From NCBI GenBank assembly GCA_031261005.1, contig JAISKF010000032.1, positions 1-64,000 of the forward strand: DNA of 64,000 bases. The letters run 5' to 3'. Origin of the DNA: Enterobacteriaceae bacterium. Its GTDB lineage: Bacteria > Pseudomonadota > Gammaproteobacteria > Enterobacterales > Enterobacteriaceae. How positions within the stretch are numbered: position 1 is the first letter of the stretch; every line of letters begins with the position of its first letter. Positions 1-64,000 of this stretch are shown piece by piece. A model generated the notes under the pieces. That model was not told the DNA's origin and ran no database searches. It saw only the letters and a list, made by a program, of their open reading frames with translations. A program made the translations under genes and the position numbers.

Positions 1-86
1 CTATTTACTCCTTTGATTTGCTGGTAACAAACCTCAGTAGTATTTAGCATGGGCATCTTACGGGCAAAGCCCCACAAGAACGATCA

Positions 87-152
87 CCACCTCCATAGGA
101 GGTGGTTTAAGAATGACAATAAAAACGGATACGGCACTCTGCCGTATCCGTT
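87..152 (+). repeat. Two adjacent strong hairpins upstream of degS
   Basis: Two inverted repeats lie just upstream of degS. The first is CCACCTCC-ATA-GGAGGTGG at 87-105. The second has a 12-bp stem, AACGGATACGGC paired with GCCGTATCCGTT, at 124-152 with a 5-base loop. Neither is followed by a clean T tract. The GGAGGTGG arm looks like a ribosome binding site for an ATG at 113, but that frame only adds 29 residues ahead of the true DegS start. Ends of IS200/IS605-type elements often carry hairpins like the first one, so this could be the right end of such an element lying to the left. That is inference only. Confidence 0.5.
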
Positions 153-199
153 CAACTCATGCTATTCTTACCCTACCTTTTAACTTTCTGATTATCCGC

Positions 200-1273
200 A
201 TGATTACCAAACTGTTACGTTCAATAATTATTGGCTTAATTATTGCTGCTGTTTTGCTGCTGATATTCCCGTCGCTGCGTGACGCATCGGGGCTATTTGA
301 CAGTTCTCTGGATTTGCCGCTTAGTGAGGCTCCCGTCAGCTATAACAGTGCTGTCAGACATGCTGCGCCATCAGTCGTCAACGTCTACAATCGCAGTGCG
401 GCGAGTTCTTCCAGTCAAAATACGTTAGGGATCAATACACTGGGTTCCGGCGTTATCATGAATCAGAAAGGATATATCCTGACGAACCGTCACGTTATCG
501 TGAATGCCGATCAAATTATTATTACCCTGCAAAATGGTCAGGTGTATGAAGCGTTATTAGTCGGCTCTGATACGTTAACCGATCTGGCTGTATTAAAAAT
601 TCAGGAAGGTAATTTGCCGGTTATTTCAACGAATCCTAAACGCACACCGCATGTTGGTGATGTGGTATTAGCAATTGGTAATCCTTACAATCTCGGACAA
701 ACAGTGACGCAAGGCATTATCAGCGCCACCGGACGTACCAGTCTTAGCCCTTACGGGCGGCAAAATTTACTGCAAACCGATGCGTCCATTAATCATGGTA
801 ACTCCGGTGGTGCGTTGATCAATACGCTCGGCGAATTGATGGGAATCAATACGTTATCGCTGGATAAACGCACTGACGGTGATACACCGGAAGGCATTGG
901 TTTCGCCATTCCAACAGAGCTGGCGACGAAAATCATGAATAAGCTGATCCATGATGGTCGAGTGATTCGCGGCTACATCGGTATTGAAGGTCGTGAGTTC
1001 AGCCAGACACAAAATCAAGGCAGCCCGTTTGATCGCTTACAGGGAATTTTAGTTCGTTCGGTGACATCAGGCGGTCCGGCAGAAGCAGCGGGATTAGTCG
1101 CCGGTGATATTTTGCTGAACGTCAACAATAAGCCCGCAACGTCAGCGATTGAAGTGATGGACGAAATAGCAGAAATCAGCCCCGGAACAAGTATTCCTGT
1201 GGTGGTTTTACGGCAAGGGCAAAAACTGACTTTTACATTGAAGATTACGGAATATCCGGCGCAGCAGAATTAA
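200..1273 (+). CDS. degS: Site-1 envelope-stress serine protease DegS
   Basis: DegS is the inner-membrane-anchored periplasmic protease that senses misfolded porin C-termini through its PDZ domain and cuts RseA, starting the sigma-E response. The 357-residue protein has an N-terminal membrane anchor (about residues 5-24). It has a trypsin-like domain with His (TNRHVI), Asp (LTDLAVLK) and Ser (GNSGGAL), and one C-terminal PDZ domain; DegP and DegQ have two. I chose ATG 200 because MITKLLRSIIIGLI aligns with the E. coli N-terminus; the longer frame from 113 adds 29 unmatched residues. No degQ lies immediately upstream in the 199 bases visible. The gene converges on murA across a palindromic repeat. 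Confidence 0.95.
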   Translation: MITKLLRSIIIGLIIAAVLLLIFPSLRDASGLFDSSLDLPLSEAPVSYNSAVRHAAPSVVNVYNRSAASSSSQNTLGINTLGSGVIMNQKGYILTNRHVIVNADQIIITLQNGQVYEALLVGSDTLTDLAVLKIQEGNLPVISTNPKRTPHVGDVVLAIGNPYNLGQTVTQGIISATGRTSLSPYGRQNLLQTDASINHGNSGGALINTLGELMGINTLSLDKRTDGDTPEGIGFAIPTELATKIMNKLIHDGRVIRGYIGIEGREFSQTQNQGSPFDRLQGILVRSVTSGGPAEAAGLVAGDILLNVNNKPATSAIEVMDEIAEISPGTSIPVVVLRQGQKLTFTLKITEYPAQQN

Positions 1274-1317
1274 TGATTTAAGATTATTGGTTAAACATTA
1301 GCAGGATCGATACGCTG

Positions 1318-1506
1318 TTAATTAACCTGAATTTCAATAAGAAGTTATATTTTTACGATAAATTTCAAATGATTATATGGTTTTTCGTAGGGGCGGCAAT
1401 CTGCCGCCCGCTAAACCACGATGAAATCAACGGGCGGTTAACAACCACCCCGACGAATTATTTTATTATCAATAGATTATATTTCTTTATCCAAATCTTA
1501 GGTTAA

Positions 1507-1508
<2 letters not shown>
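1318..1508. repeat. Palindromic intergenic element, copy 1 (degS/murA junction)
   Basis: A nearly complete copy of the window's recurrent element. Its ends are inverted repeats (TTAATTAACCTGAATTTC at left; the complement of the right end reads GTAATTAACCTAAGATTTGG). The GC-rich core (GTAGGGGCGGCAATCTGCCG ... CGGGCGGTTAACAACC) at 1388-1459 can form two hairpins. The right terminal repeat overlaps the murA stop codon (TAA on the minus strand, 1507-1509). Confidence 0.85.
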
Positions 1509-2820
<1,312 letters not shown>

Positions 2821-2882
2821 TCACTCTTTTTATGACGCGTTTTTTCTATGAGTTCTGATCGATAACAAAGTAAATTAATAAA

Positions 2883-3140
2883 TTAAAAACCATTCAGCTT
2901 ACGGTCGCGCTCCCAATCGGCAGGCGTATAAGCCTTGATAGAAAGCGCATGAATACGATTATCAGCAATATATTCCATCAAAGGGGCATAAACGGCTTGC
3001 TGCTGTTTAACTCGACTCATACCAACAAACATATCGCCAACAGCGATAACCTGAAAATGACTGCCATCACTACTCGTGACGATAGCATCTTGCAGATTTA
3101 AGGCATTCATTAAAACTTGTTTAATTTCGTTAGTATCCAT
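2883..3140 (-). CDS. ibaG: BolA-family protein IbaG
   Basis: IbaG is a small BolA-family protein that binds monothiol glutaredoxin and [2Fe-2S] clusters and is linked to acid stress. It has 85 residues from the start [17 protein letters not shown]. The family core, [20 protein letters not shown] with the conserved His, and the C-terminal [20 protein letters not shown], are clear. A longer frame from 3239 adds 33 residues absent from the family, and GAGA lies a suitable distance before ATG 3140. It lies between mlaB and murA, the E. coli arrangement. Confidence 0.93.
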
Positions 3141-3307
3141 AGTCGTCTCTATCTTGATCTCAGCTAGTTTGTCACTAACCGTGAAAAACTGTCGGAGGTT
3201 AACACCGCTATACATCGCTGGCGTGCGGGTGATAACCATCGTGTAGATGGATTAATAATGCAGGCGCTATTTTCTGTAAAAATAACGATGTCTTTAAAAA
3301 TAACCCT

Positions 3308-3363
3308 GTAAAAAATATAACGGAGTTAGCATTAACGCGGTTACTCCGTTAACGCTAACTCCG
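3308..3363 (-). terminator. Rho-independent terminator of the mla operon
   Basis: Read on the minus strand, CGGAGTTAGCGTTAACGG is followed by a short loop and the matching arm CGTTAATGCTAACTCCG, a stem of about 16 pairs with one bulge. The sequence then runs into TTATATTTTTTAC. Position (just after mlaB) and orientation fit a terminator for mlaFEDCB, which would make ibaG-murA a separate unit. Confidence 0.8.
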
Positions 3364-3397
3364 CAACGCTGATCATATCAATCTGTGAACAATATTA

Positions 3398-3718
3398 TCA
3401 CACCCTATCCGCACTACTCACGAGATATGGCTGAATAATTTGCCGCAGATTATATAAGTCGATAAGCATTTGTAGCTTCGCGGTCACACCGATCAGAGTT
3501 AATGGCTGCTGACGTACTGACGCTTCATCAAGAATATGCACCAGCATCGCTAAACCGGCAGAATCGACTCTGGATAACGCCGACACATTAAGCGTATGAA
3601 TATCCGCCGTCAGAATTTGCTGCCGTATATCCCAGAATGGCAACAATGTGTCGCAGTCCAACTCACCGCTTAACATTAATTCGCCATTTTCCGCGGGCCA
3701 GTTCAACTTATTTGACAT
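3398..3718 (-). CDS. mlaB: STAS-domain subunit MlaB of the phospholipid ABC transporter
   Basis: MlaB is the small cytoplasmic STAS-domain protein that binds the ATPase MlaF and stabilises the MlaFEDB complex, which moves phospholipids between the membranes to keep outer-leaflet asymmetry. It has 106 residues. The STAS motif SRVDSAGLAMLVHI lies near residues 48-61, around the equivalent of the functional Thr/Ser of the E. coli protein. Its ATG shares one base with the mlaC stop (TAATG), indicating translational coupling. It is the last gene of the five-gene mla operon. Confidence 0.95.
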   Translation of the reverse strand: MSNKLNWPAENGELMLSGELDCDTLLPFWDIRQQILTADIHTLNVSALSRVDSAGLAMLVHILDEASVRQQPLTLIGVTAKLQMLIDLYNLRQIIQPYLVSSADRV

Positions 3719-4365
3719 TATTTATTGTTGTCCAGAGTGATTTTCTGATTTGCCATTGTTCGCAATTGTTGGGTTAAACCATCAACACCGCTGCGGCGCA
3801 AAGTATCAGCCCACTCATTTTGTTTGGTGGTAATCATGCTGATACCCTCAGCGATCATATCGTAAGCCTGCCATTCACCAGTTTTACTGTTTTTACGCCA
3901 TTGGAAATCAAGACGAATTGGCGGACGACCATTGGCATCGATGATAGTAATACGGATAGCGATATTATCTTTACCGTCCAAAGGCTGTTCCGGAGAGATC
4001 TGATAAGCCTGACCATGATACATACCCAATGCCTGACCGTAAGCCTGTTCCATATAGGCTTCAAACGCAGGCATATAAGCATCGCGCTGTGCTGGTGTCG
4101 AATCACGATAATAACTGCCCAGCACTAATGCACCGGCATATTTCACCTGAATATAAGGAATCAGTTCTTCTTTTACGATGGTGCGTAAATAGTCAGGATT
4201 TTGTTTGATCTTCGGCTGTTCATCGGTCAAGCGGGTAAAGATTTTTTTCGCTGCGACCTGCATTTCCTGATAAGGATTTGATTTATCCATATCCGTTGTA
4301 TCGGCGGCATTAACCGCTAAAGGTGCGATAACAAAAAGTACCGCCATCATAAAACGTTTAAACAT
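3718..4365 (-). CDS. mlaC: Periplasmic phospholipid-binding protein MlaC
   Basis: MlaC is the soluble periplasmic shuttle that carries phospholipid between the outer-membrane MlaA-porin complex and the MlaFEDB inner-membrane complex. The 215 residues start with a signal peptide ([20 protein letters not shown], cut before ADTT). The mature part has the family's Tol/Ttg2D fold, with [14 protein letters not shown] and YQISPEQPL typical. It follows mlaD by 13 bases and overlaps mlaB by one. Confidence 0.95.
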
Positions 4366-4378
4366 AGTTATTCCTCAA

Positions 4379-4897
4379 TTACTCATGCGATTGAGCTGCG
4401 GGTGCAGCGTCCGTATTGCCTGATTTATCATCACCGCTCTTATACAAGAACTGACCGATTAGATCCTCTAACACCATCGCGGATTTAGTATCTTTAATGG
4501 TATCGCCATCTTTTAGGATCGACGTTCCCATTTCATCATCTTCAAAACCTACATTCAGCGCTAAAAACTGCTCGCCCAATAAGCCAGAGGTACGGATAGA
4601 TAAAGAACTGGTGTCTGGAATGTGATTGAAACGCTGCTGCATATCAATCGCCACGCGCGGGAAGTAAGTTTTCTCGTCCAAACCAATTTCAGCAACTCTG
4701 CCGACCAGTACACCGCCAACGCGAACCGGTGAACGGATTTTTAAGCCGCCAATATTGTCGAATGACGCATACAGCCGATAAGTGGGTTCACTGCCCATTG
4801 ATTTAACATCTGCGACTTTTAAACACAGGAATAAAAGTGAGCACAGCCCAATCAACATAAATATGCCAACCCAGATTTCCGTTTTTTTACTTTGCAT
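4379..4897 (-). CDS. mlaD: MCE-domain lipid-binding subunit MlaD
   Basis: MlaD is the inner-membrane-anchored MCE protein that forms a hexameric ring in the periplasm above MlaE and passes lipid to or from MlaC. It has 172 residues from the start MQSKKTEIWVGIF. One transmembrane anchor spans about residues 8-27, and the MCE domain (PTYRLYASFDNIGGLKIRSP, then GLLGEQFLALN) follows. The tail is low-complexity Asp/Gly/Ala. A start at 4912 would overlap mlaE and add five residues not in homologues, so ATG 4897 is preferred. Confidence 0.94.
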   Translation of the reverse strand: MQSKKTEIWVGIFMLIGLCSLLFLCLKVADVKSMGSEPTYRLYASFDNIGGLKIRSPVRVGGVLVGRVAEIGLDEKTYFPRVAIDMQQRFNHIPDTSSLSIRTSGLLGEQFLALNVGFEDDEMGTSILKDGDTIKDTKSAMVLEDLIGQFLYKSGDDKSGNTDAAPAAQSHE

Positions 4898-4901
4898 CGA
4901 T

Positions 4902-5684
4902 TTAATTCCCAAACATCATTGCGGTCAGTACAAAATCTACACCTAACACGGCGAGAGACGCATGTACGACAGTACGAGTAGTCGCCTGGCTAATTCCTTC
5001 GGAGGTCGGAATACAGTCATAGCCATTATAAAGAGCAATCCAAGTCACAGTAATTGCAAATACAACACTTTTAATTAAACAGTTCAGCAGATCAGTATGC
5101 CAGTCAACAGAATCCTGCATTGCTGCCCAGAAAAAGCCGTCATCAATGCCTTTCCAGTCCACACCAACCATTGCGCCGCCCAAAATGCCGACAGCAACAA
5201 AAATCGCCGTTAACACCGGCATACTGATAAAACCAGCCCAGAAGCGAGGTGTAATCACGCGGCGCAGCGGATCAATTGCCATCATCTCCAGACTGGAAAG
5301 CTGCTCAGTAGCTTTCATCAATCCGATTTCAGCGGTTAACGCCGAACCCGCGCGACCAGCAAAAAGTAATGCAGTGACAACCGGACCCAGCTCTCGTAAT
5401 AACGACAGCGCAACCATCATGCCAAGACTGGCTTCTGCGCTATAAGTCGTCAGGATCAAGTAGCCTTGTAGTCCCAATACCATACCGATAAACAAACCGG
5501 AAACGATAATAATCAGCAATGACTGTACGCCAACAACATACAGTTGTTTCACCAACAGCGGCCACTGTTTACGGAACTCCGGTTTTCCCACCAGCGCGCC
5601 ATACAACATCATGCCGGAGCGACCAAATGAGATGGAAAATTGAATTCCGCGACGCCCAATCGACGCCAATGTATCTAGCAGCAT
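4902..5684 (-). CDS. mlaE: Phospholipid ABC transporter permease MlaE
   Basis: MlaE is the integral membrane permease of the Mla phospholipid transporter. Its 260 residues (E. coli 260) have the family's hydrophobic segments and conserved stretches [19 protein letters not shown] and [20 protein letters not shown], the latter being the coupling helix that contacts MlaF. The start shares one base with the mlaF stop (TAATG), and mlaD follows four bases downstream. Confidence 0.96.
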
Positions 5685-6487
5685 TAGCTTAGTAACTCCG
5701 TTTTATAATCACCGGCAGGAAAACGGAAAGGAACCGGACCGTCCGCCACACCGTCCAGAAATTGTCTGGCGCGAGGATCAGGATCAGCACGTAACTCGTC
5801 TGGTGTTCCCTCTGCGATAACATGATGTTCCGCCACAATATAAGTGTAATCAGCGATACTTAACACTTCGGGAACATCATGTGAAACCACGATACAGGTA
5901 ATGCCTAAGGCTTGATTCAGCTCATCGATCAGCTTCACCAACACGCCCATAGTGATGGGATCTTGCCCGACAAACGGCTCATCGAACATGATCAATTCAG
6001 GTTCCAGCGCAATAGCACGCGCCAACGCAGCACGCCGCGCCATACCGCCAGAAAGCTGTGCAGGCATCAGATCAGCCGCACCGCGCAAACCCACCGCTTC
6101 TAATTTCATCAGCACTGTACTACGCAGCAACGCTTCCGGTAATCGGGTATGCTCGCGCAAAGGATAAGCCACGTTTTCAAAAACCGTTAAATCCGTAAAC
6201 AGCGCACCGGACTGAAACAACATGCTCATCTTTTTACGAACTTCATATAAATGGCGGCGTGAAAGCGCTGGGATATTATCCCCGTCAAAAATAATCTCAC
6301 CGCTATCCGGCGTTAATTGCCCGCCGATTAGCCGCAATAGCGTGGTTTTACCAATGCCGGACGGTCCCATAATCGCCGTAACTTTACCGCGCGGAACCGT
6401 CAGATTAATGTCCTGAAAAATCGACCGACCATTGCGAGAAAACGACATTCCACGAACTTCAACCAAATTTTCTGTTGATTTACTCAT
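5684..6487 (-). CDS. mlaF: Phospholipid ABC transporter ATPase MlaF
   Basis: MlaF powers the Mla transporter. It has 267 residues from the start [13 protein letters not shown]. Walker A is GPSGIGKTT, the signature is [14 protein letters not shown], Walker B is [14 protein letters not shown], the switch His is in VVSHDVPEV, and the C-terminal extension ends [17 protein letters not shown] lies a good distance before ATG 6487, and the longer frame from 6502 adds residues absent from homologues. It is the first gene of the mla operon. In E. coli yrbG lies on its far side, upstream and divergent from nothing here: the next gene is kdsD, on the opposite strand. Confidence 0.96.
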
Positions 6488-6502
6488 AACGTCCTTAATC
6501 AT

Positions 6503-6933
6503 CAGAATGGATACTTAAACTCATCATAAGTATTGATATAACCTGACTCACTGAAATCTATAAGCAGCCGATGTTTTACTTTTCAGCCAACGCCAGTCAG
6601 AATTGCGCCCTATATTATCGACTTTCGCGGCAAAATTCCTGTAATAATGCGAAAATGGTGGTCTGAAAACAACCGCGCTAAGTTGATATAATACAGTGAA
6701 AGCATGATTGAAAGCGTGATTTTCAGTATAATCGGTATACCGATGTATGCCATTTACGCCCAATCTATACACGTTAAAAAATGTGCTAAAAGATCGCATT
6801 TATTGCTCATTTAACATGTATTTATAAACAAATAGTTATAAACACATAAGTTATAAACAAATAGCTACGGCGATAACTGCCAAAGGCAGCAGAAATTTTA
6901 TTTAATACAGTAAAAACACAACGAGACTGAGTA
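6503..6933. other. Divergent mlaF/kdsD intergenic region with 15-bp direct repeats
   Basis: This 430-base A/T-rich gap must hold promoters for both operons. At 6821-6864 three imperfect repeats lie in tandem: TTATAAACAAATAG, TTATAAACACATAAG and TTATAAACAAATAG. A small hairpin (CTGCC-AAA-GGCAG) follows at about 6877-6890. The short frames here have no family features and poor context. E. coli carries yrbG next to kdsD in this cluster; it is absent here. Confidence 0.5.
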
Positions 6934-7902
6934 ATGTCCAATTTTGATTTTCAGCAGGCTGGTAAGCAAGTTCTTGATATTGAAAGAGCAGGACTTGATC
7001 AACTTTATCAATATATCAATCAGGATTTCGTCCAAGCCTGCGAGATGATGTTTAATTGTCAAGGCAAAGTCGTCGTGATGGGAATGGGAAAATCGGGGCA
7101 TATCGGCTGCAAAATGGCGGCGTCTTTCGCCAGTACCGGAACGCCCTCTTTCTTTGTCCACCCTGCGGAAGCCAGTCACGGCGATCTGGGCATGATCACT
7201 GCTAACGATATTATTATCGCTATCTCCTACTCTGGCGAATCCAGTGAAATTATGGCGCTGATTCCGGTAATTAAACGCCTGCAAATTCCGTTAATCTGTA
7301 TGACCGGCAACCCGAACAGCTCGATGGGTAAAGCGGCAAATGTGCATTTATGTGTCCATATTCCGCAGGAAGCCTGCCCGCTGGGTCTGGCACCAACCAC
7401 CAGCACAACAGCAACGCTGGTGATGGGCGATGCGTTAGCTGTAGCGCTGCTGAAAGCGAAAGGATTTACCGCCGATGATTTTGCGCTATCTCACCCTGGC
7501 GGCGCACTGGGGCGCAAGTTGCTGCTGCGCGTCAGCGATATTATGCACACTGGCGATGAAATTCCGCACGTCACGCAAGATGCCTCATTGCGCGAGGCAT
7601 TAGTAGAAATCACCCGTAAAAATCTGGGACTAACGGTTATCTGTAATGATGACATGTTGATTCAAGGCATTTTTACTGATGGTGATTTACGCCGCATCTT
7701 CGATCAGGGCATAGAAACCAGCCATGCCAAAATGTCTGATTTAATGACCAAAGGCGGTATTCGCGTCAGCCCGAATATGCTGGCGGTTGAAGCGCTGAAT
7801 CTGATGCAGTCTCGTCATATCACCACTTTGATGGTTGCCGAAGGCGACAAGCTGGAAGGTGTGATTCACATGCATGATATGCTGCGGGCGGGCGTGGTTT
7901 AA
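6934..7902 (+). CDS. kdsD: D-arabinose 5-phosphate isomerase KdsD
   Basis: KdsD interconverts ribulose 5-phosphate and arabinose 5-phosphate, the first step to Kdo of the LPS inner core. It has 322 residues (E. coli 328; the difference is a shorter N-terminus). A SIS domain (GKVVVMGMGKSGHIG, AISYSGESSE) covers about 35-175. Two C-terminal CBS motifs follow (about 205-260 and 268-320, including EALNLMQSRHITTLMV). It opens the kdsD-kdsC-lptCAB-rpoN-ptsN-rapZ series. Confidence 0.96.
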   Translation: MSNFDFQQAGKQVLDIERAGLDQLYQYINQDFVQACEMMFNCQGKVVVMGMGKSGHIGCKMAASFASTGTPSFFVHPAEASHGDLGMITANDIIIAISYSGESSEIMALIPVIKRLQIPLICMTGNPNSSMGKAANVHLCVHIPQEACPLGLAPTTSTTATLVMGDALAVALLKAKGFTADDFALSHPGGALGRKLLLRVSDIMHTGDEIPHVTQDASLREALVEITRKNLGLTVICNDDMLIQGIFTDGDLRRIFDQGIETSHAKMSDLMTKGGIRVSPNMLAVEALNLMQSRHITTLMVAEGDKLEGVIHMHDMLRAGVV

Positions 7903-7938
7903 ATCGGTATCACCGATAATTTTTCACAAGAGAATAAT

Positions 7939-8487
7939 ATGATTAACACCTGCTACGGCGCAGTCAGTAAAGCGATTTTCCAGCGGGCGGCGAATATCCG
8001 TCTGCTGATTTGTGATGTTGATGGCGTGCTGTCTGATGGTCTGATTTATATGGGTAATCAGGGCGAAGAGCTAAAATCGTTCAATGTGCGCGACGGTTAC
8101 GGTATTCGCTGCCTGATAACATCAGGGATTGAAGTGGCGATTATTACCGGACGCAGCGCCAGATTAGTCGAAGATCGCGCCAAAACATTAGGAATAAGCC
8201 ACCTTTATCAAGGACAGTCTGATAAACTGATAGCATTCAGCAAAATCATCAGCGACTTGTCGCTGTCGCCAGAGCAAGTCGCTTATATTGGTGACGACTT
8301 GATTGATTTGCCAGTAATGCAAAAAGTAGGACTGGCAGTTGCCGTTGCCGACGCTCACCCGTTGCTTATCCCTAAAGCGCATTATGTGACGCAAATCGCT
8401 GGCGGACGCGGAGCAGTACGCGAGTTATGTGATTTGATTTTACAAGCGCAGGATAAACTTGACGGCGCACAAGGATTATCAATATGA
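7939..8487 (+). CDS. kdsC: Kdo-8-phosphate phosphatase KdsC
   Basis: KdsC removes phosphate from Kdo 8-phosphate. This 182-residue HAD-superfamily protein lacks a cap domain, as the family does. The nucleophile motif CDVDGVLSDG is near residues 25-34, motif II is ITGRSAR, and motif III is YIGDDLIDLPVM. It lies 36 bases after kdsD. The last residues, GAQGLSI, match the conserved C-terminal tail that closes over the active site. Confidence 0.95.
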   Translation: MINTCYGAVSKAIFQRAANIRLLICDVDGVLSDGLIYMGNQGEELKSFNVRDGYGIRCLITSGIEVAIITGRSARLVEDRAKTLGISHLYQGQSDKLIAFSKIISDLSLSPEQVAYIGDDLIDLPVMQKVGLAVAVADAHPLLIPKAHYVTQIAGGRGAVRELCDLILQAQDKLDGAQGLSI

Positions 8488-8518
8488 ATGGATCTTCCAG
8501 AAGAAATAGAATCTTATT

Positions 8519-9100
8519 ATGAATAAAACAAAGCTGATCCTGACAATTATCCTCACTTTGATTGTTTTGGGTCTGATTGGCTGGAACCTGACAGATTCTG
8601 ATACTGAAAAGACATATTTGCCGCCGGACGATAAAGAACCGACTTATCAAACCCAGCAAATGGTCACAATCGTGTACAATCCGGAAGGCTTGCTCAGTTA
8701 CAAATTGACGGCAGAGGACGTAAAACATTACGCTGCCGCGCAAGATACCTGGTTTACTAAACCGGTGATGATTACTTACGATAAGGATCAAACAGCAACT
8801 TGGTCAGTACGTTCAGATCGCGCCAAGTTAACTCAGGATCGTATGCTTTATCTTTATGATAATGTAGAAGTTAACAGCTTGACGACCACGTCACAGCTAG
8901 AAAGGATTAAAACGAACAGTGCTGTTGTTAACCTGATTACTCAGGACATCAGTTCCGATGATCATGTGAATCTTTACGGGGCGAATTTTACCTCCGAAGG
9001 AATGAAGATGCGTGGTAATCTACGCAGTAAAACAGCGAAGCTGATTGAAAAGGTAAAAACGTATTATGAAGTTCAACCAAAAGCTGATAGCACCAACTAA
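8519..9100 (+). CDS. lptC: LPS export protein LptC
   Basis: LptC is the bitopic inner-membrane protein that takes LPS from LptB2FG and hands it to LptA. It has 193 residues with one N-terminal membrane segment (about 6-24), followed by a periplasmic beta-jellyroll domain (YNPEGLLSYKLTAEDVKHY, WFTKPVMITYD). In E. coli kdsC and lptC overlap; here 31 bases separate them. Its 3' end overlaps lptA by 35 bases in another frame. Confidence 0.93.
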   Translation: MNKTKLILTIILTLIVLGLIGWNLTDSDTEKTYLPPDDKEPTYQTQQMVTIVYNPEGLLSYKLTAEDVKHYAAAQDTWFTKPVMITYDKDQTATWSVRSDRAKLTQDRMLYLYDNVEVNSLTTTSQLERIKTNSAVVNLITQDISSDDHVNLYGANFTSEGMKMRGNLRSKTAKLIEKVKTYYEVQPKADSTN

Positions 9101-9635
9101 CTTTAATTACAAAAGTACCATTAATTATAAAAGTATCATTAACACACTAACTGCTGGTGTACTTCTGGTTGCCAGTGCATCTGCTTTGGCTCTGCAAGAT
9201 GATACCAATCAACCCATTAATATTACCTCTTCCCAGCAATCGCTGGATATGGACGGTAACGTTGTTACCTTTACTGGTGATGTTATCGTTAAACAGGGTT
9301 CTATTGATGTCCGCGCCGACAAAGTTGTCGTTACCCGTGCCAATGGCAATAAAGGTAAAGAAGTCGTCGAGGCTTATGGTAATCCGGTCACATTTTTCCA
9401 GATGCAAGACAGCGGTAAGCCAGTGAAAGGTCACGGCAATAAACTGCGTTATGAGCTGGCAACTGACTTTGTTGACCTTACGGGCAATGCCTATCTGGAG
9501 CAGTTAGACAGCAATGTGAAAGGCGATCGAATTACTTACAAAGTGAAAGAGCAAAAGATGGAAGCATTCAGTGACAAAGGCAAACGTGTCACCACGGTGT
9601 TAGTGCCAGCTCAGCTACAACAAAAGAAAGATTAA
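9066..9635 (+). CDS. lptA: Periplasmic LPS bridge protein LptA
   Basis: LptA polymerises end to end to form the periplasmic bridge carrying LPS to LptDE. It has 189 residues. The OstA-like domain is strongly conserved (SQQSLDMDGNVVTFTGDVIV; EQKMEAFSDKGKRVTTVLVP). The region before the signal-peptide core is unusually long, about 30 residues. It contains a near-perfect 18-base tandem duplication at 9105-9122 and 9123-9140, encoding NYKSTI followed by NYKSII. The signal core LTAGVLLVASASALA follows. The start lies inside lptC, so the two are probably translationally coupled. Confidence 0.94.
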   Translation: MKFNQKLIAPTNFNYKSTINYKSIINTLTAGVLLVASASALALQDDTNQPINITSSQQSLDMDGNVVTFTGDVIVKQGSIDVRADKVVVTRANGNKGKEVVEAYGNPVTFFQMQDSGKPVKGHGNKLRYELATDFVDLTGNAYLEQLDSNVKGDRITYKVKEQKMEAFSDKGKRVTTVLVPAQLQQKKD

Positions 9636-9751
9636 TCACTTTTAAGCGCCATTTTTGATGGCTATTTTTCTAAAACATGGTGTTTCTGAAACATCGTGTT
9701 CCTAAAATATTTTTCTAAAACATATTGATAACAAAGAGTAAATAACAGCGC

Positions 9752-10477
9752 ATGGCAACGTTAACAGCAGAGAATTTAGCCAAAGCCTATAAAGGTCGCC
9801 GGGTAGTGGAAGATGTGAGTCTTACGGTCAACTCCGGTGAGATCGTTGGCTTACTCGGTCCGAACGGAGCGGGTAAAACCACCACGTTTTATATGGTGGT
9901 CGGTATTGTTCAACGTGATGCTGGTTCGATTTCTATCGATGGGGAAGATATTAGCCTGCTTCCGCTGCACGCGCGCGCTCGTCGTGGTATCGGTTATTTA
10001 CCGCAGGAAGCCTCAATCTTTCGCCGTTTAAGCGTCTACGACAATTTAATGGCGGTGCTGCAAATCCGTGAAGATCTCACCAAACAACAACGGGAAGATC
10101 GTGCTAATGAGCTGCTGGAAGAGTTCCATATTGCACACTTACGCGATAATTTAGGTCAGTCGCTTTCTGGTGGTGAACGCCGCCGTGTAGAGATCGCCCG
10201 TGCGCTGGCAGCGAATCCTAAATTTATCCTGCTTGATGAGCCATTCGCCGGTGTTGATCCTATCTCAGTGATTGATATTAAGAAGATCATCGAACATCTG
10301 CGTGACAGCGGTCTTGGTGTGTTAATCACAGACCACAACGTGCGTGAAACCTTAGACGTTTGTGAGCGCGCTTATATTGTTAGTCAAGGGAAGCTGATTG
10401 CTCACGGCACACCGGAATCCATTCTGGCAGATGAGCATGTAAAACGAGTTTATTTAGGGAACGAATTCCGACTTTAA
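9752..10477 (+). CDS. lptB: LPS export ABC transporter ATPase LptB
   Basis: LptB is the ATPase of the LptB2FG complex that extracts LPS from the inner membrane. It has 241 residues (E. coli 241). Walker A is [14 protein letters not shown], the Q-loop is [13 protein letters not shown], the signature is [14 protein letters not shown], Walker B is [13 protein letters not shown], and the switch His is in [11 protein letters not shown] 116-base gap separates it from lptA; rpoN follows 28 bases downstream. Confidence 0.97.
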
Positions 10478-10505
10478 TCATATTATCCGCAGATGATAAG
10501 GCACT

Positions 10506-11936
10506 ATGAAGCAAGGTTTACAGCTCAAGTTAAGTCAGCAATTGACGATGACACCGCAATTACAGCAGGCGATCCGCCTGTTGCAATTGTCAACACTTGA
10601 GCTACAGCAAGAAATTCAACTCGCGCTGGAAAGTAATCCTTTGCTGGAACAAGCAGATAATCACGATGAAGTTGATGCACGTGAAGAAACAGAACACGAG
10701 CAGCTTGATACCAGTGAAGCGCTGCAACAATCCGATATTCCCGAAGATCTCCCGCTAGACGCCTCATGGGACGAAATTTACACCGCCGGAACGCCGTCAG
10801 GCACTCATAACGATTATGGTGATGATGAGCTGCCGATATTTCAAGGCGAAACCGTTCAGACATTACAAGATCATCTGATGTGGCAAATGGATCTCACGCC
10901 GTTTTCTGAAGTGGATAAATCCATCGCCACGGCAATTATTGATGCCGTCGATCCCACTGGCTACCTTACGGTTTCGCTGCAAGATATTGCCGATAGTTTA
11001 GGGCAAGATGATGTTGAGATGGACGAAATTGAAGCCGTGCTAAAACGCATTCAACGCTTTGATCCTATCGGTGTTGCCGCGCGCGATCTGCGTGAATGTT
11101 TGCTGGTTCAGCTTTCTCAGCTTGATGCCAAAACACCCTATTTAGCCGAAGCGAAACAAATCGTTGATCAACATCTGGCACTGTTAGGCAGCCATGATTT
11201 CCGCACGCTGCTTAAACTCAGCCACCTGAGTGAAAATGCACTGAAAGAAGCCATGCAGTTGATTCAACGCCTTGATCCACGCCCTGGTCAGTCGATTCAT
11301 GTCAGCGACTCGGAATATGTGATCCCCGATGTACTGGTGCGTAAAGTACACGATAAATGGACCGTTGAACTGAATACCGAAAGCATTCCGCGCCTGAAAA
11401 TCAATCAGCATTATGCGTCGATGGCAAACAGCCATAATGCCAGCGACAATCAATATATCCGCACCAATTTACAAGATGCTAAATGGCTGATTAAAAGTTT
11501 AGAAAGCCGTAATGACACGCTGCTAAGAGTGACTGAATGTATCGTCGCGCGGCAGGAAGATTTCTTTGAATATGGTGTGGAGTACATGAAGCCGATGGTG
11601 TTGGCGGATATTGCTCAAGAAGTTGATATGCACGAATCCACCATTTCGCGCGTCACAACACAAAAGTACTTACATAGTCCAAGAGGAATATTTGAGTTAA
11701 AATACTTCTTCTCCAGTCACGTTAATACTGAGAGCGGCGGCGAAGCCTCTTCTACTGCAATTCGTGCGCTGGTGAAAAAATTGATTTCGGCTGAAAATCC
11801 TGCCAAACCGCTCAGCGACAGTAAAATTGCTGATATGCTCACTGAGCAAGGCATTATGGTTGCCAGACGGACGGTAGCAAAATACCGAGAGTCGTTATCT
11901 ATTCCTCCTTCAAATCAACGTAAACAGTTGGTTTGA
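10506..11936 (+). CDS. rpoN: RNA polymerase sigma-54 factor RpoN
   Basis: Sigma-54 directs RNA polymerase to -24/-12 promoters and needs AAA+ activators. It has 476 residues (E. coli 477). Region I is Gln/Leu-rich ([20 protein letters not shown]), an acidic region II spans about 50-105, and the core-binding and HTH regions follow. The C-terminal RpoN box is [10 protein letters not shown]. In E. coli hpf follows; here ptsN starts 17 bases after the rpoN stop. Confidence 0.97.
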
Positions 11937-11953
11937 ATCATTGGTTCCAACAA

Positions 11954-12499
11954 ATGATAAACACGCAATCCACCATGCAATTGACCGCCATTCTGACACT
12001 GGAAAATACTCGCAGTGCAGTTCACTGTTCCAGTAAAAAACGCGCGCTGGAAATCGTCAGCGATCTTGCTGCCACACAACTCAATATTCCGACCAGCACC
12101 GCATTTGAAGCGATTCTCAATCGTGAACGTATGGGAAGCACCGGCATTGGTGCCGGTATCGCGCTGCCGCATGGCAAAATCGAATCAGAAGAATTAATTC
12201 AGGCAACCGGTGTGTTTATCACGCTGGACAGCCCGATCAGTTATGACGCAGCAGATAACCAGCCGGTAGATATTCTCTTTGCGCTGTTTGTGCCAACGGA
12301 AAGCTGCCAGAACTGTCTGGATACGTTATCAGAGATGGCACAACTGCTGGCGGATAAAACTCTGTGCCGCCAGTTACGCTCGGCGCAGACCGATGAAGAG
12401 CTGTACCAGTTATTGATCCAAGCGGCATCAGAAAAAGAGCAAACAGATCCCGAAACACCGAATGAAGAAAATCAAACGGTAGAAAATCCATCTGTTTAA
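11954..12499 (+). CDS. ptsN: Nitrogen PTS EIIA component PtsN
   Basis: PtsN (EIIA-Ntr) is the terminal phosphoacceptor of the nitrogen-related phosphotransferase chain and regulates K+ uptake, among other targets. It has 181 residues from ATG 11954. The phosphorylation-site motif is GAGIALPHGK, with the His near residue 73, and the family segments SKKRALEIVSDLA and ERMGSTGIG are present. A TTG at 11933 overlapping the rpoN stop would add seven residues; no clear ribosome site favours either. The C-terminal tail is acidic and longer than in E. coli. Confidence 0.94.
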   Translation: MINTQSTMQLTAILTLENTRSAVHCSSKKRALEIVSDLAATQLNIPTSTAFEAILNRERMGSTGIGAGIALPHGKIESEELIQATGVFITLDSPISYDAADNQPVDILFALFVPTESCQNCLDTLSEMAQLLADKTLCRQLRSAQTDEELYQLLIQAASEKEQTDPETPNEENQTVENPSV

Positions 12500-12563
12500 A
12501 ACACAAGGTTCATGTTAACGTTTGTCGTATCAGAGTATGAGTAGTATCAGAGTACGAATAGAA

Positions 12564-12711
12564 GAATTAACCTTAGGTTTGGATAAAGAAATAACGATAA
12601 TAAAAAATAATTTGTAGAAGCGGCAGATAGTCTTTCCTACGGGAATGACATAATTATTTGAAATTTATTGGAATAAAATAACGTCTTATCCGAAGTTTAA
12701 GTTAATTAAGA
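12564..12711. repeat. Palindromic intergenic element, copy 2 (ptsN/rapZ gap)
   Basis: A shortened, degenerate copy. The terminal repeats are readable (AATTAACCTTAGGTTTGGAT at left; CTTATCCGAAGTTTAAGTTA at right). The GC-rich core has decayed to GTAGAAGCGGCAGATAG plus CCTACGGG. It fills most of the 295-base ptsN-rapZ gap, which in E. coli is much shorter, and so separates rapZ from the ptsN ribosome-binding context. Confidence 0.75.
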
Positions 12712-12794
12712 GCAACACAATGATGTGCTGTTCCTGAATACTCACTGCATGACTTAGTCTCGTGTCACAAGACCAGATAAAAGAGGATAGCAAC

Positions 12795-13667
12795 ATGGTG
12801 CTGATGATTGTCAGCGGTCGTTCAGGCTCAGGTAAATCAGTTGCGCTGCGCGCACTGGAAGATATGGGTTTTTACTGTGTCGATAATTTACCGGTTATCT
12901 TGTTACCGCAATTAGCTGAAACTTTAGCAAAACGCGGGACATCAGCAGCGGTAAGTATTGATGTGCGAAACCTGCCTGAAACACCGGAAGTTCTGGAAGA
13001 AGTGCTGCATAATTTACCGGGTGATTTTTCTCCTCAGCTATTATTCCTCGATGCCGATCGCAATACGTTAATCAGACGCTACAGCGATACTCGCCGTTTA
13101 CACCCGCTATCCAATAAAAATTTATCACTGGAAAGCGCCATTGATGCAGAGAATGTCTTACTGGAACCGCTGCGCTCCCGCGCTGACTTAATCATTGATA
13201 CTGCGGAAATGTCGGTGCATGAACTGGCGGAAATGCTGCGAACGCGCCTGCTGGGAAAACGCGAACGTGAACTGACAATGGTGTTTGAGTCATTTGGCTT
13301 TAAGCACGGTATTCCTATTGATGCCGATTACGTTTTTGATGTGCGCTTCCTGCCGAACCCGCACTGGGACCCGAAACTGCGTCCAATGACCGGTTTAGAT
13401 AAACCTGTAGCATCATTCCTTGATCGCCATACCGAAGTGCATAACTTTATTTACCAAACTCGCAGCTATCTTGAACAATGGCTGCCGATGCTGGAAACCA
13501 ACAACCGCAGTTATCTAACCGTGGCGATTGGTTGTACCGGCGGGAAACACCGTTCGGTTTATGTGGCAGAACAGTTAGCGGATTATTTCCGCTCGCGCGG
13601 TAAAAATGTGCAATCACGGCATCGCACGTTGGAAAAACGCAAAGGTGATGGGAAGAGTAATCACTAG
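12795..13667 (+). CDS. rapZ: RNase adapter protein RapZ
   Basis: RapZ binds glucosamine-6-phosphate and the sRNA GlmZ and presents GlmZ to RNase E, controlling GlmS and so amino-sugar supply. It has 290 residues. The N-terminal P-loop is SGRSGSGKS, followed by [12 protein letters not shown]. The RNA-binding C-terminal domain ([18 protein letters not shown]) is very close to E. coli. ATG 12795 is preceded by AGAGGA; the frame from 12762 adds 11 unmatched residues. npr, next in E. coli, is absent; a palindromic element and the convergent pmbA follow. Confidence 0.96.
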
Positions 13668-13674
13668 TAGATAG

Positions 13675-13798
13675 CGCACGGGCGACAATCTGTCGCCCGT
13701 GAATTCCACTGTAGTTTAGCGGGCGGCAGGTTGCCGCCCCTACGAATTATTCTTTACAATCAATTTATTACTCTAATTATTTTCGCTATTTTCTTAAA
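13675..13798. repeat. Palindromic intergenic element, copy 3 (rapZ/pmbA junction)
   Basis: GC-rich core with both hairpins: GGGCGACAATCTGTCGCCC, then GCGGGCGGCAGGTTGCCGCC. It is followed by an A/T-rich arm (TACGAATTATTCTTTACAATC). The outer terminal repeats are lost or truncated. It lies between convergent rapZ and pmbA, where it is the only visible structure able to end transcription. Confidence 0.75.
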
Positions 13799-13800
13799 CA

Positions 13801-15141
13801 TCACTCGCCAGCAATTTTCATCTGTTCTAACAAAACTGAACCGCACTGAATATTACTGCGTGTTTCAATATCATTTCCGATTGTCACCATATTTCGCAAC
13901 ATCTCTTTCAGATTTCCGGCGATAGTAATTTCACTGACCGGATACTGAATCTCACCATTTTCTACCCAGAAACCCGCCGCGCCGCGCGAATAATCACCGG
14001 TAACGGTACTTACGCCCTGTCCCATTAATTCTGTCACCAGCAAACCGCGATCTAACTGTTTCAGCATGGCAGCGAAATCATTGCCCTGCCCTTGAATGCG
14101 CCAGTTATGAATACCGCCTGCATGACCAGTATCGGTCATATTCAGTTTACGCGCTGAATAGCTGGTCAGCAGATAGGTTTCCAGCACGCCCGCTTTCACA
14201 ATATCACGCGTTTGAGTACGGACACCCTCGCTGTCAAACGGCGTAGACGCCAGCCCTTTCAGCAGATGCGGATATTCACCGATCGTCAGCCAGTCCGGTA
14301 AAATTTGTTTACCCAGATGATCCAGCAGGAAAGAGGATTTACGATAAATATTACCGCCGCTAATCGCCGCAACCAGATGCCCGAACAAACCAGTAGCGAC
14401 TTCTGCCGCAAACATCACCGGTGCTTGCATGGTTTGCAGCTTGCGCGGATTCAGCCGTGCTAATGTCCGACGCGCGCACTCTTGCCCAACCCACTCCGCA
14501 CTTTGCAAATCAGCCGTATCACGACCGATGGTATAAGCATAATCGCGCTCCATATCACCGTTATGTTCTGCAATCACACAACATGACATCGATTGACGGC
14601 TGGAGCAGTAGCTTTGCAGCATCCCGTAACTGTTACCGTAAACTTTAACACCGTAATGGCTGTTGTAGCTGCCGCCCTCGCTGTTAGTAATACGCGCATC
14701 AGCCTGCATTGCCGTGCGTTCAGCAATGGCTGCCTGCTGAATAAATTTCTCTGCGTCCAGTTCTGTCGGGTGGAACAGATCCAAATCCGGCGCATCAAAT
14801 GCCATCAAATCACGATCAGCCAGACCAGAAAAAGGATCAGGTGAGGTATAACGCGCAATATCCAGTGCAGCCTGAACAGTACGTGCAATGGCATCAGGAC
14901 TTAAATCCGTTGATGACGCACTTCCTTTGCGCTGCTGGTGATAAACCGTAATGCCTAACGCGCCGTCGCTGTTAAACTCGACGTTTTCCACTTCGCCAAA
15001 GCGCGTAGAAACACCAATACCGGTAGATTTAGTAATCGCCACTTCTGCGGCATCAGAAGCAGCTTTTGCCAGCTCCAACGCCTGCGCGACCGCCTGCTCT
15101 AACATTTTACGTTGCTCTGCAACTTGAGTGACTATATTCAT
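13801..15141 (-). CDS. pmbA: Metalloprotease subunit TldE (PmbA)
   Basis: TldE/PmbA pairs with TldD to make a heterodimeric zinc protease that matures microcin B17 and degrades unfolded peptides; mutants were found through sensitivity to the CcdB (LetD) toxin. It has 446 residues, E. coli-like in length. TldE lacks the HExxxH zinc motif, as expected. Conserved blocks include GYNS-like [23 protein letters not shown] and [22 protein letters not shown]. It is divergent from darP, the same neighbour as in E. coli, but here fbp-mpl lie far away. Confidence 0.95.
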
Positions 15142-15312
15142 GATTCACCGCTCTGCCATCATCGAAAAGATGGGGTAAAGTTTAACAGGATCTACGCGCA
15201 ATTTCGCAGAAAGCCCACAACCTGTTAATATTAATTCCAGATTCCATTCCTGATGTATATCCGCTTGCCGGATATGTGTCTTTAAGTGACCAGATTTAGG
15301 TTAAGTAACACA

Positions 15313-15870
15313 ATGAATAAATTCGATAATGACAACGAATGGCTTGATAACGATCGTCCTGACATTGAAGAAGAAGATGATGAGATCATTTGGGTCAGCA
15401 AAAGTGAAATTAAACGAGATGCTGAAGCGCTGAAAGATCTCGGTACTGAATTAGTTAAACTAGGGAAAAATGCGCTGGAACGCATTCCGTTAGATGAAGA
15501 TCTCCGCGCTGCCATTGAACTGGCGCAGCGCATCAAAAAAGAGGGCTATCGCCGCCAACTGCAACTGATTGGTAAAATGCTGCGCTCCCGCGATGTTGAG
15601 CCGATCCAAATTGCATTAGATAAGCTGAAAAATCGCCATAATCAGCAAGTATCCCTGTTTCATAAACTGGAAAGTCTGCGCGATCGCCTGCTTGATCACG
15701 GCGATGATGCCATTACCGAAGTGCTGGATCTTTATCCGCAAGCTGATCGCCAACAACTGCGTTCGCTAGTCCGCGCTGCACAGAAAGAGCGCGCCGGTAA
15801 TAAACCGCCAAAATCATCACGGCAGATTTTCCAATATCTGAAAGAGTTATCGGAAGAGAATTTGGATTAA
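15313..15870 (+). CDS. darP: Ribosome assembly protein DarP (YjgA)
   Basis: DarP binds late 50S ribosomal precursors and helps peptidyl-transferase centre maturation. It has 185 residues. The acidic N-terminus ([20 protein letters not shown]) and the helical bundle with [19 protein letters not shown] are characteristic. ATG 15313 is preferred over an upstream GTG at 15286, because [10 protein letters not shown] leads into the family sequence. The stop TAA (15868-15870) lies inside the terminal repeat of a palindromic element. ATTTAGGTTAAG, 10 bases before the start, looks like a lone piece of the same terminal repeat. Confidence 0.93.
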
Positions 15871-16001
15871 TTAACCTGAACTTCGGATAAGAAATTTATG
15901 ATTACGATAAATCTCAAATAATTATGTCATTTTCCGTAGGGCGGCAAACTGTCGCCCGTGAATCCGCCGCATTGTTTATACAGTCAGAAATTGCCGCTTT
16001 A
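15866..16001. repeat. Palindromic intergenic element, copy 4 (darP/barstar junction)
   Basis: The left terminal repeat, ATTAATTAACCTGAACTTCG followed by GATAAG, is excellent and includes the darP stop codon. The arm ATTACGATAAATCTCAAATAA and the first hairpin (GGGCGGCAAACTGTCGCCC) follow. The right half is degenerate. Confidence 0.8.
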
Positions 16002-16005
16002 ATCT

Positions 16006-16284
16006 TTACAACATTTCACCATCACAACATCTGAACACCAACAATCCACCGCACTCTTCTTGCGCTTCGGCAAAAATGCTTAATAAAGGCTCAAATTCAA
16101 TGGATTGCGGATCAAAATGAGTGAATACAATTTCTGCGGGTAATGGAATAACTGCGGTTAATACGTCCCACAACGCATCAAGATTACGACCAAACCAGTC
16201 TGGTAATAAAAAAGTATCGGCAAATTGCTGATAAAAATCTGGCATGGAGTGAATGGTTGAGAAATCAAAAGTCACACTTTTCAT
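16006..16284 (-). CDS. yhcO: Barstar-family ribonuclease inhibitor
   Basis: A 92-residue barstar homologue. Typical are LPDWFGRNLDALWDVLT (barstar's LPEYYGENLDALWDCLT helix, with the Asp that plugs the barnase active site) and an acidic C-terminal half. Barstars bind and block barnase-type RNases. It lies immediately downstream of the barnase-like gene, whose stop shares a base with the barstar start (16284). Co-translation of inhibitor with enzyme is therefore likely. In E. coli yhcO is near the tldD/aae region, so the location is conserved. Confidence 0.9.
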   Translation of the reverse strand: MKSVTFDFSTIHSMPDFYQQFADTFLLPDWFGRNLDALWDVLTAVIPLPAEIVFTHFDPQSIEFEPLLSIFAEAQEECGGLLVFRCCDGEML

Positions 16285-16796
16285 TAGTTTTTTACCTCAG
16301 TGAAACCCTTGTAATGGTCATGAGTAACGTAAATCAAACCATCATTGGAATACATTAATCGCTCTGCGCCGCGATGCCCGCAGCGATAATTAATATCCGC
16401 TTCGTACCAGATACGCCCTGCCGTCATCGGCAACGAACCCTCTCGATTGGAGAAACGATCTCCGCCGATAGCTTTATTCGGTAAAACAGAACAAAGATTG
16501 CCATCGCGCGCGTCCCAACCCTGTTCGCGCGCGCTGTTTTTGGTAATGTAATAGTTCGGTAAGCGTTTATATTGGCGCACATATTTCACCACCACATCTT
16601 GCCGGGTAAGCTGATCGATAAGCGCGGAAGATGAATCTGGTGCGCGATCCTGCCGCTGATGATTTTCTGGCTGTGATTGAGAAACGCTCGGCGACGGCGG
16701 CATAGCATCACGCGCTGGATAACGTTCTTTTAAACTGAGACCGATCACAATCAATAATGCACAAGCGATTACGATAACTAATTTATTTATCTTCAT
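16284..16796 (-). CDS. Barnase-type (N1/T1 family) ribonuclease, exported or membrane-anchored
   Basis: A 170-residue protein whose residues 68-168 align with Bacillus barnase. RLPNYYITKNSAREQGW matches its HKLPDNYITKSEAQALGW. The catalytic residues are all present: Glu132 in YEADINY, Arg142 and Arg146 in HRGAERL, His161 in HDHY, and the substrate Arg in SNREGSLP. A hydrophobic N-terminal segment (about residues 5-20) suggests a signal peptide or anchor, followed by a Ser/Pro/Gln-rich linker. Cys102 and Cys139 are not in barnase and might form a disulfide. It would cleave RNA outside the cytoplasm or, if retained, require the adjacent barstar. Confidence 0.88.
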   Translation of the reverse strand: MKINKLVIVIACALLIVIGLSLKERYPARDAMPPSPSVSQSQPENHQRQDRAPDSSSALIDQLTRQDVVVKYVRQYKRLPNYYITKNSAREQGWDARDGNLCSVLPNKAIGGDRFSNREGSLPMTAGRIWYEADINYRCGHRGAERLMYSNDGLIYVTHDHYKGFTEVKN

Positions 16797-16879
16797 ATTT
16801 TTAATCGTGTTTTTAATCGTAAGTTATTAAATTACAGGCAAAACGGAGTATTGCATCTTCCCGATGATTTTCCTTTTAT

Positions 16880-16946
16880 TCGTACAGGCAGCAACAACGC
16901 GATGGATTCACAGGCGGTTAACAACCACCCGTACAGAAAATACAAG
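16880..16946. repeat. Palindromic intergenic element, partial copy 5a
   Basis: A remnant with CGTACAGGCAGCAACAACGC and CACAGGCGGTTAACAACC, the second hairpin of the family core. It abuts the fuller copy 5b on its right. Confidence 0.6.
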
Positions 16947-16948
16947 AT

Positions 16949-17143
16949 AATTAATCTCAAGTTTGGATAAGAAAATAGTAAAACAATAGATTAATGTATT
17001 GATAATAAAGAATAATTCGTAGGGGCGGCAACCTGCCGCCCGTTGATTTCACCGTGGTTTGGCGGGCGGTTAACAACCGCCCCTACGGAAAAACACATAA
17101 TTATTTGAAATTCATCGTAAAAATATAACTATTTATTATTAAC
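16949..17143. repeat. Palindromic intergenic element, copy 5b (RNase/tldD gap)
   Basis: One of the best-preserved copies. The left repeat is AATTAATCTCAAGTTTGGAT then AAG, the A/T arm contains TATTGATAATAAAG, and the first hairpin is GGGGCGGCAACCTGCCGCCC. A linker (TTGATTTCACCGTGGTTT) leads to the second hairpin, GGCGGGCGGTTAACAACCGC, and then CCCTACGG. The other arm contains ATAATTATTTGAAATTCATC. The right terminal repeat is degenerate. The 374-base gap between the ribonuclease gene and tldD holds nothing else recognisable. Confidence 0.85.
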
Positions 17144-17170
17144 CCATTCCTGCTATTTCTTACCCGAAAA

Positions 17171-18616
17171 TCACGCCGTTCCGCCGACGGTGAGATTGTC
17201 CAGTTTCAGCGTGGGCTGCCCTACGCCGACCGGTACGCTCTGTCCCTCTTTACCACAGACGCCGACACCTTTATCCAGCGCCAGATCATTGCCGACCATT
17301 GAGATCTGCTGCATGGCTTCAATACCTGAACCGATCAAGGTTGCGCCTTTCACCGGTTTGCCGATACGACCATTCTCAATTAAGTAGGCTTCGGAGGTGG
17401 AGAAGACAAATTTACCAGAGGTAATATCTACCTGCCCGCCGCCGAAATTCGGTGCATATAAGCCATATTCTACGCTGGCGATAATCTCGTCATGGCTGGA
17501 TTTACCTGCCAGCATATAAGTATTAGTCATGCGCGGCATCGGCAAACTGGCGTAAGATTCACGGCGACCGTTGCCGGTTGGGGCTAATCCCATCAGACGC
17601 GCATTGAGCTTGTCCTGCATATAGCCTTTGAGGATTCCGTTTTCAATCAAGACATTGTATTGACCTGGCGTTCCCTCATCATCGATAGACAACGAACCGC
17701 GACGTCCCATCATGGTGCCGTCATCAACGACAGTACACAGCTCAGAGGCAACCAATTCCCCCATGCGACCGCTGAATACCGATGCACTTTTACGGTTGAA
17801 ATCGCCCTCAAGACCATGCCCGACGGCTTCATGCAGCAATACACCAGGCCAACCAGCACCTAATACGACAGGCATTGCACCGGCAGGTGCAGCGATAGCA
17901 GAGAGATTGATCAGCGCCATTCTTACTGCTTCTTGCGCGAAAACGTCCGCGCGCACGCCCATTTCCGTTTGATCGAGGAAATAATCGTAGCCGACTCGAC
18001 CGCCGCCGCCGCTAGAACCGCGCTCACGTTTGCCGTCCTCTTCCACCAGCACGCTGACAGAAAGACGCACTAGCGGGCGAATATCGGCAGCTAATGTACC
18101 GTCAGTAGCCGCAATAAGTACCGTTTCATATACACCGCTTAGGCTGGCGTTCACTTCCTGCACTCGTTTATCCGCGGCTCTGGCAACGTTATCGACACGA
18201 TGCAGCAGCTCAATTTTGGCTTCACGGCTTAAACTTTGCAGCGGATCAAGCGCGGCATAGAGCGGGGAATAATTCACCGCACCTAAAACATGGCTTTTAC
18301 CGTTACCTTGTTCATTAACAATGCTGCGTGCAGCAAATGCGCTTTGCGTCAGGGCATTTAAGGTGATTTGGTCAGCATAAGCAAAACCGGTTTTTTCACC
18401 GTTAATTGCCCGCACACCGACACCCTGATCGATATTGTAAGAACCGTCTTTAATGATGCCGTCTTCAATCACCCAGGATTCGTGATAGCTGGACTGGAAA
18501 AACAGATCGGCATAATCCAAACGCCGTTCAGACAACTGCCCAAGAACATTAAATAGATCCTGATGGCTAAGTTTATTGGCAGCAAGTAACTGCTCACTGA
18601 CTAACGTCAGATTCAT
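17171..18616 (-). CDS. tldD: Metalloprotease catalytic subunit TldD
   Basis: TldD carries the zinc site of the TldD/TldE protease. It has 481 residues, identical in length to E. coli. The motif [14 protein letters not shown] supplies the HExxxH zinc ligands near residue 263, and the Gly-rich [10 protein letters not shown] and [14 protein letters not shown] segments are typical. It starts 5 bases after the nitrilase stop, so the two are likely co-transcribed with yhdP. Its partner gene pmbA is only 2 kb away; in E. coli the two are far apart. Confidence 0.96.
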
Positions 18617-18621
18617 AATAG

Positions 18622-19470
18622 CTATTTACCTTTCTTCAATGGATTTTTCAGCACTGGCTGAAATCTGTTATGTGTTACCACGGGCATTTGTTCGCGCAAT
18701 TTCTGCATGCCAGAAGTATCGACATGAACTTCAATACTTTTCACCGCATCAGCATTGACGCCAACAACAGCACCCCAAGGATCAATCGCCATTGTATGTC
18801 CCCAAGTGCGGCGGCTTTCGCTATGACGCCCAACTTGAGCTGGCGCTAATATCCAGCACTGGTTTTCAATGGCACGGGCGCGCAGCAGGACTTCCCAGTG
18901 AGCTTCACCCGTAACGCGCGTAAATGCGGTGGGGATAGAAATCAATTCAGCACCGAGTTCTCTTAATGCTTGATATAAGCCCGGAAAACGTAGGTCATAG
19001 CAGATGGTCATACCGAGACGACCAACCGGCGTATCAACCACCGTTAGATGTTGACCATAATCGTAAGTATCTGATTCACAGTAAGAGCCATGACTATCAG
19101 CGATATAAGCATCAAACATGTGCATTTTATCGTAACGCGCTTTCAGCTCGCCATGCTCATCATAGAGCAAGCTGCTGGCGGTCAGGCGATTGGGATCTTC
19201 ACGGCTGATAAGCGGCATAGAACCAATTAAAATCCAGACACCGTAACGGATAGCCATTTCCCTGATCGCGTCCTGAAGCTGCCCTGCTCCCTCTGTTTCT
19301 GCATATTTGTGATAAGTTTGAGTATCAGCAAACAGTAAAGCATTTTCCGGCGTCATTACCAGCTTAACACTAGGCGGCAACTGCTTAATCTGCTGCTCGA
19401 TTTGAGCCAGATTAGAGCGCACATTGTCCCCACTGCATAGTTGTAATAAAGCAACGTTGGCACTTCTCAT
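18622..19470 (-). CDS. Carbon-nitrogen hydrolase (nitrilase family, Nit-like amidase)
   Basis: A 282-residue nitrilase-superfamily enzyme with the Glu-Lys-Cys triad: Glu in MTPENALLF, Lys in RYDKMHMFD, Cys in [10 protein letters not shown]. The sequence resembles Nit1/YbeM enzymes, which hydrolyse deaminated glutathione, a metabolite-repair activity; the substrate here is inferred from family resemblance. It overlaps yhdP by four bases (ATGA). The tldD-nit-yhdP order occurs in several enterobacteria but not in E. coli K-12. Confidence 0.88.
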
Positions 19471-22400
19471 TGACTATTCTCTCCCTTAGGTTGACGTAAT
19501 ATTTCATTAACGACAGGGTGTTCTATGTTTCCGTCAATTGTATAACGGATCAGCGAAATTTTATCCCAAAGCGGTGACAATAACTGACTGGCAGCTAAAA
19601 CCGCCGCGCCTGCAATCGGATTAACTATTAACGCAGTCGCTACGCCGACAGTCGCGGAAATTTCCGGTGCAACAACAGCGGTAAGATGCAGTTGTTGTTT
19701 CACTAAATTCACCGAACCATTAATAGCAATATCCGCTGATAAACCATCGATCAGCAGATCGTTCGTGACAGCGATACCATCGGTAAACTTTACATTCCCC
19801 TTGATAGTATCAAAGTAGAAACCCTCTCTAAACATATCACTGAAATCAAATTGCAATTTCCGCAGCAAGGCATCGAAACTCAGCAATCGCAATATCTGTC
19901 CGGTATGCCCGCCGACGTTATCGATTTGCCCTTTACCTAACTTAGCACTCATTTTACCGTTCAGCGTATTAACCATCGGCGACCACGGATCACCGCGCCA
20001 GCTCAGCCCAAAATCAACATCAAACGGCGTATCTTTCAGCGGTGTATACACACCGAAATAGTCCATACTTTTATCTAGTGCCTGACCGGAAAGTTTGCCG
20101 TCAAATCGTGTGGACGATCCGGCAGCAGCTCGCCGCCAATCCGCACTATAAGTGAGTTTGCTATTACCGGTATCAATCAAACCGTTGGTTAACGTCAAGC
20201 GATCCGGCTCAGTATGAAACACCAAATCACCCTGCATAATGCCTAAACGCTGCCCCATCACCCAGCACGCTTTACAGCGCAAATTTATCGCAGGTAACTT
20301 ACTGAAATTAATAGCAGAAGAAGTTGAGTGCGTTTGTTTGCTGCCCATATCAGCTTTATGGTCAGCCGCAGCAACTTTTGTACCTAACAATTTTTCACTT
20401 TTTGGATTGAAATAGAGATAATTAATATCAGCCAGCCATGCCTGATTAGCGCGAACATTTACCTGTGCGTCAATTTCTTTGCCTTTTACGGCAACTTTCA
20501 TCTCATTAGAATGATTATCAATATTAACGCTGATGTCATGCCAGAACTGCCCCGCTAAATCGACTTGCGGCGAAGAGAAAAACCAGCGCGGCGGCATAGC
20601 AAATTTACCGCTGACACTTTGTTTACTACTGTCGCTGGCACTGAGTAACGGTGCTAAAACAGTCATTAATTGATCGCCGTTCAACGCCGGAAGCTGAATA
20701 TTCAACCGATCATCAGACGGCAGCGGCGGTATTTTTTTGCTGTTCATCTGCCAGGCAAAACGCGTCAATTGAGTCTGACCGTTAGTGAACTGCCACCGGC
20801 TATTGATTGCCTGATTTCCCGCAATTAATCCATTGAGTTTAAAACCATGCAGATCGCCGCTGGCTTTAAGTTTCACCGGTAATGCTGTTCCGGCTGATTT
20901 CGCTAACGGCGCAGGTAAGCGACTGCTTACTCCGTTAAGATTGCCATCCAAAGCAACATCATATTTCACAGAGCCGCTGACCGGAAGGCTGATCGCCACA
21001 TCACTTTGCCAGTTGGCATTTCCCGAAAATTCAGCAGCGATGTTATCCGGCAGCCACGGCAGTTTTGCTATTGCCCAGTCTCCGTTAACACCAACGTTTA
21101 TTTGATAATCTTTCGCATTTTGATGCGTCGAGAAATGCAGTTTAACCGGTTGATCAAACCACTCAGCACTAAGCGGTTCACTGACAAGTGTGCCATTATC
21201 AAAACTAAATGTACCGCTGACTTTTTCCATTTTTGAATCAATTGGCTTGATATACAAATGGTTATCTTTTAGCGTGACAGTCCCTTTAGCGACAGCATTT
21301 TTACCATCCAGCGGTATATCCAATTGTAAGCGCCCGCTAACGTCACCGCTCACTTCCAGACTGTCCAGTGCCGCACCGACGGAATGCTGCAACGGGGAAT
21401 TATTCAGATAATCCTGCACATCGAAACCGTCGCCGCGAACATCAGCCTCAACCGTTAGCTGCTTTTTAGCATAATTTGCAATAATTGCGTCAATATTACT
21501 GCCATCGACATTACCCAATTTCGCCGTCGGCGCGTGCATCCACAAACCGTCATTGATGAAGTCGAGATCAATGGTCATTTGGGTTAACGCCTGCCAGGTT
21601 GGTTGGAACTTAAATGTGGTGTTTTTCAACGGCGCATAAATTTCAAACAAACCATCTTTATTTGGATAAGGAAATTTATGCGGATTACCAGAGAAAATCA
21701 GGGTTGCATCGCCTGCGGACTGTCCGGCAATAATTGCCGAAGAGAGATAATCCACCAGCGTTTTACCCATAAAAGGCTCAGGAAAATAGCGCCACGCATC
21801 ACCGGCGTCGGAAACACGAATCCCAGCGAGAATACTCAGCCACGGCTGTTCGCCCTCTGGCATGGTGAAATCAAAACTGCCATTTGCCCATAGCGATTTT
21901 GCCTGTACATCAATGCTATCGCTCCATAAACGGAACTGCTGTTGATTATTGATCCAGTTAACGGTGGCGTTAGCTTGACTGACTTCCAGCGGTGCGCGGA
22001 ACATATCACTATACGGCAACGTACTCTGATTTAGCGCTACGCTAAGTGAACCGCTGCTCAGACTGCCATTAACAGAACCATCGGTATGATTGCTGCCTGG
22101 AATACGTTTCCATGCTTGCCAACTGGCATTTGTCCACGCACCTTGAAAACGAAGTTGTTCCGGTTGTTTAAGCGGAATATCCAGCGCTAACAGAGAAATA
22201 TCGCCATGCGGCTGTAAATTGAACCAAACATTTAAAGCATCTGGCGTGAGAAATTGAAAAATCGGCAGCAGCGGATTAATCAGGTCGAGATTTAAATTCT
22301 CGGCGCGAATACGCAATTGTTCATCAACATCATCGCCGAATACTGATGTTGATTCCGGCTGCCAAAACAGACTTACTCTGCCCTTTTGCCATGCGATACC

Positions 22401-23321
22401 ATCGGTTTTTAAATTCAGCGCAGGAACATCAAGCCGCCAGCCGTTTGGCTGCTTGCTCATCTTTAGCGTCAGATTATCAACATCTAACTGATGCGGCGAG
22501 TCGCCATTATGCCAGTTAGCATTTCCGCGGCTAAGCAACAAATCGCCGCCGTCAATTTCACCATTTTTCAGATATAGCCATGAAGCAAGACTGAATTGGG
22601 CATCATCAAAACCAGAATTAGATTTAAACCACTGGCTTAACCACGGCAGCATATTTACATCATCAGCCTGTAGATAAACAGTGCCGCTGTCCATCAGCGC
22701 TTTTTCATCACGCAGATCGAGCCGTATTTGCACTAACCCCTGCGAACCTTTAGCGGTCAAAGCATTGACCACGCCCTCAGCTCGATGCCGGTTTTTACTG
22801 TTAATCCATGTTAAATGCGGAATATCCAGCGTGACACGCTCACCCGATAAACCAATAAAAGAAATCTGGCTATTTTGCAGCGAAAACTGGTCAAATTGCT
22901 TGAGGAAAATATTTTCAAGCATGGACGCTTGTGCAGCATCATCACGCTGCTTTTCCTCACCCGCGTTATAGTTCAGATCGCCTTTTACCTGATAAAAGGT
23001 GAGATCACGAAACTGCCAGCGCAGATGCAGCAGAGAATCCCAGACATCAAGCGCAATCGCTACGCGGGAAATAGTCACTTTTCCCATTGCGCTATTTAAC
23101 GTAATGTCGCGTAATTCAAACTCAGGACCGAAAATCGCCCATTTGCCATTCATATAGCCGATTTCAGTAGGAATTCCAGTGAAATAAACGACCTTATCAA
23201 GAATAGACTGACGATATTCATTGATATGAGGCAAAGCAAGACGTAAGCCACCAACAGCCAGTGTCAACGGCACTAACAGCGCAATCACTATTTTTAACAG
23301 TATGCGGCTTGTTCGTCTCAT
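19467..23321 (-). CDS. yhdP: AsmA-like intermembrane lipid-transport protein YhdP
   Basis: YhdP is a very long inner-membrane-anchored periplasmic protein of the AsmA-like/TamB group. With TamB and YdbH it moves phospholipids to the outer membrane and affects its barrier. It has 1284 residues (E. coli 1266). An N-terminal membrane segment (about 7-27) is followed by a long beta-rich body with DUF3971 and AsmA-like C-terminal regions (GKGQIDNVGGHTGQILRLLS; VAPEISATVG). It lies in the order rng-yhdP-nit-tldD. Confidence 0.94.
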   Translation of the reverse strand: MRRTSRILLKIVIALLVPLTLAVGGLRLALPHINEYRQSILDKVVYFTGIPTEIGYMNGKWAIFGPEFELRDITLNSAMGKVTISRVAIALDVWDSLLHLRWQFRDLTFYQVKGDLNYNAGEEKQRDDAAQASMLENIFLKQFDQFSLQNSQISFIGLSGERVTLDIPHLTWINSKNRHRAEGVVNALTAKGSQGLVQIRLDLRDEKALMDSGTVYLQADDVNMLPWLSQWFKSNSGFDDAQFSLASWLYLKNGEIDGGDLLLSRGNANWHNGDSPHQLDVDNLTLKMSKQPNGWRLDVPALNLKTDGIAWQKGRVSLFWQPESTSVFGDDVDEQLRIRAENLNLDLINPLLPIFQFLTPDALNVWFNLQPHGDISLLALDIPLKQPEQLRFQGAWTNASWQAWKRIPGSNHTDGSVNGSLSSGSLSVALNQSTLPYSDMFRAPLEVSQANATVNWINNQQQFRLWSDSIDVQAKSLWANGSFDFTMPEGEQPWLSILAGIRVSDAGDAWRYFPEPFMGKTLVDYLSSAIIAGQSAGDATLIFSGNPHKFPYPNKDGLFEIYAPLKNTTFKFQPTWQALTQMTIDLDFINDGLWMHAPTAKLGNVDGSNIDAIIANYAKKQLTVEADVRGDGFDVQDYLNNSPLQHSVGAALDSLEVSGDVSGRLQLDIPLDGKNAVAKGTVTLKDNHLYIKPIDSKMEKVSGTFSFDNGTLVSEPLSAEWFDQPVKLHFSTHQNAKDYQINVGVNGDWAIAKLPWLPDNIAAEFSGNANWQSDVAISLPVSGSVKYDVALDGNLNGVSSRLPAPLAKSAGTALPVKLKASGDLHGFKLNGLIAGNQAINSRWQFTNGQTQLTRFAWQMNSKKIPPLPSDDRLNIQLPALNGDQLMTVLAPLLSASDSSKQSVSGKFAMPPRWFFSSPQVDLAGQFWHDISVNIDNHSNEMKVAVKGKEIDAQVNVRANQAWLADINYLYFNPKSEKLLGTKVAAADHKADMGSKQTHSTSSAINFSKLPAINLRCKACWVMGQRLGIMQGDLVFHTEPDRLTLTNGLIDTGNSKLTYSADWRRAAAGSSTRFDGKLSGQALDKSMDYFGVYTPLKDTPFDVDFGLSWRGDPWSPMVNTLNGKMSAKLGKGQIDNVGGHTGQILRLLSFDALLRKLQFDFSDMFREGFYFDTIKGNVKFTDGIAVTNDLLIDGLSADIAINGSVNLVKQQLHLTAVVAPEISATVGVATALIVNPIAGAAVLAASQLLSPLWDKISLIRYTIDGNIEHPVVNEILRQPKGENSQ

Positions 23322-23390
23322 CCTTCCTCCTGTTAGCTACTATCCTGTGTATTTTTTTACTTTCGCTACAAATCTATAAATCCATCAAAA

Positions 23391-24860
23391 CTACATCATC
23401 ACCACATCAAACTGCTCGCGGTTATAAAGCGGTTCTATTTGAATTTTAACTTGTTTACCGACAAACAGCTCAACTTCAGCAACAGAGTAAGATTCTTCAC
23501 TTTTCAGCGCGTCGCCGACTGCCGGTGAAGCGTAAACCAAGAAGCGATCAGAGTCATAAGCGTGATGAACGCGCACGATCTCACGCAGAATTTCATAACA
23601 CACGGTTTCGACGGTTTTCACCCGACCGCGCCCGCGACAACTTGGGCATTCACCGCAGAGAACATGCTCTAAACTCTCTCTGGTACGTTTGCGCGTCATC
23701 TCAACTAAACCCAGTACCGAGAAACCATTTACACTGGTTTTTACCCGATCTTTTGCCAGCGCTTGCTCTAAAGAGTGTAAAACGCGGCGGCGATGATCTT
23801 CACTGATCATATCGATAAAATCGATAATAATAATGCCGCCTAAATTGCGTAATCGGAGCTGGCGGGCAATGGCTTGTGTCGCTTCAATATTCGTATTAAA
23901 GATAGTTTCATCGAGATTGCGATGCCCGACAAACGCACCGGTATTAATATCAATGGTGGTCATGGCTTCGGTCTGATCGATAATCAGATAACCGCCGGAC
24001 TTCAACTCCACTTTTCGATCTAATGCCCGCTGAATTTCGTTTTCGACATCATACAGATCGAAAATTGGCTGTTTACCGACATAATGTTCAAGATTTTCCG
24101 TTAGTTGCGGCATAAACTCAGCAGTAAACTCAATCAGAGAATCATAAGTGAGGCGGGAATCAACACGAATCCGATCCAGCGATTCACCGACAAAATCACG
24201 CAGAACACGCTGCGTAAGCGCCAGTTCGCCATACAACATATTCTTCGTGCCGCCGCGACACTTCCGCTCCAGAATTTTACTCCACAATCGTTTGAGAAAA
24301 GCGGCATCTTGAGCCAATTCCTGACCGCAAACTCCGTCAGCCGCAGTACGAATAATAAACCCGCTCATATCGTCGCAATATTCAGCAACAATCTGCTTTA
24401 AGCGTTCGCGTTCCTCTTCACTTTCAATCCGTTGAGAAACGCCGACATGCGATGCACCAGGCATAAACACTAAATAACGAGATGGCAATGTAATGTCGGT
24501 CGTTAAACGCGCGCCTTTAGTACCTAGCGGATCTTTCACCACCTGTACCACAAGATCCTGCCCTTGACGCACCAGTTCAGTAATATCGCGCACATGAAAC
24601 TGCTTTTGTTCATTATCAGCAATACATTCCGTGTGCGGCATGATGTCTGACGCATGCAGAAAAGCCGCTTTATCCAGCCCGATGTCAACAAATGCTGCCT
24701 GCATTCCCGGCAATACCCGACTGACGCGCCCTTTATAAATATTACCCACAATGCCGCGTTTGGATTCGCGATCGATATGGACCTCTTGCAGAATGCCGCC
24801 CTCGATAAAGGCGACCCGCGTTTCTGACGGAGTAACATTTACTAATAATTCCGCAGTCAT
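23391..24860 (-). CDS. rng: Ribonuclease G
   Basis: RNase G is an endoribonuclease of the RNase E family that processes the 16S rRNA 5' end and decays some mRNAs. It has 489 residues. An S1 domain with an [18 protein letters not shown] block lies near 35-125. The catalytic Mg2+ Asp residues are in [12 protein letters not shown] and IIIIDFIDM, and the zinc link [12 protein letters not shown] is near residue 400. Its start overlaps the maf stop by four bases. It belongs to the mreBCD-maf-rng-yhdP run conserved with E. coli. Confidence 0.96.
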
Positions 24861-25465
24861 TTTTGCTCCTTATTTAGGCGATTCGCCTGAGCTGCAAGAA
24901 ATACATTGAGCAACTCACGAGTTTCAACTAAAGGTAAACCAACAACTGCATGATAACTGCCATGAATAGCGCGCACAAACGTACCGCCAACACCTTGAAT
25001 ACCATAAGCACCGGCTTTATCCATCGGTTCACCACTGGCAATATAAGCGTCAATATCTTGATCCGTTAGCTGGCAGAAAATCACATCGGTAGTCACAGAG
25101 CGACACATCACTTCATGTTGATCGGCAAAAGCAATGGCGGTGATCACTTGATGCTGTCTGCCGGATAATGCGCGTAACATTCTGGCGGCATCTTCTTGAT
25201 CTTTTGGCTTTTCCAGTACCAGATTATCCAGCACTACGATGGTATCCGCGCCTAAAACCGGATAATTCTTTGTAGCAACGGCAACGCCTGCTTGTGCCTT
25301 GCTTTGCGCCAGACGGGAAACGTAATCATCTGCCCGTTCGCCGCTCTGCTGCTGTTCTTCAATCTCAGTAACCAGACGTTCAAAAGGGATCTGCAATAAA
25401 GTGAGTAATTCGCGGCGGCGGGGAGAGGCGGAAGCTAAATAAATAGGCGGCATATCAAATCTCAT
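24857..25465 (-). CDS. maf: Maf-family nucleotide pyrophosphatase (YhdE type)
   Basis: Maf proteins hydrolyse dTTP, UTP and modified pyrimidine nucleotides; YhdE is the enterobacterial dTTP/UTP type. It has 202 residues with the motifs [21 protein letters not shown] and [13 protein letters not shown] 25465 overlaps the mreD stop (ATGA); the next ATG, 25453 ([13 protein letters not shown]), is closer to the family N-terminus, so the true start may be four codons later. Confidence 0.93.
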
Positions 25466-25950
25466 CTGACGGCAAGACGCCGACGTAATTTACGCATTAA
25501 TAGAAATATCCACGGCCAGAGCAAACCATTGATCAACGCTTTCCATAAAATTTCTGGTCGGAAAGTCACATTATGAACTAAGAACTCCGCCCAAAAGACC
25601 ACGATGTCCAGCACCAATGAAAACAGCACCACCATCAGTGCTTGCTGCCACAACGCCATATTGCGTAACAATTGACAGCGAAACGCGACAACATAGGCAA
25701 TAATACTCAATGCCAAACCGCGTACACCCAGCGTTGCACCTAAGGTTAAATCCCAAAGCAGACCGAGAATAAACGCCGCGCCAACATTAATGCGATGAGG
25801 CAGCGCCATCACCCAATAGACTAAAATCAGCATCACCCAAGAGGGGCGGAAAAGATAAAGCTCATCTGGCCACGGCATGGTTTGTAATATTAGTGCCAAT
25901 AGAAAAGAGAGGCAGATAACCCAGCGGCCAGAGCTATGATAACTACTCAT
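25462..25950 (-). CDS. mreD: Rod-shape-determining membrane protein MreD
   Basis: MreD is the multi-pass membrane partner of MreC in the elongasome. It has 162 residues (E. coli 162) with five or so hydrophobic segments. [20 protein letters not shown] is the characteristic conserved stretch. It overlaps mreC and maf by four bases each, so translation of mreC-mreD-maf is coupled. Confidence 0.95.
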
Positions 25951-27116
25951 TGCTGACTCCGAACTGCGGGCGCTATCGCCTCCGTTGTGGTTGCTGGCAC
26001 GGCTGGCGGTGTTGCTGCGGTTGTTGGTCTAACTGCTGCGTTTGGCTTATTCGCTGCGGGTTTTGTTGTCGCTGGTTTTGTTGTTGCAGATCTTGTCGCC
26101 GCCGCTGGCTTAGTTACTGCGGCGGACGCCGGTTTGTTCGGTGTCGCAGTGTTACCTGAATCAGGTGCCGCAGCACCAGCAATAGGCGGAACAGGGTGCG
26201 TCGTTTCCGGCGGCAATACCTGCGGCATCATTTGACGTAAGCGCTCTTTGGCAATCCGCCGCACTTCTTCTGATGGCAATGGCTGCGGATCATTACGCTC
26301 ACTTGGCCATAACAGTAATAAGTAGCGTAAACGCTGTAAGGTGACAGTTGGGTGAGCCTGAATAACAGTATAAGCGCGCTGATCATCAATGGTGACTGAC
26401 GAAACAACCGCTACCGGATAACCCTCAGGAAAGCGCCCGCCTAAACCGGAAGTGAGCAGCACATCACCAACGCGAATATCAGTGTCACGCGGCAGATACT
26501 CTAGCTGTAAATCTTCAGTACAGCCGGAACCAATGGCGATCACGCGAATATCGTTACGCAAAACCTGAACAGGCAAAGAGTGGGAAGTATCACAAATCAG
26601 CAGGACACGGCTGGTATTTCTGGCAACGGTAACAACTTGCCCCACCACGCCGCGATCATTAATCACAGGCTGACCTTCATACACGCCATCCTGAAAGCCT
26701 TTGTCAATAACCACTTGATAGCTGTAAGGATCTGACTCGGTAGAAAGTACTTGCGTAATCATTTTGTGTTCATCGCCGCGCAGCGGTGAACCAAGTAATT
26801 CGCGTAAACGGTTATTCTCTTGTTTAAGTTGGGCAAGCAATTCCAAATCGCTATTTTTCATCAGCAATTCATCACGCAGGATCGCGTTTTGCTTTTGCAG
26901 TTCTTCATGCGAAACAAAGGAACTGGAGATGCTGTCCAGCATATCGCGCGGCGCATTAGCCACGAAGAAGAAAGGACTAATCGCAGTATCTAAGTAGCTA
27001 CGTACTTTAGAAAAAAGACTCAGTCGGCTATCGGCAACAATTAGTACAATAGCAAGAGCAACAGCCAAAAAAAGGCGGAGTTGCAGGGATGGCCCCCGAC
27101 TAAAAATAGGCTTCAT
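25947..27116 (-). CDS. mreC: Rod-shape-determining protein MreC
   Basis: MreC is a bitopic periplasmic scaffold that activates PBP2-RodA. It has 389 residues from the start [15 protein letters not shown], which matches E. coli; a frame from 27125 adds three. A membrane anchor (about 12-30) is followed by a coiled coil (about 68-115, [16 protein letters not shown]) and the double beta-barrel domain (to about 285). The tail, about residues 300-389, is rich in Ala, Pro and Thr, with repeated KPA-type units. It is longer and more repetitive than the E. coli tail. Confidence 0.95.
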
Positions 27117-27322
27117 AAATCGCATTATCCTTGTCGATAATAAGGGCTTTTCGCAGGGACAACTTAATTTCTATCTGTACTTACCTGTCATCTTTTAAGT
27201 TGACGGGTATACACTACAGCAACGCTCCGTGAGGCAAAACTGGCAGGCTTCAAAGAAAAACAGTAAAGCCTAAAAACCAGCGATAACTCAAAGAGCGTTA
27301 ACTGTTAGAGAACAAAATGAAA

Positions 27323-28877
<1,555 letters not shown>

Positions 28878-29858
28878 ATGATTAAAGCTCTCGTTCTTGA
28901 ACAGCAAGATGGAAAAACGCAGGCATCAGTACAGAATATTTCCAGCAGTCAGCTTCCCGCCGAAGATGTCACCGTTGATATAAAGTGGTCAAGTATCAAT
29001 TATAAAGATGCACTGGCGATCACGGGTAAAGGTAAAATTATTCGTCAGTTTCCGATGGTACCGGGCATTGATTTCGCTGGTATTGTCAGCGCCAGTGCTG
29101 ATCCGCGTTTTCATGTCGGGCAAAATGTTCTGCTCACTGGTTGGGGCGTGGGTGAAACCCATTGGGGCGGACTGGCAGAACAAGCCCATGTTAACGGCGA
29201 CTGGTTAGTTCCATTACCGCAAGGGCTAGAGGCGCGTAATGCCATGATTATTGGCACAGCAGGATTAACCGCCATGCTGTGCGTGATGGCGCTGGAAGAA
29301 GGCGGCGTGACACCAGAAAGCGGTGAAGTACTGGTAACCGGTGCCAGCGGCGGCGTCGGCAGTACCGCTGTTGCTCTGCTGCATCAACTGGGGTATCAGG
29401 TAGCTGCGGTGAGCGGTCGCCAACAAAATGCCGAATATTTGCTGTCACTCGGTGCGAAATATGTCATTGAAAGAAACAGTTTCAGCGATGCCGCAAAACC
29501 ATTAGAAAAACAATCTTGGGCTGGCGTTGTCGATGTCGTCGGCGGCGATCTGCTGGCAAAAGTTATCGCTCAAACCAATTACGGCGGCACCGTAGCCGCT
29601 TGCGGATTAGCGGGCGGATACCAACTGCCGACAACCGTAATGCCATTTATCCTGCGTAATGTGCGTTTGCAAGGTGTTGATTCAGTGATGATCCCAACCG
29701 AACGCCGAGTTGCTGCATGGCAGCGTTTAACTGAATTATTGCCGGAACGTTTCTATCAACTCGCGACCAGCGAAATCACATTGGAACAAGCACCGCAAAT
29801 AGCGGCTGATTTGCTCAATGGCAAAGTCACCGGACGAGTTTTAGTTAATCTTCGTTGA
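28878..29858 (+). CDS. acuI: Acrylyl-CoA reductase (NADPH) AcuI/YhdH
   Basis: A medium-chain dehydrogenase/reductase of the YhdH group, which reduces the toxic electrophile acryloyl-CoA to propionyl-CoA with NADPH. It has 326 residues. The nucleotide-binding motif is TGASGGVGSTAVALLHQLG, and the N-terminal VDIKWSSINYKDALAITGKG block is typical of zinc-free family members. It is preceded by a strong AGGAG site. In E. coli it likewise sits next to the accBC region. Confidence 0.92.
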   Translation: MIKALVLEQQDGKTQASVQNISSSQLPAEDVTVDIKWSSINYKDALAITGKGKIIRQFPMVPGIDFAGIVSASADPRFHVGQNVLLTGWGVGETHWGGLAEQAHVNGDWLVPLPQGLEARNAMIIGTAGLTAMLCVMALEEGGVTPESGEVLVTGASGGVGSTAVALLHQLGYQVAAVSGRQQNAEYLLSLGAKYVIERNSFSDAAKPLEKQSWAGVVDVVGGDLLAKVIAQTNYGGTVAACGLAGGYQLPTTVMPFILRNVRLQGVDSVMIPTERRVAAWQRLTELLPERFYQLATSEITLEQAPQIAADLLNGKVTGRVLVNLR

Positions 29859-29870
29859 TATACCTAAAAA

Positions 29871-29903
29871 CTTTCGAGATGCGGGAAGCCTGCATCTCGA
29901 AAG
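29871..29903. terminator. Perfect 12-bp hairpin after acuI
   Basis: CTTTCGAGATGC and GCATCTCGAAAG flank a nine-base loop 12 bases past the acuI stop. It has no T tract on the plus strand (ATAACAGG follows). On the minus strand it runs into TTTTTAGG. It may end acuI transcription weakly, or be an independent small repeat: TTTGAGATGCAGG at about 51696 resembles one arm. Confidence 0.5.
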
Positions 29904-30185
29904 ATAACAGGGATAAAGACAGAAAACTCCATTATCTGGCGTCAAAAAATAAATTAATCTAAGAATTTTCTATCCGCCGATAGCTTATGCCATAAGGCTT
30001 TAACGCGAATCACCCACACATCTTCGCAGACAAGACCAGTAAAAAGCTGCTAATTTCGGCGAAATATATATAATGACGCACTTTTACCCTCGGATGGACG
30101 CAATTACACAAGAAGAATCGTGACAATTGACGAACATCAGGTTATTTTTAGCGATTACTGTTTTATTGCCGGAGATGTCAGCATA

Positions 30186-30629
30186 ATGACGAAGAAAGCG
30201 CACATTTTGCTATTAAATGGTCCTAACCTAAATCTATTAGGAACGCGGGAACCGGAGAAATACGGTCACACCACGTTAGCCGACATCATTCAAAAGCTAG
30301 AACAAGAGACGCAGCATTTGGGGATTGATTTTTCCCATCTGCAATCCAATGCTGAACACGTGATTATTGATGCTATTCATCAAGCACGCGGCAATATTGA
30401 TTTTATCCTGATTAATCCGGCAGCATTTACCCACACCAGTGTGGCAATTCGTGATGCACTGCTGGCTGTCAGTATCCCTTTTATTGAAATTCATCTGTCT
30501 AACGTCCATGCACGCGAGCCTTTTAGACACCACTCTTATCTGTCGGATATTGCAGTAGGTGTTATTTGCGGTCTTGGTGCGGACGGTTACGACTTTGCCT
30601 TGCAAGCAGCGGTTCGCCGCCTGCAATAA
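30186..30629 (+). CDS. aroQ: Type II 3-dehydroquinate dehydratase AroQ
   Basis: AroQ dehydrates 3-dehydroquinate to 3-dehydroshikimate in the shikimate pathway. It has 147 residues. It shows [18 protein letters not shown] with the catalytic Tyr, [11 protein letters not shown], and [15 protein letters not shown] with the catalytic His. The ATG at 30186 gives the family N-terminus; a frame from 30120 adds 22 residues that match nothing. GGAG lies 11 bases upstream. It precedes accB-accC, a frequent gammaproteobacterial arrangement. Confidence 0.95.
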
Positions 30630-30681
30630 TTATATTTATCTATATTTTTCCATCTAAACAAGAGAGTACGGAATCATACCT

Positions 30682-31137
30682 ATGGATATTCGTAAAATTA
30701 AAAAACTGATCGAATTAGTTGAAGAATCTGGCATTAATGAGCTGGAAATCTCAGAAGGCGAAGAGTCAGTTCGTATCAGCCGCGGTCCAGTTGCAGGCAG
30801 CTATGCTGCACCAGTACAACAATATGCACTACCTCAAGCTCCGGCTGCACAGCCAGCACCAGCGGCAGCCGCACCTGTTGAAGCAGCACCGGAAGTTATC
30901 AGCGGTCACATCGTGCGTTCTCCAATGGTAGGAACTTTCTACCGCACGCCAAGCCCTGATGCAAAAGCATTTATTGAAGTGGGTCAAACTGTTTCTGTCG
31001 GCGATACCTTATGTATCGTTGAAGCGATGAAAATGATGAACCAAATCGAAGCTGATAAATCAGGCGTAGTTAAAGCGATCCTGTTAGAAAGCGGTCAGCC
31101 GGTAGAATTTGACGAGCCGCTAGTCATCATTGAATAA
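30682..31137 (+). CDS. accB: Biotin carboxyl carrier protein AccB
   Basis: AccB carries biotin in acetyl-CoA carboxylase, the first step of fatty acid synthesis. It has 151 residues. An N-terminal domain ([20 protein letters not shown]) is followed by an Ala/Pro-rich linker (about 40-70) and a biotinyl domain with the modified Lys in EAMKMMN near residue 117. accC follows after 11 bases, as one operon. Confidence 0.97.
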
Positions 31138-31148
31138 CGAGGCGAGCT

Positions 31149-32516
31149 ATGTCTAAAAAAATGGACAAAATCGAAAAAGTGGTCATCGCTAACCGCGGTG
31201 AAATCGCGTTGCGTATCCTGCGTGCTTGTAAAGAGCTGGGAATCAAAACAGTAGCGGTTCACTCTAGCGCTGACCGCGATTTAAAACACGTATTGTTGGC
31301 AGATGAAACCGTTTGTATCGGTCCTGCTCAATCAGTGAAAAGTTATCTGAATGTTCCGGCGATTATTGCTGCGGCAGAGATCACCGGTGCGGACGCTATC
31401 CACCCTGGTTATGGTTTTCTGTCTGAAAATGCGGATTTTGCGGAACAAATAGAACGCTCTGGCTTTATTTTTATCGGTCCGAAAGCGGATACGATCCGCA
31501 TGATGGGTGATAAAGTTTCAGCTATCGCTGCCATGAAACAAGCGGGTGTGCCTTGCGTTCCGGGTTCTGATGGTCCATTAGATGATGATATGGACAGAAA
31601 CCGTGAACTGGCGAAACGCATTGGTTATCCGGTGATTATCAAAGCATCTGGCGGCGGCGGCGGTCGCGGTATGCGTGTTGTACGCAACGACAAAGATCTG
31701 GCGGAATCCATCGCCATGACGCGCGCAGAAGCCAAAGCCGCGTTTAATAATGATATGGTGTACATGGAAAAATTCCTTGAAAATCCACGTCATATCGAAA
31801 TTCAGATCATGGCTGACGGTCAGGGACATGCGGTTTATCTGGCAGAACGCGACTGCTCAATGCAGCGCCGTCACCAGAAAGTCGTGGAAGAAGCTCCAGC
31901 ACCAGGTATTACTGAAGAAGTACGCCGTAATATCGGTGAACGCTGTACCAAAGCCTGTATCGAAATTGGTTATCGCGGTGCCGGTACTTTTGAATTCTTG
32001 TATGAAAACGGTGATTTCTACTTTATTGAGATGAACACCCGTATTCAGGTAGAACATCCGGTGACAGAATTAATCACTGGCGTTGATCTGATCAAAGAAC
32101 AATTGCGCGTCGCTGATGGTCAAAAACTGTCGCTCAAGCAAAAAGATATTCAAGTTCATGGTCATGCGATTGAATGCCGTATTAATGCCGAAGATCCTGA
32201 TAATTTCCTGCCATCTCCGGGCAAAATTACTCGTTTCCACGCGCCGGGCGGTTTTGGTATCCGTTGGGAATCACATATTTATGCCGGTTATTCTGTACCG
32301 CCATATTATGATTCCATGATCGGTAAACTGATCGCTTATGGTGAAACCCGTGAAGTCGCTATTTCCCGCATGAAAAATGCGCTGGCTGAACTGATCATTG
32401 ATGGCATAAAAACCAACGTGAGCTTGCAAGTCCGCATTATGAATGACAAAGGGTTTGAAAAAGGCGGCACTAACATTCACTATCTGGAAAAAATGCTGGG
32501 GCTGCAAGAGAAGTAA
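31149..32516 (+). CDS. accC: Biotin carboxylase AccC
   Basis: AccC carboxylates the biotin on AccB using ATP and bicarbonate. It has 455 residues. The ATP-grasp motif is [13 protein letters not shown], with [19 protein letters not shown] and [15 protein letters not shown] for metal and bicarbonate binding. The start ATG 31149 has a GAGG site; an in-frame ATG at 31161 would give a product nearer the E. coli length (449). Confidence 0.97.
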
Positions 32517-32539
32517 TTTTCTCCTAATGTATCAAGCAT

Positions 32540-32682
32540 TATACCCTAAATAATTCGAGTTGCATTGAGGCGGCAAGTGAGCGAGTCCCGATGAGCTTAG
32601 TAAACTAAGTGATTCGGGTGAGCGAATGCAGTCAACTGTTTATTAATAAGAACAAGATGCAGCTTGAAGTATGACGGGTATA
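32540..32682. repeat. ERIC element (enterobacterial repetitive intergenic consensus)
   Basis: The sequence begins TATACCCTAAATAATTCGAG and ends ATGACGGGTATA. The centre is the ERIC palindrome (GTCCCGATGAGCTTAGTAAA; CTAAGTGATTCGGGTGAGCG), close to the consensus GTGACTGGGGTGAGCG. ERICs are about 127-bp imperfect palindromes of enterobacteria and some vibrios. This one sits just after accC, between the stop and the operon's terminator. Confidence 0.9.
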
Positions 32683-32686
32683 TACC

Positions 32687-32714
32687 AAAGGGCTGACTAT
32701 GTTCAGCCCTTTTG
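32687..32714 (+). terminator. Rho-independent terminator of accBC
   Basis: AAAGGGCTGA-CTATG-TTCAGCCCTTTTG: a nine-pair GC-rich stem with a short T tract, about 170 bases after accC, downstream of the ERIC element. Confidence 0.85.
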
Positions 32715-32769
32715 CTTCCTCAAATAATGCTAGCTCCGTACAATCGCATTTCATTCATACAAATAGACG

Positions 32770-33027
32770 ATGGGAATTATGACAGATCCTCGTTTTATAC
32801 AAGCGCACAAAGAAGCTAGCTGGGCGGTAGGACTGACCATCGCCTATATGATCGCCTGGACATTAGCCGCTTACTTGCCGGACAACAAACTGGGTATCAC
32901 CGGACTACCTCACTGGTTCGAGATGGCATGCTTACTGATTCCGTTAATATTTACGCTGTTATGCTGGCTGATGGTGCGCTTTGTATTCCGTGATATTCCG
33001 TTAGAGGATAATAACGATGCAATTTGA
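32770..33027 (+). CDS. yhdT: Small membrane protein YhdT (DUF997)
   Basis: An 85-residue inner-membrane protein with two hydrophobic helices (about 17-36 and 50-70) and the conserved ends RFIQAHKEASWAVGLT and MVRFVFRDIPLEDN. YhdT is co-transcribed with panF; its role is not established, and it may be a small subunit of the sodium/pantothenate symporter. The E. coli protein starts near the in-frame ATG at 32779, so three residues may be extra. It overlaps panF by 11 bases. Confidence 0.92.
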   Translation: MGIMTDPRFIQAHKEASWAVGLTIAYMIAWTLAAYLPDNKLGITGLPHWFEMACLLIPLIFTLLCWLMVRFVFRDIPLEDNNDAI

Positions 33028-34468
33028 TGTTATTTTGCCTTTAATTGCGTATTTGCTGCTGGTATTTGGTCTGTCGATTTACGCTTATACCAAACGCCAA
33101 AAAGGGAATTTCCTTAACGACTATTTTCTTGGCGATCGCTCTATGGGCGGTTTCATTCTTGCCATGACGCTGACAGCGACCTATATCAGCGCCAGCTCTT
33201 TTATTGGCGGACCAGGTGCAGCGTATAAATATGGTCTTGGCTGGGTATTACTGGCGATGATCCAGTTGCCTGCGGTCTGGCTATCGCTCGGTGTATTGGG
33301 CAAAAAATTTGCTATTCTGGCGCGTCGTTACAACGCTGTTACCCTTAATGATGTGCTGTATGCCCGCTATAAAAGCAAAACGCTGGTATGGTTTGCCAGT
33401 ATCAGCTTGTTATTAGCTTTTGTCGGTGCGATGACGGTGCAGTTTATCGGCGGTGCGCGTTTGCTGGAAACCGCGGCAGGCGTTCCTTATGATATTGGTT
33501 TGCTGATTTTCGGCGTGACGATCGCCCTGTACACGGCGTTTGGCGGTTTCCGCGCCAGTGTATTAAATGATGCACTGCAAGGATTAGTGATGCTGGTTGG
33601 CGCTATTTTGCTGCTCGTCGCGGTCATTTATGCTGCTGGCGGCATGGAAAGCGCGGTAGATAAATTACAGCAAATCGACCCCAAACTATTGTCAGTTACC
33701 GGCGCAAATGATTTCCTCTCGCTGCCATTTATGGCGTCATTCTGGATTCTGGTCTGCTTTGGCGTGATCGGTCTGCCGCATACGGCGGTACGCTGCATCG
33801 CTTATAAAGACAGCAAAGCTGTACATCGCGGAATTATTATCGGTACAGTGATTGTCGCTATTCTGATGTTTAGTATGCACCTTGCCGGTGCACTAGGACG
33901 GGCGATTATGCCAGATCTCACCATTCCTGATCAGGTGATCCCAACCTTAATGATCCGCGTGTTACCGCCGCTGGCAGCAGGGATCTTCCTCGCTGCGCCG
34001 CTGGCTGCCATTATGTCAACGATTAACGCCCAACTGCTGCAATCTTCCGCAACGTTAATTAAAGATCTGTATTTAAGCCTCAAACCAGAACAGATTAAAA
34101 ATGAACGCCGACTGGCGCATATTTCCAGCGCGGTCACTTTTATACTCGGCATATTACTGATTCTGGCGGCATGGCGACCGCCGGAAATGATCATCTGGTG
34201 GAACTTGCTGGCATTCGGCGGTCTGGAAGCGGTATTTTTATGGCCTTTAGTGCTGGGTTTATACTGGGAGCGGGCAAATGCTTACGGCGCGCTCTGCTCA
34301 ATGGTCTGCGGTGCGGTATGCTATGCACTGCTGGCAAGCCTGAATATCCAGATTTTTAACTTACACCCAATTATTCCGTCCCTGACGCTGGGCATCATCA
34401 CTTTCCTTATCGGAAATAAACTTGGTGAGCGCACCCAAAGCGACACGATGACAGCAATTAAAAATTAA
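33017..34468 (+). CDS. panF: Sodium/pantothenate symporter PanF
   Basis: PanF takes up pantothenate (vitamin B5) with Na+. It is a 483-residue member of the solute:sodium symporter family (E. coli 483). It has about 12-13 membrane helices; the family motif regions [20 protein letters not shown] and [20 protein letters not shown] are evident. It starts within the last codons of yhdT. Confidence 0.96.
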
Positions 34469-34485
34469 ACAGAAGACGACTGACT

Positions 34486-35373
34486 ATGCCTTGGATACAA
34501 CTTAAATTAAACACCAGCGGTGATAAAGCCGAAGAGATCGGTGATGCACTGGTAGAAAGCGGCGCGGTTTCCGTCACTTTTCAGGATACGCACGATGTGC
34601 CGGTTTTTGAACCGCTGCCGGGTGAAACACGCTTATGGGGCGATACCGATGTTATCGGTCTGTATGACGCCGAAACCGATATGCCGCAAGTGATCGCCAT
34701 ATTAGAAAACTGCCTGCTGTTAGGCAGCGGCTTCGCGCATAAAATCGAACAGCTAGAAGATAAAGATTGGGAACGGGAATGGATGGATAACTTCCACCCG
34801 ATGCGTTTTGGTGAGCGTTTGTGGATTTGCCCAAGCTGGCGAGATGTTCCCGATGCCAATGCCGTTAACGTCATGCTCGATCCCGGTCTGGCATTTGGTA
34901 CCGGCACTCACCCGACTACCGCGTTATGTCTGCAATGGCTTGACGGATTAGATCTGACGGGTAAAACCATCATCGACTTTGGTTGCGGTTCTGGCATTTT
35001 GGCGATTGCGGCTTTGAAACTCGGCGCAGCAAAAGCGATTGGTATCGACATCGATCCGCAAGCAATTTTAGCCAGCCGCGATAATGCCGAACGTAACGGC
35101 GTTTCAGAGCGTTTATCGTTGTATTTGCCGCATGAACAGCCGCAAAATCTGCAAGCTGATGTCGTCGTCGCCAATATTCTTGCTGGTCCATTGAAAGAAT
35201 TAGCGCCGGTTATCAGTTTGCTGCCAAAAGCTGGCGGTCATTTAGGGCTTTCTGGTGTTCTGGCTTCGCAGGCGGAAAGTGTGGCGCAAGCCTATCAAGA
35301 TCAGTTCTTGTTAGATCCCATCGCGGAAAAAGAAGAGTGGTGTCGCATTACTGGTATTAAAAAAGCGAATTAA
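34486..35373 (+). CDS. prmA: Ribosomal protein L11 methyltransferase PrmA
   Basis: PrmA trimethylates several amino groups of ribosomal protein L11 using S-adenosylmethionine. It has 295 residues. The N-terminal L11-recognition domain ([15 protein letters not shown]) is followed by a methyltransferase domain with [14 protein letters not shown] and the SAM motif [18 protein letters not shown], and then [10 protein letters not shown]. It is 17 bases after panF and followed by a terminator. Confidence 0.96.
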
Positions 35374-35413
35374 TCCACCTGAAAACAGGTACGAATAAAT
35401 TTATTTTTCAATA

Positions 35414-35441
35414 AAACGGGCTGCGTTATGTTGCCCGTTTG
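35414..35441 (+). terminator. Rho-independent terminator after prmA
   Basis: AAACGGGC-TGCGTTATGTT-GCCCGTTTG: eight-pair stem about 40 bases past the prmA stop, with a short T run. It separates panF-prmA from the dusB-fis operon. Confidence 0.75.
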
Positions 35442-35646
35442 TAAAAGATTTTCTTGCTATAGAAACACTAATTGTAGTTTTTAGAACTGAAATTAACCGC
35501 CAATAGTGAAATTTTCTAAAAATCTGTTCAGTCTAATTCAGAATATGTGAAAAATTAAGCTATTGTAAAATATGATAAATAATTGAAAATTGATTATTCA
35601 TTCTTTATTTCTTTGATTTTTGACGTAAATTGTTCAAAGTTTGTCC

Positions 35647-35690
35647 TTTCATCTGACTGAAAAAATGCGTAATATACGCGCCCTTGCAGA
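35647..35690 (+). promoter_or_regulatory. dusB-fis promoter with stringent-type GC-rich discriminator
   Basis: TTTCAT (35647-35652), a 17-base spacer and TAATAT (35670-35675) are followed by the GC-rich discriminator ACGCGCCC. The same arrangement drives dusB-fis in E. coli, where the discriminator makes the promoter strongly growth-rate and ppGpp dependent and Fis represses itself. The upstream 200 bases are A/T-rich, as Fis-binding regions are. A TTG-initiated reading frame starts inside this promoter and is not the gene start. Confidence 0.75.
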
Positions 35691-35712
35691 CAGTTATGGT
35701 CTTCCGTTGTCG

Positions 35713-36720
35713 ATGCGTATTGGTAACCTTCAACTAACAAATCGTTTAATTGCCGCTCCAATGGCGGGAATTACAGATCGTCCGTTTAGAACGATGTGTT
35801 ATTCGATGGGTGCTGGTATGACTGTATCGGAAATGCTCTCTTCCAATCCGGAAGTGTGGCGTACCGATAAGTCGCGATTACGCATGGTACACCTTGATGA
35901 GTTAGGTATTCGAGCAGTTCAAATCGCCGGGAGTGATCCCGATGATATGGCTGCCGCAGCGCGCATCAACGTGGAAAACGGCGCACAGCTTATTGATATT
36001 AATATGGGCTGTCCGGCTAAAAAAGTTAACCGCAAGCTGGCAGGATCTGCACTATTGCAGTATCCAGATCTGGTCGGGAAGATCCTTAAAGCTGTCGTGA
36101 ACGCTGTTGACGTTCCGGTAACATTAAAGACTCGAACCGGCTGGGACCCGGATCACCGCAATTGTGTTGAAATCGCCCAACTGGCTGAACGCTGCGGTAT
36201 TCAAGCTATAACAATACATGGTCGTACTCGCCGCTGTTTATTCGACGGCGAAGCTGAATACGATAGCATTCGGGCAGTTAAACAGAATGTCGGTATTCCG
36301 GTTATTGCTAACGGGGATATCATTAACCCGCATAAAGCCAGAGCGGTTTTGGACTACACCGGAGCTGATGCTCTGATGATAGGACGAGCAGCTCAGGGAA
36401 GACCTTGGATCTTTCGGGAAATCCAGCATTATCTGGACACTGGGGAGTTGTTACCGCCGATGCCTCTGGCAGAAGTGGAGCGCTTGTTAATCGGGCATGT
36501 GAGAGAATTGCACGACTTTTATGGTCAGCGCAAAGGACTCCGCATCGCACGTAAGCACGTATCCTGGTACATTCAGGAACATGCCCCAAATGACCAGTTT
36601 CGGCGCACCTTCAACGCAATTGATCATGCCAGTGAGCAACTGGATGCGTTGGGGGCATATTTTGAAATTTTGCCTAAACAGATAGAAGAGCTAACAGAAC
36701 TATGTTCGAACAACGCGTAA
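35713..36720 (+). CDS. dusB: tRNA-dihydrouridine synthase B
   Basis: DusB reduces uridine to dihydrouridine at tRNA position 17 with FMN and NADPH. It has 335 residues from ATG 35713 ([19 protein letters not shown], matching E. coli). The catalytic Cys is in [23 protein letters not shown] and VIANGDI contribute to the FMN site. The C-terminus is about 14 residues longer than in E. coli ([19 protein letters not shown]). It runs through the fis start, so dusB and fis overlap by 19 bases instead of being separated. Confidence 0.95.
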
Positions 36721-36998
36721 ATTCTGACGTACTAACAGTCGCCACCGTAAACTCACAAGATCAAGTCACTCAAAAACCTTTACGTGACTCAGTTAAACAA
36801 GCATTAAAGAACTACTTTGCTCAACTTAACGGGCAAGACGTAAACGACATTTATGAGCTGGTATTGGCTGAAGTTGAACAACCTCTGTTAGATATGGTGA
36901 TGCAGTACACTCGCGGCAACCAAACCCGCGCAGCAACGATGATGGGTATCAACCGCGGTACTCTGCGTAAGAAACTGAAAAAGTATGGTATGAACTGA
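36702..36998 (+). CDS. fis: Nucleoid-associated DNA-bending protein Fis
   Basis: Fis is an abundant dimeric DNA-bending protein of fast growth, activating rRNA promoters and assisting Hin/Gin inversion. It has 98 residues, nearly identical to E. coli as I recall it. The C-terminal helix-turn-helix is [20 protein letters not shown]; the N-terminal beta-hairpin, needed to activate invertases, starts with [14 protein letters not shown]. Translation starts inside dusB. Confidence 0.98.
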
Positions 36999-37024
36999 TT
37001 TTTATTGGTTAATATTCTGATTCT

Positions 37025-37065
37025 AAAAAGCGCCGGTGAGGAATTATTCTCACTGGCGCTTTTTA
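37025..37065. terminator. Bidirectional terminator between fis and potE
   Basis: AAAAAGCGCCGGTGAG, an eight-base loop, then CTCACTGGCGCTTTTT: a long stem with one G-T pair, A run on one side and T run on the other. It serves both fis (plus) and potE (minus). Confidence 0.9.
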
Positions 37066-37113
37066 TATATTTCAACTTAAAAACTTAATCAATCCCAACT
37101 GATTAAATCAACC

Positions 37114-38424
37114 TTATTTATGATTCAATTCAAAGCGCGGAGAAATGATGCCGTACAGCGTCCAGCCTAAGAATGTTACGATACCGCCGTACATCATCGC
37201 TTCTTCACCGGAAGAGTACAGAGCATAGAAGCTATACATTGCGCCAATGAAAGCAATGATATTTGCCAGACGCGCTTTACCTGGATCAACATTCGCTACT
37301 TTCTGGATAATGATCAGCGCCGCCATAGACAGAATGTAAGGAATAATATTGGTAACAACTGCCAGATTAACCAGCACATCGAACTGTTTGTTCAGTGACG
37401 GGCTGATGGTCATCAGCGCTAATGCTGTCTGGATAATACCGATAACGATCATGCCCTTAACTGGTGCTTCTGCTTTAGTCAGCTTAGAAAATACTTTCGG
37501 GAAATAACCCTCATCAGCAGAAGATCTGAAGACCTGAGCAATAGTGAACTGCCAGCCTAATAAAGAACCGCAGCATGACATAACCATCAGCGCCATGATC
37601 ACTTTCCCGACTTCTGGCGTGAACATTTGAGCAAATGCTAAACCGAACGGCGCACTTGAATTAGCCAGATCCATATTTGGCACGATACCCGCAATCACGT
37701 TGGTAGAGACAATATAGATAATCGCCGCGCCTAAAGTACCGCCCAATACTGCAATTGGCACATTCCGTTCTGGGTTTTCTACCACGTCAGTATTCGCACA
37801 AGCCGATTCCAGACCTAAGAATGCCCATAATGTCATCGCGATAGATGAACCAACGGCTTCAAATGTTGGAATGTTGTGCGGATTCCATGAAGAAATATAC
37901 AGAGAACCGCTGAACCAGAACCAACCGATGATAGAAATACCAACAACAGGGATAATCACACCCCATACAGTAACGTTACCAATACGACCAGTAATGCGCG
38001 CACCGCCGAAGTTAGCGATAGTACATAACCACAGCACACCGATCGTTGCCATACAAATACCAATTGGGCTTAAATTCGCGCCGATTAATTCCGTACCGTA
38101 ACCCACCGCAGAAATAGCGATCGCCACGTTAGCGATCAACAGTGATACGCCGTAGGTGTAGTTCGCCATAAAGTTACCGGATTTACCGAATGCGTATTCA
38201 GCATAACCGCCCATACCACCCGATTTACGGCTAAACATACCGCATTTAGCAAAAGCGTAAGCCAGTGCCATTGAACCGCCAGCGGTGATCAACCAGGAAA
38301 CGATGGAAATCGTACCGACTTCCGCCAGTTTAGTTGGCAGCATAATGATGCCTGAACCCATCATGTTTATCGCAGTCAAAATGGTAAGTTGAACCACTCC
38401 CATTTTATTATTTGCTTTACTCAT
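37114..38424 (-). CDS. potE: Putrescine/ornithine antiporter PotE
   Basis: PotE exchanges extracellular ornithine for intracellular putrescine, completing the ornithine decarboxylation acid-resistance cycle, and can also take up putrescine. It has 436 residues (E. coli 439) with 12 membrane helices of the APC family. GSGIIMLPTKLAEVGTISI and ESACANTDVVENPERNVPIA are diagnostic. It is 98 bases downstream of speF, in one operon. Confidence 0.97.
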   Translation of the reverse strand: MSKANNKMGVVQLTILTAINMMGSGIIMLPTKLAEVGTISIVSWLITAGGSMALAYAFAKCGMFSRKSGGMGGYAEYAFGKSGNFMANYTYGVSLLIANVAIAISAVGYGTELIGANLSPIGICMATIGVLWLCTIANFGGARITGRIGNVTVWGVIIPVVGISIIGWFWFSGSLYISSWNPHNIPTFEAVGSSIAMTLWAFLGLESACANTDVVENPERNVPIAVLGGTLGAAIIYIVSTNVIAGIVPNMDLANSSAPFGLAFAQMFTPEVGKVIMALMVMSCCGSLLGWQFTIAQVFRSSADEGYFPKVFSKLTKAEAPVKGMIVIGIIQTALALMTISPSLNKQFDVLVNLAVVTNIIPYILSMAALIIIQKVANVDPGKARLANIIAFIGAMYSFYALYSSGEEAMMYGGIVTFLGWTLYGIISPRFELNHK

Positions 38425-38522
38425 AATCTGTCTCTCTCTAAGATTTTTCCCTAAAGCAGGGAGTCCCTGTTTTTATTGCTCAGCAACTCCCTGAGGGCTT
38501 TTTTATTCGATGGATTCAGTGA

Positions 38523-40691
38523 TTATTTCTTCATCACATAGCCATAAGCACGTTTACGTCCGTCAGCATCTTCCTGTATGTACACGCCTTGTAATTCAGG
38601 TGAAAAACCGGGTAACAAGTTGATACCCTCTTCCAGTGCAAGGAAGTAACGCAGCACAGATCCGCCCCAGACTTCGCCCGGAACAGTACACAGAACTCCC
38701 GGTGGATAAGGCAGCGCACCTTCAGCGGCGACACGTCCCTCCGCTTTATCCAGTGCAACCAACTCCACATTGCCGCGAACGAATTCGATATTGGCTTGTT
38801 GCGGGCTCATTGCCACTTTCGGGAAGTGAGCTTTACGGAACATCTCTTTTTGCAGTTGTTTAACGTTGTGTCTAACGTACAGATCGTGCATTTCCTGACA
38901 CAACTGGCGAATGGTGTAACCTTTGTAGCGTTCTTCGTTGTTTCTGTAGACGGCGGGTAATACTTCTGACAGCAATGCGTCTTCTTCCAGCAGTTGCTCA
39001 AAGCGCGTGATATGAGCCACTAAGTTCTGCATTTTTGCCATGTTTTCAGCAGGCGTCATCAAGAACAGAATAGAGTTCAAGTCACATTTTTCTGGAACGA
39101 TGCCGTTTTCACGCAGGTAGTTAGCCAAAATGGTTGCAGGCACACCAAACTTGTCGTACTCACCTGTTTGAACATTGATGCCAGGGGTTGTTAGCATCAG
39201 TTTGCAAGGGTCAACAAAGTATTGGTGGTCTGCATATCCGTCAAATGAGTGCCAGCGTTCACCAGGAATAAAGTTGAAGAAACGCAGATCGTTAGCGATC
39301 ACGTTAGTATCAAACTCTTCCCATTTGCGACCATCAACGGTTGCAGGAATGAATGGTTTAATGTGTTTACATAAGTTCAGCAGTAACTTACGAGTTTCGA
39401 TCCCCACTTTCACGCAGTCTGACCACATGTTAGTGCCGCTGTTGCCTTCGTGCATTTTGGCGTTAACGTCCAGAGCAGCAAACAACGGATAGAATGGACT
39501 GGTAGAAGCGTGCATCATAAAGGCGTTATTCATGCGTTTATGGTTGACATAACGCGCTTGTCCTTTGATGTGCTTATCTTTTTTGTGGATTTGAGAAGTT
39601 TGAGAGAAACCCGCTTGTTGTTTATGTACTGATTGAGTAACGAGGATACCCGGATCGCTTTCATTCAGTTCAAGTAACAACGGTGAACAATCTTTCATCA
39701 TTGGAATGAATTGTTCGTAACCTACCCATGCAGAGTCGAACAGGATATAGTCACAAAGATGACCAATTTTATCAACGACTTGACGCGCATTGTAGATAGT
39801 ACCGTCATAAGTACCTAACTGGATAACCGCTAAACGGAACGGACGCTGTTCTTGCGAACGCGCTGGTGCAACTTCTTGCACTAAACCGCGCAGATATTTT
39901 TCTTCAAAACAGTGTGAATCAATACCGCCGATGAAACCGAATGGGTTACGGGCAGTTTCCAGATAAACCGGTGTAGCACCAGCTTGCAGCAACGCACCCT
40001 GATGATTAGATTTGTGGTTGTTACGGTCGAACAACACTAAATCGCCTGGCGCTAACAGTGCATTCAGCACAACTTTATTCGAGGCAGACGTTCCGTTAAG
40101 TACGAAATAAGTTTTATCTGCGTTGAATACTTTGGCTGCGTGTTGTTGCGCTAAACAAGCAGCACCCTCGTGAATCAGTAAATCCCCTAACGCCACATCC
40201 GCATTGCACAGGTCTGAACGGAATAAATTTTCACCGAAGTGATCAAAGAATTGACGACCGGCAGGGTGACGACGGAAGAATTGCCCGCCTTGATGTCCGG
40301 GGCAATCGAATGCAGCGTAACCTTGATTCACATAATCAACTAAGCGACCAAAGAAAGGCGGTAATAATTCACTTTCATATTTAGTCGCTTCAGCTTCTAG
40401 CTGTTTACCATTGAAATCTACGTTATTTTCGCATAACTCAAATACACCGGTAACACGTGCTAATACGCTGGCAGGTAACTCCTCTTTGCTACCGAAAGCA
40501 ACAAAAATCGGCAGGTTAAAACCTGTTTTTTCAATCGTATCTAAAATACCGGATACAGCATCATTTACTGAAAGAACAACGGCTGAAATATCAGTAAAAT
40601 CGGTACTGTTTACACAAACAATTTCTCGGTCAGTAGTGAAGCAAGAATCAACTTTGCAACTTGCTGCAACTTTATTTCTTAATTGAGCCAT
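38523..40691 (-). CDS. speF: Inducible (degradative) ornithine decarboxylase SpeF
   Basis: SpeF converts ornithine to putrescine plus CO2 at low pH. It has 722 residues (E. coli 732), a fold-type I PLP enzyme. The wing domain spans about 1-105; the PLP Lys is in VTQSVHKQQAGF near residue 354, with the flanking SQTSQIHKKDKHIKGQ. The C-terminus ends GYVMKK, about 10 residues shorter than E. coli. AAGGAAAG precedes the ATG. A 442-base leader with the speFL gene lies upstream, so expression should respond to ornithine. Confidence 0.97.
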   Translation of the reverse strand: MAQLRNKVAASCKVDSCFTTDREIVCVNSTDFTDISAVVLSVNDAVSGILDTIEKTGFNLPIFVAFGSKEELPASVLARVTGVFELCENNVDFNGKQLEAEATKYESELLPPFFGRLVDYVNQGYAAFDCPGHQGGQFFRRHPAGRQFFDHFGENLFRSDLCNADVALGDLLIHEGAACLAQQHAAKVFNADKTYFVLNGTSASNKVVLNALLAPGDLVLFDRNNHKSNHQGALLQAGATPVYLETARNPFGFIGGIDSHCFEEKYLRGLVQEVAPARSQEQRPFRLAVIQLGTYDGTIYNARQVVDKIGHLCDYILFDSAWVGYEQFIPMMKDCSPLLLELNESDPGILVTQSVHKQQAGFSQTSQIHKKDKHIKGQARYVNHKRMNNAFMMHASTSPFYPLFAALDVNAKMHEGNSGTNMWSDCVKVGIETRKLLLNLCKHIKPFIPATVDGRKWEEFDTNVIANDLRFFNFIPGERWHSFDGYADHQYFVDPCKLMLTTPGINVQTGEYDKFGVPATILANYLRENGIVPEKCDLNSILFLMTPAENMAKMQNLVAHITRFEQLLEEDALLSEVLPAVYRNNEERYKGYTIRQLCQEMHDLYVRHNVKQLQKEMFRKAHFPKVAMSPQQANIEFVRGNVELVALDKAEGRVAAEGALPYPPGVLCTVPGEVWGGSVLRYFLALEEGINLLPGFSPELQGVYIQEDADGRKRAYGYVMKK

Positions 40692-41133
40692 TTTACTTTC
40701 CTTTTGAGATGAGAGTTACTCTTCAGTTATTTTTAATAAACCGAATAAATTAACTCTTTTTTTAAATAAGCCGATCCCGCAATAATAAAAACATAGCTTA
40801 TTACTGTATCGACAAGTTTTATTTCTGTAGTAACTTCTATTTTTATCTATTCATAAACTTACTCTATTTAGTCAGGCTAAATAGCCTTTCCGAATTCAAG
40901 ATATAGCAATCCTATTAAGGGATATTGTTGTATCGATTAAATAGATAGTATTGAAATACAACACAAATTATTCCCATACAAAAAAACATGGAAAATCAAT
41001 CGGATGTATTTATATCTGACTATGATAATTTCTCTTGATAACTTGTATAAAAATCAACAAGCAAAGAAAAACCCATAGATATAAGACAATGACTATCTAC
41101 GAAAAATCGAGATGCCATCGCATTGAAGTGTGG
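40692..41133 (-). promoter_or_regulatory. Long speF leader between speFL and speF
   Basis: 442 untranslated bases separate the speFL stop from speF, all transcribed on the minus strand. In E. coli and Salmonella the equivalent stretch contains a Rho-dependent terminator that is masked when ribosomes stall on speFL with ornithine. Here a perfect hairpin CTATTTAG-loop-CTAAATAG sits at 40864-40884. I saw no intrinsic terminator, which is consistent with a Rho mechanism. The rut site itself was not identified. Confidence 0.6.
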
Positions 41134-41238
41134 TTATTTAGAATTGAACATGTGGAAATCAAAGCATGCACGATCAGTCATCATCATCATGTGAGTGATG
41201 CGTCTAATGTGAGGCCAGGCTTTATTGTTGTTTTCCAT
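41134..41238 (-). CDS. speFL: Ornithine-sensing leader peptide SpeFL
   Basis: A 34-codon gene below usual gene-finder limits. The peptide starts MENNNKAWPHIRRITH and ends CFDFHMFNSK. It has the same length as E. coli SpeFL, and the HIRRxxH sensor motif is at residues 10-16 exactly. The C-terminal effector segment FDFHxFN is also kept. AGAGGAAG lies 6-7 bases before the ATG. In E. coli and Salmonella the nascent peptide traps ornithine in the ribosome exit tunnel, stalls at its C-terminus and prevents Rho termination before speF. The middle (MMMMTDRA) diverges from E. coli, including four Met in a row. Confidence 0.92.
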   Translation of the reverse strand: MENNNKAWPHIRRITHMMMMTDRACFDFHMFNSK

Positions 41239-41283
41239 TTTCTACTTCCTCTGAATGAGAAACCGAAATGAGTCTATCATTCC

Positions 41284-41313
41284 ATAATATTTAAATTGTG
41301 ATATTTCTCTCAA
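41284..41313 (-). promoter_or_regulatory. Predicted speFL-speF-potE promoter
   Basis: On the minus strand, TTGAGA (41308-41313), an 18-base spacer and TATTAT (41284-41289) lie about 45 bases before the speFL start, in an A/T-rich region. This is a sequence match only. The remainder of 41314-41555 is A/T-rich with no recognised gene. Confidence 0.5.
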
Positions 41314-41555
41314 TTTAAATAGAAAACACATATTCAAAACAACTTGTTTGAAAAATAAACATATATGAATATTGCATGACATTTACTTGAATATTTTTCA
41401 TAAAAACAAGGAAATATTTTAAATATTAATTAAATAACCAACATTTTTATTGTATGTAAAATGAATAATCACGTATTTTTCTATCATTTATACTCACCGG
41501 TTTAATAGCACTATTCGTCAAATATAAATTAACAATAATATTAACAACATTTTCA

Positions 41556-41591
41556 TAAAAAAAAGCTCTTAAGTTAATAAGAGCTTTTTAC
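41556..41591. terminator. Bidirectional terminator downstream of ssb
   Basis: AAAAAGCTCTTA, a short loop, then TAAGAGCTTTTT: a 12-pair symmetrical stem with A and T runs. On the minus strand it ends ssb transcription, isolating it from the speF operon promoter. Confidence 0.85.
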
Positions 41592-41635
41592 ATTTAATTC
41601 ACAATTATATTTTAGATATTCTTTAACTATAAATA

Positions 41636-42142
41636 TTAAAACGGAATATCGTCATCAAAATCCATTGGCGGTTCACTTTGCGGAGCAGGCGCGCTGCTTT
41701 GTTGCTGCGGTGCCGGGCGGGAAGCCTGTGCTTGCGGTTGCTGTGGTTGTCCCCAGCTACTTTGTTGCGCTGGTTGGTTATCACCGCTGTTTTGACGTCC
41801 GCCTAACATTTGCATTACGCCGCCGATGTTAACAACCACTTCGGTGGTGTAACGATCCTGACCGCTTTGATCCTGCCATTTACGCGTTTGTAACTGACCT
41901 TCGATATAAACCTGAGAACCTTTACGCAGATATTCACCGGCGATTTCTGCTAATTTGCCGAAAATCACCACGCGGTGCCATTCGGTACGTTCTTTTTGTT
42001 CACCGGTTTGTTTATCACGCCAGCTTTCGGAAGTCGCGATAGTGATATTCGCTACCGCACCACCATTAGGCATATAACGAACTTCTGGATCTTGTCCCAG
42101 ATTTCCGACTAGGATTACTTTGTTGATGCCTCTGCTGGCCAT
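41636..42142 (-). CDS. ssb: Single-stranded DNA-binding protein Ssb
   Basis: Ssb coats ssDNA as a tetramer and recruits replication and repair enzymes. It has 168 residues. An OB-fold (about 1-110: [39 protein letters not shown]) is followed by a Gln/Pro/Gly-rich linker and the acidic tip MDFDDDIPF that binds partners. It is divergent from uvrA, as in E. coli. Confidence 0.97.
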
Positions 42143-42476
42143 ATTGATTCTCCTGATGAGTATAAGGGCATGTGATTTTTATTTATCGGACACACGATAT
42201 TATCCATCGATTGTAGCATGGCAATAGACGAAGGACACTACCGGTAAAAAATGGAATGCTATCGGCAAACTTTATGGCAATATCAATGCAATCGCCATAA
42301 CCATTCGCAACACACCGCTCAAACTAACCGCCTGACTCGCCCTGCTTTTGTGTGACATTCGGTTAATCCTCTCAATCCTCTTTTTAAAGGAAACAACCGC
42401 CAATCAGTTAGAAAGGCTGGCTGTTATCTTTTACCTATCTTAATGATAGCGTGTTGCTGTAAATATCATCACAATA
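42143..42476. other. ssb side of the ssb/uvrA divergent region
   Basis: About 330 bases with no gene. It must contain the ssb promoters (minus strand) and the start of the uvrA promoter. TTGCTG at 42454-42459 lies 17 bases before CTGGAT and is a possible uvrA -35. No other element was recognised. Confidence 0.4.
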
Positions 42477-42492
42477 CTGGATATTCATTCAG
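42477..42492 (+). promoter_or_regulatory. LexA (SOS) box of uvrA/ssb
   Basis: CTG-GATATTCATT-CAG fits the LexA consensus CTG-N10-CAG. With flanks it reads TACTGGATATTCATTCAG, one base from the E. coli uvrA operator as I remember it (TACTGTATATTCATTCAG). LexA would repress uvrA and possibly ssb until DNA damage. Confidence 0.88.
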
Positions 42493-42518
42493 TCTATTTT
42501 ATGCGATAATTCGCGGTT

Positions 42519-42665
42519 CTAATTTGTAGGAGCGGCAATCTGCCGCCTGTTGATTTCACCGTGGTTTGGCGGGCGGTTAACAACCGCCGCTATGAAAAAA
42601 CATATAATCATTTGAAATTTATTGTAATAATATAATTTTTACCTGAAGTGAAATTTAGGTTAGTT
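42519..42665. repeat. Palindromic intergenic element, copy 6 (uvrA leader)
   Basis: Core GTAGGAGCGGCAATCTGCCG, the linker TTGATTTCACCGTGGTTT, second hairpin GGCGGGCGGTTAACAACCGC, then the arm CATATAATCATTTGAAATTT and a right terminal repeat ending AAATTTAGGTTA. It lies between the LexA box and the uvrA start, so it would be transcribed as the uvrA 5' leader. Confidence 0.85.
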
Positions 42666-42695
42666 ATTAAAACAAACTAAGTAAGGCGTGTTGAG

Positions 42696-45527
42696 ATGGA
42701 TTATATTGAAGTACGGGGCGCACGTACCCACAACTTAAAAAACATTAACCTGACAATGCCGCGTAACAAACTGATTGTAATTACCGGACTGTCAGGCTCC
42801 GGCAAATCCTCTTTGGCGTTTGATACTCTGTACGCAGAGGGGCAGCGTCGTTATGTTGAATCCCTTTCCGCTTACGCTCGTCAGTTTTTATCTTTGATGG
42901 AAAAACCGGACGTCGATCATATCGAAGGTCTTTCCCCTGCAATTTCCATCGAACAGAAATCCACATCGCACAACCCGCGTTCAACGGTCGGAACAATTAC
43001 TGAAATCCACGATTATTTGCGCCTGTTATTTGCCCGTGTCGGTGAACCGCGCTGCCCTACTCACAACATCACACTTGCCGCACAAACCGTCAGCCAAATG
43101 GTGGATAACGTCTTAGCACTGCCGGAAAATTCCCGCCTGATGCTGTTAGCGCCAGTCATTAAAGAGCGCAAAGGCGAACATATCAAAACGCTGGAAAATC
43201 TGGCTTCGCAAGGTTATATCCGCGCGCGCATTGATGGCGATGTGTGCGATTTATCCGATCCGCCAAAATTAGAATTACAGAAAAAGCACACCATTGAAGT
43301 GGTGGTTGATCGCTTTAAAGTCCGCGAGGACATGGCTCAACGACTGGCTGAATCCTTTGAAACGGCATTAGCTTTATCCGGCGGCAGCGCCGTAATTGCT
43401 AATATGGACGATAACAAAGCCGAAGAGCTGGTGTTCTCGGCTAATTTTGCCTGTCCAGTCTGCGGCTACAGTATGCGCGAGTTAGAACCGCGCCTGTTCT
43501 CCTTTAATAATCCAGCCGGAGCTTGCCCGACGTGTGACGGTTTAGGTGTGCAACAATATTTTGATCCGGCGCGCGTAGTACAGAATCGGGAACTTTCCTT
43601 AGCGGGCGGCGCGATTCGCGGCTGGGATCGCCGCAGCTTCTACTATTTTCAGATGATTCTCTCACTGGGTGAACACTATAAATTTGACGTTGAAGCGCCG
43701 TTCGGTGAGCTGCCGGAGAAGATTCAGAACATCATTCTTAACGGTTCCGGCAAAGAAAATATTGAATTTAAATACGTCAATGATCGCGGTGACACCACCG
43801 TGCGTAAACACCCGTTTGAGGGCGTGCTGCATAATATGGAGCGCCGTTATAAAGAGACGGAATCAATGGCGGTGCGTGAAGAGCTGGCGAAATTTATCAG
43901 CAATCGCTCATGTATTTCCTGCGGCGGTACTCGTTTGAAAGAAGAAGCGCGTCATGTCTTTGTGGAAAATACCACTTTACCGCAAATCTCTGAGCTGAGT
44001 ATCGGCGATGCGTTGCAGTTCTTCGGTGCGCTGTCGCTGGAAGGGCAACGAGCGCAAATCGCGGAGAAAATCCTAAAAGAGATCGGCGAACGCTTACAAT
44101 TTTTGGTTAATGTCGGGCTGAATTACCTCTCTTTATCGCGTTCAGCAGAAACCTTGTCCGGCGGTGAAGCGCAGCGCATTCGTTTAGCAAGCCAAATTGG
44201 TGCCGGATTGGTTGGTGTGATGTATGTACTGGATGAACCGTCTATTGGTCTGCATCAGCGCGATAATCAGCGATTACTGGATACCCTGATTCATCTGCGT
44301 AATCTGGGCAATACCGTGATCGTAGTTGAGCATGATGAAGACGCGATCCGCGAGGCGGATCATATCATCGATATTGGTCCGGGCGCGGGCGTTCACGGCG
44401 GCAGCATTATTGCCGAAGGTACAGTTGATGACATCATCAACACGCCGGATTCGCTGACGGGGCAATATCTGTCCGGTAAACGTAAAATTGAGATCCCGAA
44501 ACAACGCACGCCTGCCGATGCCGCCAAAGTGCTGAAAGTGATTGGCGCGACGGGCAATAACCTGAAAAATGTCACGTTAACGATTCCTGTTGGACTGTTT
44601 ACCTGTATTACCGGTGTTTCCGGTTCAGGTAAATCAACCTTAATTAACGATACGCTGTATCCCGTCGCACAGCGCCAACTGAACGGCGCAACCGGTGATG
44701 AAGTCGCGCCTTATAAAGAAATCACGGGTTTAGAGCATTTCGATAAAGTGATCGATATTGACCAAAGCCCGATTGGTCGGACGCCGCGTTCCAATCCGGC
44801 AACTTATACCGGTATCTTCACTCCGATTCGTGAGCTGTTTGCGGGCGTACCCGAATCGCGGGCGCGCGGTTATACAACTGGTCGTTTCAGCTTTAACGTG
44901 CGCGGCGGGCGCTGCGAAGCCTGTCAGGGCGATGGCGTGATTAAAGTCGAAATGCACTTCCTGCCAGATGTTTATGTGCCTTGCGATCAATGTAAAGGTA
45001 AACGCTATAATCGTGAAACGTTGGAAGTGAAGTACAAAGGCAAAAATATTCATGAAGTGTTGGATATGACTGTTGAAGATGCGCGGGAATTCTTCGATGT
45101 GGTTCCGGCATTATCGCGCAAGCTGCAAACTTTGATGGACGTGGGTTTGTCCTATATTCGCTTAGGACAATCGGCGACCACACTTTCCGGCGGTGAAGCG
45201 CAGCGAGTAAAATTGGCGAAAGAACTATCCAAACGAGGAACCGGTCAAACACTCTATATTCTGGACGAACCGACAACGGGATTACACTTTGCAGATATTG
45301 AGCTGCTATTGGAAGTGCTGCATCAACTGCGCGATCAGGGCAATACTATTGTGGTGATTGAGCATAACCTTGATGTGATCAAAACCGCAGACTGGATTGT
45401 TGATCTTGGTCCTGAAGGCGGCAGCGGCGGCGGTCAAATTCTGGTCTCCGGCACACCAGAAACCGTCGCTGAATGCGCGGAATCCCATACAGCGAAATTC
45501 TTAAAACCGATTCTAGCAAAGGGTTAA
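42696..45527 (+). CDS. uvrA: Excinuclease ABC subunit A (UvrA)
   Basis: UvrA is the damage-recognition ATPase of nucleotide excision repair and loads UvrB. It has 943 residues (E. coli 940). There are two ABC modules: Walker [13 protein letters not shown] near 30 and [12 protein letters not shown] near 640, and two signatures LSGGEAQR. Zinc-binding Cys pairs are CPVCGY/CPTCDG and CEACQG/CDQCKG. The stop codon TAA (45525-45527) abuts the GGATAAGAA repeat end of a palindromic element. Confidence 0.98.
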
Positions 45528-45728
45528 CGGCGGATAAGAAATTATATTTTTACGATATATTTCAAATGATTATATAGCTTAACGGGCGGTTAACAACCGC
45601 CCCTACGGAAAACCGGCGATAACACGAAAACCGTAGGGGCGGCAACCTGCCGCCCATGAATCCACCCCATTGTTAATGCGGGAGACAGGTTGTCGCTCCT
45701 ACAAATTATTCTTTATTATCAATATATA
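45523..45728. repeat. Palindromic intergenic element, copy 7 (uvrA/bactofilin junction)
   Basis: GGTTAACGGCGGATAAGAA begins within the last uvrA codons. The arm ATATATTTCAAATGATTATA, a reversed second hairpin (ACGGGCGGTTAACAACCGCC), a further GTAGGGGCGGCAACCTGCCG unit and TTGTCGCTCCTACAAATTAT follow. It looks like two overlapping core units, an internally rearranged copy. Confidence 0.75.
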
Positions 45729-45768
45729 AAAGGGTTGAGACCAATCAATAATGGCTCAACCCTTTTTT
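45728..45768. terminator. Bidirectional terminator of uvrA and the bactofilin gene
   Basis: AAAAGGGTTGAG, a 15-base loop, then CTCAACCCTTTTTT: an eight-pair stem with A and T runs on either side, between the convergent genes. Confidence 0.85.
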
Positions 45769-45855
45769 ATCTGCCCGATGTTATTAACATCAAGGAATCG
45801 CTACAAATTTTATCCGCAAAAACCGCTATTATCAGACGCTTTTCTTATTTTTGGC

Positions 45856-46599
45856 TTACTTACTCTGCGGTTGCGATTCACCTTTCACATCTTGAAAAAT
45901 ATACAACTGCGATTCTGCATGCTCAGAGAGTTGCTCAACAGGAGGACACGGTTCATCTTTTAGTACCAGTGTTTCTTTTGGTGTCCACTCGGCTGACTGA
46001 CCGACGAACGTCCCGCCGCGTTTAATGGAGAAATTACAACAGCAAGTATGCCCGCGCAGCGTACCATGCTCAAGAATATCGATATTTTCAGCAAAGCAGC
46101 TACCTTGCACATGACCATCAATAACAACTTCCGGTGCATTTAACTCGCCCTGCACATATCCGCTGCTCATCACGCGAATTGCACCCTCTTTGATATGGAT
46201 ATTGCCGATCACTTTGCCATAAATCTGAATATCACCGGAGTCTTCAATATCGCCATTAAACGAAGAATTTTTAGCGATCACCGTACAACGCTGCTGACGA
46301 AGTTCACTGTTATCTGCTGATGATTTCACTTCATTCATCGCTTCCTTTGCTACAGCAGGGATAGCATTAACTGAAGTATTTGAGCTTTTTTTTCCGAACA
46401 TAAATAAAAATTCCGTCCTTACGTTAGCGATATTTAAATTAGTTAACCCAATAAAAAGGAGTAAAGAGAGCGTTGATGACATCACACTCAATAACAGATG
46501 ATCACTCATATATAAAACAAGCGCACTTCCCCATAGAATCAATATAATATGAAAGGAAATGCCCTTAAAAAACTGTATGTTGTTTTTAGCAGCTTCCAT
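45856..46599 (-). CDS. ccmA: Membrane-anchored bactofilin (CcmA-like, polymer-forming)
   Basis: A 247-residue protein with two predicted membrane segments (about 13-31 and 35-55), a charged linker, and a bactofilin/DUF583 right-handed beta-helix (about 105-205). The repeats IYGKVIGNIHIKEGAIRVMS, GYVQGELNAPEVVIDGHVQG and LEHGTLRGHTCCCNFSIKRG are visible. Bactofilins self-assemble without nucleotide and guide cell-wall synthesis. A membrane-bound one, CcmA, affects cell curvature in Proteus mirabilis, and this protein has that layout. The run CCC within the helix is unusual. Confidence 0.85.
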   Translation of the reverse strand: MEAAKNNIQFFKGISFHIILILWGSALVLYMSDHLLLSVMSSTLSLLLFIGLTNLNIANVRTEFLFMFGKKSSNTSVNAIPAVAKEAMNEVKSSADNSELRQQRCTVIAKNSSFNGDIEDSGDIQIYGKVIGNIHIKEGAIRVMSSGYVQGELNAPEVVIDGHVQGSCFAENIDILEHGTLRGHTCCCNFSIKRGGTFVGQSAEWTPKETLVLKDEPCPPVEQLSEHAESQLYIFQDVKGESQPQSK

Positions 46600-47477
46600 T
46601 CAAAATATTCCAGTACCGTAGGGTGAAAGTTAAAAAACCTGATAAGATTAAAATACAAATAGTAACGCTCATTACATTATTGCTACTATCACCATGTGAT
46701 TATTACAGATGATACATATTCGCTTCTTTTTTACTCTGACATTTTGCCATTATCTAACAGATGGCGCAGATTGGCAAAAAAATCTCACATATGAATCATT
46801 AAGCAATCCATTAAAAACATTACTTATCATTTTGATTTATAAACGTTAACATTGATTATTGATAGCTGCGGATATTCTAGTTAAATATCGTTTTTTTCGC
46901 TAAAATTTGTTGTATACCTCTGAACAATGCAGCTAAAACTTCATGGCAAGAAATATCTGTCATGTATGATAAAAATATCCCCTCTGAAGACCATCAACGT
47001 TACTGGAAATAGTAAATACATTACTATTAACTTTCATTTTATCCACTGACAAAATAGTGAAAATTATATTCTATTTTTAAATTAGCCCTGTTTAGTTTTC
47101 AATAATCATTTCATTAATTACAACAACCTATTTCAATAAATTATTACAACTGATTATTTTATTATAATTAATCATCACTTTCATAATAACAACAAATTAA
47201 ATAACAACTTATGATTATATCACTATGAATTAAAATAGATTAAATCGGATTATTTTAACAAAAAATAATAATATTGTTAAAAATAGCACAATTAGCAAAA
47301 ATCAATAATAACAATGAGTTATTATCTTGATGTAAATAAATTGTTATAATTAATATGTTTATTTATACTGAACTGACAGGTTAAGACAAAAAAACAGGCG
47401 TTAACTAACAACAATAGTAATACGCTATTTCATGATAAAAAAATCAATATAAAACGATAGTTAAGGTACTCTACAAA
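46600..47477. other. Long A/T-rich intergenic region before the dctA-like gene
   Basis: 878 bases between divergent genes with no credible coding frame. From about 47030 to 47400 it is extremely A/T-rich and rich in ATTATTA/AATAAT runs. A perfect TATAAT at 47345-47350 may be a -10, but I found no -35 at normal spacing. Such a region could bind H-NS or nitrogen/oxygen regulators; no specific operator was recognised. Confidence 0.45.
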
Positions 47478-48785
47478 ATGATGAATCACTCACAAATCGA
47501 GGATCTCGATAAACTCATATTACCCATGCCGCCCAAAAAAGCCTTATGGAAAGGTCTCGGATTCCAGATTGCCGTTAGTATGATACTCGGCATTCTGGTC
47601 GGTTTTATCTGGCCTGAATTTGCCACCAGCCTCAAATTGCTTGGTGACATTTTTTTACGCTTAATTAAAAGCGCCGTTGCGCCATTAATTTTTCTCACCG
47701 TGACGCTGGGAATTTGTTCTGCCGGTGACATTAAACAAGTGGGTAAAGTTGGGCTAACAGCCATCATCTACTTTGAAATTGTGTCAACTATCGCCATTTT
47801 GTTCGGTTTCAGTATGGGTGAGTTGTTCAATGTCGGCAGCGGAACTGTTTTGACGGAAACCGCCGTTAACTCGCAGGCAAGCAACCTGATTGCTGCGTCA
47901 CATGCCGCACCAAAATCGTTCGGGCAATTCTTTTTAGAAATTTTTCCGGATAGCTTTGTCGGCGCGTTTTCCTCTAACAACTTGCTGCAAGTATTGGTAT
48001 TAGCGCTGATGTTTGGTTTCGGTGTTCTGCTGCTGAAAGAAAAACAGCGGGAACTAGTCGAAAACACCATTGATTTTATCGCTCAAGCATTTTTCAAATT
48101 TATCTATGTCATCATGCTGCTTGCGCCAATCGGTACTTTTGGTGCTATTGCTTATGCCGTTGGCAGTAACGGCGTCGATATGCTGATTAAACTGACTTAT
48201 TTGGTACTGGCGTTTTATCTGACGCTAAGTCTGTTTGTCATTATTGTGCTGGGCAGCGTTTGTGCGATTTTCAAGCTCAATCTGTTTGATATTATTAAAT
48301 TTATTAAAGATGAAATCTATATCACGTTCGGTACAGCGTCATCAGAAAGTGTGCTGCCATTACTGCTGGAAAAGCTGCCGAAGTATGGCGCTTCCCAGCA
48401 ATCTGTCGGGCTGGTTTTACCTACTGGTTATGCGTTTAATCTCGACGGTACATCTATCTACATGTCGATGGGCGTGATTTTTCTCGCCAATGCTTATGGG
48501 ATTCCGCTAAGCATTGAACAACTGTTCGGTATTCTGATTATTATGCTGCTGACATCAAAAGGCGCAGCAACGGTGTCTGGCGGTGCATTTGTCGTGTTTG
48601 CTGCAACGATTACCACAACAGGTTTACTGCCGCTGGAAGGTGTCGCAGTGATGTTTGGTGTCTATCGGTTTATGTCGATGGCATTAGCGGTGACAAATAT
48701 TATCGGTAATACCGTTGCCACCATTGTAGTTGCTAAAATTAACGGTGAATATCAGCCGGTTCTTAGCCATAAGCGAGAAGATTAA
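47478..48785 (+). CDS. Dicarboxylate/amino acid:cation symporter, DctA-like
   Basis: A 435-residue DAACS-family symporter. The signatures are GTASSESVLPLLLEKLPKYG, LPTGYAFNLDGTSIYMSM, LLTSKGAATVSGGAFVVFAA and TNIIGNTVATIVVAKINGE. Reentrant loops and about eight helices fit the family. It is nearer DctA (C4-dicarboxylate) than GltP in the last motifs, but the Arg of DctA's SEARALTN is replaced (MSMALAVTN). The substrate may therefore differ from succinate/fumarate. It is not found at this place in E. coli. Confidence 0.85.
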   Translation: MMNHSQIEDLDKLILPMPPKKALWKGLGFQIAVSMILGILVGFIWPEFATSLKLLGDIFLRLIKSAVAPLIFLTVTLGICSAGDIKQVGKVGLTAIIYFEIVSTIAILFGFSMGELFNVGSGTVLTETAVNSQASNLIAASHAAPKSFGQFFLEIFPDSFVGAFSSNNLLQVLVLALMFGFGVLLLKEKQRELVENTIDFIAQAFFKFIYVIMLLAPIGTFGAIAYAVGSNGVDMLIKLTYLVLAFYLTLSLFVIIVLGSVCAIFKLNLFDIIKFIKDEIYITFGTASSESVLPLLLEKLPKYGASQQSVGLVLPTGYAFNLDGTSIYMSMGVIFLANAYGIPLSIEQLFGILIIMLLTSKGAATVSGGAFVVFAATITTTGLLPLEGVAVMFGVYRFMSMALAVTNIIGNTVATIVVAKINGEYQPVLSHKRED

Positions 48786-48790
48786 TATAT

Positions 48791-48890
48791 TAACTTGTAG
48801 GGGCGGCAGATTGCCGCCCACAGAAAATCATAACAAATGGAAATTTATTGAAATAATATAATTTCTTATCCAAAATTTAGATTAATCAAC
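48791..48890. repeat. Palindromic intergenic element, copy 8 (dctA-like/alr junction)
   Basis: A short copy: GTAGGGGCGGCAGATTGCCG core, one arm (AAATTTATTGAAATAATATA) and a right terminal repeat (TTTCTTATCCAAAATTTAGA then TTAA). The right end contains the alr stop codon (48882-48884). Confidence 0.8.
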
Positions 48891-49958
48891 ATAACGCGTC
48901 GGTACGCGTGCCGTTAACTTAGTGATTAATTCATAAGGAATATTGCCGGTATGTTTGGCGATCGTTTCTACCGGTAAATCCGGTCCCCAGATAACGGCTT
49001 CATCACCCACTTTATCTTCCGCGTCAGAACCTAAATCTACTGTGATCATATCCATCGACACATGCCCGACCAACGGGACAATACGCCCATTAATCAGCAC
49101 GGGTGTTCCCGTTGGCGCATCACGCGGATAACCATCACCGTAACCAATAGCAATCACGCCGATGCGCGTATCGCGTTCACTGATCCAGGCACCACCATAA
49201 CCGACTGGTTCGCCTGCTTTATGTTCACGTACCGCGATCAAACTGGCTTTTAGCGTCATGGCAGCTTTCAAACCAAACTGATCAGCAAAGGTATCCGGCA
49301 AAGGCGATACGCCATAAACAATAATGCCCGGACGAATCCAGTCGCGATGGGCTTCCTGCCATAATAAAATACCACCAGATGCCGACATGGTTTGTAAACC
49401 CGATTTACCGGCAACGAACGCATTAAAACAGTCGATTTGTTTCCGTGTAGTATCCACTTCCGGCTCATCGGAACGGCTGAAGTGCGTCATAAAATTCACT
49501 GGCTGTACTACATTTTTACAGGCACTTAAACGCTGATAAAACGCTTCGGCTTGCTCCGGTCGCACGCCCAGACGGTGCATTCCGGTATCTAATTTCATCC
49601 AAACGCGTACCGGAAGATCAAGCGGTGTTTGTTCCAACGCTTCTAACTGCTCGATATTGTGTACAACGGTTTCGATGTTATTTACCGCCAGCAACGGCAA
49701 ATCTTCCGCACAGAAAAAGCCTTCTAATAACAAAATGGGTTTAATAACACCGCCAGAACGCAGCATCAGCGCTTCTTCAATACGCGCAACACCAAAGCAG
49801 TCTGAATCAGGAAGTGTATGAGCAACTTCTAATAACCCATGCCCATAAGCATTTGCTTTTACAACGGTAATAATGCGGCTGTTAGGAGCCAGTTGGCGGA
49901 TTTGCTGTAAATTATGTTTCAATGCACCGCGATCAATTACAGCTGTTGCCGAGATCAT
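48882..49958 (-). CDS. alr: Alanine racemase Alr
   Basis: Alr makes D-alanine for peptidoglycan. It has 358 residues (E. coli 359). The PLP Lys is in [10 protein letters not shown] near residue 34; the second-base Tyr is in VGYGGAW near residue 255; [10 protein letters not shown] and TRVPTRYVD close the barrel/C-terminal domain. The stop lies in a palindromic element's end repeat. dnaB is upstream, the E. coli order. Confidence 0.97.
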
Positions 49959-50133
49959 TTTGAATCCTTAATTAACTTATTTTTGCAGTTTATTGCGGTG
50001 TGGATAACGGAGTGCGTTATCCACGGATAAAGCGGTTATTGTTATTCTAGCGCTGTAACTTAATGTTAAATATTAAAATAATAACCATAGCGCAATATCT
50101 GCGCCTAAATATTTACCTGATAAATAACGTCAA

Positions 50134-51555
50134 TTATTCGTCGTCAAATTGCGGACCGGCGTAATTATCAAAACGCGACCATTGACCGTGAAACGCCAGA
50201 CGAATCGAGCCGATAGGACCATTACGCTGCTTACCAAGAATAATTTGCGCCACACCTTTCTCATCGCTGTTCTCGTTATACACTTCGTCGCGGTAAATAA
50301 ACATCACCACATCAGCATCTTGCTCGATAGAGCCGGACTCACGTAAGTCAGAGTTAACCGGACGTTTATCCGCGCGCTGCTCCAGCCCGCGATTAAGCTG
50401 AGAAAGTGCGATTACTGGCACTTGCAGCTCTTTGGCTAGCGCTTTCAGGGAACGAGAAATTTCCGCAATTTCCAGCGTGCGGTTATCCGATAAAGACGGT
50501 ACGCGCATCAGTTGCAAATAGTCAATCATGATCAGGCTTAAACCGCCGTGTTCGCGGAAAATTCGCCGCGCGCGCGAACGAACTTCCGTCGGCGTTAAGC
50601 CCGAAGAATCATCGATATACATGTTCTGTTTTTCCAGCAGAATGCCCATCGTGCTGGATATACGCGCCCAATCTTCATCGTCCAGTTGACCGGTACGGAT
50701 TTTGGTTTGATCGACGCGGGAAAGCGATGCCAGAATACGCATCATGATCTGCTCGCAGGGCATTTCCAGACTGAAAATTAGCACCGGTTTATCCTGCATC
50801 ATGGCGGCGTTTTCACACAAGTTCATGGCGAACGTGGTTTTACCCATTGACGGACGAGCTGCCACAATAATCAGGTCAGATTTCTGGAAACCAGCGGTTT
50901 TCTTATCTAAATCAACGAAACCGCTGGATACCCCCGTTACACCATCGTGCGGCTGCTGATACAGTTGCTCGATACGCGATACAGTTTCTTCCAGAATCTT
51001 ATCAATACTTTTTGGACCTTCATCTTTATTGCTGCGGCTTTCCGCAATCTGGAAAACACGCGATTCCGCCAGATCCAGCAAATCTTCACTGGTGCGACCT
51101 TGCGGATCATAACCCGCATCAGCAATTTCATTCGCAACTGAAATCATCTCACGAACAACCGCACGTTCACGCACGATGTCCGCATAAGCCCCGATGTTCG
51201 CTGCACTTGGCGTATTTTTTGATAGTTCAGCCAGATAAGCGAAACCGCCAACTTGATCGAGTTCACCTTTCTGTTCCAGCGATTCTGATAAAGTAATTAA
51301 ATCAATTGGTTTGCCTTGTTCCAACAAGCGTTGCATTTCGGTGAATACTGTGCGGTGCGGACGGCTATAGAAATCTTTGGCTGTAACACGTTCGGAGACG
51401 TTATCCCAGCGTTCGTTATCCAACATGAGACCGCCAAGCACGGATTGTTCGGCTTCAAGGGAATGCGGCGGCATCTTTAGCCCTTCCATTTGGCGGTCAA
51501 CAGTCCGCTCAGTTCGGGAGTTTTGCTTGTTATTAAAAGGTGTTTTGCCTGCCAT
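50134..51555 (-). CDS. dnaB: Replicative DNA helicase DnaB
   Basis: DnaB is the hexameric fork helicase loaded by DnaC and binds DnaG primase. It has 473 residues (E. coli 471). The N-terminal primase-binding domain spans about 25-125, and the RecA-like domain has Walker A ARPSMGKTTFAMN and Walker B LIMIDYLQLM. ATG 51555 (MAGKTPFNNKQ) matches E. coli; a frame from 51645 adds 30 residues with no match. Confidence 0.97.
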   Translation of the reverse strand: MAGKTPFNNKQNSRTERTVDRQMEGLKMPPHSLEAEQSVLGGLMLDNERWDNVSERVTAKDFYSRPHRTVFTEMQRLLEQGKPIDLITLSESLEQKGELDQVGGFAYLAELSKNTPSAANIGAYADIVRERAVVREMISVANEIADAGYDPQGRTSEDLLDLAESRVFQIAESRSNKDEGPKSIDKILEETVSRIEQLYQQPHDGVTGVSSGFVDLDKKTAGFQKSDLIIVAARPSMGKTTFAMNLCENAAMMQDKPVLIFSLEMPCEQIMMRILASLSRVDQTKIRTGQLDDEDWARISSTMGILLEKQNMYIDDSSGLTPTEVRSRARRIFREHGGLSLIMIDYLQLMRVPSLSDNRTLEIAEISRSLKALAKELQVPVIALSQLNRGLEQRADKRPVNSDLRESGSIEQDADVVMFIYRDEVYNENSDEKGVAQIILGKQRNGPIGSIRLAFHGQWSRFDNYAGPQFDDE

Positions 51556-51789
51556 GAGGTTGCCAACGATTCGATTACAGTTGCGATTAAAAGAGAACAG
51601 TTGGGCAGTATACGCGATGATGGCAACTGACCCAATGATCAACATGGTTGTTATGCTAAATTTAAATCATATTAACTAAAAATTATACTCAAGAGATTTT
51701 GAGATGCAGGTCGTTGCCCGATTTTAGGACAGAACAATCACTGCATTTTAAAAGATAAACGGGTATTTCATTATTCCAGAGGGTAGATC

Positions 51790-52773
51790 ATGAGTAAACA
51801 TATTGAGTTCTCCGCCACCGGCGGAGCGGACGTGCTGAATTATGTTGATTACACACCAAAAGAACCGGCTGAAAATGAAGTGCAGGTAGCGAATAAAGCT
51901 ATTGGCATCAACTATATTGATACTTATGTACGCAGCGGGTTATATCCGCCGCCATCACTACCTTCTGGTCTGGGAACGGAAGCTGCCGGAGTCGTCACAA
52001 AAGTCGGCGCGGGCGTCAGTCATATTAAAGTGGGCGATCGCGTTGTTTATGCTCAATCCACTTTAGGTGCTTACAGTGATTATCACTGCGTGCCAGCAGA
52101 TAAAATCGCCAAACTTCCCGATGATATTTCATTTTCGCAAGCCGCAGCGTCTTTCCTGAAAGGCTTAACGGTCTACTATCTGCTGCAAATGACTTATCAG
52201 GTCAAACCGGGCGAAACGATCTTGTTCCATGCTGCCGCTGGCGGTGTTGGTCGTATCGCTTGTCAGTGGGCGAAAGCGCTTGGCGTCAAACTGATCGGTA
52301 CTGTCGGTTCCGATGAAAAAGCGGCACAAGCCAAACGCGACGGCGCTTGGGCTACAATTAATTACCATACCGAAGATATTGCCGCGCGCGTAGCTGAGTT
52401 AACCAATGGCGAAAAAGTGAATGTGGTTTACGATTCAGTAGGTAAATCAACCTGGCTGGCATCATTAAATTGCCTGAAACCACACGGTTTAATGGTTAGC
52501 TTTGGTAATGCTTCCGGTGCAGTAACCGGCGTTGATTTAGGTATACTCAACCAAAAAGGCGGGTTGTTTGTTACTCGTCCGTCCATTGGCAACTACATCA
52601 CCACGCCGCAAATCTTACAACACGCGGCGGCTGAACTGTTTTCCATGATTGTCAGCGGTGCAATTGATGTTGATGTGCCAGTGAAACAACAATTTCCATT
52701 GAAAGATGCCGCGCGCGCCCATCAATTACTGGAAAGTCGGGCAACGTCCGGTTCCTGTCTGTTAATTCCTTAA
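51790..52773 (+). CDS. qorA: NADPH quinone oxidoreductase QorA
   Basis: A zinc-independent medium-chain reductase that reduces quinones with NADPH (zeta-crystallin type). It has 327 residues (E. coli 327). It shows GINYIDTYVRSGLYPPPSLP and the nucleotide motif AAAGGVGRIACQWAKALGV. It is divergent from dnaB, the same arrangement as in E. coli. Confidence 0.95.
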   Translation: MSKHIEFSATGGADVLNYVDYTPKEPAENEVQVANKAIGINYIDTYVRSGLYPPPSLPSGLGTEAAGVVTKVGAGVSHIKVGDRVVYAQSTLGAYSDYHCVPADKIAKLPDDISFSQAAASFLKGLTVYYLLQMTYQVKPGETILFHAAAGGVGRIACQWAKALGVKLIGTVGSDEKAAQAKRDGAWATINYHTEDIAARVAELTNGEKVNVVYDSVGKSTWLASLNCLKPHGLMVSFGNASGAVTGVDLGILNQKGGLFVTRPSIGNYITTPQILQHAAAELFSMIVSGAIDVDVPVKQQFPLKDAARAHQLLESRATSGSCLLIP

Positions 52774-52782
52774 ATCCATCGT

Positions 52783-52816
52783 GCGCCGGTAGTGATAAAA
52801 CACCGGCGCTGCTTTA
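52783..52816 (+). terminator. Rho-independent terminator of qorA
   Basis: GCGCCGGT, an 11-base loop, then ACCGGCGC followed by TGCTTTATT, about 10 bases past the qorA stop. The T tract is weak. Confidence 0.75.
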
Positions 52817-52840
52817 TTATCTTCTACTTTCCACTCACTA

Positions 52841-53038
52841 ATAACCCGCCTCAGTTTTGGATAGTAAAAATGAGAGTTAATATACTGATAATCAATAACA
52901 ATTTGTAGTAGCGGCTATCTGCCGCCCGTTGATTTCACTGTGGTTTGACGGACGGTTAACAACCGCCCTACGCAAAAATCATATAATCATTTGAAATTTA
53001 TCGTAATAATATAATTTCTTATCCAAAGTTTAGGTTAA
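52841..53038. repeat. Palindromic intergenic element, copy 9 (qorA/DUF1877 gap)
   Basis: Nearly complete. Left repeat CCGCCTCAGTTTTGGATAG, arm with TATACTGATAATCAATAAC, cores GTAGCGGCTATCTGCCGCCC and GACGGACGGTTAACAACCGC, arm AATCATTTGAAATTTATCG, right repeat TTATCCAAAGTTTAGGTTAA. It ends 14 bases before the next gene's start, close to its ribosome binding site. Confidence 0.85.
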
Positions 53039-53052
53039 ATAAGGTAATCACT

Positions 53053-53544
53053 ATGGGAATACAAGCCTGTTACATCGCCGTCAGTGAAAATGAACTGAAT
53101 GGTCTGATCGATCTTGATGCTGAATCGCTGCTCGATGAACTTGAAGAGCTGGAAGAAGAGAACGATGTGCTGGATATTGGCAAAATGTGGGACGGGCTGC
53201 ATTTTATTCTTACCGGCATTACTGCCAGCACACCGCTGGAAGATGATCCATTAAGTGATGCAATTGTCGGCATACATATTATTGATGAAGAAAACTTTAT
53301 TGCCGCTATCGGCAATAACGAACTGCCGCCGATTATTGCTGCTTTAGAGAAAGTCGATATAACGGCGTTAAAAGCACAGTTCAATCCGCAGCAATTAACC
53401 GATGAAGAGATTTATCCGTATATTTGGAATGTTGAGCATCAAGATTCATTATTTGCTGAACTGGAACAAGCCTTATTGCAACTGCTCGATTTCTATCGCC
53501 GCTGCCTGAATAACGATAAGCATGTTGTTGTCGGTATTTACTAA
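53053..53544 (+). CDS. DUF1877 (YfbM-like) protein of unknown function
   Basis: A 163-residue acidic cytoplasmic protein. It starts MGIQACYIAVSENELNGLI and contains LDIGKMWDGLHFILTG and LTDEEIYPYIW. This matches the YfbM/DUF1877 layout (LDIDKRWDFLHFGLTG in E. coli YfbM). The function of the family is unknown. It is flanked on both sides by copies of the palindromic element, so it is isolated transcriptionally and may be an insertion relative to E. coli, where pspG and dusA follow qorA. Confidence 0.82.
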   Translation: MGIQACYIAVSENELNGLIDLDAESLLDELEELEEENDVLDIGKMWDGLHFILTGITASTPLEDDPLSDAIVGIHIIDEENFIAAIGNNELPPIIAALEKVDITALKAQFNPQQLTDEEIYPYIWNVEHQDSLFAELEQALLQLLDFYRRCLNNDKHVVVGIY

Positions 53545-53562
53545 TTTTTATTCTGCATGATT

Positions 53563-53683
53563 AACTTCATAGTTGGATAAAAAATATATTAATATATTGA
53601 TAATAAATAATAATTTGTATGAACGGCAATCTGCCGCCCGCTGATTTCACAGGCGGTTAACAACCACCCGTACGAGAAAATCA
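53563..53683. repeat. Palindromic intergenic element, copy 10
   Basis: Arm TTGGATAAAAAATATATTAA, A/T stretch ATATTGATAATAAATAATAA, core GTATGAACGGCAATCTGCCG, then CACAGGCGGTTAACAACCAC. The right half is truncated. Confidence 0.75.
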
Positions 53684-53758
53684 GTGCCGAGAGAATGGGT
53701 ATCGAGAAAATAATCGTTAATGCTCGATCTTTTTCTTTGTGATAACAAAAACATTTGC

Positions 53759-53789
53759 TTGACCTAGAGTGCGCTTTAACCTTTAAAGT
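53759..53789 (+). promoter_or_regulatory. MerR-type promoter/operator with 19-bp spacer
   Basis: TTGACC (53759-53764), a 19-base spacer (TAGAGTGCGCTTTAACCTT) and TAAAGT (53784-53789). A dyad lies within the spacer. Over-long 19-20 bp spacers with a central dyad are the hallmark of promoters that MerR-family activators untwist. It lies 31 bases before the merR start, so it is probably autoregulated and drives the reductase too. Confidence 0.8.
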
Positions 53790-53820
53790 TACATTATTCA
53801 ATTGCGAAAAGGTTTATTAC

Positions 53821-54198
53821 ATGAAGATCGGTACGCTGGCAAAGAAAACCGGATTAACTGTTCATACACTGCGTTACTACGAGCGCATCGGTTTATTGCC
53901 TCACGCTTACCGCGACCCTGCGGGTCAACGCCATTATGATGAATCTATCCTGCATCGTATTGATTTTCTCAGTAAGCTGAAAACCACCGGAATGCCGCTA
54001 CGCGATATGCTGCGTTATGCGGAGCTGGTGAGTATCGGTCAAAGCACCCAAGAACAGCGCCGAATCATACTGGAAGAGCATCGCGAGCAGGTTCGTTCTC
54101 ATATTGCTGAACTGCAAAATTGCCTTATCGCCCTTGATAAAAAAATCAGTGGTGATTGTAATTATTTAATTCATGGTAAGACAGGAGATTCAAAATGA
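53821..54198 (+). CDS. MerR-family transcriptional regulator
   Basis: A 125-residue MerR regulator. The winged HTH is at the N-terminus (MKIGTLAKKTGLTVHTLRYY, then ERIGLLPHAYRDPAGQRHY), followed by a dimerisation coiled coil (about 80-115) and a short tail with one Cys (GDCNYL). The tail lacks the metal-binding Cys pair of MerR/CueR, so the signal is more likely an electrophile or redox compound, as in the AdhR/NmlR/YhdM-like group. ATG 53821 is preceded by AAAAGG; a frame from 53755 overlaps the promoter. It overlaps the reductase gene by four bases. Confidence 0.9.
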   Translation: MKIGTLAKKTGLTVHTLRYYERIGLLPHAYRDPAGQRHYDESILHRIDFLSKLKTTGMPLRDMLRYAELVSIGQSTQEQRRIILEEHREQVRSHIAELQNCLIALDKKISGDCNYLIHGKTGDSK

Positions 54199-55166
54199 AG
54201 TACGTTCGCTTTGGTTCTACAGGTATAAAAGTATCCCCAATCTGTCTCGGCTGTATGACATACGGCAGTTCACAATGGCGCGACTGGGTACTGGACGAAG
54301 CTGCTGCCCGTCCGTTTATCCACAAAGCATTAGATCTCGGTATTAACTTTTTTGACACCGCCGATATGTACTCTTTGGGTGCGAGCGAAGAAGTGTTAGG
54401 TAAAACGCTACTTAAAGCAGTGCCGCGTGATGATGTGGTTATCGCCACCAAAGTGTTTAATCCAATGAGCGACAATCCCAACGATCGCGGTCTGTCACGC
54501 AAACATATCCTAAGCGGTATTGATGCGTCGCTGAAACGCTTGGGAACGGATTATGTCGATTTGTATATTATTCACCGCTTTGATCCTGAAACCTCCATTG
54601 AAGAAACGATTGAAGCTCTGGATACCGTTGTGCGCTCCGGTAAAGCTCGCTATATCGGTGCGTCATCTATGTTCGCATGGCAATTTATGAAGATGTTGTC
54701 TCTGCAAGAACAAAACGGTTTGGCTAAGTTTGTCTCCATGCAGAATCACTACAATCTGATTTATCGTGAAGAAGAACGCGAAATGCTGCCGCTGTGCCGC
54801 GATCAAGGTGTTGCGGTAACGCCGTGGTCGCCGTTAGCACGCGGTGTATTAACCGGCTCAAGAAAAACGCAGACGATTCGCGCCGCCACCGATACGCTCC
54901 AGCCGACATGGTATAACCACCAGCAGGAAGAAGATGCTATCGTCGAGGCAGTAGAAAAAGTCGCAGCCAATCGCGGCGTGCCTCCGGCACATGTTGCACT
55001 GGCTTGGGTAAACAGTCGTCCGGGCATTACTTCCGCCATTGTTGGGGCTAGTAAACCGCATCATTTAGATGATGCCGTTGCATCTTTATCAGTGACGTTG
55101 ACCGATGAAGAAGTGGCGATTCTGGAAGCGCCTTATCGTGCGAGAAATGTAGCAGGTCACAATTAA
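54195..55166 (+). CDS. Aldo/keto reductase
   Basis: A 323-residue NADPH-dependent aldo/keto reductase. The catalytic tetrad is visible: Asp and Tyr in FFDTADMYS, Lys in VIATKVF, His in YIIHRFD. The cofactor segment is ITSAIVGASKPHHLDDA. It resembles the YajO/AKR-13-like enzymes that reduce aldehydes. Its ATG overlaps the merR stop (ATGA), so the regulator and enzyme form a two-gene unit, probably an aldehyde/electrophile detoxification switch. Confidence 0.9.
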   Translation: MKYVRFGSTGIKVSPICLGCMTYGSSQWRDWVLDEAAARPFIHKALDLGINFFDTADMYSLGASEEVLGKTLLKAVPRDDVVIATKVFNPMSDNPNDRGLSRKHILSGIDASLKRLGTDYVDLYIIHRFDPETSIEETIEALDTVVRSGKARYIGASSMFAWQFMKMLSLQEQNGLAKFVSMQNHYNLIYREEEREMLPLCRDQGVAVTPWSPLARGVLTGSRKTQTIRAATDTLQPTWYNHQQEEDAIVEAVEKVAANRGVPPAHVALAWVNSRPGITSAIVGASKPHHLDDAVASLSVTLTDEEVAILEAPYRARNVAGHN

Positions 55167-55175
55167 AGAACTCAC

Positions 55176-55245
55176 AGGGCGGCATTATGTCGCCCGTTAA
55201 CTCCCGCATTGTATTTCAGGCAGTAGATTATCGATCCGACAAAAA
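55176..55245. repeat. Palindromic intergenic element, partial copy 11a
   Basis: AGGGCGGCATTATGTCGCCC followed by a degraded second half (GGCAGTAGATTATCGATCCG), just after the aldo/keto reductase stop. Confidence 0.6.
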
Positions 55246-55249
55246 CGAC

Positions 55250-55402
55250 ATAATTAACCTGAACTTTGGATAATCTGTTATATTTTCACAATAAATTTCA
55301 AACGATTATATGATTTTGCATAGGGGCAGTTCACCTGCCTCCCGACAAACCACTGTGAAATCAACGGGGGGGAAGATTGTCGCCTCCCTACAAGAACGAC
55401 AT
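55250..55402. repeat. Palindromic intergenic element, copy 11b
   Basis: Left repeat ATAATTAACCTGAACTTTGG then ATAA, arm CAATAAATTTCAAACGATTA, core TAGGGGCAGTTCACCTGCCT, linker AAACCACTGTGAAATCAACG, then GATTGTCGCCTCCCTACAAG. Confidence 0.8.
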
Positions 55403-55572
55403 AACCAATCTGAACTTCGGATAAGCAGTTATATTTTCACAATAAATTTCAAACAATTATATGATTTTGCGTAGGGGCGGCAACCTGCCGCCCGCCAAAC
55501 TACTGTGAAATCAACAAACAGCAGATTCCCCTCCTACGAATTATTCTTTTCCTATTCAAACATGAGATTAAT
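55401..55572. repeat. Palindromic intergenic element, copy 11c
   Basis: A direct repeat of 11b: ATAACCAATCTGAACTTCGG, arm CAATAAATTTCAAACAATTA, core GTAGGGGCGGCAACCTGCCG, then CTCCTACGAATTATTC and the right repeat CTATTCAAACATGAGATTAA. It ends about 27 bases before the dusA stop, filling the 432-base convergent gap. Confidence 0.85.
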
Positions 55573-55598
55573 TATTTGAAATATATATAAAATACTAA

Positions 55599-56639
55599 TC
55601 AATTCGCTTTTTCGGTAACAAATGCCAGCGCTTGACGCAGAACGTCCACACCAGCCCCCGCTTTATGGGCGTTTTCACTTAAATGACGGCGAAACTGGCG
55701 CGCGCCCGGAATACCCTGAAACAGACCCAGCATGTGACGGGTGATATGCCCTAAATAAGTACCTTTAGTAAGCTCCTGTTCAATATAGGGATACATCGCT
55801 TCTACCACATCAGCAGGCTGCAAAATTGCATCCGTCATACCGAACAACTCACTATCAACGTGCGCTAACATTGCCGGATTTTGATAGGCTTCACGCCCAA
55901 TCATAACGCCATCAACATGCTGCAAATGTTGTTTTGCTTCTGCCAGCGTTTTAATTCCGCCGTTAATGGCAATTGTCAGATGCGGGAATTCGCGTTTCAC
56001 CTGATAAACCCGCGTATAATCCAGAGGTGGAATTTCCCGATTCTCTTTCGGACTTAAACCAGAAAGCCACGCTTTACGCGCATGAAGTGTGAAATTATCA
56101 CAACCGCCTTGCTGTGAAACAATAGCGATAAAACGCTGCAAAAATTCATAGCTGTCACAATCATCAATGCCAATACGAGTTTTGACCGTCACCGGAATAG
56201 AAACCGCTGCTTTCATGGCTTGTACACAATCTGCCACCAACTCTGGTTCAGCCATCAAACAAGCACCAAAGCGTCCATTTTGCACGCGATCCGACGGGCA
56301 ACCCGCATTCAGATTCACTTCATCATATCCCAATGCTTCTGCCCGACGCGCACACTCCGCCAGTGCTTGCGGATCACTGCCGCCAAGCTGCAACGCAACA
56401 GGGTGTTCGTTCTGGTTGTACGCCAGATAATCCCCTTTACCGAACAGAATCGCGCCCGTTGTTACCATTTCGGTATACAGCAAAGCCCGCCCGCTAAATA
56501 AACGATGAAAATAACGGCAGTGGCGATCCGTCCAGTCGAGCATGGGAGCAACGGAAAAACGGCACAGCGGATACTGAGCGTTTTTTTCTGCTATCACATT
56601 AATGTGGTTGCTGTTTTGTGATTCTTTGTTTTGCGGCAT
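55599..56639 (-). CDS. dusA: tRNA-dihydrouridine(20/20a) synthase DusA
   Basis: DusA makes dihydrouridine at tRNA positions 20 and 20a. It has 346 residues. [20 protein letters not shown] marks the N-terminal FMN barrel, the catalytic Cys is in [20 protein letters not shown], and [20 protein letters not shown] is typical of DusA. In E. coli it lies beside zur; here the ccdAB/DUF3644 segment lies between them. Confidence 0.96.
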
Positions 56640-56718
56640 GAATAAACTTTTTTAGGTTGGTTTTGTATTCTCAATCCTCTTGCTCAACAAAATGCACAGG
56701 AAGAGAACAGGATAAACT

Positions 56719-56784
56719 ATGGCTTACTATAACATATTGCGCGTTGGTGACGTGATGGCGGATTCAATCCGGCGGCTTGGTTAA
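56719..56784 (+). other. Possible 21-codon frame or gene remnant
   Basis: ATG with an AGGA site 8 bases upstream opens a 21-codon frame (MAYYNILRVGDVMADSIRRL plus Gly). I do not recognise it. It may be a leader, a remnant left by insertion of the accessory segment, or chance. Confidence 0.2.
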
Positions 56785-56823
56785 TGCCATTCGAGTTATT
56801 GGAAATTGTGCGTAAATTATTCT

Positions 56824-56862
56824 ATTATCCCCATATCAATGCGTGTCATTTATGGGGATTAT
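56824..56862. promoter_or_regulatory. Inverted repeat at the ccdA start, candidate operator
   Basis: ATTATCCCCATA and TATGGGGATTAT flank 15 bases directly before ccdA. The right arm contains the GGGG that serves as ribosome binding site for ATG 56864. Such a dyad could be the operator bound by the CcdA-CcdB complex, a hairpin limiting translation, or both. Confidence 0.55.
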
Positions 56863-56863
56863 T

Positions 56864-57109
56864 ATGCGTACAAATACTATGACTAAAGAGTCTAAAAAAT
56901 CAGTTAATGTCACTTTAGCGCCAGAAATTCTGGCGCAAGCCCGTAAGCTAAAATTAAATATTTCCTCAGTATTAACCGAAGCTCTGTTGGAAAAATTCCG
57001 CGAAAATAGCCGAATAACGTGGTTACAAGAAAATGAACAGGAAATCTCTGCTCTAAATCAATTTATTGATGAACACGGTTCATTCAGTGATTATCAGAGG
57101 AACTTCTGA
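56864..57109 (+). CDS. ccdA: CcdA-type antitoxin
   Basis: An 81-residue antitoxin. A ribbon-helix-helix N-terminus (SVNVTLAPEILAQARKLKLN) binds the operator; the C-terminal tail (QENEQEISALNQFIDEHGSF) matches the CcdA segment that neutralises CcdB and is degraded by Lon. ATG 56864 has GGGG seven bases upstream; a GTG at 56843 would start inside the inverted repeat. The stop shares one base with ccdB (TGATG). Confidence 0.9.
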   Translation: MRTNTMTKESKKSVNVTLAPEILAQARKLKLNISSVLTEALLEKFRENSRITWLQENEQEISALNQFIDEHGSFSDYQRNF

Positions 57110-57423
57110 TGGAACAGTTTTATGCTTATCAAAACAATGGCACAGGGAAGAGAATATATCCTTATTTAATCAACATGCAGCATTCTGTCGCCGATGTACT
57201 AAAACATGTATTGGTAATTCCAGTAATTGACTTTGAATCATTCGGCGCAACACCTCCGGCAAAAGTTTGCCCGATTATCGACATCGCGGGGCGATCCTAC
57301 GTAGCCATGACACACATGATGGCGGGAATCCCAATAAAAGAACTTGGCAAACCTGTAGAAGATTTAACAGCATATCGGGATAAATTGTGCGGTGCAGTAG
57401 ATTTTTTGATTAATGGATATTGA
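57109..57423 (+). CDS. ccdB: CcdB-type gyrase-poison toxin
   Basis: A 104-residue CcdB homologue. CcdB traps DNA gyrase GyrA on cleaved DNA. YPYLINMQHSVADVL, VIPVIDFE, CPIIDIAGRSYVAMTHMM and the C-terminal AVDFLINGY follow the family. The F-plasmid protein ends in Trp-Gly-Ile, needed for toxicity; here it is Asn-Gly-Tyr. Chromosomal Vibrio CcdB also lacks that Trp, so the change does not by itself mean inactivity. Translation is coupled to ccdA. Confidence 0.9.
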   Translation: MEQFYAYQNNGTGKRIYPYLINMQHSVADVLKHVLVIPVIDFESFGATPPAKVCPIIDIAGRSYVAMTHMMAGIPIKELGKPVEDLTAYRDKLCGAVDFLINGY

Positions 57424-57484
57424 GGAATAACGGATCTCAGCACTACCTGTTAAATTATAGTAGATGAAATAATATATAACCACT

Positions 57485-58783
57485 CTATCTCTTTTTATTA
57501 TAAGATTGTTTTGCTCCAGCCAAGTAATCTTCTTGTCCAACAACTAGCTCAATAAATTTATCTATTAATTCATAAGAATAATAATGAATTTCTGGATTCT
57601 CATTTTTATAATGATATTCATTATTACTATTTTTCCATTTCTTCTTATCTAAGACAGAAATAAAACAATTTTTATTTATAATAGGTTTTCCTCCTTTATC
57701 TTTACATACTAGACAATTACGTAGCTTAACTACATCATATTTTTCATATAATTTTTCATTAATCATTCTAATAATATCTTTTTGAAGTAGAGGATGCGTT
57801 TTTGAACGATCTACTGGTTTTTCAATAAAAAGTGCCTTCCTCAGCTTCTCAATACCTTCATCTGCTTTTGTTAAAACAATAGAGTTACCATCTTTATTAT
57901 CTTTCACATATACAAGCTTCACATTTAGAGGGATAGCAAACTCAATATCATTGTTACTTTCCATTGTGTTATACAGTGATTTTGTCAACGCTAATATGTC
58001 ATCAGCTATATCACCATAAGTAGATTTCATAATAGCAGATGGTGGTGATTTAAACTCTCCGACTAAAGAAATCATACCTACATGAGAGCTTTTTAAAAAA
58101 GAAACTTCCGTAAATTTTTCAAATTCTGATGTAAAATTCAGAACTCCTGATTGAAATATTCTTGATACAATACCTTGAATTTCCGGCATAAGAAGATGAA
58201 CAGCACAATCACGATAAAAAGCTATTTCCTCTATATTTTTTTTAATATTAGAATCAGAAGCATATATTTTACCAAGACAATCCCTAAGGGAAATTGTTTC
58301 TTTTAATCCTCTTTTTTTTGTATTTTTAAATATTGAATCCTCCCCATCACTTTCAATAAGTTTAGCTTTAAGAAATTGTTCCCATGATGTACAGAAACAC
58401 ATTACAAATGCGTCCATTTTATTCTCTAAAGATGGTCTATTATATAGTTCAAGAGCTAATATCATATTATCCCTTGATTTTTTCAATAACGCTTTAGCTA
58501 ATTTTGATTTACAATTATGCCCTAAAGCAACTACATGTTTACTCTGAGATAATCGTTTTGCAAATTCAACATCTGAAATATTTAATGTATTTGAAGCTTC
58601 AAACTTATCATCACTAGTATTACTAATAAAATCAGTTAACTGCCCTTTACCATAATATGTTCTAAAAGTAATTTTTTTCCACCCAGTAGCAGCTAATATG
58701 TCATCTTCAGTAAAAGATAAATTGCTTCTTTCTTTTTCTTGTAAGAATTGATAAAACGCAGAAATAGACTTAGTTAACCTCAT
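57485..58783 (-). CDS. DUF3644-family, HEPN-like protein; candidate defence RNase
   Basis: A 432-residue protein from an A/T-rich gene unlike its neighbours in composition. An N-terminal helix-turn-helix-like region (LSFTEDDILAATGWKKITFR) precedes a DUF3644-type core: ALELYNRPSLENKMDAFVMC, WEQFLKAKL, LKETISLRDCL, then RDCAVHLL. The last gives R-x4-H (about 191-196), the active-site pattern of HEPN ribonucleases. The C-terminal third is Lys/Asn/Tyr-rich. GGGGAC before ATG 58783 favours this start over 58807. It converges on ccdB. HEPN genes are common in anti-phage systems; the function here is inferred, not shown. Confidence 0.65.
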   Translation of the reverse strand: MRLTKSISAFYQFLQEKERSNLSFTEDDILAATGWKKITFRTYYGKGQLTDFISNTSDDKFEASNTLNISDVEFAKRLSQSKHVVALGHNCKSKLAKALLKKSRDNMILALELYNRPSLENKMDAFVMCFCTSWEQFLKAKLIESDGEDSIFKNTKKRGLKETISLRDCLGKIYASDSNIKKNIEEIAFYRDCAVHLLMPEIQGIVSRIFQSGVLNFTSEFEKFTEVSFLKSSHVGMISLVGEFKSPPSAIMKSTYGDIADDILALTKSLYNTMESNNDIEFAIPLNVKLVYVKDNKDGNSIVLTKADEGIEKLRKALFIEKPVDRSKTHPLLQKDIIRMINEKLYEKYDVVKLRNCLVCKDKGGKPIINKNCFISVLDKKKWKNSNNEYHYKNENPEIHYYSYELIDKFIELVVGQEDYLAGAKQSYNKKR

Positions 58784-58807
58784 AGAGTCCCCATTTATTT
58801 CAATCAT

Positions 58808-59114
58808 TCTAACTTATTAATAATAAAATATAAAAATATCAGTTCATTAAAAATAAACTATCTTAAATACTAGAATTCATTACCATAAGAACTAATATGC
58901 AAAATCTATATATCTCAAAAAAGTACTATTACATTACCATATCATTGTGTTAATAATATTTTAAATAAAAATCATAGAAAATTAACATAAAGCAATATTT
59001 TTATTCTCTTACATAACCAGATTAATTTATTTGAAGAGCATCACAATTTGTTGCTCGATGCCCCTCTCCAACATGCTAGAATCGTCCATAAATTTATCGG
59101 GCAACGAAATAATA
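58808..59114. other. A/T-rich gap before zur
   Basis: About 300 bases, very A/T-rich up to 59030, probably the edge of the accessory segment. A possible zur promoter lies at the right end. No terminator, integrase or attachment site was recognised. Confidence 0.4.
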
Positions 59115-59564
59115 ATGAAATCAAGCCATATTGAATCAATGTTAGCGAAAGTTCAGAAACTATGTGAACAGCGTGCTGTTCGGCTTACGCCGCAGCGTCA
59201 GTTAGTGCTGCGTTTAATGGCAGAGCAAAAAAGTGCTATCAGCGCTTACGATTTGCTGGATCTGCTGCGGATCTCAGAACCTCAGGCGAAGCCGCCGACG
59301 GTTTATCGCGCTCTCGATTTTTTACTTGAGCAAGGTTTCATTCATAAAATTGAATCCACCAATAGCTATGTCGTTTGCCACCATGTTGGTGAACCGCTGC
59401 ATACTTCTGCGTTGTTTATCTGCGATAATTGCGGGCTGGTCACCGAATATCATGCTGAAGGTATCGATCAACAATTAAAAGCACTGGCGGATACCAGCGG
59501 TTTTACCATTCAACACAGCGTATTAGAGACACACGGCACTTGTGCTAATTGCATAGCTAAATAG
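59115..59564 (+). CDS. zur: Zinc uptake regulator Zur
   Basis: Zur is the Fur-family repressor of znuABC. It has 149 residues. The winged helix is VRLTPQRQLVLRLMAEQ and AKPPTVYRALDFLLEQGFIH; the structural zinc Cys pairs are FICDNCG and GTCANC; Zn ligands are in NSYVVCHHVG. It is about 20 residues shorter than E. coli Zur, lacking the His/Cys-rich tail. ATG 59115 matches the family; a frame from 59031 adds 28 unmatched residues. Confidence 0.93.
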   Translation: MKSSHIESMLAKVQKLCEQRAVRLTPQRQLVLRLMAEQKSAISAYDLLDLLRISEPQAKPPTVYRALDFLLEQGFIHKIESTNSYVVCHHVGEPLHTSALFICDNCGLVTEYHAEGIDQQLKALADTSGFTIQHSVLETHGTCANCIAK

Positions 59565-59762
59565 CATTAATTACCGCCCAGTCAACATCAATAGTCCATT
59601 ATCATCAATTTATTCTATTCCAATAGAATATAATTCCATTCATTTTTTTATTTTGTCCTATCGATAGATAAAGTATATATTTTCACCATACTAATAAGGA
59701 CTTAATAAGAAATTGTTATCTTTATGACTTCCGCTTTTAGTCAATTTTCAGGACAAACAACA

Positions 59763-60302
59763 ATGAAACAGTTTATATGGGCGCTAGTTACCATTGTAGG
59801 AACGCTTTCAAATGTTTCGGCGAAGTCCATTGAGACAGCAGCCAAGCCTGCCGAACCGCAAGAGCAGTATGCTCCGGCACAAAGCTGGACGGAGATAACA
59901 GGCTTGCCCGGTCAGCTTTCCGACAATTGGGAATTGATTGAAACTGATATATCAACAATTTGGTTATTGAAAAATCAAGACGATGCCAACTTATTGGGAC
60001 GAATCTCTGCCCAACAAGTGGAAGATAGTGTGCAGTTAACCGATGAGGTCGATTCCATCGCCGAAAGTTTCCAGTATCAGTCAGCGACGCTGCAACGCCG
60101 TACCGAAACTTATGGTGATGTCACCACAGAACAGCTCGAGGTCAGCACCAAAGATGGTAATCAAGATGTCTCTGGTATCTTTGTATTACTGAATTATGAG
60201 AGCAAATTTTATACGCTGTTACTCACCAGCCACTACGATATTGCCAGACTGGAACAGCATAAAAATAAACTCATGAATGGTATTTTTCTGGCAAAGAAAT
60301 AA
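59763..60302 (+). CDS. Exported protein of unknown function
   Basis: A 179-residue protein from ATG 59763 (AGGAC upstream). The signal peptide is MKQFIWALVTIVGTLSNVSA, cut before KSIE. The mature part is acidic and hydrophilic, with GLPGQLSDNWELIETDIST and YESKFYTLLLTSHYDIARLE; no Cys follows the signal, so it is not a lipoprotein. I do not recognise the family. It has its own terminator and is convergent with fbp. A frame from 59724 would put 13 residues ahead of the signal and is less likely. Confidence 0.75.
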   Translation: MKQFIWALVTIVGTLSNVSAKSIETAAKPAEPQEQYAPAQSWTEITGLPGQLSDNWELIETDISTIWLLKNQDDANLLGRISAQQVEDSVQLTDEVDSIAESFQYQSATLQRRTETYGDVTTEQLEVSTKDGNQDVSGIFVLLNYESKFYTLLLTSHYDIARLEQHKNKLMNGIFLAKK

Positions 60303-60321
60303 TTGATTATTCGATAAAGCA

Positions 60322-60355
60322 TAAAAAAGCAGAGAACTAAGTCTCTGCTTTTTTG
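60322..60355. terminator. Bidirectional terminator between the exported protein and fbp
   Basis: AAAAAAGCAGAGA-ACTAAG-TCTCTGCTTTTTT: a strong symmetrical stem with A and T runs, serving both genes. Confidence 0.95.
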
Positions 60356-60385
60356 TAGAAATTAATTATCACAATAAATTATTTA

Positions 60386-61390
60386 TCATTCGTCTGGATA
60401 GTCATGCATAAAGCGTTCTGCATCTTTCACCATCGACTCTGTACCGATAAACAACGGCATACGTTGATGCAGTTTTTCAGGGATAATATCCAGAATTCTG
60501 CGGAATCCATCACTCGCCCTGCCGCCTGCTTGTTCTGCAAGGAATGCCATTGGGTTACATTCGTACAATAAACGCAGTTTCCCGTATGGGTGCGATGCGG
60601 TACTTGGATAGAGATAAATGCCGCCTTTCAGCAGATTACGATGGAAATCAGCGACCAGAGAACCGATATATCTTGAAGTATAAGGACGGCTCGTGGCTTC
60701 ATCTTGTTCCTGACAGTATTTCAGGTATTTTTTCACACCCAGCGGAAACTTAATGTAGTTGCCTTCATTGATGGAGTACATATTTCCTGTTGCCGGAAAA
60801 CGGACTCTCTCATGAGATAAACAAAATACACCGATAGAGGAATCATAGGTAAAGGCATGTACACCTACGCCTGTCGTATAGACCAACATGGTTGATGTTC
60901 CGTACACCACATAACCAGCAGCAACCTGACAATTCCCCGGTTGCAGGAAATCAGCTTCAGTAATCGGTTGACCAATAGGAGTGATACGGCGATAGATCGA
61001 GAAAATCGTTCCGACAGAGACATTAACATCAATGTTGGAAGAACCATCAAGCGGATCCATCAATACCACATATTTCCCGTTTGTTGCTCGCTCGCCTTCA
61101 AATACAACAATCTCATCTTCTTCTTCAGAAGCAATACCCGCCACTTCACCGCGCGCAATCAATGCGGCTTTAAGTTTTTCATTAGCGTAAAGGTCGAGCT
61201 TCATTTGAGCCTCGCCCTGAACATTTGAAACGCCATTTGTCCCAAGAATATCAACCAGACCAGCTTTATTGATATCTCGATGGATTATTTTAGCGCCTAG
61301 CTTGATTGCTGAGAGTAGTGAAGTAAGTTCACCGGTAGCATGAGGGAAGTCTTGTTGCTTCTCGACGATAAATTCGCCTAACGTTTTCAT
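60386..61390 (-). CDS. fbp: Fructose-1,6-bisphosphatase class 1
   Basis: Fbp makes fructose 6-phosphate in gluconeogenesis. It has 334 residues (E. coli 332). The metal site is [15 protein letters not shown], with EEEDE nearby and [20 protein letters not shown] for substrate. ATG 61390 ([12 protein letters not shown]) has AGGAA upstream; a frame from 61435 adds 15 unmatched residues. It is divergent from mpl, as in E. coli. Confidence 0.97.
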
Positions 61391-61561
61391 GAACGATTCC
61401 TGAGTCAACCTAAGAAAAATGGCATTATCCGCCATTGAATTTATGTATAGGGTAAATTTTAACTAAAAGCTCAAGAAATTGATAGGCTATTCCGCTTCTT
61501 ATCGCTTAGGCAAGGCGTTAGAATGAGAGCTAACTCGATACACCTACACACTGGAAATACA

Positions 61562-62929
61562 ATGCATATTCATATTCTAGGTATTTGCGGCACTTTTATG
61601 GGCGGTATTGCCATGCTCGCCCGTGCACTTGGACATCATGTTACCGGTTCTGATGCTAACGTTTATCCGCCGATGAGCACGCTGTTAGAAAAGCAAGGCA
61701 TCAATTTAATTCAAGGATATGATCCGGCACAGCTAAATCCACACCCTGATTTAGTCATTATTGGTAATGCAATGGGGCGCGGTAATCCTTGTGTTGAAGC
61801 GGTACTGGAAGAGGGAATTCACTATATTTCAGGACCGCAATGGCTACATGATAATGTCCTGCGCGATCGCTGGGTTGTGGCAGTTGCAGGCACTCATGGC
61901 AAGACAACAACGGCAGGCATGACAGCCTGGATTCTCGAAAGCTGCGGCTATAAACCCGGTTTTGTGATCGGCGGTGTTCCCGGTAATTTTGATGTATCGG
62001 CTCGCTTAGGCGACAGCCCATTCTTTGTGATCGAAGCTGACGAATACGACACCGCTTTCTTCGATAAGCGTTCCAAATTTGTTCATTATTGCCCGCGTAC
62101 TTTAGTCTTAAATAATTTGGAATTTGATCACGCAGATATTTTTGAAGATCTGCGGGCAATTCAAAAACAGTTCCATCATTTAGTGCGTCTGGTTCCTCGT
62201 CAGGGAAAAATTATGCTTCCTGAAAGTGATACCAATTTAAAACAAGTCATTAGTATGGGCTGCTGGAGCGAGCTTGAAACAACGGGTGATGGTCAGTCAT
62301 GGTCAACACATCAATTAACCCCTGATGCCAGCCATTATCAAGTATTGTTCAATAGCGAAGTCGTTGGTGAAGTGAACTGGTCGCTAGTCGGTGAACATAA
62401 TATGCAAAACGGCTTGATGGCAGTTGCAGCAGCGCGCCACGTTGGTATCCAACCGCATGATGCTTGTCAGGCTTTGAATGATTTTATCAATGCACGCCGC
62501 CGGTTAGAATTGCGCGGTGAAGTTAACGGTATTGCGATTTATGATGATTTCGCGCATCACCCTACCGCAATTTTAGCTACTTTATCAGCGCTGCGAAGCA
62601 AAGTTGGCAGTACAGCGCGTATTCTTACAGTGCTGGAACCGCGCTCAAATACCATGAAGATGGGCGTTAATAAAAACGATCTGGCACCCGCTTTTGGTCG
62701 GGCTGATGAAGTATTTATGTTTCAGCCAGCGAATCTAGCGTGGCAAGTTTCCGATGTAACTGATGCTTGTATTCAGCCAGCACATTGGTCAGGCGATTTA
62801 GATGCACTGGTTGATATGATTGTGGATAGCACACAACCCGGCGATAACATTTTAGTAATGAGTAACGGTGGTTTCGGCGGTATCCATGAGAAATTACTGG
62901 CAGGCTTGAAGAAAAAACAAGTGCAATAG
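61562..62929 (+). CDS. mpl: UDP-MurNAc:L-Ala-gamma-D-Glu-meso-DAP ligase Mpl
   Basis: Mpl recycles murein tripeptide by joining it directly to UDP-MurNAc. It has 455 residues (E. coli 457). It shows the Mur-ligase Rossmann start HILGICGTFMGGIAMLARAL, the ATP loop AGTHGKTTTAGM, and YDDFAHHPTAI. ATG 61562 matches the family; a frame from 61523 adds 13 residues. In E. coli yjgA-pmbA follow; here a palindromic element and a tRNA follow. Confidence 0.96.
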   Translation: MHIHILGICGTFMGGIAMLARALGHHVTGSDANVYPPMSTLLEKQGINLIQGYDPAQLNPHPDLVIIGNAMGRGNPCVEAVLEEGIHYISGPQWLHDNVLRDRWVVAVAGTHGKTTTAGMTAWILESCGYKPGFVIGGVPGNFDVSARLGDSPFFVIEADEYDTAFFDKRSKFVHYCPRTLVLNNLEFDHADIFEDLRAIQKQFHHLVRLVPRQGKIMLPESDTNLKQVISMGCWSELETTGDGQSWSTHQLTPDASHYQVLFNSEVVGEVNWSLVGEHNMQNGLMAVAAARHVGIQPHDACQALNDFINARRRLELRGEVNGIAIYDDFAHHPTAILATLSALRSKVGSTARILTVLEPRSNTMKMGVNKNDLAPAFGRADEVFMFQPANLAWQVSDVTDACIQPAHWSGDLDALVDMIVDSTQPGDNILVMSNGGFGGIHEKLLAGLKKKQVQ

Positions 62930-62943
62930 TTGGTATTGTTAAA

Positions 62944-63075
62944 CTATATCCACGATAAATTTCAAATAATTACATGATTTTTGCGTAGGGCGGCAGATTA
63001 CCGCCCTACGTATTATTCTTTATTATTAATTTATTGTTTTTACCACTTTCTTATCCAAACCTGAGATTAACTAAC
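62944..63075. repeat. Palindromic intergenic element, copy 12 (after mpl)
   Basis: Arm ATATCCACGATAAATTTCAA, single core hairpin GTAGGGCGGCAGATTACCGC, then CCTACGTATTATTCTTTATT and the right repeat TTCTTATCCAAACCTGAGAT then TAA. The second internal hairpin is missing. The rest of the gap before the tRNA holds no recognised gene. Confidence 0.8.
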
Positions 63076-63270
63076 CAACGGGCATGGCGATCATCTCTGG
63101 TTTTTTCATTGCCTAAAATAATGAATTATCAAATAGATAATTGTCCAGTCACGGCACACTCACTCTCACCACATTTAATAATGCTGCTTTCAATAAATAC
63201 AATCACCTACAACTGTTCAGAAAACAGACGTTTACTCAAGTAGCTATGGACGAAGCGCCAACGATTACCG

Positions 63271-63287
63271 TATAATCCCCGCCACTC
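63271..63287 (+). promoter_or_regulatory. tRNA-Ile promoter -10 and discriminator
   Basis: A perfect TATAAT (63271-63276) is followed by CCCCGCC, a GC-rich discriminator typical of stable-RNA promoters. A -35 is not obvious (TGGACG lies 18 bases upstream). Confidence 0.65.
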
Positions 63288-63363
63288 GGCCCCTTAGCTC
63301 AGTGGTTAGAGCAGGCGACTCATAATCGCTTGGTCCCCCGTTCAAGCCGGGGAGGGGCCACCA
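63288..63363 (+). tRNA. tRNA-Ile with CAU anticodon (lysidine type)
   Basis: 76 bases including encoded CCA. Acceptor GGCCCC/GGGGCC, D-loop AGCTCAGTGGTTAGAGCA, anticodon loop CTCATAA, T-arm CCCCGTTCAAGCCGGGG. It follows the E. coli ileX/ileY sequence except in the T stem. The CAU anticodon is converted to lysidine-AU by TilS and reads AUA, so this is not an initiator or elongator Met tRNA. Confidence 0.95.
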
Positions 63364-63389
63364 AAATTTAGCTTTGAATACATATAATT

Positions 63390-63417
63390 AAGCCCACTTT
63401 GTTAAGTGGGCTTTTTG
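63390..63417 (+). terminator. Terminator after the tRNA
   Basis: AAGCCCACTT-TGTT-AAGTGGGCTTTTTG: nine-pair stem with five T, about 27 bases past the tRNA. Confidence 0.9.
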
Positions 63418-63479
63418 TTGTTTATCGCAAAGTGGCTGTGAAATGGCAGTAAATTTTTGCTGCCATACCAGATTCCCAC

Positions 63480-64000
63480 CTACATCAACGTCACCGCTAA
63501 TTCAGCGTTTTCTTGCAGGCGATAAATTGGTAGATATTGTGATTTTATCTCGCTGGCGGTTGGGGTTTTAGGTGTTGCTTTTTTCTTCACGGCTGAGGTT
63601 TTGGCTGGCAGGTTGATCAGACCGTTGGAGGCGAAGCTGCTTTGGCTTTCCGGTTCCAGCGCGGCGATGATCAGATTCGCTAACGGTTGTTGCATCGGGA
63701 TATAGTAGTAACCGGCGGTGAGCGCTAAGTCCGTTTCTTCAACTTGTGTGGTGACTTGCACGATCTTATTACCTGCTTTACTTACACTACCGCTAACATC
63801 TTTTTTATTCGCGTTGTTGCGCTGTGCCAGACTGTATAATTGCGCTTTTATTTTCTGCGGTTGGTTGACTACATAAACTTCCACACCTAATGCTTGTAGA
63901 TGCTGTGCGGCTTTTTTCTCGGTTGGTGCTAATAAATAAGCGTAAGGACGCGCGCGGGTAATAACTGGCGTGATGTTTAGTGAAGAGTTCCAATCCACAT
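63480..64000 (-). CDS. M14-family metallopeptidase, C-terminal part (runs off the window)
   Basis: At least 173 residues with no start in the window; the apparent GTG at 63998 is probably an internal Val. The segments PVITRARPYAYLLAPTEKKA, YYIPMQQPLANLIIAALEPE and the ending LPIYRL recall the C-terminal region of large enterobacterial M14 zinc carboxypeptidase-like proteins. The catalytic domain would lie beyond base 64000, so the call rests on C-terminal resemblance only. A Lys/Thr/Pro insertion (about 135-150) is low complexity. Confidence 0.55.
   Translation of the reverse strand, partial: VDWNSSLNITPVITRARPYAYLLAPTEKKAAQHLQALGVEVYVVNQPQKIKAQLYSLAQRNNANKKDVSGSVSKAGNKIVQVTTQVEETDLALTAGYYYIPMQQPLANLIIAALEPESQSSFASNGLINLPAKTSAVKKKATPKTPTASEIKSQYLPIYRLQENAELAVTLM

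Follow-up and report, generated by a model that had tools for sequence, protein, structure and literature searches.

A SpeFL leader peptide gene ahead of speF-potE in an Enterobacteriaceae genome and its natural variation across speF loci

The closest described systems are the leaders of the ornithine decarboxylase gene speF in E. coli and Salmonella. In E. coli, the nascent peptide SpeFL senses ornithine in the ribosomal exit tunnel and inhibits release by RF1 (PMC8429421). In Salmonella, translation of the corresponding orf34 prevents termination by Rho and ornithine raises expression of an orf34-speF-lacZ fusion (PMC6386406). Without orf34 translation, the activity of a speF transcription fusion there drops from 5263 to 53 units, and bicyclomycin, an inhibitor of Rho, brings it part of the way back, to 1762. 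The same paper proposes arginine-codon attenuation for orf34, describes a ‘downstream of stop’ hairpin (DS; deleted nt 154-189) starting at the 18th nt after the stop, and already offers an alignment and tree of the SpeFL family (S1 Fig) (PMC6386406). A literature search, conducted mostly without subscription papers, returned no further survey of speF leaders and no downstream hairpin besides the Salmonella DS, and no priority is claimed for either.

The window, i.e. the whole stretch of 64,000 nt analysed here, comes from a 2.76-Mb draft genome (94% complete) that is the sole member of its genus in our sample. On its minus strand a 34-codon frame is open from ATG to TAA (41238-41134), as the original prediction had it, and reads MENNNKAWPHIRRITHMMMMTDRACFDFHMFNSK before the stop (Table 1). 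The sensor motif HIRRxxH claimed at residues 10-16 is there as HIRRITH, and the C-terminus, described as nearly FDFHxFN, turns out to fit that pattern exactly (FDFHMFN, 26-32). The proposed likeness to E. coli SpeFL is borne out by Pfam family PF10940 (SpeFL), which the peptide matches at 29.7 bits against a gathering cut-off of 25 (E 5.6e-7), by E. coli SpeFL in PDB entries 6tbv and 6tc3 (E 1.9e-9, residues 1-33) and by the same length of 34 codons; an NCBIfam search with the peptide gave no match at E 0.001. It is the single match in its own genome. In comparisons with 16 relatives, synonymous changes approach saturation (pS 0.69-1.41), whereas pN stays at 0.11-0.28, and 45 pairs among ten clade members differ 245, 128 and 650 times at codon positions 1, 2 and 3; the frame is under purifying selection as a protein. 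Family model, length, motifs, this codon-level selection and the position before speF-potE together support its identification as a genuine SpeFL, so that the gene itself is, as expected, a new example of a known leader-peptide family. Its description as hidden holds for unannotated genomes, but some public records of other species already name speFL.

Table 1. Features of the speFL-speF-potE region, in window positions (residue numbers for the peptide motifs)
Feature	Position	Strand	Remarks
potE, putrescine-ornithine antiporter, 436 aa	37114-38424	minus	NF007938 827.4 (cut-off 409); TIGR04299 802.6 (cut-off 560)
speF, inducible ornithine decarboxylase, 722 aa	38523-40691	minus	TIGR04301 1416.3 bits (cut-off 1310)
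15-bp hairpin with single-base bulges	41086-41121	minus	from 13th nt after speFL stop
G-free C-rich 12 nt	41122-41133	minus	directly 3' of speFL stop; candidate rut patch, putative function
speFL	41134-41238	minus	34 codons + TAA, ATG start; family model, motifs, selection
speFL sensor HIRRITH	residues 10-16	minus	
speFL effector FDFHMFN	residues 26-32	minus	
Shine-Dalgarno AGGA	41247-41250	minus	8 nt 5' of speFL ATG
Promoter-like TTGAGA-18-TATTAT	41284-41313	minus	10/12; overlaps CRP-like site
CRP-like palindrome TGAGAGAAATATCACA	41297-41312	minus	9/10 consensus positions; centred 66.5 nt before ATG
ssb	41636-42142	minus	upstream of speFL, same strand

The speFL stop is separated from the speF start by 442 nt, and potE comes next. 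The predicted ribosome binding site is present as AGGA, and the plausible promoter exists as a promoter-like sequence, but such matches are no commoner in the region than in shuffles (7 against 7.4 ± 2.9). The overlapping palindrome was scored against the CRP consensus. CRP-like sites of at least 8/10 occur somewhere in 69 of 84 distinct regions upstream of MENN-type speFL genes; in 55 of these the centre falls in the bins 64-72 nt 5' of the ATG, and the mean best match is 8.1 versus 6.3 in shuffles. The palindrome may place speF under catabolite control. Between ssb and speFL lies a hairpin (41560-41589) followed by a T run on the minus strand, probably the ssb terminator, which would separate the speF operon from ssb. 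No intrinsic terminator-like site was listed in the speFL-speF interval, a point in favour of the Rho mechanism considered below, but the leader some 20-180 nt 3' of the speFL stop is not C-rich in the window, which counts against it. At gathering thresholds, Rfam returned only a tRNA at 63288 in the window, with no family matching the leader hairpin, and in the speF leader there were sub-threshold matches only.

SpeFL and speF are closely linked. A single-sequence search of 60 genomes from the family gave matches in 13, counting the window's own, and a search with a 19-sequence alignment matched 32 of 394 genomes of the order, 30 of them genuine after removal of two artefacts: the weak matches in G127 and G200, which lack speF, are antisense to a 165-aa frame starting MTIIFTTNLGDIHIELD, presumably a peptidyl-prolyl isomerase. 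Ornithine decarboxylase exceeds the TIGR04301 cut-off in 32 of the 394 genomes, and in all 30 SpeFL genomes SpeFL lies 234-605 nt (median 291, measured match to match) before such a speF, on the same contig and strand. The two speF-positive genomes without a SpeFL match are G035 (TIGR04301 1338.3) and G299 (1367.6), the latter having no SpeFL-like frame in 2.1 kb upstream either. A class-wide draw of 369 genomes, which includes at least three others of the order, yielded one match, the window's own genome. A regex-free scan found a SpeFL-like frame upstream in 77 of 80 named speF loci (scores 51-143, with a maximum of 15.6 in the reverse-strand control and 4.5 or less at the three negative loci), and none upstream of speF in Paludibacterium (L068) or two Pseudocitrobacter (L069, L083). 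These three loci and G299 indicate that the leader peptide can be lost or absent. Spread by phages was considered and rejected, as 50,697 phage records contained no SpeFL match; in a plasmid collection, 9 of 72,556 records matched, several of them chromosome-sized.

The comparison of 56 distinct peptides, collected with a regular expression that itself fixes H10, R13, H16 and part of I11 and R23, shows H10, I11, R13, H16, R23 and F26 to be invariant, with R12 in 55 (one Q) and M18 in 55 (one V). The regex-free scan gave HIRR in 76 of 77 SpeFL-like frames. The middle of the peptide had been called diverged on account of four consecutive Met. This applies to M17, which is private to the window, but M18 and M19 (50 of 56; K19, the E. 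coli residue, in 5) are the family norm, and the four-Met run is not a novelty. Since the run is mostly consensus, the informative substitutions are M17, D22, A24 and M30, which the window alone carries among the 56 peptides; elsewhere position 17 is I or L, position 22 is H in 42, position 24 is S in 34 and position 30 is F in 28 and L in 12. Five loci had been dropped before this count (four duplicates and L003), and the private residues still stand because L003 has L17, Q22, S24 and F30. D22, which adjoins the invariant R23, is the least conservative of the four, and with these residues the ornithine sensitivity of the window's SpeFL could differ. Among 103 distinct genes, Arg12 is encoded by AGG in 64 and by AGA in 8 (the window has AGA CGC for Arg12-Arg13), whereas neither codon is ever used for Arg13; this perhaps points to a nucleotide-level constraint at codon 12 in addition to that on the amino acid. 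The second speF copy of Yersinia proxima (L019) is preceded by a SpeFL-like frame (1265-1390) with a HIQRVIH sensor and a longer tail; it is a natural sensor variant. It has an AGG-type Shine-Dalgarno sequence, and 111 nt further on begins a speF with 83% identity to that of the window; the second of the two Yersinia proxima speF genes (L043) is 77% identical to it.

The effector end varies by lineage. It is mostly FDFHxFN in E. coli, Hafnia and Edwardsiella types, FSFAFFN in Serratia, FNFSYFH in Yersinia and FDHSFIF in many Shewanella. The spacing between sensor and C-terminus is largely constant: counted from H10 to the final residue, it is 25 residues in the window as in 88 of 103 distinct genes, and 33-34 in all eight ‘Pasteurellaceae-like’ genes, a group named from small genomes and sequence. 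In the latter frames (L110-L117) there are 8-9 more residues from sensor to stop than in E. coli, and the frame stays open upstream of the sensor without MENN, which makes its start uncertain. For these peptides, a stall at the stop codon with the geometry of E. coli seems improbable from sequence, and it would not account for their spacing. The window's speFL ends in TAA, as do 13 of 17 window-like genes and all Yersinia-type (9/9) and Serratia-type (11/11) genes; of the E. coli-type genes, 38 of 44 end in TAG.

The window frame is a SpeFL leader gene ahead of speF-potE, and we consider it very likely that, as in E. coli, an ornithine-dependent stall shields the leader from Rho. As the peptide is made, one ornithine would be held jointly by its HIRRxxH segment and the ribosomal exit tunnel. 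The C-terminal FDFHxFN segment would thereupon prevent release at the speFL stop codon, and the ribosome stalled there would deny Rho access to the leader, so that speF is transcribed and putrescine production switched on. A ribosome with a stop codon in its A site usually covers about 10-12 nt of the following mRNA. By arithmetic on the sequence and this footprint, the C-rich patch would lie inside the stalled ribosome and the hairpin just ahead of it; with little ornithine present, the ribosome would be released and the patch laid open to Rho. For the window, we infer ornithine binding, stalling and Rho action from E. coli and Salmonella, and the roles of patch and hairpin are proposed. TAA is read by both RF1 and RF2, and the stall would therefore have to resist both.

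The near invariance of Arg12-Arg13 (but for one Q12), the AGG and AGA codons at position 12 and the loss of arginine control in Salmonella Lys12-Lys13 mutants (PMC6386406) would also fit a leader that is mainly an arginine-codon attenuator, in which ribosomes slowing at the arginine pair under arginine shortage alter folding and decay of speF mRNA and ornithine sensing is secondary. However, H10, I11, H16, M18, R23 and F26, which such an attenuator does not need, are about equally conserved, and synonymous sites are near saturation. Nor does the window support the long-range speFL:speF-RBS pairing that the Salmonella model calls for (duplex z +1.59; z is below -2 in 9 of 72 loci, by duplex energies of single sequences only), and we regard this explanation as unlikely. 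The four window-private residues could instead be signs of decay, with D22, A24, M17 and M30 having abolished sensing and speF being constitutive; loci without SpeFL (L068, L069, L083, G299) or with an altered sensor (Q12 in L019) do exist. Yet the family-invariant residues are intact in the window, pN is far below pS, and Shine-Dalgarno sequence, C-rich patch and hairpin are all present, which makes decay very unlikely. Frames of 34 codons are nothing unusual, and the list for the neighbourhood contains five more of just this length, but family model, structure-database match and selection refute a chance open reading frame, whose probability is negligible.

The first 12 nt after the window's speFL stop contain five C and no G. 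Of 1456 control 12-mers taken further downstream, 86 have at least four C and at most one G, whereas the 12-mer behind the stop has this composition in 64 of 104 distinct loci: 15/17 window-like, 9/9 Yersinia, 10/11 Serratia, 28/45 E. coli-type and 2/4 other loci, and none of the ten Shewanella or eight Pasteurellaceae-like ones (L006 is assigned to different groups in this count and in the folding count below). The patch is not confined to the hairpin-bearing branch.

The hairpin (41121-41086) has a folding energy of -15.3 kcal/mol (z -3.65, 0/200 shuffles as stable), and the 60 nt after the stop fold with z -4.06. A tentative extension of the ornithine-stall reading, which we hold to be possible but rather doubtful, is that the hairpin at the leading edge of the stalled ribosome closes off a footprint-long C-rich Rho-loading patch, ribosome and hairpin forming an antitermination lock that is absent in E. 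coli and Salmonella and belongs to a branch that includes the window, Hafnia, Buttiauxella, Edwardsiella, Enterobacillus and Yersinia. Among 104 loci, z is below -2 at 0-60 nt after the stop in 9/9 Yersinia, 7/18 window-like, 5/11 Serratia, 3/10 Shewanella and 2/4 other loci, and in 0/8 Pasteurellaceae-like and 0/44 E. coli-type ones. Strong folding occurs elsewhere in these leaders too, as the numbers of control stretches with z below -2 show: in the window-like group 4/18 at +60..120 and 7/18 at both +120..180 and +180..240, in E. coli-type loci 12/44 at +180..240 and in Pasteurellaceae-like loci 4/8 at +120..180; in Yersinia the counts at +60, +120 and +180 are 0, 1 and 0 of 9. That two of the control stretches fold just as strongly in the window-like group makes the lock reading less probable. 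An 8-nt complement in the window suggested that the 3' arm of the hairpin might instead pair with leader sequence further downstream, but this alternative does not exceed shuffles and was rejected (z -0.43 in the window, below -2 in 3 of 72 loci).

Covariation support for the hairpin is mixed. RNAalifold gave no consensus structure and no pairs on the hairpin alignment, and the named structure was counted instead. With rows chosen as hairpin-bearing and a structure taken from the window and its kin, so that pair counts lean towards the hairpin, the stem pairs in 75.5% of cells on 17 chosen sequences (26-49% in slid versions) and the covariation score is 0.287 versus 0.206 ± 0.023 in shuffles (0/500), but both-sides pair changes (33/500) and further pair types (80/500) are within shuffles. 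For the 12 hold-out training sequences, the stem pairs in 70.2% of cells (2/500), while pairs changed on both sides (194/500), further pair types (71/500) and the covariation score (18/500) are counted as within shuffles.

The hold-out search is a fairer test than these pair counts. A covariance model of the 12 sequences, made without Yersinia, Morganella and the window, was run on 76 other sources (392 kb) and found all ten Yersinia-type loci (E 3e-7 to 4e-5), which are near-identical and amount to roughly one independent lineage, and the window (E 0.0046), the first matched base being in each case nt 3-5 behind the speFL stop. L119 gave a weak match (E 0.36, from nt 5 behind the stop). The search missed three Morganella loci (L024, L025, L027), and two of its matches (E 1.7-1.9; L115, L056) lay elsewhere than at the expected position. 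The full model was run on 94 sources and then on the remaining loci up to L120 except L001, which is the window again. With a threshold of E 1, it matched 16/17 window-like, 11/11 Yersinia-type and 1/6 other loci, many of them rows used in building it, and 0/50 E. coli-type, 0/12 Serratia, 0/12 Shewanella and 0/8 Pasteurellaceae-like loci. Over 394 genomes, it gave five matches at E 0.01 or less under strict filters that may lose weak ones, four of them adjoining speFL and from lineages used in the model; the fifth (G113, E 0.004), in a genome without a SpeFL match, is probably chance. The hairpin, which is predicted to take part in the switch, is possibly a new RNA part beside a gene of the known SpeFL kind.

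This survey amounts to a natural mutagenesis of an amino-acid-sensing nascent chain, in which the sensor is nearly constant and the effector varies by lineage. For the window's organism the switch may weigh heavily. In its draft genome speF is the only ornithine decarboxylase found, the other match to the SpeF model (contig 30, L155 1530-5017) being a lysine decarboxylase that adjoins a cadaverine/lysine antiporter gene, and no SpeA lies above cut-off. In this draft, speF may thus be the one decarboxylase that yields putrescine, and the speFL switch may gate all putrescine synthesis.

Among known systems, tnaC of E. coli has a Rho site beside its stop. TnaC follows the logic proposed here, a free amino acid and the nascent chain blocking release at the stop (PMC8429421), but its peptide and its ligand, tryptophan, are unrelated to SpeFL. 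Salmonella orf34 (PMC6386406) shares family, place and length with the window's speFL; nevertheless, the speFL:RBS pairing modelled there is unsupported here, and E. coli-type leaders, Salmonella subspecies included, show neither a surplus of stable folds over the first 60 nt behind the stop (z below -2 in 0/44) nor a match to the hairpin model (0/50). E. coli SpeFL (6tbv, 6tc3; PF10940) has the same 34 codons, the same positions of HIRRxxH (10-16) and FDFHxFN (26-32) and the same place before speF. The two peptides are identical at 19 of 34 residues (56%) and differ at 15, with M17, M19 and M20 of the window replaced in E. coli by I, K and F, D22 by H and M30 by F. In E. coli, speFL presumably also precedes potE. 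In the window, unlike E. coli, a hairpin begins at nt 13 behind the stop, the post-stop leader is 442 nt long and the stop is TAA, versus mostly TAG in E. coli-type genes.
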